NCBI GenBank assembly: GCA_902772905.1
Contig: CACYCL010000137.1
Span: 1-37,633, forward strand
From: an uncultured bacterium
GTDB lineage: Bacteria > Verrucomicrobiota > Kiritimatiellia > RFP12 > UBA1067
Length of the DNA: 37,633 bases
Direction of reading: 5' to 3'
Translations under genes and position numbers: made by a program
Notes under the pieces: generated by a model
Databases searched by the model: none
What the model saw: the letters and a program-made list of their open reading frames with translations, nothing else
What the model was told of the DNA's origin: nothing
Part shown: one piece after another, positions 1-37,633 of the stretch
Layout of the letters: the number at the start of each line of letters is the position of its first letter
Position numbering within the stretch: position 1 is the first letter of the stretch

Positions 1-1
1 C

Positions 2-175
2 GCGCAGGGAGTCGAGACGAAGGCGGAGATCACGTTCTCCGACCTCCAGAACGTCAAGGCGCAGCTCGCCACGGCGCTCGATCCGGGCGAGTACACGCTG
101 AAGGTCTATACGCGCAGCGGACTGGGTGACCAGTACGGCGTCCACGTCGCGACGCGCAAGGTCATGGTTGCATAA
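2..175 (+). CDS. C-terminal fragment of a protein, possibly an Ig-like (DUF4469-type) tail of an HU-like protein
   Basis: The open frame enters from the left edge and stops at the TAA at 173-175, giving 57 residues with no start in the window. The fragment reads as alternating short beta strands (EITFSDLQNV, EYTLKVYTRSG, VATRKVMVA), consistent with an Ig-like or beta-sandwich domain. The turn 'LDPGEYTLKVYTRSG' followed by a short final strand resembles the C-terminal DUF4469 Ig-like domain found on HU-type DNA-binding proteins of Bacteroidota and PVC bacteria. That assignment is from memory of the family pattern and is weak, because the HU part would lie outside the window. A GC-rich hairpin follows the stop. 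Confidence 0.5.
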   Translation, partial: AQGVETKAEITFSDLQNVKAQLATALDPGEYTLKVYTRSGLGDQYGVHVATRKVMVA

Positions 176-195
176 GCGGCTATGTTCGCGCTTGC

Positions 196-225
196 GCGGC
201 GGCTTTCGGTTGGCTTCCCCGCCGC
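196..225 (+). terminator. Candidate hairpin terminator between the left-edge gene and trpS
   Basis: GCGGCGG at 196-202 pairs perfectly with CCGCCGC at 219-225 around a 16-nt loop. The following bases (TATAACTTTTATG) are only moderately T-rich, so this would be a weak intrinsic terminator. Its place between a stop codon and an independent promoter supports the call. Confidence 0.4.
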
Positions 226-268
226 TATAACTTTTATGCGCAAGGCGTAGCCGTGGATGACGGATTTT

Positions 269-277
269 TGGTATAAT
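269..277 (+). promoter_or_regulatory. Extended -10 promoter of trpS, leaderless
   Basis: TGGTATAAT is a TGn-extended consensus -10 box (hexamer 272-277). Only 8 nt separate it from the ATG at 286, so transcription should start at or next to the A of the start codon. No convincing -35 box lies 17 nt upstream, which is normal for extended -10 promoters. There is no Shine-Dalgarno sequence. Several other genes in the window repeat this layout. Confidence 0.7.
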
Positions 278-285
278 TCGCGCCT

Positions 286-1242
286 ATGAGAATATTGACG
301 GGAATACAGCCCTCTGGCAAGCTCCATTGGGGAAACTATTTTGGCGCAATGAAGTCCATGTTCGACCTTCAGGCGAAGGGCGAGGAGATGTTCATGTTCA
401 TTGCGAACTTCCATGCGATGACGACGGTGCGCGACGGCAAGGCTCTGCGCGAGGCAACGCGGGAACTGGCGCTGGACTATCTTGCCTGTGGGCTTGACCA
501 CGAGAAGTCCGTAATGTATCGTCAGAGCGACGTTCCAGAGGTTCAGGAGCTTGCGTGGTATCTTTCGTGTCTGACGCCGATGGGGCTTCTGGAGCGCTGC
601 CACAGCTACAAGGACAAGATGGCGCATGGATTCGAGGCCACTCACGGGCTCTTCGCATATCCCGTCCTCATGGCCGCCGACATACTCATAATGAATGCCG
701 ACCTCGTGCCTGTCGGCAAGGACCAGAAGCAGCACCTTGAGGTCACGCGTGACCTTGCTCAGAAGTTCAACAACGCTTACGGCGAGATATTCAAGCTTCC
801 AGATGCGTACATACCCGAGTCTGTCTCCACAATCCCCGGAACAGACGGGCAGAAGATGTCGAAGTCGTACCACAACACAATCGAGCTGTTTGACGTGTCA
901 GTGAAGAAGAAGGTGATGGGCATAGTCACCGACTCGCAGCCGATGGAGGCGAAGAAGGAGCCGAACGGCAATTCCATCTACGAGCTATACAAGCTCTTCG
1001 CGACGCCAGACGAGGTTGCCGCGATGGCTGATGCGTTTCGCGCAGGCGGCTATGGCTACGGAACGGCGAAAAAGGAGTTGCTTGCGGCATATCACCGCCT
1101 CTTCGATCCGTTCAAGGCTCGCCGTGACGAACTTGCGAAGGACACCGACAGCCTTGAGGACATTCTCCAGGCAGGTGCCAAGCGCGCGCGCGCCGCTGCT
1201 GCTCCGATAATGGACAAAGTGCGCCACGCAGTCGGCCTTTGA
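286..1242 (+). CDS. trpS: Tryptophan--tRNA ligase
   Basis: This cytoplasmic class Ic aminoacyl-tRNA synthetase charges tRNA-Trp with tryptophan at the cost of ATP. The protein has 318 residues, slightly shorter than the usual 325-340. The N terminus carries the TrpRS signature 'GIQPSGKLHWGN', where HWGN (residues 14-17) is the HIGH-type ATP-binding motif. The second class I signature, KMSKS, is intact at residues 190-194. 'VPVGKDQKQHLEVTRD' in between is also characteristic of the family. The start is fixed by the promoter: the ATG at 286 lies 8 nt after a TATAAT box and has no Shine-Dalgarno sequence, so the message is probably leaderless. The gene stands alone, since nusA downstream has its own consensus promoter. 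Confidence 0.97.
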   Translation: MRILTGIQPSGKLHWGNYFGAMKSMFDLQAKGEEMFMFIANFHAMTTVRDGKALREATRELALDYLACGLDHEKSVMYRQSDVPEVQELAWYLSCLTPMGLLERCHSYKDKMAHGFEATHGLFAYPVLMAADILIMNADLVPVGKDQKQHLEVTRDLAQKFNNAYGEIFKLPDAYIPESVSTIPGTDGQKMSKSYHNTIELFDVSVKKKVMGIVTDSQPMEAKKEPNGNSIYELYKLFATPDEVAAMADAFRAGGYGYGTAKKELLAAYHRLFDPFKARRDELAKDTDSLEDILQAGAKRARAAAAPIMDKVRHAVGL

Positions 1243-1253
1243 GCCGCCCCCTG

Positions 1254-1282
1254 TTGACATTTTCGGAAAAAAAGGGTACTAT
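1254..1282 (+). promoter_or_regulatory. Consensus sigma-70 promoter for the nusA-infB-rbfA operon
   Basis: TTGACA at 1254-1259 and TACTAT at 1277-1282 are separated by exactly 17 nt. This is the only promoter in the window with a perfect -35 hexamer. It begins 12 nt after the trpS stop. Predicted transcription start is about 1289, leaving a leader of roughly 75 nt before nusA. Confidence 0.8.
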
Positions 1283-1296
1283 ACACTGGTTTACGG

Positions 1297-1312
1297 CGAT
1301 CCGGGTGGGTCG
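1297..1312 (+). promoter_or_regulatory. Small stem-loop in the nusA leader
   Basis: CGATCC (1297-1302) can pair with GGGTCG (1307-1312), including one G-U pair, around a GGGT tetraloop. CGATCCG recurs directly at 1311-1317, so two alternative foldings are possible. It lies just inside the predicted nusA transcript. A role in nusA autoregulation is only a guess; no known riboswitch is recognised. Confidence 0.25.
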
Positions 1313-1362
1313 ATCCGAGGGCGAGTTATTGATTTTTGACATAAAAGGCAAGGAGCGAGAAC

Positions 1363-2658
1363 ATGGCGATGAACAGTCAGCTGCTGGCGGTTGTTCAGCA
1401 CATAGAGAGCGAACGTGGTGTAAGCCGCGAGATCGTGCTCACGGCAATTGAACAGGCGATTAGCCAAGCGGCGCGCAGGAACCAAAACGTCACCAATGAC
1501 CTTCGCGTGAGCATCGACCGCAGAGACCTCTCGCTACACGTCTTTGACACGTTGATTGCGTCCGATGAAGAGGTTGGCCCTGGCTTTATCCCACTCAAGA
1601 AGGCCGAGCGGTTCTCGCACGGCAAGGAGATCCACGAGGGCGATCCAGTCGAGATCGAGATGCCTGCCTCCCGCCTCGGCCGTATAGCCGCGCAGACCTC
1701 GCGGCAAATGATAATGCAAAAGATACGCGAGGCCGAGCGCACCAACACGTTCTCCGAGTACAAGGACCGCATCGGCGACATTGTGAGCGGTACGGTTTCC
1801 GCCGTATCTCACCGTGACACCTATGTCACGGTCGGCAAGACAGAGATGATCCTTCCGGCAAAGGAACGCATTCCTACTGAGGACTATCAGGTAGGTGATT
1901 CGATTCGTGCGATTATCAAGCGCGTCGATTCTGATGCGAAGGGGCCGAGCGTCACGCTGAGCCGTGCCGATCCGAAGTTCGTCGAGGCTCTTTTCCGTCT
2001 GGAGGTGAGCGAGATAGCAGACGATGTCGTGGAGATAATGGGCGTGAGCCGCGATCCTGGATATCGTGCGAAAATCGCGGTGAGGACGGCCAATGAGTCT
2101 GTTGATCCCGTGGGAGCATGCGTCGGGCAGCGGGGCAGCCGTGTGCGTGCCATTGTAAACGAGCTTTCTGGCGAGAAGATAGACATCGTGCGTTGGAACG
2201 AGGACATCCGCCAGTACGTCGCCCAGGCTCTTGCGCCGGCGAAGCTTGAGTCCATCGAGGTTGATCCTGCTCAGCCAAACACGGTGCACATCATTGCCGC
2301 GGCAGACCAGTATTCGCTGGCGCTCGGCAAGCGAGGCCAGAACGTTCGCCTGGCCACGAAGCTGACAGGCTGGCACGTGGAGGTCAAGAAGTCGATGGCG
2401 ACGGCTTCGTTCGAGGATCAGAAGGCCGAGGCCATCAAGGAGCTTGCGGAAATGTTCTCTGTGTCCACGGCGGATGCGACCAAGATGGCTGACGCTGGCT
2501 ACCTCTCGGTTGACGTGATTGCCGATGCGGACGAGGCGAGCTTTATTGCGCAGTCTGGACTTGACGAGGTTACGGCCAAGGGTGTATATGCGGCGGCGAA
2601 GGCCGTTGCGGAGCTTACGGGCGGTTCGACTGAAAGCGAAGCGACTGGAGAAGAATGA
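1363..2658 (+). CDS. nusA: Transcription termination/antitermination factor NusA
   Basis: NusA binds RNA polymerase and nascent RNA and modulates pausing, termination and antitermination. The 431-residue protein has the expected order: N-terminal polymerase-binding domain (about 1-130), an S1 domain (about 137-200, starting 'GDIVSGTVSAV'), then KH1 with its loop GQRG at 255-258 and KH2 with GKRG at 322-325. A helical region after residue 350 resembles a single acidic-repeat/helix-hairpin-helix unit rather than the two found in E. coli. The ATG at 1363 is preceded by AAGGAG at 1350-1355 with 7-nt spacing, which decides the start. It is the first gene of the run and overlaps infB by 4 nt (ATGA). 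No rimP lies upstream and no ylxR separates it from infB, unlike many bacteria. Confidence 0.96.
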   Translation: MAMNSQLLAVVQHIESERGVSREIVLTAIEQAISQAARRNQNVTNDLRVSIDRRDLSLHVFDTLIASDEEVGPGFIPLKKAERFSHGKEIHEGDPVEIEMPASRLGRIAAQTSRQMIMQKIREAERTNTFSEYKDRIGDIVSGTVSAVSHRDTYVTVGKTEMILPAKERIPTEDYQVGDSIRAIIKRVDSDAKGPSVTLSRADPKFVEALFRLEVSEIADDVVEIMGVSRDPGYRAKIAVRTANESVDPVGACVGQRGSRVRAIVNELSGEKIDIVRWNEDIRQYVAQALAPAKLESIEVDPAQPNTVHIIAAADQYSLALGKRGQNVRLATKLTGWHVEVKKSMATASFEDQKAEAIKELAEMFSVSTADATKMADAGYLSVDVIADADEASFIAQSGLDEVTAKGVYAAAKAVAELTGGSTESEATGEE

Positions 2659-5156
2659 GAGTCTTTGAGATAGCGAGGGAGATCGGCGTGAGCAGCGCCG
2701 ACGTTGTAAAGGCCGCCGAATCGGTTGGCATAGATGCCACCAACGCCATATCCGCCATTTGCGGTGATGATGCCAACCGCCTGCGCGCCGCGTTCGCCGG
2801 TGCGGACAGGGCTGCGCTTGAGGCTCGCCGAGCGGCGAAGGCGAAGATGGCCTCTGAAATGAACGCGGCGTTTTTTGTCGAGCAGAATGCCAAGCTTGCC
2901 GAGCATCAGCGCATTGCGAAGGAAATGGCAAAGGTGCGTCCTGCGCAGAAAGTGGTTCAGAAGCCTGTTGCAGCGTCCGCCGAGCCCACGAAGAATACGG
3001 CGGCTGCACCTGCTGCGGTTTCTGTGGCGGTGTCAAGCGGAAAGGAGGCGCAGACGAACGCCGCGCCGAAGATTCGCATGGCACCGGGGCACAAGCCGAA
3101 ACCGCTGCCTACGATATCCGCAGCCTCCACAGGCTTGACAGCAAAGGGCTTCAAGCCCATCCAACACGCTCGTCCTGTTGCTACCATATCTATTTCCGTC
3201 GCGGCGCCGCCCAAGCCGAAGCCGCCGAAGCCGGTTGCGTATGACGACGACGACGACCGCGGCAATCGCAAGGGCAAGAAAGATCGTGAGGGGCAGAAGA
3301 GCTTCGACAAGCGCGCGCAGCGCATTGCGCCGCCTGCGCCGCCGCCTAGCGGCCGCATCTCGGTCAACGAGGAGTCGCGTGAGATATCGATTCGCGGCGC
3401 CGTGATCGTGAAGGATCTTGCGGCAAAGCTGAACATAAAGCCGAATCGTCTCATCGCCGACTTGATGGGACTCAAGATCTTGGCGTCGATCAACCAGCGC
3501 GTCGAGCCTGACATTGCGACGAAGGTAGCAGAGAAGTACGGTTTCAAGGTTACGATCGAGCATGCCCGCGACAAGGCCACCGCAAAGCCTGTTCTGAAGG
3601 CCATTGACGCGGACGACATGATTCCGGACGATCCGCCGGAGACGCTTAAGCCCCGGCCGCCGGTAGTTACGTTCCTCGGCCACGTCGACCATGGCAAGAC
3701 GACGCTCATGGATTGGATCCGCAAGGAGCATGTTGCAGCCGGCGAGGCGGGCGGCATCACCCAGCAGATCAGTGCGTATCAGGTTGAGGTCGCTGGTCGA
3801 AAAATCACGTTCCTTGACACTCCTGGCCATGCCGCGTTCAGCGCGATGCGTGCGCGCGGTGCGCAGATCACAGACATTGCGGTTCTCATTATCGCCGCTG
3901 ACGACGGCATTATGCCGCAGACCGAGGAGTGCATAAAGGTTGCGCGGCAGACTGGCGTGCAGGTCATGGTGGCCATTACGAAGTGCGACAAGCCCACGGC
4001 CAACGTTGACCGCGTGAAGCAGCAGCTCCAGAAGGCTGGGCTCACGCCAGAGGACTGGGGCGGCGACATAATATGCTGCCCGGTGTCTGGCTTGACCGGC
4101 GAGGGCGTGGATTCGCTGCTGGAGAACATTCTTGTGCAGGCCGAGGTGCTTGAGCTGCAGGCTAATCCGAACCGCCGTGCGAATGGCTACGTGATCGAGT
4201 CCGAGCTGCAGCAGGGGCTTGGTCCATGTGCAACGCTTCTCGTCTCGGGCGGTACGCTCAAGGTAGGCGATGCGATTCTCATAGGCGAGCATTTCGGAAA
4301 GGTTCGCGCACTCATTGACGACCACGGTCGCCGCATACGCGAGGCAACTCCGGCGACTCCTGTCAAGTGCACTGGGCTTTCGGGCGTACCTGAAGCCGGC
4401 AGCGAGTTCCGCGTCATGCTTGACGAGAAGCGCGCGCGCGCACTTGCCGAGCAGACGGCGCAGGAGCGCAAGATCAGCGAGCTTGCCACGTCCAAGGCAG
4501 CCACGTTTGATTCGCTGATGAGCGCGATGGCGGCTGAGGGTCGCCGCGAACTCAATGTGATTGTCAAGTCTGACACGCAAGGCTCTCTTGAGGCGATTGT
4601 GCAGGCGCTTCAGGAGATCAAGAGCGAAAAGGTCGCCTTAAACATTATCGGCACCGGCACTGGAAACGTTTCGCTGACCGACGTCAAGTCCGCTGCGGCT
4701 GGAAAGGCTGTTGTTGTCGGATTTGACATCGGCAACGACGCCGGCGTTCAGAGCCAGGCGCGCCATGACGGCGTTAGAATCAACTCGTTCCGCATCATCT
4801 ACGAGCTAATCGACCACGTCAAGAACTGCATGCTCGACATGCTGCCGCCAGAGTACAAGGAGGTAGTCCTCGGACATGCCGAGGTCAAGGCCATATACGA
4901 CATCGGCAAGCTTGGCAAAATTGCCGGCTCCCAGATGCTCGATGGCAAGCTTGTCGCGAAGGAGAGATTCCGCATCAAGCGCGCGAAGTCCCAGATATGG
5001 GACGGCAAGGTGCAGACGTTGCGTCACTTCAAGGACGAGGTGAAGGAAGTTACAGGTCAACAGGAGTGCGGTGTTTGCTTCGCAGGCTACGAAGACTTCC
5101 AGGTTGGCGACACAATAGAGTGCTACATGCTTGAGGAGCTGCCGAGGAGTCTCTGA
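2655..5156 (+). CDS. infB: Translation initiation factor IF-2
   Basis: IF-2 is the GTPase that places initiator tRNA on the ribosome. The 833-residue protein begins with an IF2_N-type domain (1-50), then an Ala/Pro/Lys-rich, low-complexity linker (about 95-235) with an acidic DDDDD patch near 197-201. A second IF2_N-like domain follows (about 245-300), then the GTPase core. G1 is GHVDHGKT (342-349), G2 includes T369 and G3 is DTPGH (388-392). The C-terminal beta-barrel and tRNA-binding domains follow. The G4 motif reads TKCD (442-445) instead of the usual NKCD/NKxD, an unusual change at the guanine-specificity position. The start overlaps the nusA stop by 4 nt and GGAG lies 5 nt upstream; the stop overlaps the rbfA start by one base (TGATG), indicating translational coupling. 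Confidence 0.97.
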
Positions 5157-5506
5157 TGTCTGTAGATCGTCTTGAGCGCATAAATTCGCTGCTGAAACGC
5201 GTAATCGCTGAGAGCATGTTCTCAGTGATGCAGGGCGACACTGTTGCGCCAGGTCTCATCACCGTTACGGGCGTGGCGTGTGGGAAGGATCTGCGCGACG
5301 CCACGGTAAGGGTGTCTGTCTTCGGCGACGAGACACTCAAGGAGACTGCTTTGCACCACTTGGCCCACAATGCGCGCAAGTTCCAGGCGATCATAAACCG
5401 CGAGGTGAAGATGAAGTTCACCCCGCGGCTTACCTTCCAGCTCGACCGCTCGCTAGAACGGGGCGACGAGGTGCTGGCCATACTCGACAGATTGCCGCAG
5501 TCCTGA
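5156..5506 (+). CDS. rbfA: Ribosome-binding factor A
   Basis: RbfA is a small KH-fold factor needed for late 30S subunit maturation and 16S rRNA 5'-end processing. The 116-residue length is typical. The N terminus 'DRLERINSLLKRVIAE' is the first RbfA helix; the middle shows 'GLITVTGVACGKDLRDATV' and the end 'RGDEVLAILDRLPQS', in the place where the family usually carries its closing xxRxDxILxxL-like pattern. The start ATG overlaps the infB stop by one base. The next gene is a glycosyltransferase, whereas truB/ribF follow rbfA in many bacteria. Confidence 0.93.
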   Translation: MSVDRLERINSLLKRVIAESMFSVMQGDTVAPGLITVTGVACGKDLRDATVRVSVFGDETLKETALHHLAHNARKFQAIINREVKMKFTPRLTFQLDRSLERGDEVLAILDRLPQS

Positions 5507-5517
5507 CGTGTCTAGCA

Positions 5518-6597
5518 ATGGTTGTCTGGATACAGAACCCGTTCGACAACCTTCAAGGCGAGGGCTTCCGCAAGATGCGCTACGCGCTTATGGCCGATGC
5601 TTTCGTCCGCGCTGGTCATCGTGTAGTCATCTGGACCAGCGATTTTTCCCATGCAACGAAGTGCAGTCGGACGTTGCGCCGCACGTCTGATTCGTCGTCG
5701 AGTTGCATGTCCATTCAAATGGTGCGCACGATTCCGTATGCACGCAATGTCTCGCTGCGTCGCGTCGTCAGCCACATTGCATACGCAAGGCAATGGGAGA
5801 GAGATGCCGCAGGCGTTGTTGCCGACGGGCTTGCTCGTCCGTCGCTCATTGTCTCGTCGCTGCCAACTATCTCTGCCGCCGCAGCCGCCATTCGCATTGC
5901 TAGGCGATTCGGAGCGTCCGTTGCGGTCGATGTGCAGGACGCATGGCCGGAGACGTTCGAGCGCATTTTGCCGCGCTGGACCCTTTCGCCGCTCAGGAAA
6001 ATGGCACAACGAGTCTTTCGCGAGGCCGACATTGTTACTGGCGTATGCTCACGCTATCGTGAACTTGCCAATAGATCCGACTACGTAATGGCGTATCTCG
6101 GCATAGAACTTGGTCCGCGTCCCGCGCTGCCGTGCAGCAACGGTCCGCGCCGGCGCATTGCGTATGTCGGCGGACTCGGATGCTCATACGATCTAAAAAC
6201 CGTGCGCAGAGCCGCCGAAATGCTCGACATGGAACTGGCGGTTGCAGGGGGGAAGAACTATCTTGGGCAAGCTGAGCTAGAGTCGTTTCTTTCCGGATGC
6301 GATGTCGGCGTGGTTCCAATGTCGGCGGACAGCTGGGTTGGCCTTCCCAACAAGCTCTTCGACTACGCAAAAGCTGGTCTTCCAATTGTAAGTTCGCTTG
6401 GCGGTGAGTCTGCGGAGTTGATCGCCAAATACGCATGCGGTGCAACATACAAAGTCGGAGACGTGGATTCATTGTCAAATGCCATCCGCAGTGCGCTTGC
6501 TTGCGAGGCTGGCGCGTCGCGGCGCATGTGCGAAGCGGAGTTTGACGCAACACGGATATATGACTCGTATGTGCGAACATTGGAATCACGCATATAG
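5518..6597 (+). CDS. GT-B fold glycosyltransferase, GT4-like
   Basis: This is probably a glycosyltransferase using a nucleotide sugar to extend an envelope glycan; donor and acceptor cannot be read from the sequence. The protein has 359 residues. The N-terminal half holds a Rossmann-like acceptor domain (WIQNPFDNLQGEGFRKMRYA, then 'FVRAGHRVVIWTSDF'). The C-terminal half has the donor-site pattern of GT4 enzymes: 'IAYVGGLGCSYDLKT', 'GCDVGVVPMSADSW' and, from residue 276, 'LPNKLFDYAKAGLPIVSS'. The open frame extends upstream into rbfA, but the homology and the 11-nt gap after rbfA favour the ATG at 5518. No clear Shine-Dalgarno sequence is visible, so translation may be coupled to rbfA. Confidence 0.8.
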   Translation: MVVWIQNPFDNLQGEGFRKMRYALMADAFVRAGHRVVIWTSDFSHATKCSRTLRRTSDSSSSCMSIQMVRTIPYARNVSLRRVVSHIAYARQWERDAAGVVADGLARPSLIVSSLPTISAAAAAIRIARRFGASVAVDVQDAWPETFERILPRWTLSPLRKMAQRVFREADIVTGVCSRYRELANRSDYVMAYLGIELGPRPALPCSNGPRRRIAYVGGLGCSYDLKTVRRAAEMLDMELAVAGGKNYLGQAELESFLSGCDVGVVPMSADSWVGLPNKLFDYAKAGLPIVSSLGGESAELIAKYACGATYKVGDVDSLSNAIRSALACEAGASRRMCEAEFDATRIYDSYVRTLESRI

Positions 6598-6648
6598 GCC
6601 TACAGTGACGAAATGGCTTTGTGCACGGGCAAGAAAGAGATGGATTTC

Positions 6649-7671
6649 ATGGCGATGATGCGTACGGTCATACTGGCGGCGGGGGACTTCCCGCGGAAAG
6701 GTGGCGAGCCGTACAGGCTCCTTGCCTCGGCGCGTTTCGTTGTTGCCTGCGACAGCGCGGCGGACGCATACCGCCGTGAGTTCGGTCGCTGGCCCGATGC
6801 AATCGTGGGCGACTTAGATAGCGTATCCATCGCCGCGCATGGTCGTGCCGTGCGCATTTCGGATCAGTCCACGAACGACCTCTCCAAGGCGATTGCGTGG
6901 TGTCATGGGCATGATTGTGGCGATCTGGTGATTCTTGGCGCTACGGGGAAGCGCGAGGACCACACGATCGGCAATGTGTTTCGCGCCCTGGATGCTGGTG
7001 TTCGAGTGGTCACTGAGTTTGGCGAATTCCTTCCTGTGCGTGGTACTCTCAAGTTTAGAACGTGGAAAGGCGCGGGCGTGTCTGTATTTGTGATGGATCC
7101 GCTTGCGAAGATGTCGTCGCGTGGGCTCAAGTGGAAGCTTGATGGTGTGCGCTTCGCAAACGCTTGGTGCGCAACGCTGAACCGTGCGTCGTCAGAAAAT
7201 GTCGCTGTCACCAGTGACCGCGCCGCTTTTGTTTACGTAGAGCGAAATCCAAATGCCACGCGCGCCGCTGTGTCGCTAGGATCAAATCTCGGCAACCGCG
7301 CGGCGAACCTGAAAATGGCGCTTGCGGCGCTTTCGCGCCTTCCGCAGACGCGTATCCTTGATGCAAGCTCTGTAGTCGAAACCAATCCGGTTGGAGTTCC
7401 GTGCGAATTCGCCTCGCTGAAGTTTCTCAATCAGGCGGCTCTGTTTGAGACGGAATTAGATGCTTGGGAGTTCTCGCGGGCCATGCATGGCATCGAGGAC
7501 AGGATGGGGCGTGTTCGCACCGTTCGCAACGGCCCTCGCGTGATAGATATTGATCTAATCGACTTTGGAGGACGGAAGATGAAGACGAGCGAGTTGACGT
7601 TGCCGCACCCGAGAGCGGCGAGACGCGATTTCGTAATGCGTCCGTTGCGTGAACTGGGGGTGGAGCTTTGA
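6649..7671 (+). CDS. Bifunctional thiamine pyrophosphokinase / HPPK fusion
   Basis: Two complete cytoplasmic pyrophosphokinases are joined in one 340-residue chain. Residues 1 to about 195 are thiamine pyrophosphokinase (thiamine to thiamine diphosphate): CDSAAD (34-39), GDLDS (54-58), DQSTND (72-77) and 'GATGKREDHTIGN' are its metal-, ATP- and thiamine-site motifs. Residues about 204-340 are 6-hydroxymethyl-7,8-dihydropterin pyrophosphokinase (FolK, folate pathway): 'AVSLGSNLGNRAANL', 'ETNPVG' and 'RNGPRVIDIDLI' with the catalytic Asp pair at 300/302. Both enzymes move the beta-gamma pyrophosphate of ATP to an alcohol. I chose the ATG at 6649, 8 nt after AAAGAGA; in-frame ATGs at 6613, 6640, 6655 and 6658 are alternatives. 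The stop overlaps the murI start. Confidence 0.9.
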   Translation: MAMMRTVILAAGDFPRKGGEPYRLLASARFVVACDSAADAYRREFGRWPDAIVGDLDSVSIAAHGRAVRISDQSTNDLSKAIAWCHGHDCGDLVILGATGKREDHTIGNVFRALDAGVRVVTEFGEFLPVRGTLKFRTWKGAGVSVFVMDPLAKMSSRGLKWKLDGVRFANAWCATLNRASSENVAVTSDRAAFVYVERNPNATRAAVSLGSNLGNRAANLKMALAALSRLPQTRILDASSVVETNPVGVPCEFASLKFLNQAALFETELDAWEFSRAMHGIEDRMGRVRTVRNGPRVIDIDLIDFGGRKMKTSELTLPHPRAARRDFVMRPLRELGVEL

Positions 7672-8381
7672 AGGTCGGTTTTTTTGACAGCGGCATCGGT
7701 GGCACGTGCATACTTAATGCCTTCAAGAAGCTATGTCCAGACGTCGAAACCGAATACATCGCCGATAGCGCCCATTGTCCGTACGGCAACCGTCCGCAGG
7801 ACGAGATAGTCCGTCTTTCAGATGCCAATGTGCGCAAACTGTTGGGCAGGGGCTGCGGCATGGTAGTTGTTGCGTGCAACACTGCGACGGCTGCGGCGAT
7901 AGACTATCTCAGGGCGCATTATCCAGACGTGCCGTTCGTTGGGATAGAGCCTGCGCTCAAGCCTGCCGCGCTCCGTTCCAAGACGGGAGTTGTTGGTGTT
8001 CTTGCCACGGCTGGAACTTTTGGTGGGCGGCTATACAACGAGACGAAGGCGAAGTTCGCGAGAAACGTGACGGTGCTGGCCGTTGTGGCAGATGAGTTCG
8101 TCACGGAAGTCGAGCGATTGCATGGTGCGCCGATAGAAGAATTGGAGCGAAACGAATACGCGCGCGTTGAGAAGCTTGTGCGTGCCAAGGTGGAGCCGCT
8201 TCTCAAGGCTGGCGCCGACAAGATTGTGTTGGGCTGTACGCACTTCCCGCATCTCAAGCCTGTAATCGAGAAGGTGTGCAATGGGCGGGCCGAGGTGCTG
8301 GATCCTTCGATGGCCGTAGCACGTCAGGCGAAGCGTATGATGGAAGTGGCCGAGCGTGTGAAACTAGATACAAATGCATGA
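7668..8381 (+). CDS. murI: Glutamate racemase
   Basis: MurI makes D-glutamate from L-glutamate for the peptidoglycan stem peptide. The 237-residue protein is a little short (260-270 is common). It has 'FDSGIGG' at the N terminus with the first catalytic-site Asp/Ser, 'ACNTAT' with the first catalytic Cys, and 'GCTHFPHL' with the second catalytic Cys and His. 'YGNRPQDEI' corresponds to the substrate-binding Y-G segment. The start is a TTG at 7668 overlapping the TGA of the preceding gene (TTGA), with GGAG 2-5 nt upstream; the homology begins exactly there (KVGFFDSG). The 16-nt gap to the next gene suggests cotranscription with the TonB receptor. Confidence 0.93.
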   Translation: MKVGFFDSGIGGTCILNAFKKLCPDVETEYIADSAHCPYGNRPQDEIVRLSDANVRKLLGRGCGMVVVACNTATAAAIDYLRAHYPDVPFVGIEPALKPAALRSKTGVVGVLATAGTFGGRLYNETKAKFARNVTVLAVVADEFVTEVERLHGAPIEELERNEYARVEKLVRAKVEPLLKAGADKIVLGCTHFPHLKPVIEKVCNGRAEVLDPSMAVARQAKRMMEVAERVKLDTNA

Positions 8382-8397
8382 AAGGAAAAGAGGACTT

Positions 8398-10365
8398 ATG
8401 AACACGATGCTGATCGCCGCAGTCGTCGCTGTGGCCAATGTAGTTGCGCAGTCTGCGCAGACGTCGGAAACGAATTCGGTCGCCGACATCGCGCCTGTGG
8501 TTGTCGAGGCTACACGCCTTGGGCAGACAAAGGAAGAAGTGCCGTCGCATGTCGACTTGATAATGCGATCCGATGTTGAGTCATCAGGCGCGGAATCGAC
8601 AGTCGAACTTCTTGAGAAGCGGGCAAATCTGTTTCTGCGCAAGCTGACGCCCAATCCGGCGATGTCGCAGATCGCAATGCGTGGCTATGGTGCCAATAGC
8701 TTTGGACGCGTCAAGGTAGTTGTGGACGGCGAGGAGCTGAACAATCCCGACATGTCCGCGCAGGACCTTGTTCGCGTTCCAGTCAGGGCGATAGACAAGG
8801 TGGAAATATTGCATGGACCGCAGACCGTTTTGCATGGTGGCAATGCGTCGGCCGGTGTCGTGAACATAACTTCTGACGTGGACTCATACGAAAAGAAGAC
8901 TACGCTGGATGTCCACGGCGGCAGCTGGGGGGCGGTTGGCTCGCATGTTGGCACGCGCGGCGGATTCGAAGATGCCGGAACCACGTACTTCGCCAATCTC
9001 GACTTCGATCGTGCGGACGGATGGCGACAGAACTCGCAGTATGAGCTATGGTCGCTGAAGGGAGGCGTACGTCAGCGATTTGGCGAGGGAAGCTGGTTTG
9101 ACGCAATGGCGTTCTATGCCGACAGCCGATATGGGATGCCAGGCGGAGTGTACTACGGAAGAACAAGCTATGGTGCGGACTACGGCAGTTGGAAGACGGG
9201 CGCTCGCGATGCTTCTGACACTGAGGCCGAGGCCCGTAATTCCATTTACGGTATTTCGCTCTCCGGACGTGGCGCAATAAGTGACGAGCGCCGAATCGAT
9301 GCGTCTTTCTCTTTCCGCAACCGAAAGTCCACAGGCTACACGGACTACGACGTGTACACATACGACTGGAGGATAGCTTATGTGGATGAGACGGGGCTTG
9401 GTGATTTCAACAACCGATTCACAGCCGGCACTGATTTGAAGTATGATGATCTAAAGGCGGAAAGCGACTCGAAGAACGACTATGCGCGGTTTTCCGGGGC
9501 TCTCTTCGTGCACGACGAGTTTTGGCTTCTGGAGCATCTTTCCGTCTTTGGCGGCGCGCGCGGAGAGTGGTTCCGCTCGCGTGATGCGTACCGTACTGGA
9601 TCTTCGCGCAGCAGATCATGTGCAACGAAAGGCGCGGCAGCTGGCGAAGCGGGGATCAATTGGCATCCGCTGGAAGGGCTCAAAGTCTTTGCAAAGTGGT
9701 CTCATTTCTACCATGCGCCGCTTGCCGACGAGATGTTCTCCTACTACGGAGTGCCAAACATGAACCTAAAGCCGGAGGAAGGCGACGATTTCCAGGTCGG
9801 CGCGGATTGGACGTTCCTTGACGACTTCAACTTCAATGCCACTTATTACCATACCGAGCTTGAGGACGAGATAATGTACCTCAACTACGCGAACGTCAAT
9901 GCCGATGACCGCACGGCTCGAGACGGCTTCGAGACATCGCTTAGATGGTGGCGAGAGAAGGTTGGCTCAGCAGGTGTGCTGTATTCGTTTGTCCGTTCGC
10001 GCTTTGCGGAAGGCGACTACAAGAACAACTATGTTCCGCTTGTGCCAGGACAGCAACTTCGCATGTACGGTGAAATATATCTGCTGGACTGGATCGCGGT
10101 TGGCGGTGGATTTCGCTTCGTTGGCGAGCAGCGCTATGGCGGCGATTTCGCCGGGCGAGGGGGCATGATTCCGAACTACTGTCTATTCGATGCAGGTGTG
10201 CGTGTCATGCCAACTTGGAGTTGGCTTGATGGCTTCACATTCGCGTTCAGGATCGACAATCTCTTCGACCGCAGATACTTTGACTATGGCGAGTACTTTG
10301 ACCCATGGTATGTGTACCCTGGCGCTCGTCGCACGTTCATGTTTACAGTGCGTTATGAGTTCTGA
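8398..10365 (+). CDS. TonB-dependent outer-membrane receptor
   Basis: This outer-membrane beta-barrel receptor imports a scarce ligand using TonB energy. The 655-residue protein starts with a signal peptide (about 1-20, MNTMLIAAVVAVANVVAQSA), followed by a TonB-box-like 'APVVVEATR'. The plug domain has 'MRGYGANSFGRVKVVVDG', 'AIDKVEILHGPQTVLHGG' and 'AGVVNITSD'. The rest is aromatic-rich amphipathic barrel and ends in 'FTVRYEF' with the terminal Phe needed for Bam recognition. Organisation resembles BtuB/siderophore receptors, but the ligand is unknown and no cobalamin riboswitch precedes it. Start: AAGAGGA lies 4-10 nt before the ATG at 8398; an upstream in-frame ATG at 8374 overlaps murI and lacks a site. 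No transporter genes adjoin it. Confidence 0.9.
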   Translation: MNTMLIAAVVAVANVVAQSAQTSETNSVADIAPVVVEATRLGQTKEEVPSHVDLIMRSDVESSGAESTVELLEKRANLFLRKLTPNPAMSQIAMRGYGANSFGRVKVVVDGEELNNPDMSAQDLVRVPVRAIDKVEILHGPQTVLHGGNASAGVVNITSDVDSYEKKTTLDVHGGSWGAVGSHVGTRGGFEDAGTTYFANLDFDRADGWRQNSQYELWSLKGGVRQRFGEGSWFDAMAFYADSRYGMPGGVYYGRTSYGADYGSWKTGARDASDTEAEARNSIYGISLSGRGAISDERRIDASFSFRNRKSTGYTDYDVYTYDWRIAYVDETGLGDFNNRFTAGTDLKYDDLKAESDSKNDYARFSGALFVHDEFWLLEHLSVFGGARGEWFRSRDAYRTGSSRSRSCATKGAAAGEAGINWHPLEGLKVFAKWSHFYHAPLADEMFSYYGVPNMNLKPEEGDDFQVGADWTFLDDFNFNATYYHTELEDEIMYLNYANVNADDRTARDGFETSLRWWREKVGSAGVLYSFVRSRFAEGDYKNNYVPLVPGQQLRMYGEIYLLDWIAVGGGFRFVGEQRYGGDFAGRGGMIPNYCLFDAGVRVMPTWSWLDGFTFAFRIDNLFDRRYFDYGEYFDPWYVYPGARRTFMFTVRYEF

Positions 10366-10394
10366 CAAGTCTCAATGAGTTCTGACAAGTCTCA
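10355..10394 (+). repeat. Exact 20-bp tandem duplication across the TonB receptor stop codon
   Basis: ATGAGTTCTGACAAGTCTCA occurs twice with no spacer (10355-10374 and 10375-10394). The first copy includes the last codons and TGA stop of the receptor gene, so the second copy recreates the end of the gene outside it. Confidence 0.95.
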
Positions 10395-10421
10395 GATCGA
10401 CCATACGCCCATTTGGGTGAC

Positions 10422-10440
10422 AATTACGCATCTTGTAATT
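10422..10440. repeat. Inverted repeat upstream of the small ORF, possible operator
   Basis: AATTAC (10422-10427) and GTAATT (10435-10440) form a perfect 6-bp dyad with a 7-nt centre. AATTACGC also occurs twice in direct orientation (10422-10429 and 10437-10444, with one base shift). The dyad overlaps the candidate -35 region of the next promoter, which fits a repressor or activator site; no protein can be assigned. Confidence 0.35.
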
Positions 10441-10460
10441 ACGCCATGATATGATACAAT
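10433..10460 (+). promoter_or_regulatory. Candidate promoter of the 73-residue ORF
   Basis: TTGTAA at 10433-10438 and TACAAT at 10455-10460 are 16 nt apart, and TGA precedes the -10 as a TGn extension. Predicted start is about 10467, giving a leader of about 30 nt. Confidence 0.45.
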
Positions 10461-10496
10461 ACGCACTGTTTACAGTTTTTTGAAAATCTGGTAGAA

Positions 10497-10718
10497 ATGG
10501 GTTGGCATTCGTATTACGTTAAGTATATTGCGCGCAGCGGTTACGTTGCGCGCCGATTGGTTATGGCTTCAAGTTCGGCAGAGGCTAAGCGCAAGGCATC
10601 AGATGACGGGTGTGACGATGTGCTGGGTGCGCGTCGAGCGAAATTCTTTTCGCGAAACCTTCTGAAATTGCTTGTAATAATTATCTCTATTGCTGTTTTG
10701 CTCTGCTTTCTCCTCTGA
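10497..10718 (+). CDS. Small protein with a C-terminal membrane anchor, unknown function
   Basis: The product has 73 residues and I do not recognise a family. The first half is basic (MGWHSYYVKYIARSGYVARR), the middle is polar (SSSAEAKRKASDDGCDD) and the last 19 residues are almost wholly hydrophobic (LLKLLVIIISIAVLLCFLL). That is the layout of a tail-anchored inner-membrane protein with its N terminus in the cytoplasm. A plausible promoter and an inverted repeat lie upstream. No good Shine-Dalgarno sequence precedes the ATG (GGTAGAA only). It fills most of the otherwise empty 428-nt stretch between the TonB receptor and the next operon. It could be a chance ORF, but the hydrophobic tail ending exactly at the stop argues for a real gene. 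Confidence 0.5.
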   Translation: MGWHSYYVKYIARSGYVARRLVMASSSAEAKRKASDDGCDDVLGARRAKFFSRNLLKLLVIIISIAVLLCFLL

Positions 10719-10756
10719 CAATGCTGAGTGTCGTCTTTTGTAATGTCAATGTGCGC

Positions 10757-10785
10757 TTGCGGGTGCGAAGAAAATGTGGTATTAT
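10757..10785 (+). promoter_or_regulatory. Promoter of the ELM1-like operon, leaderless
   Basis: TTGCGG at 10757-10762 and TATTAT at 10780-10785 are 17 nt apart, and TGG before the -10 adds the TGn extension. Eight nt separate the -10 from the ATG at 10794, so the transcript should start at the start codon. No Shine-Dalgarno sequence is present. Confidence 0.65.
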
Positions 10786-10793
10786 TACCGCCA

Positions 10794-11765
10794 ATGAATG
10801 ACAGCAGACTATGCGGGCGAAAGGTTCTAATCCTTACCGACGGCAAGATCGGGCATGAGAACCAGTCGAGGGCGTTCGCACGGGCGCTTGGTTGCGGGTT
10901 TGACATATTACCTGTGCGGTTTAAGGGAAAGTTTGTGAAAGCCGCCAGTTATCTTCTTGATCACTTTGGCATTGGGTGTTTGGGTTTTTTTGCCAATCCG
11001 CCAGATGTTGCGGCACTCACTGCAGAGGGATATGCTGCAGTTGTCGGGACGGGTTCGGGCACTTTTTATGCGGCGAAGCTGCTGGCACGTCGTCTTGGAG
11101 TGCGCTGCGGTGTTGTGCTGTATCCCCGTGGCTATCGCATATCGACGTTCAACTGTGTGCTGGCTCCAGCTTTTGACCGTCCGGCAAAGGCGACGAATGT
11201 CGTGGAGATACCGGCCAATCTTGTCGCCGCAGACGCGGCGTTCTACGAAAAGGGCGTTGCAGACTTTCTTGCGCACAGTGCGCTTTCCAGAGATGTTGTC
11301 GCTTCGTGTCATGCCGTGGCTGTGATTGTCGGAGGTCCAAACGCTTGTTCAACGATGACGGTTGACTGGATGAAAGGTCAGTTAGACACCATCTTTGCCT
11401 CTCAGCCTGCAGGATCCTCATTCTGGGTCACCACTTCGCGCCGCACGCCGCCAGACGTCGAGGCGCTTGTCGATTCATATCCATGGAACTACAAACTCAT
11501 ATACTCCCGTGATTCGTTCAACCCGATTCCGGCGTTTGTGTCGCTTGCTAAGAAGCTCTATGTTACGGCCGAGTCCACTGGGATGCTATCTGAGGCGTGC
11601 ACATCTGGATCTGCGGAAGTTGTCGCGCTAGACAATCTCCGCCCAGGTCCAAGCAAGTTCAGACGCTTCGTTGAAAGTCTGCGTGCGGGCGGATATGTTG
11701 ACGGACACCGCAAGATTGACATTTCCGTGCAGTTTGCGTCCGCGCGCCAGTTGATGGGGCTCTAA
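10794..11765 (+). CDS. ELM1-like family protein (DUF1022), GT-B-like
   Basis: This 323-residue protein belongs to the bacterial 'mitochondrial fission ELM1' family, whose bacterial members are uncharacterised and show a GT-B-like fold. Visible signatures are DGKIGHENQ (residues 16-24), 'VVGTGSGTFYAAKLLARRLG', 'VVLYPRG', 'VIVGGPNA' near residue 180, 'VTTSRRTPPDVEAL' and the C-terminal 'VTAESTGMLSEACTSG', which resembles a nucleotide-sugar-binding segment. No signal peptide is evident, so it is probably cytoplasmic or membrane-associated and may act in envelope glycan synthesis; that is inference. The ATG at 10794 is set by the leaderless promoter; an in-frame upstream ATG at 10728 lies before the promoter. 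The stop overlaps the histidine kinase start by one base (TAATG). Confidence 0.78.
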   Translation: MNDSRLCGRKVLILTDGKIGHENQSRAFARALGCGFDILPVRFKGKFVKAASYLLDHFGIGCLGFFANPPDVAALTAEGYAAVVGTGSGTFYAAKLLARRLGVRCGVVLYPRGYRISTFNCVLAPAFDRPAKATNVVEIPANLVAADAAFYEKGVADFLAHSALSRDVVASCHAVAVIVGGPNACSTMTVDWMKGQLDTIFASQPAGSSFWVTTSRRTPPDVEALVDSYPWNYKLIYSRDSFNPIPAFVSLAKKLYVTAESTGMLSEACTSGSAEVVALDNLRPGPSKFRRFVESLRAGGYVDGHRKIDISVQFASARQLMGL

Positions 11766-12889
11766 TGCGATTTAGGACGGTTGTATTTGCATTTCTCATC
11801 AGCCTTCCGGCTCTGCTGGTCGTTGGACTTGGCGTTGCGTACATATCCATTAACGTGCCGGGTTGGATACGCGCAGAGCCGGCGCGCATCACCCGCGAGT
11901 ACCGGGAGCAGGCGGAGCGCCTTTTGGAAGTTCCTAGCATGGCCACATACGCTGGAGCAAGGCAGAAGGGGTGGCGGAGAGTTGGTCGCGTGGCCGGACA
12001 CATTTGGGGGCATTTCCGCGAGAACGATCACACGCGCATATGGATCATGGCGGACAGCAACGTGTGCCGGTCCATTGTTGTCGATACAATTCATCCGTTG
12101 CCGTATGCTTTGATTTTCTACTGGGGCGGGGCGTTCGTGGCGGCAGTCATTATGCTGCTTACTGCGTTCGCCGTATGGTCATTTCTGAGTTTTCTTCGCG
12201 AACGAGACGACTTCCTTGCCGCCACTGCGCATGACCTGACTACTCCGCTTGCCGGGCTTCGCTTCGCGATAGGACGCAGCCCGGAAGATGCTAGGATGCT
12301 GGTTGAAAGGCTTCTGCTGGTCGTAGGAAACCTTAAGAACTTCCTCCGGCTGGGCGGCAGACGTCCGCCGCCTGTGTTCGGCATGGTCGATTTGCGAGCG
12401 CTCGCGCTCGAGGCGTACGGGCTTTTCGCCGCAGACTACCGTGACGAGTTCGACGGATTGGACGTTGAGATATCGGCAGAGGGAACTGTATATGCCCACG
12501 CCGATGCCACGCTTGTCATGCAGATACTCTGGAACCTGTTCGGGAACGATTTGAAATATGCGGCGCCATACGGTTCTGTTTCTGTCATGATTCGGCGCGA
12601 CGGCGGATTCGCCGTGGTAGAATTTGCAGACGAGGGCCAGGGAATGACGAGCCGTGAAATGAAGCGGGCGTTTGACAGGTATTACCGCGCAAAGACGGTA
12701 ATGCAGTCGGGCAAGGGCGGTTTTGGCATCGGACTTTGCACGGCTCGCGAATTTGCGCGCGCAATGGGTGGCGACCTGACGGTGTGCGCAAACAAGCCAA
12801 GAGGCTGTGTATTCGCCTTGCGTCTTCCAGCGGGGCTTCCGCCTGCGCAAAATGTTGATGTAGACTTGGGAAAGGAGAAAATGGAATGA
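11765..12889 (+). CDS. Sensor histidine kinase, orphan
   Basis: The 374-residue inner-membrane kinase has two membrane segments (about 6-28 and 112-144) flanking an 83-residue periplasmic domain of unknown ligand. It then has a HisKA region with 'AATAHDLTTPLAG', where H156 is the phosphoacceptor. The HATPase domain has the N box 'LWNLFGNDLKYA' (N257/N261), G1 'DEGQG' (289-293) and G2 'GKGGFGIGL' (316-324), so all catalytic boxes are present. The H-box has Asp-Leu-Thr-Thr-Pro rather than the common Glu-Leu-Arg-Thr-Pro. No response regulator gene is adjacent, and none lies elsewhere in the window. It overlaps ELM1 by 1 nt and the dehydrogenase by 4 nt, so all three are translationally coupled. 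Confidence 0.9.
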   Translation: MRFRTVVFAFLISLPALLVVGLGVAYISINVPGWIRAEPARITREYREQAERLLEVPSMATYAGARQKGWRRVGRVAGHIWGHFRENDHTRIWIMADSNVCRSIVVDTIHPLPYALIFYWGGAFVAAVIMLLTAFAVWSFLSFLRERDDFLAATAHDLTTPLAGLRFAIGRSPEDARMLVERLLLVVGNLKNFLRLGGRRPPPVFGMVDLRALALEAYGLFAADYRDEFDGLDVEISAEGTVYAHADATLVMQILWNLFGNDLKYAAPYGSVSVMIRRDGGFAVVEFADEGQGMTSREMKRAFDRYYRAKTVMQSGKGGFGIGLCTAREFARAMGGDLTVCANKPRGCVFALRLPAGLPPAQNVDVDLGKEKME

Positions 12890-14100
12890 ATGACTTCATC
12901 TATCATTCGCCAACGAAATTCGTGTTCGGTCGCGGCGTGGCGGATTCAATTGGGGCAGAGCTGTCGGCACGTGGCCTGCGCAGAGCGCTGATAGTCTACG
13001 GTGGCGGGTCGGCAGTGAGAAGCGGGTTGCTTGCGCGTGTAAAGGCCGCGCTTGATTCAGCTGGTGTCGCACATGACGAGATTGGCGGAGTGAGACCCAA
13101 TCCAGAAGTCGGCGATGTGCGCAAGGGCATAGGGATCGTGCGCGGCTCGGGGTGTGATTGCCTGCTGCCAGTCGGTGGTGGCAGCGTTATCGACTGCGCG
13201 AAGGCCATTGCGTTCGGCGCGAAATACGACGGTGATGCGTGGGATTTCTTCGACGGCAAGGCTAAGATATCCACGTGCATGCCGGTTGCCGTTGTCCTTA
13301 CGCTTCCTGCCGCAGGATCGGAAGGCTCGGCGTCGTGCGTGATAAGCAATGACGCTGTGGGAGCCAAGCGTGGCGTAGGCAGTGATTTGATACGCCCGGC
13401 GCTTGCGTTCATGGATCCGGAGGTGACGTTCTCGCTCCCGCCGTACCAGACGGCCGCAGGCGTGACCGACATGATCGCCCACGTATGTGAACGTTACTTC
13501 AGCGGACAGCCGCTTGCGCTGGTTACAGACTCAATGGCCGCAGCTCTCGTGAAGTCGCTTATCGTGGCCGCACCGCGTGCACTGGAGAATCCATGCGACT
13601 ACGAGGCGCGCGCAGCCATAATGTGGGCCGGCACGCTTGCCCATAACGATCTCGTCGGCTGCGGGCGCTCGGCGTCACCCAATGCGCGCGCCGGTGGATG
13701 GGAGAGCCACGCGCTCGAACACGAACTGTCTGCAGTTGACCCGAGGATAACGCATGGCGCAGGGCTTGCGGTAGTCATGCCGGCATGGATGCGCCATGTC
13801 TGGCGCAATGATCCTTCGCGCTTCCTTTCGTTCGGACGCGACGTGTTCAAGATACTCCCCACTGATGATTCGCCTGCCGCAGCAGAGAAAGCCGTAACTG
13901 ACACGATCGACCGTTTGCAGTCGTTCTTCACGGACATCGGGATGCCGCGCAGTCTTGGCGAATTCGGGTTGGACCGTTCGTGTATCGACAGGCTTGTAGC
14001 AGGGCTAGAGAAGAGCAAGGGCCGCATGTTTGGCGCGTTCATGAAACTTGGACCTGACGATGCCCGTGCAATCTATGAGTCGGCGTTTCAATGTGCATGA
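12886..14100 (+). CDS. Iron-containing alcohol dehydrogenase, butanol dehydrogenase-like
   Basis: This cytoplasmic NAD(P)H-dependent group III alcohol dehydrogenase would interconvert an aldehyde or ketone and an alcohol. The 404-residue protein starts with the family pattern 'YHSPTKFVFGRGVADSIG'. The nucleotide-binding loop is 'LPVGGGSVIDCAKAIAFG' (94-111). Likely metal ligands by alignment to YqhD-type enzymes are D195 and H199 (in 'GVTDMIAHVCERYF'), H275 (in 'ESHALEHEL') and H290 (in 'ITHGAGLAVVMPAW'). The physiological substrate is not evident. The start overlaps the kinase stop (ATGA). It shares the operon with a sensor kinase, so redox or aldehyde control is possible but unproven. Confidence 0.93.
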   Translation: MNDFIYHSPTKFVFGRGVADSIGAELSARGLRRALIVYGGGSAVRSGLLARVKAALDSAGVAHDEIGGVRPNPEVGDVRKGIGIVRGSGCDCLLPVGGGSVIDCAKAIAFGAKYDGDAWDFFDGKAKISTCMPVAVVLTLPAAGSEGSASCVISNDAVGAKRGVGSDLIRPALAFMDPEVTFSLPPYQTAAGVTDMIAHVCERYFSGQPLALVTDSMAAALVKSLIVAAPRALENPCDYEARAAIMWAGTLAHNDLVGCGRSASPNARAGGWESHALEHELSAVDPRITHGAGLAVVMPAWMRHVWRNDPSRFLSFGRDVFKILPTDDSPAAAEKAVTDTIDRLQSFFTDIGMPRSLGEFGLDRSCIDRLVAGLEKSKGRMFGAFMKLGPDDARAIYESAFQCA

Positions 14101-14121
14101 TGGAATCAAGGGTGAGGATTT

Positions 14122-15459
14122 ATGGACACGAAACCCGACAGGGACGAAGTTGCGGAGACGTTCGCGGAGATTTCACGTTCGCAGCCGCTCTCGCTTCGCA
14201 CGAGCCGCGAGATAACAGTGGCGGTCATGGGCGCGGGAAGCCGCGGTCAGACATACACTGAATACGGAAAGATATTCCCTGGCACGCTCAGGGTAGTGGC
14301 TGTTGCGGACATAATGAAGTCGCGCCGCGATATGATGGGGCGGCGTTGGAAGATTCCGTATGCGTTGCGCTTTGGCGACTTCCATGAGATGCTTGAGGCA
14401 GGTCGGAAAGGACGGCTTGCAGACGTGCTCATAGTGTCGCTTCCCGACCACCTCCATTACGAGGCGGCCATGAAGGCCATGCTGCAGGGCTACGACATGT
14501 TGCTTGAAAAGCCAATGGCAAGGACGGAGCGCGAATGTCGCGCGCTGCTTGCTCGTCAGCACAAGACGGGCGTGATGGTTGCCGTCGGGCACGTTCTGAG
14601 GTATTCGCCGTATTTCCGCGCCATGAAGAGCGCATTGGACAAGGGGCTTGCCGGCGAGATCGTCAGCATACAGCACCAGGAGCCTGTTCAATGGGCGCAC
14701 ATGGCTCATTCATTCGTGCGCGGGAACTGGCACAACTCCAAGGCATCGACTCCTATGATAATTGCCAAGAGCTGCCATGACATGGACATCATGCGTTGGT
14801 TGGCAGGACGGCGTTGCGCAAGGGTGAGCGCCGAAGGCGGCGTTGCGCTGTTCCGCAGGGAGAATCGCCCGTCAGGCGCTCCTGTGCGCTGCACGGATGG
14901 ATGTCCGCACGAAGCGAAGTGCCCGTATTCGGCGCTCAACATATATCTGCGACAGCGTCGTCACCTGTATGTGTTTGACCTGCCGCGTGACTGCGCCCCA
15001 GGTCGCATACTTGCCAAGCTTCGCACTACCGACTACGGCCGGTGCGTGTACGACATGGACAACGATCAGCCTGACCACATTGTTGCCACACTTCTGTTCG
15101 AGGGCGGAGCGACGGCTACATTCTCACTGGATGCTTTCACTCCATGGGGTGGACGACGCACGCGCATAATGGGCACGATGGGATACATAGAGGGCGACGG
15201 CACTACGTTCACTCTGTACCGATTTGACACGGGCAAGTCATATGCATGGTCGTTCAGGCCCGCTGACGAAGGAAACTACAAGGACAGCGGGCACGGCGGC
15301 GGGGATCTGCAGCTGATTCGGGACTTCCTTGAGGCGGTCGACACGCGTGACTTCGGAAAGCTCTCTTCGTCGTTCGATGCCAGCGTAGAGAGCCATGTAA
15401 TGGGCTTTGCCTGCGAGCGCAGCCGACTGAGCGGACAAAAGATCGTCTTGCCTGATTAG
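14122..15459 (+). CDS. Gfo/Idh/MocA family oxidoreductase with a cysteine-rich insert
   Basis: The 445-residue cytoplasmic NAD(P)-dependent oxidoreductase probably acts on a sugar or inositol derivative. After a 30-residue leader with no secretion signal comes the Rossmann motif 'VAVMGAGSRGQTYTEYG', then 'VLIVSLPDHLHYEAA' and the hallmark 'EKPMA' (about 132-136) with the catalytic-site Lys. 'IIAKSCHDMDIMRWLAG' supplies the His/Asp of the active site. An insert has four Cys in 'CTDGCPHEAKCPYSA', seen in a subfamily of these enzymes and probably structural or metal-binding. Start: AAGGGTGAGGA precedes the ATG at 14122 by 3-6 nt. The 21-nt gap places it in the ELM1 operon; its relation to the dehydrogenase next to it suggests a shared sugar/polyol pathway. 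Confidence 0.9.
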   Translation: MDTKPDRDEVAETFAEISRSQPLSLRTSREITVAVMGAGSRGQTYTEYGKIFPGTLRVVAVADIMKSRRDMMGRRWKIPYALRFGDFHEMLEAGRKGRLADVLIVSLPDHLHYEAAMKAMLQGYDMLLEKPMARTERECRALLARQHKTGVMVAVGHVLRYSPYFRAMKSALDKGLAGEIVSIQHQEPVQWAHMAHSFVRGNWHNSKASTPMIIAKSCHDMDIMRWLAGRRCARVSAEGGVALFRRENRPSGAPVRCTDGCPHEAKCPYSALNIYLRQRRHLYVFDLPRDCAPGRILAKLRTTDYGRCVYDMDNDQPDHIVATLLFEGGATATFSLDAFTPWGGRRTRIMGTMGYIEGDGTTFTLYRFDTGKSYAWSFRPADEGNYKDSGHGGGDLQLIRDFLEAVDTRDFGKLSSSFDASVESHVMGFACERSRLSGQKIVLPD

Positions 15460-15486
15460 TGGCGTCGGACGGTGATTCGCCGATTA

Positions 15487-15495
15487 TGTTATAAT
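15487..15495 (+). promoter_or_regulatory. Extended -10 promoter of the sialidase gene
   Basis: TGT followed by TATAAT (hexamer 15490-15495) is a consensus TGn -10. Predicted start is about 15502 with a leader of about 35 nt. AGGAG at 15524-15528, 8 nt before the ATG, is the ribosome site, so this gene is leadered. Confidence 0.7.
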
Positions 15496-15536
15496 ACCAT
15501 TACACAAACGCAAGACTCGACACAGGAGAACACTCA

Positions 15537-17459
15537 ATGAGAAACATGAAATGCTTCACATTAGCCATTATCGGCGCCTTAGCGCTTGTATCGGCGTCGT
15601 CTTATTCGTCGTTTGCCGACGGCGACCCTCGCTGGTTTGTTGGTGCGCGTTCGGTGCATGTGTGGCATCAGGAAGCGTCTGGCGAATGGATATATGGCGA
15701 AGCCTCCATAGAAAAGTCAGTGCCAGGCAGTTATTTCTGCGCCATCGGCTTTAACTGCGGCTATTTCGGAATCCAGGAGCTCCTCGACGGACGCAAGGTC
15801 GCCATATTCTCCGTGTGGGACCCGGGAGATCCGTTCAACTTCGCCATCAAGGCCGACAGCGTTGATGAGAGTATCCGCACGAAGAACCTGTATGCAGGAG
15901 AGGGCGTCAAGATAGATCGCTTCGGCGGCGAGGGCACGGGCGGCAAGTCCATGATGCCTCTAGACTGGCAGTATGGCGAGACGTGCCGCTTTGCGGTGCA
16001 CGCTCGTCGTGATGGCGAACATCGTGTCGCGTACACCGGCTACCTATGGCGCAACGGCGGCTGGTTCAAGATGGCCACGTTCAGCACCTTGCAGTCGAAG
16101 GGCAACCCCGAGATGAGCGGCATTTACAGCTTCGTGGAAGACTTCCGGCGCACTCCGGAATCGCGTCAGCAGGTTCGCAGCGCGGTGTTCAAGAACTTCT
16201 TCGTCAAGCGTCCTGGCGGCGATTGGACGGCGCTTGCCGACGGGAAGTTCACTGCCGACAAGAATTCGGCTACGACGATTGACGCCGAGGTTGTCGAAAA
16301 CGGCTTCAAGCTGACCACGGGCGGCAATACCGAGAACATGCACTTCAGGGTAAACGACATGATGAAGACAACCGTCGGCTCTTGCACGGCTGAATGCAGA
16401 GCGCTCGAAATGATGCCGACGGAGCCGGATGTGCTTTTCGCAAGCGGTGACGAGGTGGAAGGCGTTAAGTCGGCGGTATACCGCATCCCGGCGATGTGCA
16501 CGGCGCCAAACGGCGATGTCGTGCTGGCATGCGACGCCCGTCTCGAAGGCGGCGGCGATCTCAACCACGCCAAGCCGATCAACATTGCGGTGCGTCGTTC
16601 ATCTGATGGCGGCAAAACGTGGAGTGCGCCTGTGTTCGCATGGAGGTGGAAGTGGACGGACAGCGAGCACTGGGCAGGATCCGATCCTTCCCTCGTGGTT
16701 GACGCCGAGGCAAAGAAGATTTTCCTTTTCTGCAATGTGTGGGAGAGCGTTAAGGGAGCCGGCGTCTACCGCTTCTTTGTGCAGGAGTCTTCAGACAACG
16801 GCAGAAGCTGGTCTGATCCACGCGAGATCACAAACGACATCGCCGTGCCCGGGTGGGGTTTCGGGCGCCACCAGAACGACGGAGGGTTCATCTTCATATC
16901 CTCCGGTTCGGGAATACAGACGAGGGACGGTACGCTTCTTCACACGCTTGTGCACGTGAACGACGGCAATGCGCTTTTCGGGTCTGCCGACCACGGCAAG
17001 ACATGGCGTGTGTTCGGCAACCCTGTCAAGAACGGCGACGAGTGCAAGGTAGTTGAGCTTTCCGACGGTTCGTGGATGATCAACTCGCGTTGGCGCGGCG
17101 GCGGTCGCCAGATACATGTCAGCAGGGATCGCGGCGCGACTTGGGAATCGCGCTATGATGAATCGCTCGCCGATCCGCAGTGCAACGCTCAGGTCATGCG
17201 CGTTGGCAAGGTGCTCCTGTTTTCCAACTGCAAGAGTCCGAACCGCCGCCATAACCTCTTTGTGCGAGCTTCTCTTGACGACGGAAAGACATGGAACGAA
17301 GGAATCTCGATATGTCCGTTCGGTGCGGCGTATTCCGATATGTGCGTATTGCCGGGCAAACGCCTTGGCGTAGTCTACGAAGGCGCAGGGTACGCCACTA
17401 TTAATTTTGTGTCGCTTCCGCTTAAGAGCATAGTCGTCGACATGGTCGGCAGACAGTAG
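15537..17459 (+). CDS. Secreted DUF3472-sialidase (GH33-like) fusion
   Basis: The enzyme probably releases terminal sialic acids from host glycoconjugates outside the cytoplasm. The 640-residue protein has a signal peptide (about 1-27, ending SFADG). Residues about 30-290 match the DUF3472 pattern ('GYFGIQELLDGRKVAIFSVWD'), a domain possibly binding carbohydrate. Residues about 300-640 are a six-bladed sialidase: the RIP motif with R316 and five Asp boxes, SSDGGKTW (355), SSDNGRSW (418), SADHGKTW (483), SRDRGATW (529) and SLDDGKTW (579). The end has 'VVYEGAG' with Y614/E615, fitting the catalytic Tyr-Glu region. AGGAG sits 8 nt before the ATG. The gene is single and is followed at once by the cysS promoter. 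Confidence 0.9.
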   Translation: MRNMKCFTLAIIGALALVSASSYSSFADGDPRWFVGARSVHVWHQEASGEWIYGEASIEKSVPGSYFCAIGFNCGYFGIQELLDGRKVAIFSVWDPGDPFNFAIKADSVDESIRTKNLYAGEGVKIDRFGGEGTGGKSMMPLDWQYGETCRFAVHARRDGEHRVAYTGYLWRNGGWFKMATFSTLQSKGNPEMSGIYSFVEDFRRTPESRQQVRSAVFKNFFVKRPGGDWTALADGKFTADKNSATTIDAEVVENGFKLTTGGNTENMHFRVNDMMKTTVGSCTAECRALEMMPTEPDVLFASGDEVEGVKSAVYRIPAMCTAPNGDVVLACDARLEGGGDLNHAKPINIAVRRSSDGGKTWSAPVFAWRWKWTDSEHWAGSDPSLVVDAEAKKIFLFCNVWESVKGAGVYRFFVQESSDNGRSWSDPREITNDIAVPGWGFGRHQNDGGFIFISSGSGIQTRDGTLLHTLVHVNDGNALFGSADHGKTWRVFGNPVKNGDECKVVELSDGSWMINSRWRGGGRQIHVSRDRGATWESRYDESLADPQCNAQVMRVGKVLLFSNCKSPNRRHNLFVRASLDDGKTWNEGISICPFGAAYSDMCVLPGKRLGVVYEGAGYATINFVSLPLKSIVVDMVGRQ

Positions 17460-17471
17460 TTTTCGATGTAA

Positions 17472-17477
17472 TATAAT
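17472..17477 (+). promoter_or_regulatory. Promoter of cysS, leaderless
   Basis: TATAAT at 17472-17477 begins 13 nt after the sialidase stop and lies 7 nt before the ATG at 17485. No TGn extension and no clear -35 are present. The box is followed by G, so its last two bases create an ATG (17476) that is in frame but would be untranscribed. Confidence 0.6.
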
Positions 17478-17484
17478 GCACATC

Positions 17485-18843
17485 ATGAAAGTCCACAACA
17501 GTCTTACACGCCGCATAGAGGAGCTCGTGCCGCTTGCCGACAACGAGATACGTCTTTACACTTGCGGGCCTACGGTATACAATTTTGCCCACATAGGCAA
17601 CTTCCGCGCTTACGCGTTCGAGGACATCCTCCGCCGCGCCATACAGTTCAGCGGAATGAAGATACGCCAGGTGATGAACCTGACGGACGTTGACGACAAG
17701 ACAATAAAGGGCGCGAACGCGGCTGGCGTTGCGCTTTCAGATTACACGAAGACGTACAAAGACGCGTTTTTCGCCGATCTGAAGAAGCTCAACATACAGC
17801 CGGCAGAGGTCTATCCTGCCGCGACAGACCACATTCCCGAGATGATAGCTCTTGTCCAAAAGCTCATGGACAGGGGAGTCGCCTACAAATCGGAAGACGG
17901 CTCTGTCTACTTCAAGGTACGCGAATTCCCTGGCTATGGCAAGCTTGCGCACATCGACTTCGACAGTCAGCGCACCGGGCTGCGCTGCGCGGACGACGAG
18001 TACGACAAGGAGAACGTTGGCGACTTCGCGCTCTGGAAGGCGTGGGAGCCGTCAGACGGGCCGGTGGGCTGGGATTCGCCATGGGGCCGTGGGCGCCCTG
18101 GCTGGCACATCGAATGCTCGGCCATGTCGATGAAATACCTTGGCGAAACGTTTGACCTGCACACTGGCGGCATAGACAACCTTTTCCCTCACCACGAGAA
18201 TGAGATCGCGCAGGCAGAGGCTGCGACCGGCAAGCCGTTCGTAAAGACTTGGATGCACTGCGCGCACCTCAGGGTCAATGGTGAGAAGATGTCGAAGTCG
18301 TTGGGCAATTTCTACACGCTGCGCGACCTTCTTGAAAAGGGATATACCGGACGCGAGATACGATATGTGCTCATAAACGCGCACTACCGCAGTTCCCTTA
18401 ACTTCGCCTTCAGCGCTCTTGACGATGCGCGAAAGTCGCTTGCCCGCATAGACGCGTGCGTCGCCAATGCGACCGATGGTGAAGCGCCGGAATGGGCTGG
18501 GAGACACCTTGCCGATTTTGCCGAGGCGGTGGGCGATGACCTCAATATGCCGAAGGCGTTCGCGGCTCTCTTTGCGTTGGTTCGCGACGCAAACGGCAAG
18601 GGTGCGGCTGGAACCCTAGGCGTGTTCCGCAGGATGGACGAGGTTCTTGGCGTCATATTCTTTGAAAACGCCAAGCTGGAGTCCGCTGAGCTTCCTGCGG
18701 ATATACAGGCGATGCTGGATGCGAGGGCTGAGGCGCGCAAGGCAAAGAACTGGGCAGAGTCAGACAGGCTCAGGGATGCCATGGCTGCCGCCGGATGGGT
18801 GGTAACAGACTCAAGGGACGGCCAGACCTGCAAACGCAAGTAG
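17485..18843 (+). CDS. cysS: Cysteine--tRNA ligase
   Basis: This cytoplasmic class Ia synthetase charges tRNA-Cys. The 452-residue protein has the HIGH-type motif HIGN in 'PTVYNFAHIGNFRAY' and KMSKS in 'GEKMSKSLGNF'. The zinc site that selects cysteine is intact: Cys in 'YTCGPT', Cys in 'HIECSAM' and His in 'DNLFPHHENE'. The C-terminal DALR-like helical domain ('DDLNMPKAFAALFALV') follows. I place the start at 17485 because conserved sequence begins with 'KVHNSLTRR' and the -10 box overlaps the in-frame ATG at 17476. No Shine-Dalgarno sequence is seen, consistent with a leaderless message. Confidence 0.96.
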   Translation: MKVHNSLTRRIEELVPLADNEIRLYTCGPTVYNFAHIGNFRAYAFEDILRRAIQFSGMKIRQVMNLTDVDDKTIKGANAAGVALSDYTKTYKDAFFADLKKLNIQPAEVYPAATDHIPEMIALVQKLMDRGVAYKSEDGSVYFKVREFPGYGKLAHIDFDSQRTGLRCADDEYDKENVGDFALWKAWEPSDGPVGWDSPWGRGRPGWHIECSAMSMKYLGETFDLHTGGIDNLFPHHENEIAQAEAATGKPFVKTWMHCAHLRVNGEKMSKSLGNFYTLRDLLEKGYTGREIRYVLINAHYRSSLNFAFSALDDARKSLARIDACVANATDGEAPEWAGRHLADFAEAVGDDLNMPKAFAALFALVRDANGKGAAGTLGVFRRMDEVLGVIFFENAKLESAELPADIQAMLDARAEARKAKNWAESDRLRDAMAAAGWVVTDSRDGQTCKRK

Positions 18844-18878
18844 CCATGCGCCCGTCCTTCGCAAGATGGGTGGGTTTA

Positions 18879-18887
18879 TGGTATAAT
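18879..18887 (+). promoter_or_regulatory. Extended -10 promoter of the MurU-AmgK operon, leaderless
   Basis: TGG plus TATAAT (18882-18887) lies 8 nt before the ATG at 18896. A poor -35 (TTCGCA, 18858-18863) sits 18 nt upstream. The 14-bp stretch TTTATGGTATAATT is identical in the serS promoter. Confidence 0.7.
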
Positions 18888-18895
18888 TACGCTCA

Positions 18896-20587
18896 ATGAA
18901 AGTAAGGAAGGCAATTGTTCTTGCAGCGGGGCACGGAACGCGACTCAGGCCGTTCACATGTGTGACGCCCAAGCCGCTGATGCCGGTTTGGGGTGAGCCC
19001 ATGCTTGGGCGCGTGGTCGCCATGCTACGCGAATGGGGTGTCGACGACATCGCGTTCAACACGCACTGCCTGCACGAGCAGGTCAAGGCGTGGGCTGACG
19101 GTTACCGACGCAGCGCTACGGCGGCTGGGGACAAGGTGAAGATAAGGGTCAGCTACGAACCTGAGATACTTGGCACAGGCGGCGTGCTCAATCCGTTGCG
19201 CGAATGGATAGGCAACGAACCGTTCTTCCTTGTAAACGGAGACATCGTAGTTGAGAATGCGCCCAATCCGATTGACAAGGTTCGCGACTTTGACAGCCCA
19301 GGCATCATCGGCTGCGGATTGGTGTCGGAGTCGGGGCCGCGTACAATAGAAGTCGAGCCTGAGACTGGCTTCGTCACCAACTGGCGCAGCCAGGATGCTG
19401 GGTGGGACGGTACATATACCTACTGCGGCATAGCGGTGCTCAAGCCGGATATACTGAAGTTTGTGAGGGATGAAGGGTATTCGTCCATTGTCTCGGCATA
19501 CGAGGATGCTATGATGCATGGCGAATTCGTCAAGGCCGTGAAAAGCAGCGAGATGCTCTGGACTGATGCTGGGACAATTCCCTCCTACATCGATCTCAAC
19601 CGAGATGGCGACGACAACGCCTTTTCTGACTTTCCTCAGGTAAAAGCCGCAATTGAGGCTGTTGGAGCCGGGGAGCGTGTAGAGTTTCTCTGCGCGCGCG
19701 GCAGCGAGCGAGTGTTCTTCCGCTGTGACAAGGGCGTCATTATCCTGTATGACGACGGCAATCGTGACGAGAACGGGTTGTATGCCGGTCATGCTCGCTT
19801 CCTGAAGGAGAGGGGCATTTGCGTGCCTGACGTCCTCGCTGATCTGCCTGCTATCAAGACGGTTGTCCTGTCTGATGTCGGAACTGAGAAGAAAATGTCG
19901 CTGGAGGACTACGTCAAGGTCGTTGAGGCTCTAGTCCGTTTCAATTCGCTTGGCGACGATCCGGGAATCGACGGCATAAACCTGTTGCCTTGCTTTGACG
20001 GCGAGACGTGGGCTTGGGAGCGCGACTTGTTCAAGAAGTTCTGCCTTGGCGCACGTTTCGGGCGCGGCATGCCAGATGCGGTGGAACGCGAACTTGAAGC
20101 CGTTGCGGCAGTTATGGAGCGCGAACCCAAGGCGCTCGTCCACAGAGACCTCCAGTCGACCAACGTGCTGTGGAAAGACGGTGTGCCGTCTTTCATAGAT
20201 TTTCAGGGTATGCGACTAGGACCGGCAGCATACGATCTGGCGTCGCTCGTCTACGATCCGTACGTGACGTTTACCGAGGGCGAGAGGCGAGCGCTTGTGG
20301 CTCTCTACGCCAAGAAATGCGGGCGGCCTGAGATCGAGAAGGTGTTGCCGTTCGCGGCAGTGCAGCGGTTGGTCCAATGTCTTGGTGCGTATGGACGCCT
20401 TGCGTCCGTTGGTCAGCCTCAGTTTGGACATCATTCGCTTCCCGCGCTGCAGAATTTGCTAGATGCGGCTGACAGTGCGGGACTGGACGCGGTTGGCGCA
20501 CTTGCAGAGGATCTGATTGCCGAGGAGCAGCGGCGGCAGAAACCGTCAGGACACGTGCACTGTTCATGCGGTCACCATCACCACTGA
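18896..20587 (+). CDS. Fused sugar-1-phosphate nucleotidyltransferase and APH-fold kinase, MurU-AmgK-like
   Basis: The 563-residue cytoplasmic protein joins two activities that are separate proteins in Pseudomonas cell-wall recycling. Residues 1 to about 240 are a nucleotidyltransferase with 'AIVLAAGHGTRLRPFT', 'PKPLMPVWGEPM', 'EILGTGGVL' and 'FFLVNGDIVVE'. Residues about 265-545 are an aminoglycoside-phosphotransferase-fold kinase: HRDLQSTN has catalytic D418 and N423, and 'FIDFQGMRLGPAAYDLASL' has metal-binding D435 and matches the AmgK pattern. The likely job is ATP-dependent anomeric phosphorylation of MurNAc (or GlcNAc), then UDP transfer. The domain order is transferase first, kinase last. 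Other sugars are possible. The tail, residues 551-563, is rich in His and Cys (GHVHCSCGHHHH). The start is set by the leaderless promoter. Confidence 0.83.
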   Translation: MKVRKAIVLAAGHGTRLRPFTCVTPKPLMPVWGEPMLGRVVAMLREWGVDDIAFNTHCLHEQVKAWADGYRRSATAAGDKVKIRVSYEPEILGTGGVLNPLREWIGNEPFFLVNGDIVVENAPNPIDKVRDFDSPGIIGCGLVSESGPRTIEVEPETGFVTNWRSQDAGWDGTYTYCGIAVLKPDILKFVRDEGYSSIVSAYEDAMMHGEFVKAVKSSEMLWTDAGTIPSYIDLNRDGDDNAFSDFPQVKAAIEAVGAGERVEFLCARGSERVFFRCDKGVIILYDDGNRDENGLYAGHARFLKERGICVPDVLADLPAIKTVVLSDVGTEKKMSLEDYVKVVEALVRFNSLGDDPGIDGINLLPCFDGETWAWERDLFKKFCLGARFGRGMPDAVERELEAVAAVMEREPKALVHRDLQSTNVLWKDGVPSFIDFQGMRLGPAAYDLASLVYDPYVTFTEGERRALVALYAKKCGRPEIEKVLPFAAVQRLVQCLGAYGRLASVGQPQFGHHSLPALQNLLDAADSAGLDAVGALAEDLIAEEQRRQKPSGHVHCSCGHHHH

Positions 20588-20594
20588 GGGTCTG

Positions 20595-22697
20595 ATGGCG
20601 GCGATACGCGATGTCCTTAGAACGATAAAGACGTCTGGCAGGCGTCTGCCAGACTCTGTGTCGGCGCGATTCATGGGCAAAGAGCGCACGTTCGACGCGT
20701 ATAGCCTTGGAGGGGACACATTCATATTCGAACGTGGTGTCGCAAGCCGACTTGACGACAGGCCAAGTGTCCTCATCGTGTCTAAAAACGAGCTTTCCCG
20801 CAAGGCCAGAGGGCAGGTCATGACGTTGACGACAGGCAATCACGCGGTTGCTGCGATGCCTCTTCTGGATGGCAGGTTTTGGGGACTGTCGACGCTTCCC
20901 GCAGATCGTCGCAGCTCCGTTATGACTAGGGCGGTGCTGTGCGCGAATGTCGTAAGCGAGAAGATCGAGCTTTCCCAGAGAGAAGTGCCGACGGCTACGT
21001 TGGTCAAGCTGGATTCATGGCTTACGGAAAACGTCGGCTTGGGGCTTGATGGCGTCGTCATGGGCGAGCGGAACGAGACGACGCTTGAGCATTTTCGTAG
21101 ATTGGGTCAGGAGTGGCGCGTTAAACCGCTAGCATGGACAGAGACGGAGATGCGCGTTGCCCTGGATGCAGCACGCAAGCGCATCGGTACTCGTATTTCG
21201 TATTTCCACTCTGCGCGTGGCGTTCATTTCATAACCTTGCCTGAGTTCCGGCGCTTTGCCGCTTTTGCCGAGACGGAGCCTCAGTCGTTCGTAGATGGAC
21301 TTGCCGAACTTGTCGGCGTTTACGAGGGAAACACGACTTCATTTGTGCGCCAGCCGAAGTACCGTGGCCACCATGAGGTGGAGTTTTTCGGGCTGCGTCG
21401 CGGCACGGCAATGGAAAGGCTGGTTCCAGAGATTGAGTCTCTGCATACGGCGGTTTGCGAAGGACGCATCGGGCAGCTCGGTGTCATTCAACGCGCGCAG
21501 GAGCTGTCCGCGCTGTATTCGTCGCTTCTTGCACGTCCGGAGCTTGCTGACGAGTCGTCCCAGATTTTCGCTGAAACGCTGTACATGAACATAACGGGTG
21601 AGGTCTATGCCGTTGTTGGCGAAGGCTCGACCCCAGCGTTCGACGACAGGCGCACGGCTCTTCCGGGGGCAACGTTTGTCAATGGCCGCGCCGTCATGCA
21701 CCCCGGTTTCGACGAACGCACGGAATTGCTTCTCTCCAATCTGCGCGGCATGATGTCGAAAGACGAGGTGGTTGAGTATGCCAACGTATACGAGATACGT
21801 GGCGCCGATGCCGATGTACCGCTTGGCAGGGGAGCGACTCGCGAGGTGGTATACAAGACGAGTATGCGCCCGATAACGTACGCACTTGTCGAAAAGAGGC
21901 TGTCCAGTTCGTCGCGTGGCTATGCGAGCTACATGCTTGCGCGAATAGGAGCGCTGCGTTCTCTTGGAGTAGCGTTAAGCGACTACTACTGTCTTCTCAA
22001 GCGCAGACCTGGCACCGGACGCGGCAAACACGACTACTACATACGCCGTAGATGCGAGGGAGAGCCGATGGATGCCATCCCCGCCGACTATTTCAGGAGC
22101 GCCGACGGCTCGGCCGTTGAGGAGAAGGAAGTCGTTCTGCTTCTTGCCGGGCTGATGGGAGACGCCGCGGCGCAGAACATGGCGATGAAGAAGTTCGACC
22201 CGACGACGGAAAGCCCGCTCTTTGGCGTTGGCAAGGAGATATACGACTTCGAATATGACCTTGTGCGTGAGTTCGTGGTTCCGAAGAGGGTGTCAACATG
22301 CTCAATACGCGGTAGTTTCGGCTGGCCGTGTCTCGACTACACCGACGCCAACCTCGACGCGATAGCGAACTTCTACTTCGGCCACTTCGCCCACGCGGTG
22401 AAGGCGTACGCGGCTAGGCATCAGTCGGTGTCAATGGCCGATGTGGCCGAGAGGTTCATGGGCGGTTTCGAGTTCCGCACGCATGCAATGGCGTGGCAGC
22501 TCGCAGTGATGCGAGACGCTTTCGAGGCGTTCGACCCCCCAGTGCCGTCATGCTATTCCTTTCGCGCAAAATGGCTTTTCGCCATGTGGTCGCTTGAACG
22601 CCAGGAGCGTCGCCTCGGCGCGTTCAGGCGCATATTCCTCACCAAGGTGAGACTTGTCGAATCCGAACGCCATGAGAATGGCGGAGGTGATGCGTGA
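20595..22697 (+). CDS. Unrecognised 700-residue protein with protein-kinase-like motifs
   Basis: I do not recognise a named family. No signal peptide or membrane segment is seen, so it is probably cytoplasmic. In the C-terminal half the order of motifs resembles a protein-kinase-like fold: a glycine loop 'LGRGATREVVYK' (G411, G413, candidate ATP-site K421), a helix 'SSRGYASYMLARIGALRSLG', a hinge-like 'YYIRRRCEGEPMDAI', then 'GDAAAQNMAM' (D523, N528) and 'EIYDFEYD' (D551 in place of DFG). The N-terminal 400 residues are mixed alpha/beta without clear motifs. Function as a kinase is inference. The ATG at 20595 has GAGGG 5 nt upstream and follows the previous stop by 7 nt; the frame runs farther upstream but inside the preceding gene. 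It lies between the MurU-AmgK fusion and the AddA-like gene. Confidence 0.75.
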   Translation: MAAIRDVLRTIKTSGRRLPDSVSARFMGKERTFDAYSLGGDTFIFERGVASRLDDRPSVLIVSKNELSRKARGQVMTLTTGNHAVAAMPLLDGRFWGLSTLPADRRSSVMTRAVLCANVVSEKIELSQREVPTATLVKLDSWLTENVGLGLDGVVMGERNETTLEHFRRLGQEWRVKPLAWTETEMRVALDAARKRIGTRISYFHSARGVHFITLPEFRRFAAFAETEPQSFVDGLAELVGVYEGNTTSFVRQPKYRGHHEVEFFGLRRGTAMERLVPEIESLHTAVCEGRIGQLGVIQRAQELSALYSSLLARPELADESSQIFAETLYMNITGEVYAVVGEGSTPAFDDRRTALPGATFVNGRAVMHPGFDERTELLLSNLRGMMSKDEVVEYANVYEIRGADADVPLGRGATREVVYKTSMRPITYALVEKRLSSSSRGYASYMLARIGALRSLGVALSDYYCLLKRRPGTGRGKHDYYIRRRCEGEPMDAIPADYFRSADGSAVEEKEVVLLLAGLMGDAAAQNMAMKKFDPTTESPLFGVGKEIYDFEYDLVREFVVPKRVSTCSIRGSFGWPCLDYTDANLDAIANFYFGHFAHAVKAYAARHQSVSMADVAERFMGGFEFRTHAMAWQLAVMRDAFEAFDPPVPSCYSFRAKWLFAMWSLERQERRLGAFRRIFLTKVRLVESERHENGGGDA

Positions 22698-22722
22698 TGG
22701 TGCCTGACGGGCAGAGGCATGT

Positions 22723-25641
22723 GTGCGGCAAATGAAGAACTGTCGGCTAATCGAGGCTTCCGCTGGAACTGGCAAGACGCAGGCGCTTGGCAACAGGCTT
22801 GTCGAGCTTCTGCGTTGCGGCGTCAAGCCGCATGAAATTGTGGCTCTTACGTTCTCGCGCGCAGCAGCTGGCGAGATATTCGAGCGGTTCGTTTCGCTTT
22901 TGGCGAATGGCGCCTCGACGGACCATGGCGACGCCCAGATGCTGCGTTCGGTGCTTTCAACACAGCACCTCTCGCAGATCGGCACTCTCGACAGCTTTCT
23001 CATGCGCATGGTCCGGGCTTTCCCACTTGAGCTTGGACTTGTCGGAGACATTGAGATGATGGACGACTACGAGGCGGCGTCCTCGCGCTCGGAGGTGTCA
23101 TTTTCAATACTTCGCCGAACAGACCCGGCGATCAAGAAGTCGTTCTCTGCGGCTTTCTCCCTGGCGATGAATCGTGCCGACGTGCGCAGCTTTGCGGAGT
23201 CATATCGGCAGTTTGTGTCGCTCTGGCACGAACGTGTGACGGCGCTGCCATCTAAATCGGCATGGGGCGACCCTGTCGCCATCTGGGGACGCGACCCCGC
23301 TTTTGCGCATGTCTCGGAACGTGAACTTGCGTATGCCGCTGACGCACTGGATGGAATGTTCGATGGCAGGCCATGGGCTGAACTCGTGACGTGGATCCGC
23401 GAATTCAGAGGTAGTTTTGGTGTGCCAAAGGGCATAATCAAGAAGCTTCTTGACGACGAAAGCGTGTTCAAGGGCGATGCAATAGAATTTACCTACAGCC
23501 GCAGGAAGTATTCGCTGTCGCGTGGGCAGACGCTCCGCGTGAGGGATGCCCTAATCTGCGTGTATGGCTACGTCGTGAGGATGAAGCTTGAGCTCGCACG
23601 TGGCGTTTATGGGCTCATTGCCGCTTTCGAAAAGGCTTATGACATAAAGGTGCGCCGGGCAGGCAGGCTTGTCTTCGCCGATGTGCCGCGGCTTGTCGCG
23701 TCTCTGCCGGAAGATCGGCGCATGGCGCTTGAGTACAGAATGGACTCCCGCATCAGCGCATGGGCGCTGGACGAGTTCCAGGACACTAGCCGAGAGCAAT
23801 GGAAAGCGCTCAAAAACCTTCTCGACGAGGCAAAGCAGCCCGGCAGCGGGAAATCCGTATTCGTCGTGGGCGATTGCAAGCAGGCAATCTACGGCTGGCG
23901 CAACGGAGACGTACGCATCTTTTCCGGCGAACGCGACAGCGGACGTTACGACCTCGGCGAGCTGCGGAAGACGTATCGCTCTGGCCCTGCCATTGTTGAT
24001 GCCGTGAACCGTGTGTTCGAGCGAGGGCGCATAAATTCTGAGTTTCCGGTCTGGAAGTGCCCTGAGCACGAGACGGCAAAACCGGACATTGCCGGATTCG
24101 TGCGCGTTGAAGAATCCCCGGGGCGCAAGATGAACGACTTTGTCGAGCCGGTGCTAGTCGCTCTGAAGGCTGCCGTCGGCGAGAAGGCGTCCGATCCGCG
24201 TAGACGTACACTGAGCGCCGCTGTGCTTGTGCGTTCGAACAAATTTGGCGCACTGCTTGCGAGGGCTCTAAGGGCGCATGGGCTGGAGGGGGTCGTCTGG
24301 GAAGGCGAAAGCGCGATGCTCGACACGCCTGCGCTGTCGGGGTTCCTGGACCTTGTTCAGCTCGCCGACCATCCTGGAGACGCGCTTGCATATCGCCATT
24401 TTGCCCTTACTCCGCTAGCTGCGGCAATGTACCATGACGCCATTCCCAGTGCATCGGAGATATCGCGCGAGATGTCTATCGCGTTCACGACGCGTGGGAT
24501 TGTGCGTACTTTTCGTGCCTTGCGCGCGCTTCTGCCCGAGGATCCGAATGTCGCATGGAGCCATTTCACCGAGGAACGCTTCACCGACATGCTGCGTACG
24601 GCGGCCGAGTTCGAGCTTGGAATGTCCCCAGGTACGCGTCTTGCCGATTTTGCGTCGTTTCTTGCCGCCAAGAAGAAGCGCACCGTTGCCGAGGATGGCA
24701 AGATCAAGATAATGACCATCCATCGCTCCAAGGGCTTGGGCTTTGACTATGTCGTGCTGCCGCTCTACGAGAAGGATTCGCTTTGCGCCAGCCCGAACGG
24801 GCCGCTGGTCGGCGATTCGTGGATACTCCCAGATCCAGGCGCCCGCGTTGCGGACGCCGTGGGCGGTCTTGAAGAGGCCTGCGCACTGCGTCGCAATCGT
24901 GCCGAGCAGGAGGCGCTGTGCACGTACTATGTCGCGATGACGCGCGCAAAGCGGGCTATGACGATTGTGCTGCATCCACAAGGCGAGTCTCTCAGGTTCT
25001 CCGATCTTGTGCGCAGCGCCGAGCTTGGCAATCTCGCGCATCCTGAAGTGCAGCTTGTCGCAGAGGAGCTGAGTGGCAACGTCGCCAAGAAGTCACCGCC
25101 GGCAAAGTACAAGCGCGGTCCGCGAATCACCGTGCGCCGCAGGCTTCCTTCCCAGGGATTCCGCGAGGGCATGAGCGCAGGAGAGCTTTTCGTGCGCGGC
25201 GCTGGGAGGTCTGCGGCTTTGGCGCGAGGCGTTGAGGCGCATGCCTACTATGAGAAGATCGAGTGGATTGATGCCGCATCCGCCAAGAACGACTTTGAAC
25301 GCGCTTTTGTCAGGCCTGATGGCTTTGTCTCGCTTTGGAGGGAGCGGGCTTTCGAGGTATTCGCCGATGGAGCGTGGACTTCAGGGCGCTTCGACCGCGT
25401 GGTGTTCTTCCGAGATGCTGGCGGACTGTCTGCTGTAGTGCTGGACTTCAAGACGAACCGTCCGACGAGAGGCGAGAGCGAAGGCTCGTTCGCGGTTAGG
25501 ATGCGTGCGGAATATGCCGGGCAAATGCGGGCGTATTGCGCTGCGGTTGCGGCGCTTTCCGGCATCCCGCGCGAGCGGATTGCGGCGCGGCTTTGCCTTT
25601 CCGAGACCGGTACGGTATGCGATGTGATTCCGTTCGGATAA
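22723..25641 (+). CDS. addA: AddA/RecB-like UvrD-family helicase-nuclease
   Basis: The protein probably unwinds and trims double-strand DNA ends for recombination. It has 972 residues, shorter than Gram-positive AddA (about 1200). Superfamily 1 helicase motifs are present: Walker A 'ASAGTGKT' (12-19), Walker B 'DEFQDT' (350-355), 'VVGDCKQAIYGWR', 'RKTYRSGPAIV', 'IMTIHRSKGLGFDYVVLP' (about H667) and 'YVAMTRAKRAM'. A RecB-type nuclease domain closes it: 'ARGVEAHAYYEKIEW', 'LDFKTNR' (D908, K910) and QMRAY (934-938). No AddB/RecC partner is adjacent. The start is a GTG at 22723 with AGAGG 5 nt upstream; the ATG at 22732 is the alternative. It follows the kinase-like gene by 25 nt. Confidence 0.88.
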   Translation: MRQMKNCRLIEASAGTGKTQALGNRLVELLRCGVKPHEIVALTFSRAAAGEIFERFVSLLANGASTDHGDAQMLRSVLSTQHLSQIGTLDSFLMRMVRAFPLELGLVGDIEMMDDYEAASSRSEVSFSILRRTDPAIKKSFSAAFSLAMNRADVRSFAESYRQFVSLWHERVTALPSKSAWGDPVAIWGRDPAFAHVSERELAYAADALDGMFDGRPWAELVTWIREFRGSFGVPKGIIKKLLDDESVFKGDAIEFTYSRRKYSLSRGQTLRVRDALICVYGYVVRMKLELARGVYGLIAAFEKAYDIKVRRAGRLVFADVPRLVASLPEDRRMALEYRMDSRISAWALDEFQDTSREQWKALKNLLDEAKQPGSGKSVFVVGDCKQAIYGWRNGDVRIFSGERDSGRYDLGELRKTYRSGPAIVDAVNRVFERGRINSEFPVWKCPEHETAKPDIAGFVRVEESPGRKMNDFVEPVLVALKAAVGEKASDPRRRTLSAAVLVRSNKFGALLARALRAHGLEGVVWEGESAMLDTPALSGFLDLVQLADHPGDALAYRHFALTPLAAAMYHDAIPSASEISREMSIAFTTRGIVRTFRALRALLPEDPNVAWSHFTEERFTDMLRTAAEFELGMSPGTRLADFASFLAAKKKRTVAEDGKIKIMTIHRSKGLGFDYVVLPLYEKDSLCASPNGPLVGDSWILPDPGARVADAVGGLEEACALRRNRAEQEALCTYYVAMTRAKRAMTIVLHPQGESLRFSDLVRSAELGNLAHPEVQLVAEELSGNVAKKSPPAKYKRGPRITVRRRLPSQGFREGMSAGELFVRGAGRSAALARGVEAHAYYEKIEWIDAASAKNDFERAFVRPDGFVSLWRERAFEVFADGAWTSGRFDRVVFFRDAGGLSAVVLDFKTNRPTRGESEGSFAVRMRAEYAGQMRAYCAAVAALSGIPRERIAARLCLSETGTVCDVIPFG

Positions 25642-25662
25642 TATATGGAGGAGGCGTGCCAC

Positions 25663-26778
25663 ATGAAAGTGATGAAAGTTGATGCAGTTGTCGCAGGCGC
25701 CGGGATATGGGGGTGCACCGTCGCGCGCCGACTTGCCGAAGCTGGGCGCCATGTTCTTGTCCTGGAAAAGCGCCCGGTTGTTGGCGGAAATGTCCGCTGC
25801 GAAGTCGATGCAGAAACTGGCATAGAAGTGCATACGTATGGGTCGCACATATTCCACACCCACATCCCAGCTGTGTGGGACTTTGTGAATAGGTTCGTTA
25901 CATTTAATGGCTACCAGCACAAAGTGCTGACTAACTACAAAGGTAGGATATACCATCTGCCGCTTGGCCTCACGCTTATCAACAAGTTCTTTGACGTCGA
26001 GCTGAAGCCTGGCGAAGTGAAGGGCTTTCTGGAAGTGAAGGGACGCTCGGAGAAGTTGTTCGACGCTTTTTTCCGAGGGTATACATGCAAGCAGTGGGGC
26101 AAGTCGCCGGAGGAGATCGATCCGTCCATAATCAAGCGCGTGCCAGTGCGTTCGAACTACGACACAAACTATTTCACCGACACAAATCAGGGCATCCCGC
26201 TTTCTGGCTACAATTCGCTCTTCGACCGCATGCTAGACCATCCGAACATAGTTGTCAGATGCTCTGCTGCGCTTCGTTTTGAGGATGGCGCCTTGAAGTG
26301 CGGTGGAGATGAACTGCCGTCCGTGCCTGTATACTATTCCGGACCGATTGACGCTCTCTTCGACTATCGTTTTGGGCACTTGCCTTGGCGGACGCTCAAC
26401 TTTGAGATGGAGAAGCTGAATGTCTGCGACTACCAGGGCACCTCAGTGGTCAACTATGCGGAGGCGGAGGTTCCATACACGCGCATCCACGAGTTCAAGC
26501 ACTACCACCCGGAGGACGCTGCAGTCATGAATGCGCCGCATACCGTCATAATGCGCGAATATCCGGCGGCGTGGAAGCCTGGTGACGAGCCGTACTATCC
26601 GATTGACACCGCGGAGTCCCGTTCGTTGCTAGACCGTTATCGCGAGGAGCTTGCGAAAGTCAACAAGTCGATGAAGTCTGGCAACGGCGTTCGCATAGTA
26701 TGCGGCGGACGGCTTGGCGGCTACAGGTACAATGACATGGACAAGTCTGTAGAGGCCGCGCTTAAAGTTGAGCTGTAA
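25663..26778 (+). CDS. glf: UDP-galactopyranose mutase
   Basis: This flavoenzyme interconverts UDP-galactopyranose and UDP-galactofuranose, supplying Galf for surface polysaccharide. The 371-residue length is typical. The FAD-binding motif 'VVAGAGIWGCTVARRLAEAG' is at the N terminus. Family signatures follow: 'YGSHIFHTHIPAVWDFVNRF', 'YTCKQWGKSPEEIDPSIIKR', 'VPVRSNYDTNYFTD', 'YYSGPIDALFDY' and 'GRLGGYRYNDMD'. I start at the ATG at 25663 because GGAGGAGG (25647-25654) lies 8 nt upstream; the ATG at 25645 would include that site in the coding region. The gene is the last of its operon, 21 nt after the AddA-like gene. The nearby glycosyltransferase at 5518 is a possible but unproven user of the product. 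Confidence 0.95.
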   Translation: MKVMKVDAVVAGAGIWGCTVARRLAEAGRHVLVLEKRPVVGGNVRCEVDAETGIEVHTYGSHIFHTHIPAVWDFVNRFVTFNGYQHKVLTNYKGRIYHLPLGLTLINKFFDVELKPGEVKGFLEVKGRSEKLFDAFFRGYTCKQWGKSPEEIDPSIIKRVPVRSNYDTNYFTDTNQGIPLSGYNSLFDRMLDHPNIVVRCSAALRFEDGALKCGGDELPSVPVYYSGPIDALFDYRFGHLPWRTLNFEMEKLNVCDYQGTSVVNYAEAEVPYTRIHEFKHYHPEDAAVMNAPHTVIMREYPAAWKPGDEPYYPIDTAESRSLLDRYREELAKVNKSMKSGNGVRIVCGGRLGGYRYNDMDKSVEAALKVEL

Positions 26779-26817
26779 GGATGTTCCCGCTGCGTCTTGC
26801 ACGGCGAGGGGAAGATG

Positions 26818-26826
26818 TGCTATACT
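26818..26826 (+). promoter_or_regulatory. Extended -10 promoter of the DUF4432 gene
   Basis: TGC plus TATACT (26821-26826) lies 43 nt after glf. TTGCAC at 26797-26802, 18 nt upstream, is a weak -35. The predicted leader is about 33 nt and contains GAGAGG (26851-26856), 9 nt before the ATG. Confidence 0.6.
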
Positions 26827-26865
26827 ACACGTGCATATTTAATCCGCATGGAGAGGCAGTGCATC

Positions 26866-27900
26866 ATGAAAATAAATCTTAAGAACCTGGCGTTCACGGA
26901 CAAGCCGACTCTGCTCGCCGAGGAAGGGGAGTTCAAGGCTGTCGCGTTTCGCTATTCTACTGGTGTGCAGGCGCTCAAGGTCTCGAATCGCCGTGGCAGC
27001 TTCACCATTCTTCCCTGGATGGGGCAGATGATATGGCGCTGCGATTTCGATGGGCGTGAGCTCACGATGAAGTCCATCTACGAAGAGCCGAAAGACTGCA
27101 AGGTGACATTTGCCGAGTCATACGGCTGTTTCATGATGCACTGCGGGTTGACGGCCATGGGCAACCCGACTCCCGAAGACGACCATCTCGGGCACGCCGA
27201 ACTGCCGGTGGCTCGCTATTCAGAGGCGTATCTTGAGTTTGGTGCCGACAAGGCGGGGTCGTACGTCGCCGTGGGAGGCACGCACAACGAAGACAAGGCG
27301 TTCGCCGTTAACTACGCATTCTCCCCGCGCGTCGTGCTGCGCAAGGGTGCGGCGAAACTCGAAATCTCCGCGACGGTCAAGAACAACAAGGACATTCCGC
27401 TGGAGTACTTCTACCTCTGCCACATAAACCACCGCCCGGTCGACGGGTCTCGGATTGTGGAGTCGCCGCTCAAGCGTCCGCCGATAATCAACCGCGAAGT
27501 CCCGAGCGGCTACTACAAGCCGTGGGCCGACGCTACGAACAAGTTTCTCGACATGCTTGAAAAGGACTACCGCGTGCAGCAGGCCGTTGGCGTCGAAGGC
27601 GAGAGCTACCGCCCAGAGATCGTCAACTGCTACTTCCACAAGCCCGACGCGAAGGGATGGGCGATTGTCAAGCAGGTATACCCCGACAAGAAGAACGGCG
27701 TGTTCGTAAGGTATCGTCCGTCGGAGCTGCCGTACGGCACACGGTGGATCGCCCGTACGTGCGACGAGGACGCGATGGGCATTTGCCTGCCAGCGACGGC
27801 AGAGCACAAGGGTCGCACATTCGCTCGAAAGCACCATGAGGAGCGTTTCCTCGCCCCAGGCAAGACATTCTCTCTTCACATCGAGACTGGAATCCTGTAA
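26866..27900 (+). CDS. DUF4432 / aldose 1-epimerase-like protein
   Basis: The 344-residue protein fits the DUF4432 group of galactose-mutarotase-like beta-sandwich proteins, which often accompany sugar-utilisation genes. Supporting segments are 'ILPWMGQMIWRCDFDGREL', 'MMHCGLTAMGNPTPEDDHLG' followed by 'HAELPVARYS', 'VGGTHNEDKAFAVNY', 'FYLCHINHRPVDGSRIVE' and the C-terminal 'LAPGKTFSLHIETGIL'. Histidines in 'DDHLGHAEL' and 'CHINHRP' could form the sugar-binding or catalytic site by analogy with mutarotases. No signal peptide, so it is cytoplasmic. The ATG at 26866 is chosen because the promoter and ribosome site lie between it and the upstream in-frame ATG at 26797. A Tat-exported Gfo/Idh gene follows after 55 nt and is probably cotranscribed. 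Confidence 0.75.
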   Translation: MKINLKNLAFTDKPTLLAEEGEFKAVAFRYSTGVQALKVSNRRGSFTILPWMGQMIWRCDFDGRELTMKSIYEEPKDCKVTFAESYGCFMMHCGLTAMGNPTPEDDHLGHAELPVARYSEAYLEFGADKAGSYVAVGGTHNEDKAFAVNYAFSPRVVLRKGAAKLEISATVKNNKDIPLEYFYLCHINHRPVDGSRIVESPLKRPPIINREVPSGYYKPWADATNKFLDMLEKDYRVQQAVGVEGESYRPEIVNCYFHKPDAKGWAIVKQVYPDKKNGVFVRYRPSELPYGTRWIARTCDEDAMGICLPATAEHKGRTFARKHHEERFLAPGKTFSLHIETGIL

Positions 27901-27955
27901 AACGGCAGACTTGATCTCGTAGTACAAAACAAGCAAACAAAGGAAACACACAACA

Positions 27956-29506
27956 ATGACAGCATCAAGAAGATCATTCATCCGCGGACTCGCCGGCGCT
28001 TCCGCGCTCGGGTTCGGCGGCTGTTGCAGCTGCCTCAAGTGCAGCAATCCGTCATCTAAGATTCGCCTCGCGGCCGTGGGCGTCATGGGCAAGGGGTTCA
28101 GCGACTGGACGCCGATGCTCAAGTCCGGTTTCGTGGAGATGGCCGCTTTCTGCGATGCCGACATAAACATGCGCGACAAGGCGCAGAAGCAGCTTGCCAA
28201 GAACGGCATCGACTTCGACATGTACAGTGTGCCGTTCTACACCGACTACCGCCGTCTTCTCGACGATGCTGGAGTTCTTGGCATTGACGCGATGACCATC
28301 TCGACTCCTGACCACGTGCACGCCCCCGTCGCTATCCAGGCTATGAAGCAGGGAATCCACGTCTATGTGCAGAAGCCGCTGGTCAGGACGCTCTGGGAGC
28401 TTGACTACTTCGGGCGCACCGCGAAGGAGAACGGCGTGATTGTCCAGATGGGCAACCAGGGCTCGTCGCTCGATTCCATGCGCCGCTGCACGGAAGTCCT
28501 TCAGAGCGGAATCCTCGGCGACGTCAGGGAGTTCCATGTCTGGACGAACCGTCCCGTGTGGCCGCAGGGCAAGGGTGTCGCCGACTGGGTCAAGGGGCAT
28601 CCCAAGGGCGAGAAGGTGCGCGACGGCCTCAATTGGGACGCCTGGCTCGCGACTGCCGAGAAGAGGCCGTTCCTCGACAAGTATCCGGACGACGCCGACG
28701 TGTACGATCCGTGGAAGCTTGGCAAGAACGTCTACCACTCGTTCACATGGCGTGGATTCTACGATTTCGGCGCTGGTGCGTTCGGTGACATGGCCTGCCA
28801 CACGATGAACCTCGCGTTTCGTGGTCTTGAGCTGGGCGGCGTGTCTGACGCTGAGTGTCTCACGGCTGAATCCGCAAACGACATCGCGTATCCGCTCAGG
28901 TCCAAGGTCAAGCTCACCTACAAGGCGCGTGAGTCGAAGATTCGCCCTGGCGTGAAGCTCCCCGCCGTGACGCTCTATTGGTACGACGGTGACCTCAAGC
29001 CGGCTGCTGACATCATGCCCAAGTGGGCGGCGACGCACGACGGCAAGGTGCCAAACACCGGGTGCTACATAATCGGCTCCAAGGGCTCGGTTCTCATGCA
29101 GGACGACTACGGCGCCAAGTGCGCCATCGCGCTCGAAGGCGACAAGGAGTTCGTGGACGTGTTTCAGCACGAGCAGGCCAAGGCCGTTGCGCGCTCCATA
29201 CCTTTCCGCACTGACTCCGTTGCCACTACGGGCAAGTCGACCGTTGAGATGAAGGGCTTTGCCAACGGGCATTACATCGAGTTCATCGATGCCATACGTG
29301 GAGTCGGCCCCTATTATGAGCAGACGCATTCGCGCTGTTTTGCCGATGCCGAGTACTGCGTCCCGCAGATGGAGGGCATCCTCGTGGGCTGTGTGGCGCA
29401 GCGCGTTCCCGGCAAACTGGTCTGGAACTCCGCGACGCAGTCGTTCGACAACAAGCTTGCGAACGCATACGTCAAGCCGTTCATCCGCAAGGGCTGGGAG
29501 TTCTAG
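27956..29506 (+). CDS. Tat-exported Gfo/Idh/MocA family protein, probable lipoprotein
   Basis: The 516-residue protein starts with a twin-arginine signal (RRSFIRGLAGASALGFGG) followed by Cys23 in a lipobox-like FGGC, so it is probably exported folded with its cofactor and anchored by lipid. The oxidoreductase body has the Rossmann segment 'IRLAAVGVMGKGFSDW', 'AMTISTPDHVHAPVAIQAMK', 'VYVQKPLVRT' (the EKP motif as QKP, Lys retained) and 'GNQGSSLDSMRRCTEVLQSG'. 'FGDMACHTMNLAFRGLELG' carries the Asp/His of the active site. Such Tat-exported family members are common in PVC bacteria and several act on glycosides. The ATG at 27956 has AGGAAA about 10 nt upstream in an A-rich leader. A strong terminator follows at 29547. 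Confidence 0.9.
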   Translation: MTASRRSFIRGLAGASALGFGGCCSCLKCSNPSSKIRLAAVGVMGKGFSDWTPMLKSGFVEMAAFCDADINMRDKAQKQLAKNGIDFDMYSVPFYTDYRRLLDDAGVLGIDAMTISTPDHVHAPVAIQAMKQGIHVYVQKPLVRTLWELDYFGRTAKENGVIVQMGNQGSSLDSMRRCTEVLQSGILGDVREFHVWTNRPVWPQGKGVADWVKGHPKGEKVRDGLNWDAWLATAEKRPFLDKYPDDADVYDPWKLGKNVYHSFTWRGFYDFGAGAFGDMACHTMNLAFRGLELGGVSDAECLTAESANDIAYPLRSKVKLTYKARESKIRPGVKLPAVTLYWYDGDLKPAADIMPKWAATHDGKVPNTGCYIIGSKGSVLMQDDYGAKCAIALEGDKEFVDVFQHEQAKAVARSIPFRTDSVATTGKSTVEMKGFANGHYIEFIDAIRGVGPYYEQTHSRCFADAEYCVPQMEGILVGCVAQRVPGKLVWNSATQSFDNKLANAYVKPFIRKGWEF

Positions 29507-29546
29507 CAGACCTCCCCGTGCCCTAAGATTGATGGGGCATGAAAAC

Positions 29547-29589
29547 GGGGCTGGCCATACGATTGAATTGGCCAGCCCCTGTATTTTTT
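29547..29589. terminator. Strong intrinsic terminator, probably bidirectional
   Basis: GGGGCTGGCC (29547-29556) pairs perfectly with GGCCAGCCCC (29570-29579) over a 13-nt loop, followed by TGTATTTTTT on the + strand. On the - strand the same hairpin is followed by GTTTTC. It lies between the convergent Gfo/Idh (+) and lipoprotein (-) genes and can end both transcripts. Confidence 0.92.
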
Positions 29590-29615
29590 GGCGCAGTCTG
29601 AAGCCTGGATCGAAC

Positions 29616-30050
29616 CTACTTCTTCTCTGGAAGAATCAGGCACTGGGTGCGTATTTCGTGGCGCTTCACCAGGAAGAGGCTCCATGCATAGCTGTCGTCC
29701 TCGGTGGTCTTCAGCTGGGTGATGCGATGTGAACCTGCGACGTCAAGGGCGTGGTTGAGCGAGACGAGGTTGTTGTCGAGCGTCGCCTCGTCGGAGAAGA
29801 ATACCACGTTGTACCTGTCTTCTATTCCCTCATCGCCGCTGCCTTCCGTCCACGGACGTCCTGAGCAGAACGGAATGCAGCCCAGAATCTTGTACGAGAA
29901 GTTCTGAGTCACGAAGGAGGCGACTGGTACTTCGTCGTCGTTTATGGTGATGGGCGAATTCCACTTCGCGATTTCTGAGTACGAGCTGCAGCCCGCGAAT
30001 GCTAGGGCGGACAACGACAGCACTGCAATGGTCTTTGCGCTGATATTCAT
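29616..30050 (-). CDS. Lipoprotein of unknown function, related to its upstream neighbour
   Basis: The 144-residue product has a lipoprotein signal (MNISAKTIAVLSLSALAFAG) with Cys21 in the lipobox AFAGC. The mature part is a small alpha/beta domain without a recognised family. 'ILGCIPFCSGRPW' parallels 'LFWCIPLACGDLRW' in the next lipoprotein, and both continue with a 'FFSDEATLDN'/'FFQDQVGFDE' segment and a short helix, so the two are likely distant paralogues. It is the second gene of a two-gene - strand operon: 15 nt separate it from its neighbour and AAGGAG lies 8 nt before the ATG. It runs into the shared terminator. The cell location is probably the periplasmic face of the inner or outer membrane. 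Confidence 0.8.
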   Translation of the reverse strand: MNISAKTIAVLSLSALAFAGCSSYSEIAKWNSPITINDDEVPVASFVTQNFSYKILGCIPFCSGRPWTEGSGDEGIEDRYNVVFFSDEATLDNNLVSLNHALDVAGSHRITQLKTTEDDSYAWSLFLVKRHEIRTQCLILPEKK

Positions 30051-30065
30051 TGTTTTATCTCCTTC

Positions 30066-30536
30066 TTACTTTGCCTTTGCCGTGCGCGGCACGAGAACTG
30101 CGGAAACGCCCATCTGCGACGAGCCGAAGCATGTGCCTATCAGGCCGCCCCAGCTGACATCCACGTAGAAGCCGTCTGAATCGTTGAAATACACGTCGGC
30201 AAGGTCGCAGTTGCGGCTATTGGCGATCTTCTGGAGCGCTGTCTGGAGTTCGTCGAAGCCGACCTGATCCTGAAAGAACGCCGTGCCGCCGAGGATGTCG
30301 TCGGTCGCGCTGTCCCAGCGCAGGTCGCCGCAGGCGAGCGGAATGCACCAGAACAAATTGTAGCCGGACGTTGTTATCGTGACTTGCTGACCGGCCTCGG
30401 CGCCTTTTGCGCCCTTGATTGCGACGTTCTTCAGCGTTCCAGGCAATGAATAATTCACCGTGGCGCATCCTGTGAGCACTGCGGCAATCAGCGCTGCTGC
30501 TCCTGCGAGAGCCGGTCTTGCTGTTTTTGCATTCAT
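30066..30536 (-). CDS. Lipoprotein of unknown function, first gene of the - strand pair
   Basis: The 156-residue product starts with a signal peptide rich in Ala and Cys24 in the lipobox VLTGC. The mature sequence contains 'QQVTITTSGYNLFWCIPLA', 'GGTAFFQDQVGFDELQTALQ' and 'CDLADVYFNDSDGFYVDVS'. No catalytic motif is seen and I cannot name a family. The ATG (bases 30534-30536) has AAAGGA 9 nt upstream, and a TATACT promoter lies about 35 nt upstream; an in-frame ATG at 30581 overlaps that promoter and is rejected. It is transcribed divergently from the nitrilase-GDPD gene, 120 nt away. Confidence 0.8.
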   Translation of the reverse strand: MNAKTARPALAGAAALIAAVLTGCATVNYSLPGTLKNVAIKGAKGAEAGQQVTITTSGYNLFWCIPLACGDLRWDSATDDILGGTAFFQDQVGFDELQTALQKIANSRNCDLADVYFNDSDGFYVDVSWGGLIGTCFGSSQMGVSAVLVPRTAKAK

Positions 30537-30571
30537 AATGAGTTTCCTTTCAGAGGTTTTGATTGCAGGGT

Positions 30572-30580
30572 AGTATACCA
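30572..30580 (-). promoter_or_regulatory. Extended -10 promoter of the lipoprotein pair
   Basis: Read on the - strand, TGGTATACT (hexamer at 30577-30572) is a TGn-extended -10. Predicted start is about 30565, leaving a leader of about 29 nt with AAAGGA. The 13-mer TTTTGGTATACTA is repeated in the divergent promoter at 30638-30650. Confidence 0.65.
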
Positions 30581-30640
30581 AAAAATCGGTAACGTGGTTT
30601 GGGGCTTGTGGATAATCATTAGGTAAGAGGCGGCGGATTT

Positions 30641-30649
30641 TGGTATACT
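30641..30649 (+). promoter_or_regulatory. Extended -10 promoter of the nitrilase-GDPD gene, leaderless
   Basis: TGG plus TATACT (30644-30649) lies 7 nt before the ATG at 30657. No Shine-Dalgarno sequence and no clear -35. It forms a divergent pair with the promoter at 30572. Confidence 0.65.
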
Positions 30650-30656
30650 ACTCGGC

Positions 30657-32342
30657 ATGAAAGAGCAATCGAGAAAAATAGTCCTGGCGGGTGCTGTCGC
30701 CTGTCTTGCGTCCATGACGGCGTTCTGCGCGCCGATGAAGTTCTGCGTCCTGCAGCCGCCATTTGCGCTTGATCCGGCGAATGTCGGCGCAAGCATCCAA
30801 TGGGAGCTTGACGCCCTTGCTAAGTGCGACGAGAGCCTTGACGTGATCGTTCTTCCTGAGGGAAGCGACCGTCAGGGCAAGGCCGCCTCGCGTGAACAGG
30901 CCATAGCCACTGCAAAGGACATTGGCGCGAATGTGATCGCCGCCTGCGCGGAGACCGCGAAGCGGTGCAACGCCGTCGTGTTCGTGAACGCCTACGACTT
31001 CTCGCACGGCGAAAACCCGCGCAACACGACGTTCGCCTTCGACCGTTCGGGCGCGCTCGTCGGCAAGTACGACAAGCGGCATCTTACGATGGGCGAGTGG
31101 AAGCGCTGGCACTACGACTCCAGCTACATGTGGGAATGGAGCGCGCCGGAGGTGATGACGATAGACGGAGTGAAGTACGCCTTCCTCACCTGCTACGACT
31201 TCTACTACTACGAGGCTCTGGCCAACATAGCGCGGTACAAGCCCGACGTGATCATTGGCTGCTCGCACCAGCGCAGCGATTCTCATTTGGCCCTGGACTT
31301 CTTCGGGCGCTTCATCGCATACAACACGGGCGCGTATCTTGTGCGTTCGTCTGTCAGCATGGGCAAGGATTCGCCTGTAGGCGGCGGCTCGATGATCGTT
31401 GCGCCTTCCGGCGAGATGCTGGGCGACCTCAAGAGCCGCGTCGGAACGCTCACGGTCGAGTTCGACCCGCACGAGAAGTTCCTAAAGCCGAAGGGCTACG
31501 GCGGAGCGATAGGGCTTCACTCCGACTACGTAGATATCGGCAGGCGCCCGTGGCAGTACCGTCCCGCCGGAAGCGCAATAGTGCCTGGCTTCGAGAACGC
31601 GCCCGCGAAGCGGCTCTGTGCGCACCGTGGCTTCTCGACGATTGCGCCAGAGAACAGCCTCGCCGCGTTTGGTTCCGCTGTCGCGCTGGGCGCATCGGAG
31701 ATAGAATTCGATCTTTGGTGGACGAAGGACGGCGAGATTGTGTCCATACACGATTCGACCCTGAACCGGGTCTCCGACGGAAATGGGCGTGTGTTCGACC
31801 ATACGTACGAAGAGCTTCTCAAGCTTGACTTCGGCATCAAGACGGGGCCGCACTTCAAGGGCATGAAGATACTCAAGTTCGAGGACATTCTGAGGAAGCT
31901 TTCGAGCCATGTCATAATGAACATCCACATCAAGGACATTGGCAAGGCGTGGGACGAGGCGCTCGCCAAGAAGGTCGTCAGCCTCATCGACGCCTACGAT
32001 GCGCGGCGGCACGTCTACTTCATGACGTCGAACGGCGAAATCCAGGACCAGTTCGCGCGGCTTGCGCCGGACATCCCACGCTGCATGGGCAATGGCGGGC
32101 AGGACAACAAGAGCCATCCCGACATCGTGGATCATGCGCTGAAGCACAAGTGCCAGATGGTTCAGCTCTTCAAGCCGTACTTCGACCAGTCTCTCATAGA
32201 CCGCGCACACGCCGCCGGGCTGCGCGTCAATGTGTTCTGGTCGGACGATCCGGAAGAGGCTAAGAAGTTCCTGGAGATGGGTGTTGACACCATACTGACG
32301 AACGACTACCAGCCGATCGCCGCCGCAACCGGCTTGAAGTAG
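30657..32342 (+). CDS. Secreted nitrilase-superfamily / glycerophosphodiester phosphodiesterase fusion
   Basis: The 561-residue protein has a signal peptide (about 1-25, ending TAFCAP) and two enzyme domains. Residues about 27-300 are a carbon-nitrogen hydrolase with its Glu-Lys-Cys triad: E68 in 'VLPEGS', K140 in 'GKYDKRHL' and C179 in 'LTCYDFYYYE'. Residues about 318-561 are a GDPD-type TIM barrel: 'CAHRGFSTIAPENSLAAF' (H323, R324), E350/D352 in 'EIEFDLWW', H365 in 'SIHDSTLNRVSDGNG' and the closing 'GVDTILTNDYQP'. One chain could cleave an amide and a phosphodiester of the same lipid or wall-polymer substrate; this is inference. The ATG at 30657 is set by the leaderless promoter. The gene stands alone between - strand lipoproteins and serS. 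Confidence 0.9.
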   Translation: MKEQSRKIVLAGAVACLASMTAFCAPMKFCVLQPPFALDPANVGASIQWELDALAKCDESLDVIVLPEGSDRQGKAASREQAIATAKDIGANVIAACAETAKRCNAVVFVNAYDFSHGENPRNTTFAFDRSGALVGKYDKRHLTMGEWKRWHYDSSYMWEWSAPEVMTIDGVKYAFLTCYDFYYYEALANIARYKPDVIIGCSHQRSDSHLALDFFGRFIAYNTGAYLVRSSVSMGKDSPVGGGSMIVAPSGEMLGDLKSRVGTLTVEFDPHEKFLKPKGYGGAIGLHSDYVDIGRRPWQYRPAGSAIVPGFENAPAKRLCAHRGFSTIAPENSLAAFGSAVALGASEIEFDLWWTKDGEIVSIHDSTLNRVSDGNGRVFDHTYEELLKLDFGIKTGPHFKGMKILKFEDILRKLSSHVIMNIHIKDIGKAWDEALAKKVVSLIDAYDARRHVYFMTSNGEIQDQFARLAPDIPRCMGNGGQDNKSHPDIVDHALKHKCQMVQLFKPYFDQSLIDRAHAAGLRVNVFWSDDPEEAKKFLEMGVDTILTNDYQPIAAATGLK

Positions 32343-32382
32343 TCCTGCCGGCGGCATCCACAATGCAGATGAGCGGCATTTA

Positions 32383-32391
32383 TGGTATAAT
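32383..32391 (+). promoter_or_regulatory. Extended -10 promoter of serS
   Basis: TGG plus TATAAT (32386-32391) begins 41 nt after the preceding stop. The leader is about 47 nt, with AGAGG at 32431-32435, 9 nt before the serS ATG, so this promoter is leadered although the box matches the leaderless ones. Confidence 0.7.
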
Positions 32392-32444
32392 TCACCACTA
32401 CATACGCCGCTGTCCGCGGTAGATGTGAAAAGAGGAAAACAAAG

Positions 32445-33725
32445 ATGATTGACATCAAGAAGCTGAGGGATGATTTTGACGCGACCGCCGCTGCGCTGGC
32501 GCGCAGGGGCGTGGAGAAGTGCGAGCTGGAGAAGGCGCGCGACTTGGACGCCAAGCGCCGCGCCCTCGTCGGCGAGACGGAAACGCTGAAGGCGAAGCGC
32601 AACGCCGCCTCGAAGGAGATCGGCAAGATCGCGAAGGAGGGCGGCGACATCGCCGCCGCCAAGGATGAAATGCGCAAGGTCGGAGACCGCATCGCGGAGA
32701 TCGACCGCGAACTCGCCCAGGTCGACCACGACCTGCGCGAGACGCTACTTGCAATACCTAACATCCCAGCCCCAGAAATCCCCACTGGCCTCGACAGCTC
32801 TACGAACAAGGTCGTGCGCATGGTCGGCGAGTGGAAAGACCCGGGATTCAAGATTCCAACGCACAGCGAGATCGGCGAGAGACTCGGAATCTTCGACTTC
32901 CCGCGTGGCGTGAAGCTCACGGGCACAGGCTTCCCGATAATCCTGGGGCAGGGCGCGAAGCTCCAGCGTGCGCTTATACAGTACATGCTCGACCTGCATT
33001 GCACGAAGCAGGGCTACACCGAGATGCTGCCTCCTTTTGTCGTGAACAGCGAGTCGATGACGGGAACGGGCCAGCTGCCAAAGTTCGCCGAAGACCTCTA
33101 CCACTGCCAGATTGACGACTTCTGGCTGATTCCCACGGCCGAGGTCCCGGTGACCAACTACTACCGCGACGACATCCTTTCAGGCAAGGATCTTCCTGTC
33201 AAGCTCACCGCGTACACGCCGTGCTTCCGCCGCGAAGCCGGTTCCGCCGGCAAGATGACGCGAGGAATGCTGCGCGTGCACCAGTTCGACAAGGTCGAGA
33301 TGGTCAACTTCGTGCATCCCGACCACAGCTTTGAGCAGCTTGAGGTTCTTGTGAAGGAGGCCGAGGATGTTCTCACGGGCCTCGGCCTTGCATTCCGCGT
33401 GATCATGCTCAGCTCCGGCGACATGGGCTTCTCCGCCGCAAAGTGCTACGACCTTGAGCTTTGGGCTCCCGGCGAGCAGCAGTGGCTGGAGGTCAGCTCT
33501 TGCAGCTGCTTCACAGACTACCAGGCTCGTCGCCTCAACTGTCGCTTCCGCGATGCGGACGGCAAGACGAGGCTTGTCCACACGCTCAACGGCTCCGGTG
33601 TCGCCCTGCCGCGTCTCGTCGTCGCGCTGCTGGAACAGCACCTCAACGCCGATGGCTCGGTGACGATTCCGGAAGTGCTCCGTCCGTACATGAACGGGCA
33701 GGAGAAGCTGCTGCCCGTCGCCTGA
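32445..33725 (+). CDS. serS: Serine--tRNA ligase
   Basis: This cytoplasmic class II synthetase charges tRNA-Ser (and tRNA-Sec if present). The 426-residue protein has the N-terminal helical arm (about 1-105), a charged coiled coil that binds the long variable arm of tRNA-Ser. The catalytic domain shows motif 2 in 'FRREAGSAGKMTRGMLRVHQ' and motif 3 in 'NGSGVALPRLVVALLEQH' with the conserved Arg. 'TAEVPVTNYYRDDIL' and 'SSCSCFTDYQARRLN' are typical SerRS segments. The start follows AGAGG by 9 nt. The next gene follows after 11 nt, so the surface protein and GH95-like gene may be cotranscribed with it. Confidence 0.97.
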   Translation: MIDIKKLRDDFDATAAALARRGVEKCELEKARDLDAKRRALVGETETLKAKRNAASKEIGKIAKEGGDIAAAKDEMRKVGDRIAEIDRELAQVDHDLRETLLAIPNIPAPEIPTGLDSSTNKVVRMVGEWKDPGFKIPTHSEIGERLGIFDFPRGVKLTGTGFPIILGQGAKLQRALIQYMLDLHCTKQGYTEMLPPFVVNSESMTGTGQLPKFAEDLYHCQIDDFWLIPTAEVPVTNYYRDDILSGKDLPVKLTAYTPCFRREAGSAGKMTRGMLRVHQFDKVEMVNFVHPDHSFEQLEVLVKEAEDVLTGLGLAFRVIMLSSGDMGFSAAKCYDLELWAPGEQQWLEVSSCSCFTDYQARRLNCRFRDADGKTRLVHTLNGSGVALPRLVVALLEQHLNADGSVTIPEVLRPYMNGQEKLLPVA

Positions 33726-33736
33726 GGCACAATGCA

Positions 33737-34390
33737 ATGACCCGCGCCGCGACGTTAGCTGTTTGCATGGCAGCCTTCGCCGCGGCGTTGTGTTCCAGTG
33801 CCGCAAACTCCACGCCTGTCATGGTGTCGCTTGTGGCTCCGGCGCAGGCTCCCTCGTGGAACTGGGATGTCGCGGGCGTAAGGCTGTCGCTTGTCTACGG
33901 CGACTGCCGCGATTTCACGGGCTTCGACGTAGGCGTTGTTCCACGCACGTCAGGCGAGTTCACCGGGCTTGGCGTCGGCGGCGTCAACATCGTGAACGGA
34001 AAGCTGCGCGGAATCGAGCTTGGGCTTGTGAACTGGAGCGGCTATGGCGGCGTTGCGCCAGGCGATAGATCCGTCGGCGTGCAGTACGGCATTGCAAACT
34101 ATGCTGATTCGTTTGTAGGGCTTCAGGACGGGTTCTTAAGCATTTCGACCGGGATGCTTTCCGGAGTGCAGTACGGATACGTCAACTGCGTGAATGACCT
34201 CGTAGGCGTGCAGTGCGGATCGCTGATCGTCCTTGGCGTAAACGTAGTGTATGGATCGGTTGACGGCTGCCAGATCGGAATTTTCAACTATGCGCAATCC
34301 ATGAAGTGGGGAGCGCAGATCGGACTGCTCAACATCATCTGCGACAACGGATTGTTTCCTGTGCTGCCGATTCTCAACGGAGCGTTCTGA
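33737..34390 (+). CDS. Secreted repeat protein, LA_2272-like surface repeat family
   Basis: The 217-residue protein has a signal peptide (about 1-24). The mature part is built from degenerate 14-15-residue units beginning G-x-Q-x-G and often containing N: GVQYGIAN, GLQDGFLS, GVQYGYVN, GVQCGSLI, GCQIGIFN and GAQIGLLN. This matches the LA_2272 surface-repeat family known from Leptospira and many other bacteria; function unknown, probably a beta-rich surface or periplasmic structure. The C terminus 'PVLPILNGAF' ends in Phe, as outer-membrane proteins do. The ATG at 33737 has GAGG 9 nt upstream; the frame is open farther upstream but inside serS. The stop overlaps the next start by one base (TGATG). 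Confidence 0.75.
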   Translation: MTRAATLAVCMAAFAAALCSSAANSTPVMVSLVAPAQAPSWNWDVAGVRLSLVYGDCRDFTGFDVGVVPRTSGEFTGLGVGGVNIVNGKLRGIELGLVNWSGYGGVAPGDRSVGVQYGIANYADSFVGLQDGFLSISTGMLSGVQYGYVNCVNDLVGVQCGSLIVLGVNVVYGSVDGCQIGIFNYAQSMKWGAQIGLLNIICDNGLFPVLPILNGAF

Positions 34391-36444
34391 TGGGAAGATT
34401 CAGGCTGGCGGCGTTTGCGGTTCTGGCGTTGATGGCTTTGCCGTCCGCCGCGTTAAACGTGGAGTGGGAGTTTCCTCGGACTGGCTGCTGCCACGAGGGC
34501 ATTGCGTTCGCAGACGGAGTTACGGGTGTGCTTGTGTGGGGCGGCGGCGACACGGTCAACCTTACCGTTGGCCGCGCAGACCTATGGGACCATCGCGGCG
34601 GATACGACTGGCTCGATTCGCAGAGCTATTCGAACATCGTCGACGCAGTGCAGCGCGGCGACAGCGCTCGACTTTACGGGCTTTTCAGAAAAGCCACGCA
34701 AGAAGGCGAGCCGCGCAATCCGTATATGCTGCCGCTCGGACGGATCGTGGTGAAGGTGCCGGGGACGGCGCTTTCGCGTGGCGAACTTGACACGCGCACG
34801 GGGCTTGGCAGGCTTGTGTTCGACGATGGGCGCGTCGTGGAGCTTGCCATGTCGAACAAGAGCCGTACGTTCGCCATGCGCTTTCCTGTCGGCATGTCGT
34901 ACACCGCTTCAGTTCGACACTGCATGGAGTTCCCCGTCGTGCGAAAGACGCTCCTGCCGCGCGGCTTCTCGGAGGCGGCGCAGTGGAGCGTGGATGGCGG
35001 TGGCGGATTCGTCTGGCAGCTTCCAGCCGACGAACCTGTGTCGCTCGCGTTCGCGTCTGGAGAAGATGAGCTTTCGGTTGCCACGCGCCGTGGCGGAGCT
35101 CGCGCAGAGCCGAATTCTGGATTTGCGCGGATAGCGGACGAAAGCCGTGAGCAATGGGCGGACTTCTGGCGCGACGGCGCGCGCGTGACGGTGCCAGACC
35201 GTGCGATACAGGAAGTGTTCGACTACGGCATGTACCGCTTCGGCGCGATGACGGATCCGGGTGGTGTGCCTGCGGGGCTTCAGGGGCCGTGGCTGGAGGA
35301 TGACAAGCTCGTGCCGTGGAACGGCGACTACCACTTCAACATAAACGTCCAGGAATGCTATTCGCCTGCGTATCGCGGCGGTCACTTCAGGAACCTCATG
35401 CCGCTTTTCAGCATGGTTCTTTCGTGGCGCGGACGGCTGCGCGAAAATGCGCGGAAGTTCGCCGGAATCGACGACGGGTATGTTCTGCCGCATTCGGTAG
35501 ACGACCGGGGTGTATGCATCGGCGGCTTCTGGACGGGCACCATCGACCACGCCTCGACGGCATGGGTCGCCGCGATGATGTTTCGCTACGTGCGATACTC
35601 GGGCGACGTATCGTTTCTGCGTGGCGGGGCGTATGACTTCATGAAGGGTGCCATGAACGTGTATCTGGCGATGATGGAGGAACGCGATGGAATGCTCTCG
35701 ATTCCGCTTGCGCCGTCGCCTGAATGGGGCGCGGCGGACGTGCGCAAGGCCGTGGGGCGCGATCCTAGTTTTCAGCTCGCCGCAGCGCACCGTCTTGCAC
35801 GTGACCTGACTGTTGCTGCGGCGCTGCTCGGCGAGGCTCCGGATGCGCGTTGGGCAGACGTGGAGCGCAGGCTTCCCGCGTACACGAAGGGGCCTGGCGG
35901 AATGCAGCTTTTCGAGGGGCAGCCGTTTGTGGAGTCGCACCGTCATCACTCGCACATGGCGGGCATGTATCCGTTTGACACCCTGGACGCGGCGGGCGCA
36001 GATGGAAATGTTGTGGCGGAGACGTATGCCAACTGGGTCATGAAGGGCACTGGACTCTGGAGCGGATGGTGCGTTCCCTGGGCGTCGATACTTCACACGC
36101 ACATGGGCAATGCCGAAGCTGCGGCGCATGCGCTTCATTCGTGGCGCACGTTCTACAACAACCCAGGCCACGGATCGCTGCACGATGCGTTCCGGCCCGG
36201 CTTCTCCGTCATGATGGGAAGGCCGACCGTAATGCAGATGGACGGGCAGTGCGCGGCGGCTACGGCTGTAATGGAGATGATGGCGCACGAAGTGAACGGC
36301 AAGGTTGAGTTCTTCAGGGGCTGTCCTGAATCATGGCGTGACGTTTCGTTTGAAAACATTGCGCTTTCGGACGGCACCCGTGCAAGCGGACGGCGAATCA
36401 ATGGAAAAGCAACAGTTTTGCAGCGTCGCGCCGACGCCAGGTGA
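34390..36444 (+). CDS. Secreted glycoside hydrolase, GH95-like (alpha-L-fucosidase/galactosidase type)
   Basis: The 684-residue protein has a signal peptide (about 1-20, ending LPSAA). The N-terminal beta-sandwich (about 25-240) has the family-like opening 'EGIAFADGVTGVLVWGGG'. The (alpha/alpha)6-barrel part has 'GLQGPWLEDDKLVPWNGDYH' from residue 296 followed by FNINVQ, matching the catalytic N-x-N region of Bifidobacterium AfcA, then 'PSPEWG', and 'HRHHSHMAG' from 517, close to the GH95 HRHxSHL signature. It is shorter than typical GH95 enzymes (750-800). Likely activity is release of alpha-L-fucose or L-galactose from glycans outside the cytoplasm; family is likely, exact linkage unknown. 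The start overlaps the previous stop, with GGAG upstream. Confidence 0.75.
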   Translation: MGRFRLAAFAVLALMALPSAALNVEWEFPRTGCCHEGIAFADGVTGVLVWGGGDTVNLTVGRADLWDHRGGYDWLDSQSYSNIVDAVQRGDSARLYGLFRKATQEGEPRNPYMLPLGRIVVKVPGTALSRGELDTRTGLGRLVFDDGRVVELAMSNKSRTFAMRFPVGMSYTASVRHCMEFPVVRKTLLPRGFSEAAQWSVDGGGGFVWQLPADEPVSLAFASGEDELSVATRRGGARAEPNSGFARIADESREQWADFWRDGARVTVPDRAIQEVFDYGMYRFGAMTDPGGVPAGLQGPWLEDDKLVPWNGDYHFNINVQECYSPAYRGGHFRNLMPLFSMVLSWRGRLRENARKFAGIDDGYVLPHSVDDRGVCIGGFWTGTIDHASTAWVAAMMFRYVRYSGDVSFLRGGAYDFMKGAMNVYLAMMEERDGMLSIPLAPSPEWGAADVRKAVGRDPSFQLAAAHRLARDLTVAAALLGEAPDARWADVERRLPAYTKGPGGMQLFEGQPFVESHRHHSHMAGMYPFDTLDAAGADGNVVAETYANWVMKGTGLWSGWCVPWASILHTHMGNAEAAAHALHSWRTFYNNPGHGSLHDAFRPGFSVMMGRPTVMQMDGQCAAATAVMEMMAHEVNGKVEFFRGCPESWRDVSFENIALSDGTRASGRRINGKATVLQRRADAR

Positions 36445-36511
36445 TTGCGCTTCCGAGATTTTGATTTGACTCATTTGATCCATGTTGGAGATTGCGCCCC
36501 TGGCTCATTTT

Positions 36512-36527
36512 TTTGTTATCATACAAA
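36512..36527 (+). promoter_or_regulatory. Leaderless promoter and overlapping operator of the GntR/LacI-hybrid gene
   Basis: TATCAT (36517-36522), preceded by TGT as a TGn extension, lies 8 nt before the ATG at 36531. It is flanked exactly by an inverted repeat, TTTGT (36512-36516) and ACAAA (36523-36527). A dimeric repressor on this dyad would cover the -10 box, fitting autoregulation. Confidence 0.55.
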
Positions 36528-36530
36528 CAA

Positions 36531-37633
36531 ATGCAGCGAGGATTTCCATTTTCACTTGACAATACTTCGGACCGGACGCTGACCGAGCAGGTCGTCGTTG
36601 GCGTTCGGGATGGCATTCTGCGTGGATTCTGGAAGGATGGTCAGACGCTGCCGACGCGCAACGATTTCATGAAGGAGCTGGGCGTCAGCGGGAACGTCGT
36701 TCAGCGAGCAATGGCGAGGTTGGCAGCAGAAGGTCTCATCGTGTCGCGTCCGCGCCTAGGCTGCATGGTCAGGCGCGCGGGCGGGCGAAGGATTCGCAGG
36801 CTCGTGCTGAATATATCTGCCGGGCGTGACTGTTCGTTTGCTCAATCATGCTTTTTTCATGCTCTGCAGGAGAGACTTGCGCAGGCGCATATTCAGTGCG
36901 TTTCAACGTCATTGCCGAGGAAGCGTACCAGCCGCTTTGACTATGCGTTTCTTGACTATGAACTTTCGCGGCGTCCAGATTTGGTTGTCGCCAATGTGGG
37001 TCTGATGGAGGTTGAATCGCTGTCAAGGCGTCTGGACAGGATGTCCGTCCCTTATATCCTGGTGGGCGCGGCGCCCAAATTTCCGACGCGTCATCCAAAC
37101 CTTTTGGCAACGCGCAGACAGCCAGATGTTCAGTCGCTGCTGAGGCCGTTTGTCGACGACTGCCGCGCCGCAAAAATGCGATCTGTGCTTTGGGTTGCCT
37201 GGTCTGAACATGATCTGCTTGATCCGCGGCCGATGCTGGAGAAGGCGGGCGTCTGCGTCGAGACGCTGCCGCTGTCCTTGGATGAATCGTGCGAGAACTT
37301 CGACAATCTGTTCGTGGTGGTTGGCGCGGCTTTCCGCAGACGTCTGGCGCGCGGGCCGATGTGCGACCTGATTTTCTCCACCGACGATTACCTTACGAAT
37401 GGCATTCTGCCAGTGCTTTTGGAGTCTGGGCTTCGCGTTCCGGAGGACGTCAATCTTGTGACGTTTCGGAACAAGGGCGGTGGTCCCGCTTTTACAAAGC
37501 CACTTGCCTGCATCGAGAACGACCCGGAGGCAAAAGGCGAAACAGTCGCGGAAGACATTCTTCGGTGGTTCAAGACCGGGAAGATGGCCTTGTCCGACAG
37601 AGTGCTTACGTATGTTCGCGGCGAGACGTTCCC
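36531..37633 (+). CDS. GntR-type DNA-binding / LacI-type sensor transcriptional regulator, 3' end beyond the window
   Basis: The frame is open from the ATG at 36531 to the right edge (367 residues, no stop), so the gene is incomplete. Residues about 8-85 are a GntR winged helix: 'LTEQVVVGVRDGILRGFW', 'GQTLPTRNDFMKELGVSGN' (recognition region) and 'AMARLAAEGLIVSRPRLGCM'. Residues about 90-360 are a periplasmic-binding-protein-like sensor as in LacI/GalR: 'RPDLVVANVGLMEVE', 'DLIFSTDDYLTNGILPVLLE' and 'GLRVPEDVNLVTFRNKG'. Such GntR-LacI hybrids are common in Lentisphaerae/Kiritimatiellae and usually sense sugars. It may control the adjacent glycoside hydrolase run, by position only. The start is set by the promoter 8 nt upstream and no Shine-Dalgarno sequence is present. 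Confidence 0.88.
   Translation, partial: MQRGFPFSLDNTSDRTLTEQVVVGVRDGILRGFWKDGQTLPTRNDFMKELGVSGNVVQRAMARLAAEGLIVSRPRLGCMVRRAGGRRIRRLVLNISAGRDCSFAQSCFFHALQERLAQAHIQCVSTSLPRKRTSRFDYAFLDYELSRRPDLVVANVGLMEVESLSRRLDRMSVPYILVGAAPKFPTRHPNLLATRRQPDVQSLLRPFVDDCRAAKMRSVLWVAWSEHDLLDPRPMLEKAGVCVETLPLSLDESCENFDNLFVVVGAAFRRRLARGPMCDLIFSTDDYLTNGILPVLLESGLRVPEDVNLVTFRNKGGGPAFTKPLACIENDPEAKGETVAEDILRWFKTGKMALSDRVLTYVRGETF

Follow-up and report, generated by a model that had tools for sequence, protein, structure and literature searches.

The window (the whole stretch of 37,633 nucleotides that was analysed) is part of the core chromosome of a Kiritimatiellae bacterium, with genes for NusA, IF-2, CysRS and SerRS, and the closest named relatives of this bacterium are rumen and gut MAGs. 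A gene encoding a 700-residue protein, referred to here as F1, is located between the genes for an NTP_transferase-APH fusion and a RecB/AddA-like helicase-nuclease (Table 1), the two neighbours already named in the first-pass annotation. The fusion is described as MurU/AmgK-like, an assignment for which the scores are under both curated cut-offs. F1 and the upstream gene look co-transcribed, since a GAGGG sequence precedes the ATG of F1 just where the upstream gene ends. When the F1 sequence was inspected by eye, no signal peptide or membrane segment was evident.

Table 1 Features of the F1 locus (positions in the window; residue numbers are those of F1 unless F2 is named)
Feature	Position	Strand	Basis
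Fusion of NTP_transferase and APH (MurU/AmgK-like), upstream neighbour; 7 nt lie between its end and the start codon of F1	18896..20587	+	Profile matches
Shine-Dalgarno-like GAGGG, overlaps the end of the upstream gene	20586..20590	+	Sequence; ATG at 20595
F1 gene, 700 aa, predicted kinase fold	20595..22697	+	ORF, homologues, pLDDT 91
F1 N-terminal part, residues 1-384	20595..21746	+	Homologous to F2 N-terminus from residue ~79
F1 kinase-fold domain (predicted), residues 385-692	21747..22670	+	Predicted structure; structural matches begin at ~351
beta2 segment R416-E417-x-x-x-K421	21840..21857	+	R416 and E417 invariant; K421 in 109/113
K434, end of beta3 (VAIK-lysine position)	21894..21896	+	Model; 113/113
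R484-x-R486, end of beta5/hinge	22044..22052	+	Model; both invariant
GDAAAQN (522-528)	22158..22178	+	Modelled within helix 511-531; D523 not conserved
E548 (F2 E522)	22236..22238	+	Sole carboxylate of 511-580 invariant in F1 and F2
C569-S570-I-R572-G-S-F-G-W577, after beta8, expected place of DFG	22299..22325	+	C569, S570, R572 and W577 invariant
RecB/AddA-like helicase-nuclease, downstream of F1	22723..25641	+	Profile matches

When F1 was searched against Pfam, NCBIfam, PHROGs and PADLOC, no matches were obtained, and a sequence search of the PDB returned nothing significant. No F1 relative was found in the plasmids, phages and viral contigs searched. Full-length F1 was observed in 53 of the 58 related genomes (35-70 % identity); a fragment in one more genome (G028) and a match to the paralogue only in another (G047) bring those with any match to the F1 query to 55. 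Within one gut-bacterial order (Kiritimatiellae), F1 occurs in the majority of the genomes sampled, and outside this order only the paralogue, F2, was found. F2 (~655 aa) is spread over several families of the class and one genome of another class, and the genome from which the window comes encodes it as well (contig C127, L111:3762-5696).

When the two proteins were compared using hhalign, homology was observed over both halves (probability 99.8, 533 columns; 98.6 for the N-terminal parts), with ~20 % identity between the paralogues. Besides this full-length homology, a GxAAAxN helix and a GKE/GDE motif are shared in the motif alignment. One family of the order (f2) has F2 and lacks F1, and in two others (f4 and f6) F1 is seen and F2 is not. 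Judged from this distribution, a duplication of F2 followed by losses would be the simplest reading of this pattern. One or two stop codons were seen inside the F1 match in L008 and L009 and at the F1 places of G007, G017 and G023, which are probably due to an assembly error or mark where a somewhat shorter protein naturally ends. At another locus (L036; G037:C173) the F1 frame is open for 1167 further codons upstream, or 1876 codons in total, and this may be a fusion or a mere open frame in high-GC DNA.

AlphaFold models were obtained for F1 (pLDDT 91, pTM 0.85; 77-sequence alignment) and F2 (pLDDT 88; 28 sequences). The N-lobe of the F1 model consists of beta1 (393-401), beta2 (415-422), beta3 (429-435), alphaC (443-457), beta4 (465-467) and beta5 (481-485), and the C-lobe contains a helix (511-531), beta7 (548-555), beta8 (560-568) and helices afterwards. 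This kinase-type order (beta1-beta2-beta3-alphaC-beta4-beta5, C-lobe helix, beta7-beta8) is predicted in both models.

When the models were compared with the PDB using Foldseek, kinase-fold proteins were listed with E-values of only ~1e-3 to 1e-4. With VIA-align, kinase-fold proteins were found throughout the best 50 rows for F1 and F2 alike. Bud32, the KEOPS kinase (4ww7 and 4ww9, with Cgi121), was the top single match of both models (Z 9.3 for F1 and 9.8 for F2), VPS34 and PI3K-delta gave Z up to 9.2 (F1) and up to 9.6 (F2), and WaaP, AmiN and PI4KII-alpha were among the F1 matches listed at Z ~7. Families such as FAM20 and LanM, although absent among the structural matches listed, may still be similar. 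The F1 listings were taken up by matches to the C-terminal domain. In a second library (viral predicted structures), the best 50 matches of F1 were mostly annotated protein kinases, together with one PI3K/PI4K domain protein.

The PI3K/VPS34 catalytic domain (PF00454) resembles F1 in that the best structural matches (~351-691, Z 8-9.6) include elements before the N-lobe, but F1 has neither the conserved DRHxxN nor DFG, and the aligned parts share 5-9 % identity. No match to PI3_PI4_kinase above the cut-off was found in F1 or elsewhere in its genome (G000). Bud32 carries HGD and DFG motifs. F1, in contrast, has neither of these, contains a ~350-residue N-terminal part and shows no sequence link to Bud32. 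The pseudokinase AMPylase SelO (PF02696) shares with F1 a kinase fold (predicted for F1), a non-canonical catalytic loop and the character of a conserved stand-alone bacterial protein (PMC10870513), but the profile comparison gave 0.1-0.3 %, and no match to the family was found in F1 or in the window's genome. HipA_C, CotH and APH/WaaP likewise have a kinase fold, whereas hhalign comparison of F1 with the profiles of HipA, SelO, CotH and APH, including the neighbouring APH domain, yielded 0.1-0.6 % and no link. F1 does not match the HipA_C (PF07804; hhalign 0.6 %) or CotH (PF08757) family models, and the sole HipA_C match of the genome lies on another contig.

As sequence profiles reach no kinase family, the kinase-fold claim rests on predicted structure. 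The first-pass annotation had suggested a fold search and a profile-profile search as checks; kinases were reached only by the former, with matches over ~351-691 and N and C lobes in the predicted order. Since scores that are individually moderate agree between two divergent paralogues and, in the case of F1, between two libraries, we consider it very probable that the modelled C-terminal region has a kinase fold. The support is consistent and not overwhelming, as the best matches have Z 9-10 with an rmsd of 4-5 Å and the Foldseek E-values are those given above.

Conservation was counted in 113 distinct homologues. The fully invariant residues of the F1 domain are R416, E417, K434, Y443, R450, R484, R486, K532, E548, C569, S570, R572 and W577. 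The beta3 lysine expected of the kinase-like (PKL) superfamily is present as K434 (strand 429-435). In F2 this position is probably occupied by the invariant R391: the match of the F2 model to 5t2l starts at residue 387, equivalent to PI3K-delta 775, so that R391 falls on K779, which we take to be the beta3 lysine, if the match is ungapped there. No conserved Glu was found in helix 443-457 as an alpha-C Glu, and this helix has the invariant Y443 and R450 and a near-invariant Y446. Neither the catalytic Asp nor the metal Asn of an HRD/DRHxxN loop was recognised in F1 when the 113 homologues and the model were inspected. In residues 511-580 no Asp is invariant among these homologues (D555, 105/113). 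At the place of the DFG-type Asp, beta8 is followed by C-S-x-R-G, a register inferred from strand order; spacing comparison with PI3K, PKA and Bud32 gave contradictory hints on the register of the F1 C-lobe and was left out of account.

A series of kinase motifs had been read from the F1 sequence in the first-pass annotation, and the strings concerned are indeed present (LGRGATREVVYK at 410-421, YYIRRRCEGEPM at 481-492, GDAAAQN at 522-528 and YDFEYD at 550-555). As evidence for a kinase the series is weak, a loose G.G-K-D....N-D pattern being found in 185 of 2000 composition-preserving shuffles (9 %). Among the four residues predicted to be conserved, K421 (109/113) and N528 (105/113) are so, but D523 (86/113; replaced by S, N, R, G or L) and D551 (Asp in 5/113; Glu in 76 and Arg in 18) are not. 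K421 lies in beta2, the beta3 lysine being K434, and D551, in the YDFEYD that had been read as subdomain VII, has the low count given above. GDAAAQN had been taken as the catalytic loop (subdomain VIb). It lies within a modelled helix, its F2 counterpart, GxAAAxN, also sits inside one (485-505), and its invariant alanines would be more in keeping with helix packing than with a loop for catalysis. The broader proposal of a new kinase-like branch fared better, as the models of two paralogues match kinase-fold proteins and neither Pfam nor NCBIfam contains the family.

Of 106 distinct loci, 78 have the NTP_transferase-APH gene directly upstream of F1 and on its strand; the median gap is -7 nt, counted up to where the F1 profile match begins. 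This linkage, which the first-pass annotation had put forward for checking together with one to addA, is conserved, but the pairing is not obligatory, since in families f3, f4 and f6 the partner gene is either missing or located at another place. Genomes of f4 carry F1 without NTP_transferase-APH, and NTP_transferase-APH is found without F1 in f2 and some other families. Linkage to addA was rejected as a family feature, because direct adjacency occurs in the window genome alone among more than 100 loci compared. Downstream of F1, Hsp33 was found in 28 of 106 loci. The window's genus has a KdsB-like gene there, and other lineages have a DppB-like permease (both recognised from the sequence by eye). 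As these neighbours are lineage-dependent, they were not used for function. F1 and F2 have a downstream neighbour in common, though not in the same lineages, as one DppB-like ABC permease begins at the F2 stop codon in some genomes and at that of F1 in others (L111:5693-6640 (+) and L221:5900-6817 (+); also L228 and L224).

The NTP_transferase-APH protein of the window has a His/Cys-rich C-terminal tail, SGHVHCSCGHHHH, with longer repeats of the tail in L101, which suggests that it may bind metal. Alphaproteobacteria have an amgK-murU-addB-addA gene cluster, and the order of the MurU/AmgK-like, F1 and AddA-like genes (window 18896-25641) recalls it, with F1 in the place of addB.

Our best explanation, to which we assign a probability of roughly 60 %, is that F1 is a new, order-specific PKL family with a degenerate or alternative site, paralogous to the more widespread F2. 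Starting from the observed F1/F2 homology, conservation and gene order and from the predicted fold, we infer a two-part protein. Its C-terminal ~310 residues would adopt the PKL fold, with PI3K-type lipid kinases and Bud32 as the closest in shape, and its first half would bring a partner or substrate. A nucleotide or phosphorylated ligand may be held between the lobes by K434 (beta3) and E548, in a site with an Arg/Lys-rich rim putatively formed by R416, R484, R486, K532 and R572. As no HRD, alpha-C Glu or DFG is recognisable, regulation or changed chemistry is suggested, and F1 may be a regulator of the pseudokinase type or else an atypical phospho- or nucleotidyl-transferase. It would most likely belong to the pathway in which the neighbouring NTP_transferase-APH acts (activated sugar or envelope precursor).

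These two modes of action are about equally probable. That F1 is a true pseudokinase, a non-catalytic scaffold or allosteric partner, perhaps of NTP_transferase-APH or of F2, falls a little short of an even chance. It is consistent with the lack of an invariant Asp in residues 511-580 and with the C-S-x-R-G found in nearly all sequences at the DFG place. F2 retains more acids, namely D518 (28/28), E522 and an acid at 539 (D in 23, E in 5), whereas in the order-specific paralogue F1 the counterparts of D518 and 539 are G544 (101/113) and S570. However, the invariance of K434, E548 and many Arg and Lys residues in 113 sequences is stricter than a pure scaffold would lead one to expect, and pseudokinases with a kinase fold, such as SelO and SidJ, can be enzymes (PMC10870513). 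Nearly as probable is that F1 is an atypical transferase that puts the kinase fold to other chemistry, with an Arg/Lys-rich site for AMPylation or the transfer of phosphate or nucleotides, which would account for the invariant R416, K434, R484, R486, K532 and R572, has a SelO-like precedent (PMC10870513) and agrees with a nucleotidyltransferase as the neighbour gene; but SelO is not linked by sequence, and the metal-binding Asn/Asp pair is not recognisable in F1.

It seems unlikely that F1 and F2 are two new Kiritimatiellae families of kinase-fold enzymes with a re-invented site and a novel phosphate or nucleotide transfer in activated-sugar metabolism; the site of F1 would then be K434/E548 with the Arg-rich rim, without HRD or DFG. 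More doubtful still is a superficial likeness to kinases, in which case F1 would be an enzyme of two domains, unrelated to kinases, with the active site in its N-terminal half. That half is about equally conserved (R159, W174, R175, H211, E238 and E263 are invariant) and has no recognised fold, and the sequence profiles give no kinase link, but two paralogues of ~20 % identity, modelled from separate alignments, found kinase-fold matches throughout the lists, F1 in two libraries. A role of F1 as an AddAB or DNA-repair component, in place of the addB of some other bacteria, is hardly credible, as its position directly between the MurU/AmgK-like and AddA-like genes is peculiar to the window genome and F1 has no helicase or nuclease match and a kinase-like predicted fold.

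No description of the F1 family was found in the papers searched. With the families listed by KINtaro lying outside the comparison, F1 is best read, from its model, as a new family, non-canonical in its site, of a superfamily already known. A gene conserved across an order and outside recognised families usually represents a housekeeping function yet to be learned. If the fold is right, the kinase-like superfamily gains two families that the sequence searches used here could not reach, and F1, with the more degenerate site, and F2, with more acids kept, would form a natural pair for studying how kinase-fold chemistry is lost or changed.

Three further fusions were observed in the window. One protein combines thiamin pyrophosphokinase and HPPK, the folate pathway pyrophosphokinase (6613-7671), another carries a BNR/sialidase-like domain fused to DUF3472 (15537-17459), and in the third a glycerophosphodiester phosphodiesterase domain is fused to a carbon-nitrogen hydrolase (30657-32342).

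Follow-up and report, generated by a model that had tools for sequence, protein, structure and literature searches.

The window considered here, a stretch of 37,633 nucleotides, is one whole contig of a 2.36-Mb draft metagenome genome (205 contigs, 89.7% complete). It contains an intact open reading frame in which a CN_hydrolase (nitrilase) domain and a GDPD domain are joined behind a signal-peptide-like N-terminus (Table 1). The Pfam model PF00795 (CN_hydrolase) matches residues 55-271 with an E value of 9.3e-20 (71.5 bits versus a cut-off of 23.2), and PF03009 (GDPD) matches residues 323-550 with an E value of 9.7e-38 (131.1 bits versus a cut-off of 23.6). The N-terminus, MKEQSRKIVLAGAVACLASMTAFCA, is signal-peptide-like based on its hydropathy and comparison with relatives. 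Among the NCBIfam models, none reaches its cut-off with the window protein. The scores were 21.5 bits versus 355 for the deaminated glutathione amidase (NF033621), 27.2 versus 132.9 for the apolipoprotein N-acyltransferase Lnt (TIGR00546), 131.2 versus 264 for the UgpQ equivalog (NF006989), and 69 versus 450 for the lysophosphatidylglycerol phospholipase D (NF053857).

The neighboring genes in the window encode lipoprotein-like ORFs, a Gfo/Idh/MocA protein, a DUF4432 protein, a GH95 protein and a UDP-galactopyranose mutase, and they suggest no pathway. Two of the small lipoprotein-like ORFs, at 29616-30050 (-) and 30066-30581 (-), are just upstream of the fusion on the opposite strand, and neither has a Pfam match above cut-off.

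Table 1. The nitrilase-GDPD fusion gene and its features, with positions in the window.
Feature	Position	Strand	Basis
Nitrilase-GDPD fusion gene, complete, 561 aa	30657..32342	+	ORF from ATG 30657 to stop at 32342, Pfam
Signal-peptide-like N-terminus, residues 1-25	30657..30731	+	Hydropathy and relatives
M27-K28, after the signal-like segment, start of signal-less relatives			Sequence comparison
Nitrilase (CN_hydrolase) domain, residues 27-271	30735..31469	+	Pfam, model, fold match
E68, catalytic Glu	30858..30860	+	Alignments
K140, catalytic Lys	31074..31076	+	Alignments
E147, second Glu of nitrilase site, invariant, role inferred	31095..31097	+	Alignments
C179, nucleophile	31191..31193	+	Alignments
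Conserved interdomain joint, residues 272-310, with GRRPWxYRPxG motif	31470..31586	+	Alignments, model
GDPD domain, residues 323-550	31623..32306	+	Pfam, fold match
H323-R324	31623..31628	+	Alignments
E350 and D352, metal ligands	31704..31712	+	Alignments
H365, second catalytic His	31749..31751	+	Alignments
H424, NIHIK versus NIEIK, where solved GDPDs have the third metal-binding Glu	31926..31928	+	Alignments

Distribution of the fusion and of its separate halves

When 191 related genomes were searched with the whole protein, full-length matches were found elsewhere in the genus, family and order, and the 20 full-length relatives that were aligned are 51-82% identical to the window protein. 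A search of the same genomes with the nitrilase half yielded 27 loci of at least 50% identity, the window counted, and all 27 are fused in-frame to a GDPD. Five further matches were weak, at 28-34% identity. A search of the GTDB contig collection gave 387 stretches that encode a relative. Of these, the best 80 all span both domains, one being truncated where its contig starts and another at the opposite end. These 80 come from Kiritimatiellae, Bacteroidales and Clostridia, and all are MAGs or uncultured bacteria (45 RGIG, 18 SIG, 8 RUG and 9 other). The RGIG relatives are from gut sites of goat, sheep, deer, yak, buffalo and cattle. The named records nearest to the window fusion are Verrucomicrobia/Kiritimatiellae MAGs and one uncultured bacterium.

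In the family to which the Oscillospiraceae MAG G194 belongs, matches occur in 52 of 196 genomes and include 61 loci with at least 40% identity. Fifty-nine of these are fused or readable as fused, and the other two end with the contig before a GDPD is visible. The nitrilase frame is short in seven of the 61 loci: three have a frame break or stop with the GDPD still following, two are cut by the contig end yet show the GDPD, and two are cut before it. For the frame break or in-frame stop in the Clostridia loci L157, L158 and L159, decay and assembly error are both possible. Among 150 genomes from the family that includes the Lachnospiraceae MAG G200, 3 carry the gene, always fused. When 288 genomes of the class were searched with a profile, one extra, divergent fusion, G555, was found in another family. 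Several genomes match the fusion at two to four loci, and one Clostridia genome carries two nitrilase-GDPD fusion genes in tandem (L164, 2527-4152 and 4175-5806, + strand). While 423 plasmid and 305 phage records match, none covers 80% of the fusion query. The matches listed among viral predicted structures are separate GDPD or CN-hydrolase proteins, judged by name and length.

Of the standalone nitrilases found, the nearest, at 34-35% identity, are L153, L154 and L155, all Clostridia genes. Identity to L153 is 62% for L154 and 64% for L155, and this type was found in only those three of 196 genomes. In L154, the nitrilase gene (4911-5714) is followed 209 bases downstream by a separate GDPD gene on the same strand (5923-6750, +; Pfam 3.5e-21). 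A GDSL-type hydrolase gene is directly downstream in L153, and L155 is adjoined by neither a GDPD nor a GDSL-type hydrolase gene. Close relatives of the GDPD half occur alone in five Kiritimatiellae genomes (L037, L038/L034, L039, L040 and L041), so the two activities are separable. The L039 gene (5456-6268, -) starts with MKFTLIQPPFD and runs straight into the GDPD, while the fusion starts with MKFCVLQPPF, identical at 7 of 10 positions. By inspection, this standalone GDPD is apparently the fusion minus its nitrilase domain.

The original prediction had named separate genes for the two halves in close relatives, with the join here an assembly error, as a finding that would overturn it. Although the window belongs to a draft of 205 contigs, the chance of an assembly or annotation artefact is negligible, as the identical join is found at the identical position in many independent assemblies. 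Separate genes in close relatives were likewise rejected: a nitrilase half on its own was found in no close relative, and standalone nitrilase genes were found only among the relatives of 34-35% identity. The full-length relatives at 51-82% identity, together with an AlphaFold2 model with a pLDDT of 93.7 and a pTM of 0.86, place the fusion far above chance.

Active sites and predicted structure

Nitrilase-superfamily amidases form a thioester at a Cys residue and release an amine, and GDPDs cut glycerophosphodiesters using two His residues and a metal. Both sites were compared in an alignment of 87 fusions, comprising the window, the best 80 of the 387 loci and six signal-less Kiritimatiellae, some of which are near copies. 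K140, E147, C179, H323, R324, E350, D352, H365 and H424 are each present in all 87. E68 is present in 86, and the remaining row is truncated with a gap at this position. The residues named in the original prediction are also invariant in a 21-row alignment of the window and 20 relatives. The Glu68-Lys140-Cys179 nitrilase triad is confirmed in this way, with each residue where it had been placed. E147, a second Glu of the nitrilase site, is also invariant and was missing from the prediction. Based on the sequence and the model, the N-terminal half is predicted to be a nitrilase-superfamily amidase with a complete Glu-Lys-Cys site and Glu147.

The GDPD site had also been described as complete. 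H323/R324, E350/D352 and H365 are indeed present and invariant, but H424 replaces a Glu, so the site is non-classical. The corresponding position is Glu in the solved GDPDs that were aligned (NIEIK in 2pz0 and 2otd, NLELK in 3qvq and YIETK in 5t91); this Glu is the third metal ligand. With His in 87 of 87 fusions, the third ligand departs from the Glu-Asp-Glu metal site of the classical GlpQ/UgpQ type. His is also found at this position in the standalone or differently built proteins L002, L034, L035, L036, L037, L039, L041, L143 and L144, as well as in L007 by a doubtful local alignment. Other GDPDs have Asp (L040) or Glu (L004, L005, L006, L147 and L148), and L003 was not alignable here. Because His is present in GDPDs outside the fusion, it marks a GDPD subfamily that is wider than the fusion. 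The C-terminal half is predicted to be a GDPD-fold phosphodiesterase of this subfamily with His in the metal site.

The Kiritimatiellae relatives possess many GDPD paralogues per genome, some in very long open frames. Another GDPD fusion, L036 (1426-3384, +), has a His-type GDPD followed by a BNR sialidase-like domain. In the window's own genome, L002 (568-2265, +) combines a metallophosphatase and a GDPD in one protein, with Cys at the R324 position and His at the metal position.

A first AlphaFold2 model built from 21 sequences had a pLDDT of 84.4 and a pTM of 0.54. With 66 sequences, these values rose to 93.7 and 0.86, which predicts a defined packing of the two domains. Together, the conserved joint and the high pTM suggest a specific domain arrangement. 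The C-terminal part of the model matches 2pz0 with a Z of 32.2 (rmsd 1.9 over 238 residues, 29% identity). The N-terminal part matches NitFhit (1ems; Z 27.8, with a listed range that runs beyond the domain), and, over about 250 residues, the Pyrococcus horikoshii amidase 6ypa (Z 27.6) and mouse Nit2 (2w1v; Z 26.4). These nitrilase fold matches are within about 2 Z of one another, and no single branch stands out.

Signal peptide and gene neighborhood

Among the best 80 of the 387 loci, a signal-peptide-like segment is present in 23 of 23 intact loci from Kiritimatiellae f1 and Bacteroidales; a 24th, L070, is truncated and was left out of the count. The segment is absent from 55 of the 56 Clostridia loci, 39 of which have a stop within 15 codons upstream. 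The sole Clostridia locus with a hydrophobic stretch in an open upstream frame, L087, is at a contig edge and is ambiguous. The Clostridia proteins start at the MK that corresponds to M27-K28 of the window protein. A start near this MK and no hydrophobic stretch are likewise seen in six copies from Kiritimatiellae f4/f6 and in the one from f7. Thus, the original prediction of two hydrolase sites in one polypeptide with a signal peptide is supported for the window's lineage, but secretion is not a general trait: it holds for Kiritimatiellae f1 and Bacteroidales and not for the Clostridia or Kiritimatiellae f4, f6 and f7.

A tree of 70 rows was built after removing 18 of the 80 loci that were truncated or near copies of others; it included four of the six f4/f6 loci. 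All Gram-negative copies group in a single clade (SH-aLRT 100) that is nested in the Clostridia when rooted on L156. The root rests on this single long outgroup row, so the direction from Clostridia to Gram-negatives is likely, not shown. The signal-peptide state, assigned by group, needs two changes on this tree, on a plain reading either one gain with a later loss or two gains. It seems likely that a cytosolic Clostridia enzyme reached Gram-negative gut bacteria and acquired a signal peptide before the old start. Export appears to be a trait of the lineage and not part of the design of the fusion.

For the most part, the genes around the fusion are random in kind. An SDF symporter gene (PF00375) is directly upstream of the fusion in 6 of 33 immediate neighbors, representing four of five Bacteroidales and two Kiritimatiellae, with gaps of -16 to +7 bases. 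The Pfam scans covered 33 of 38 upstream and 32 of 36 downstream proteins, the excluded proteins being mostly short ORFs plus the 488-aa neighbor in L065. The gene caller failed to place the fusion in 14 loci, so these counts are lower bounds. Other families recur in at most three members among the 25 commonest families per sample. None of the five symporters tested reaches the cut-off of any curated model. Four are nearest to the serine/threonine transporter SstT, with 74-88 bits versus a cut-off of 308, and the fifth has no match at 1e-20. In the divergent fusion G555, genes for an ABC permease (PF02653) and ATPase (PF00005) are directly upstream on the same strand. In the window and most relatives of its family, no transporter gene adjoins the fusion. 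No conserved operon was found in the Clostridia, either from sequence clusters or from Pfam searches of 196 neighbors. This set comprised 197 proteins, of which one of 1898 aa was excluded and the rest were divided into two samples of 98. No family occurs in more than three of 98 proteins in either half-sample (25 commonest families each), so no pathway is indicated. The symporter and ABC importer contexts, although few, appear to point to uptake of a small molecule over attack on lipid or wall.

Possible function and relation to known systems

The best explanation, which is offered tentatively, is that the fusion encodes a rigid two-domain, two-site catabolic hydrolase that would act sequentially on one small scavenged substrate containing both bonds. 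The most likely class of candidate substrate is an imported or periplasmic N-acylated glycerophosphodiester. Both sites would act in turn on glycerol-phosphate-O-X-NH-CO-R, where X may be ethanolamine, serine or similar. Glycerol phosphate would be released by the GDPD half and the amide opened by the nitrilase half, leaving the cell with G3P, an amino compound and an acid. In the Clostridia, cleavage would take place in the cytosol after import of the molecule. In Kiritimatiellae f1 and Bacteroidales, a signal peptide placed before the old start codon would have moved the enzyme to the periplasm, and an inner-membrane symporter could take up a product. This two-step reading draws on the invariance of both catalytic sets in the 87 fusions, the pTM of 0.86 and the GDPD gene downstream of the distant standalone nitrilase in L154. 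The uptake part draws on the SDF symporter or ABC genes directly upstream in a few genomes. Moreover, the retention of both sites together across three phyla fits successive attack on one substrate. This part of the original prediction is upheld, but the exported lipid or wall polymer that it proposed as the target is unlikely.

A possible but somewhat doubtful alternative is that two metabolically linked, chemically independent hydrolases were joined for co-expression. The nitrilase would clear an amide, as Nit1 clears deaminated glutathione, a damaged metabolite, and the GDPD would clear ordinary glycerophosphodiesters. The GDPD half does occur alone, most copies have no uptake or pathway neighbors, and for G555, the best-scoring nitrilase model of the nitrilase half is the deaminated glutathione amidase (4.7e-19), although far below the cut-off. 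However, the close nitrilase half is never found alone (27 of 27 loci are fused, and 59 of 61 are fused or readable as fused, with two cut by the contig), and a specific arrangement of the domains is suggested by the conserved joint and the high pTM.

It is rather unlikely that the C-terminal half is no longer a glycerophosphodiesterase and that the change from Glu to His created another phosphodiesterase or lyase, whose substrate may have no glycerol. Phospholipase D-type members of the GDPD fold have changed ligands, and the constancy of H424 in the fusions and in standalone proteins, while other GDPDs keep Glu, would be expected from such a change. Nevertheless, the other catalytic residues and the whole fold are those of a GDPD, and His is able to bind metal.

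Attack by a secreted form on exported lipids or wall polymer, as originally proposed, is improbable. It is consistent with the signal-peptide-like segment in the window's family and Bacteroidales, but the signal-less Clostridia and Kiritimatiellae f4, f6 and f7 copies share the same sites, so such an attack is unlikely as the common function.

A more specific form of the two-step reading, to which very little probability is given, is that the enzyme is dedicated to the gamma-glutamyl-ethanolamine-phosphoglycerol left by digestion of eukaryotic eEF1A. This fragment is a candidate because it has exactly one glycerophosphodiester and one glutamate gamma-amide. Nit1 and Nit2, fold neighbors of the nitrilase half, cleave gamma-amides of C5 dicarboxylates. 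Glycerol phosphate would come from the action of the GDPD half, and glutamate and ethanolamine from that of the nitrilase half, with plant, host and perhaps protozoal eEF1A as the source in herbivore guts. An SstT-like symporter, rather than one of the glutamate type, would argue slightly against this substrate. A closely related candidate may be a deacylated N-acyl or glycyl-serine phospholipid from other gut bacteria. In excerpts of one report (PMC2830473), ethanolamine-phosphoglycerol is attached to a glutamate of eEF1A in mammals, plants and trypanosomes, and is given as absent in bacteria and reported absent in Saccharomyces cerevisiae. The same excerpts describe an eEF1A fragment that loses glycerol phosphate, leaving a Glu modified with NH-CH=CH2.

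Overall, the family fits best as a new two-domain combination that draws on two known superfamilies and has a variant metal site in its GDPD. The original prediction knew of no common fusion of these domains. Among the titles listed from the open-licence literature, none concerned the fusion, weak evidence given that scope, but the fusion is common in gut metagenome genomes. It represents a two-activity enzyme common to many uncultured herbivore-gut bacteria, in which the GDPD metal site is of the His variant. The fixed fusion hints at one natural molecule with both bonds, the identity of which would reveal a nutrient niche of the rumen and hindgut. In addition, it is a likely case of a cytosolic enzyme given a signal peptide on reaching Gram-negative hosts.

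Compared with the UgpQ/GlpQ-type GDPD of T. tengcongensis (2pz0), the fusion shares the fold, HR, ExD and second His, but has His for the third metal-ligand Glu and a nitrilase domain in front. With the Nit/NitFhit-like amidases (1ems, PH0642 and mouse Nit2), it shares the fold and the Glu-Lys-Cys site. Identity to these is only 15-17%, and the fusion differs in the GDPD, an invariant QRxD after the Cys strand and, in some lineages, the signal peptide. Pantetheinase is secreted and, like the exported forms, is a nitrilase-superfamily amidase; the sequence match is weak (E 0.009), and to our knowledge it has no GDPD domain. NitFhit is described in D. melanogaster and C. elegans in excerpts of PMC9913352. 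Both NitFhit and the fusion combine a nitrilase-superfamily enzyme with a phosphate-bond hydrolase, but the partner in NitFhit is an Fhit domain and not a GDPD.
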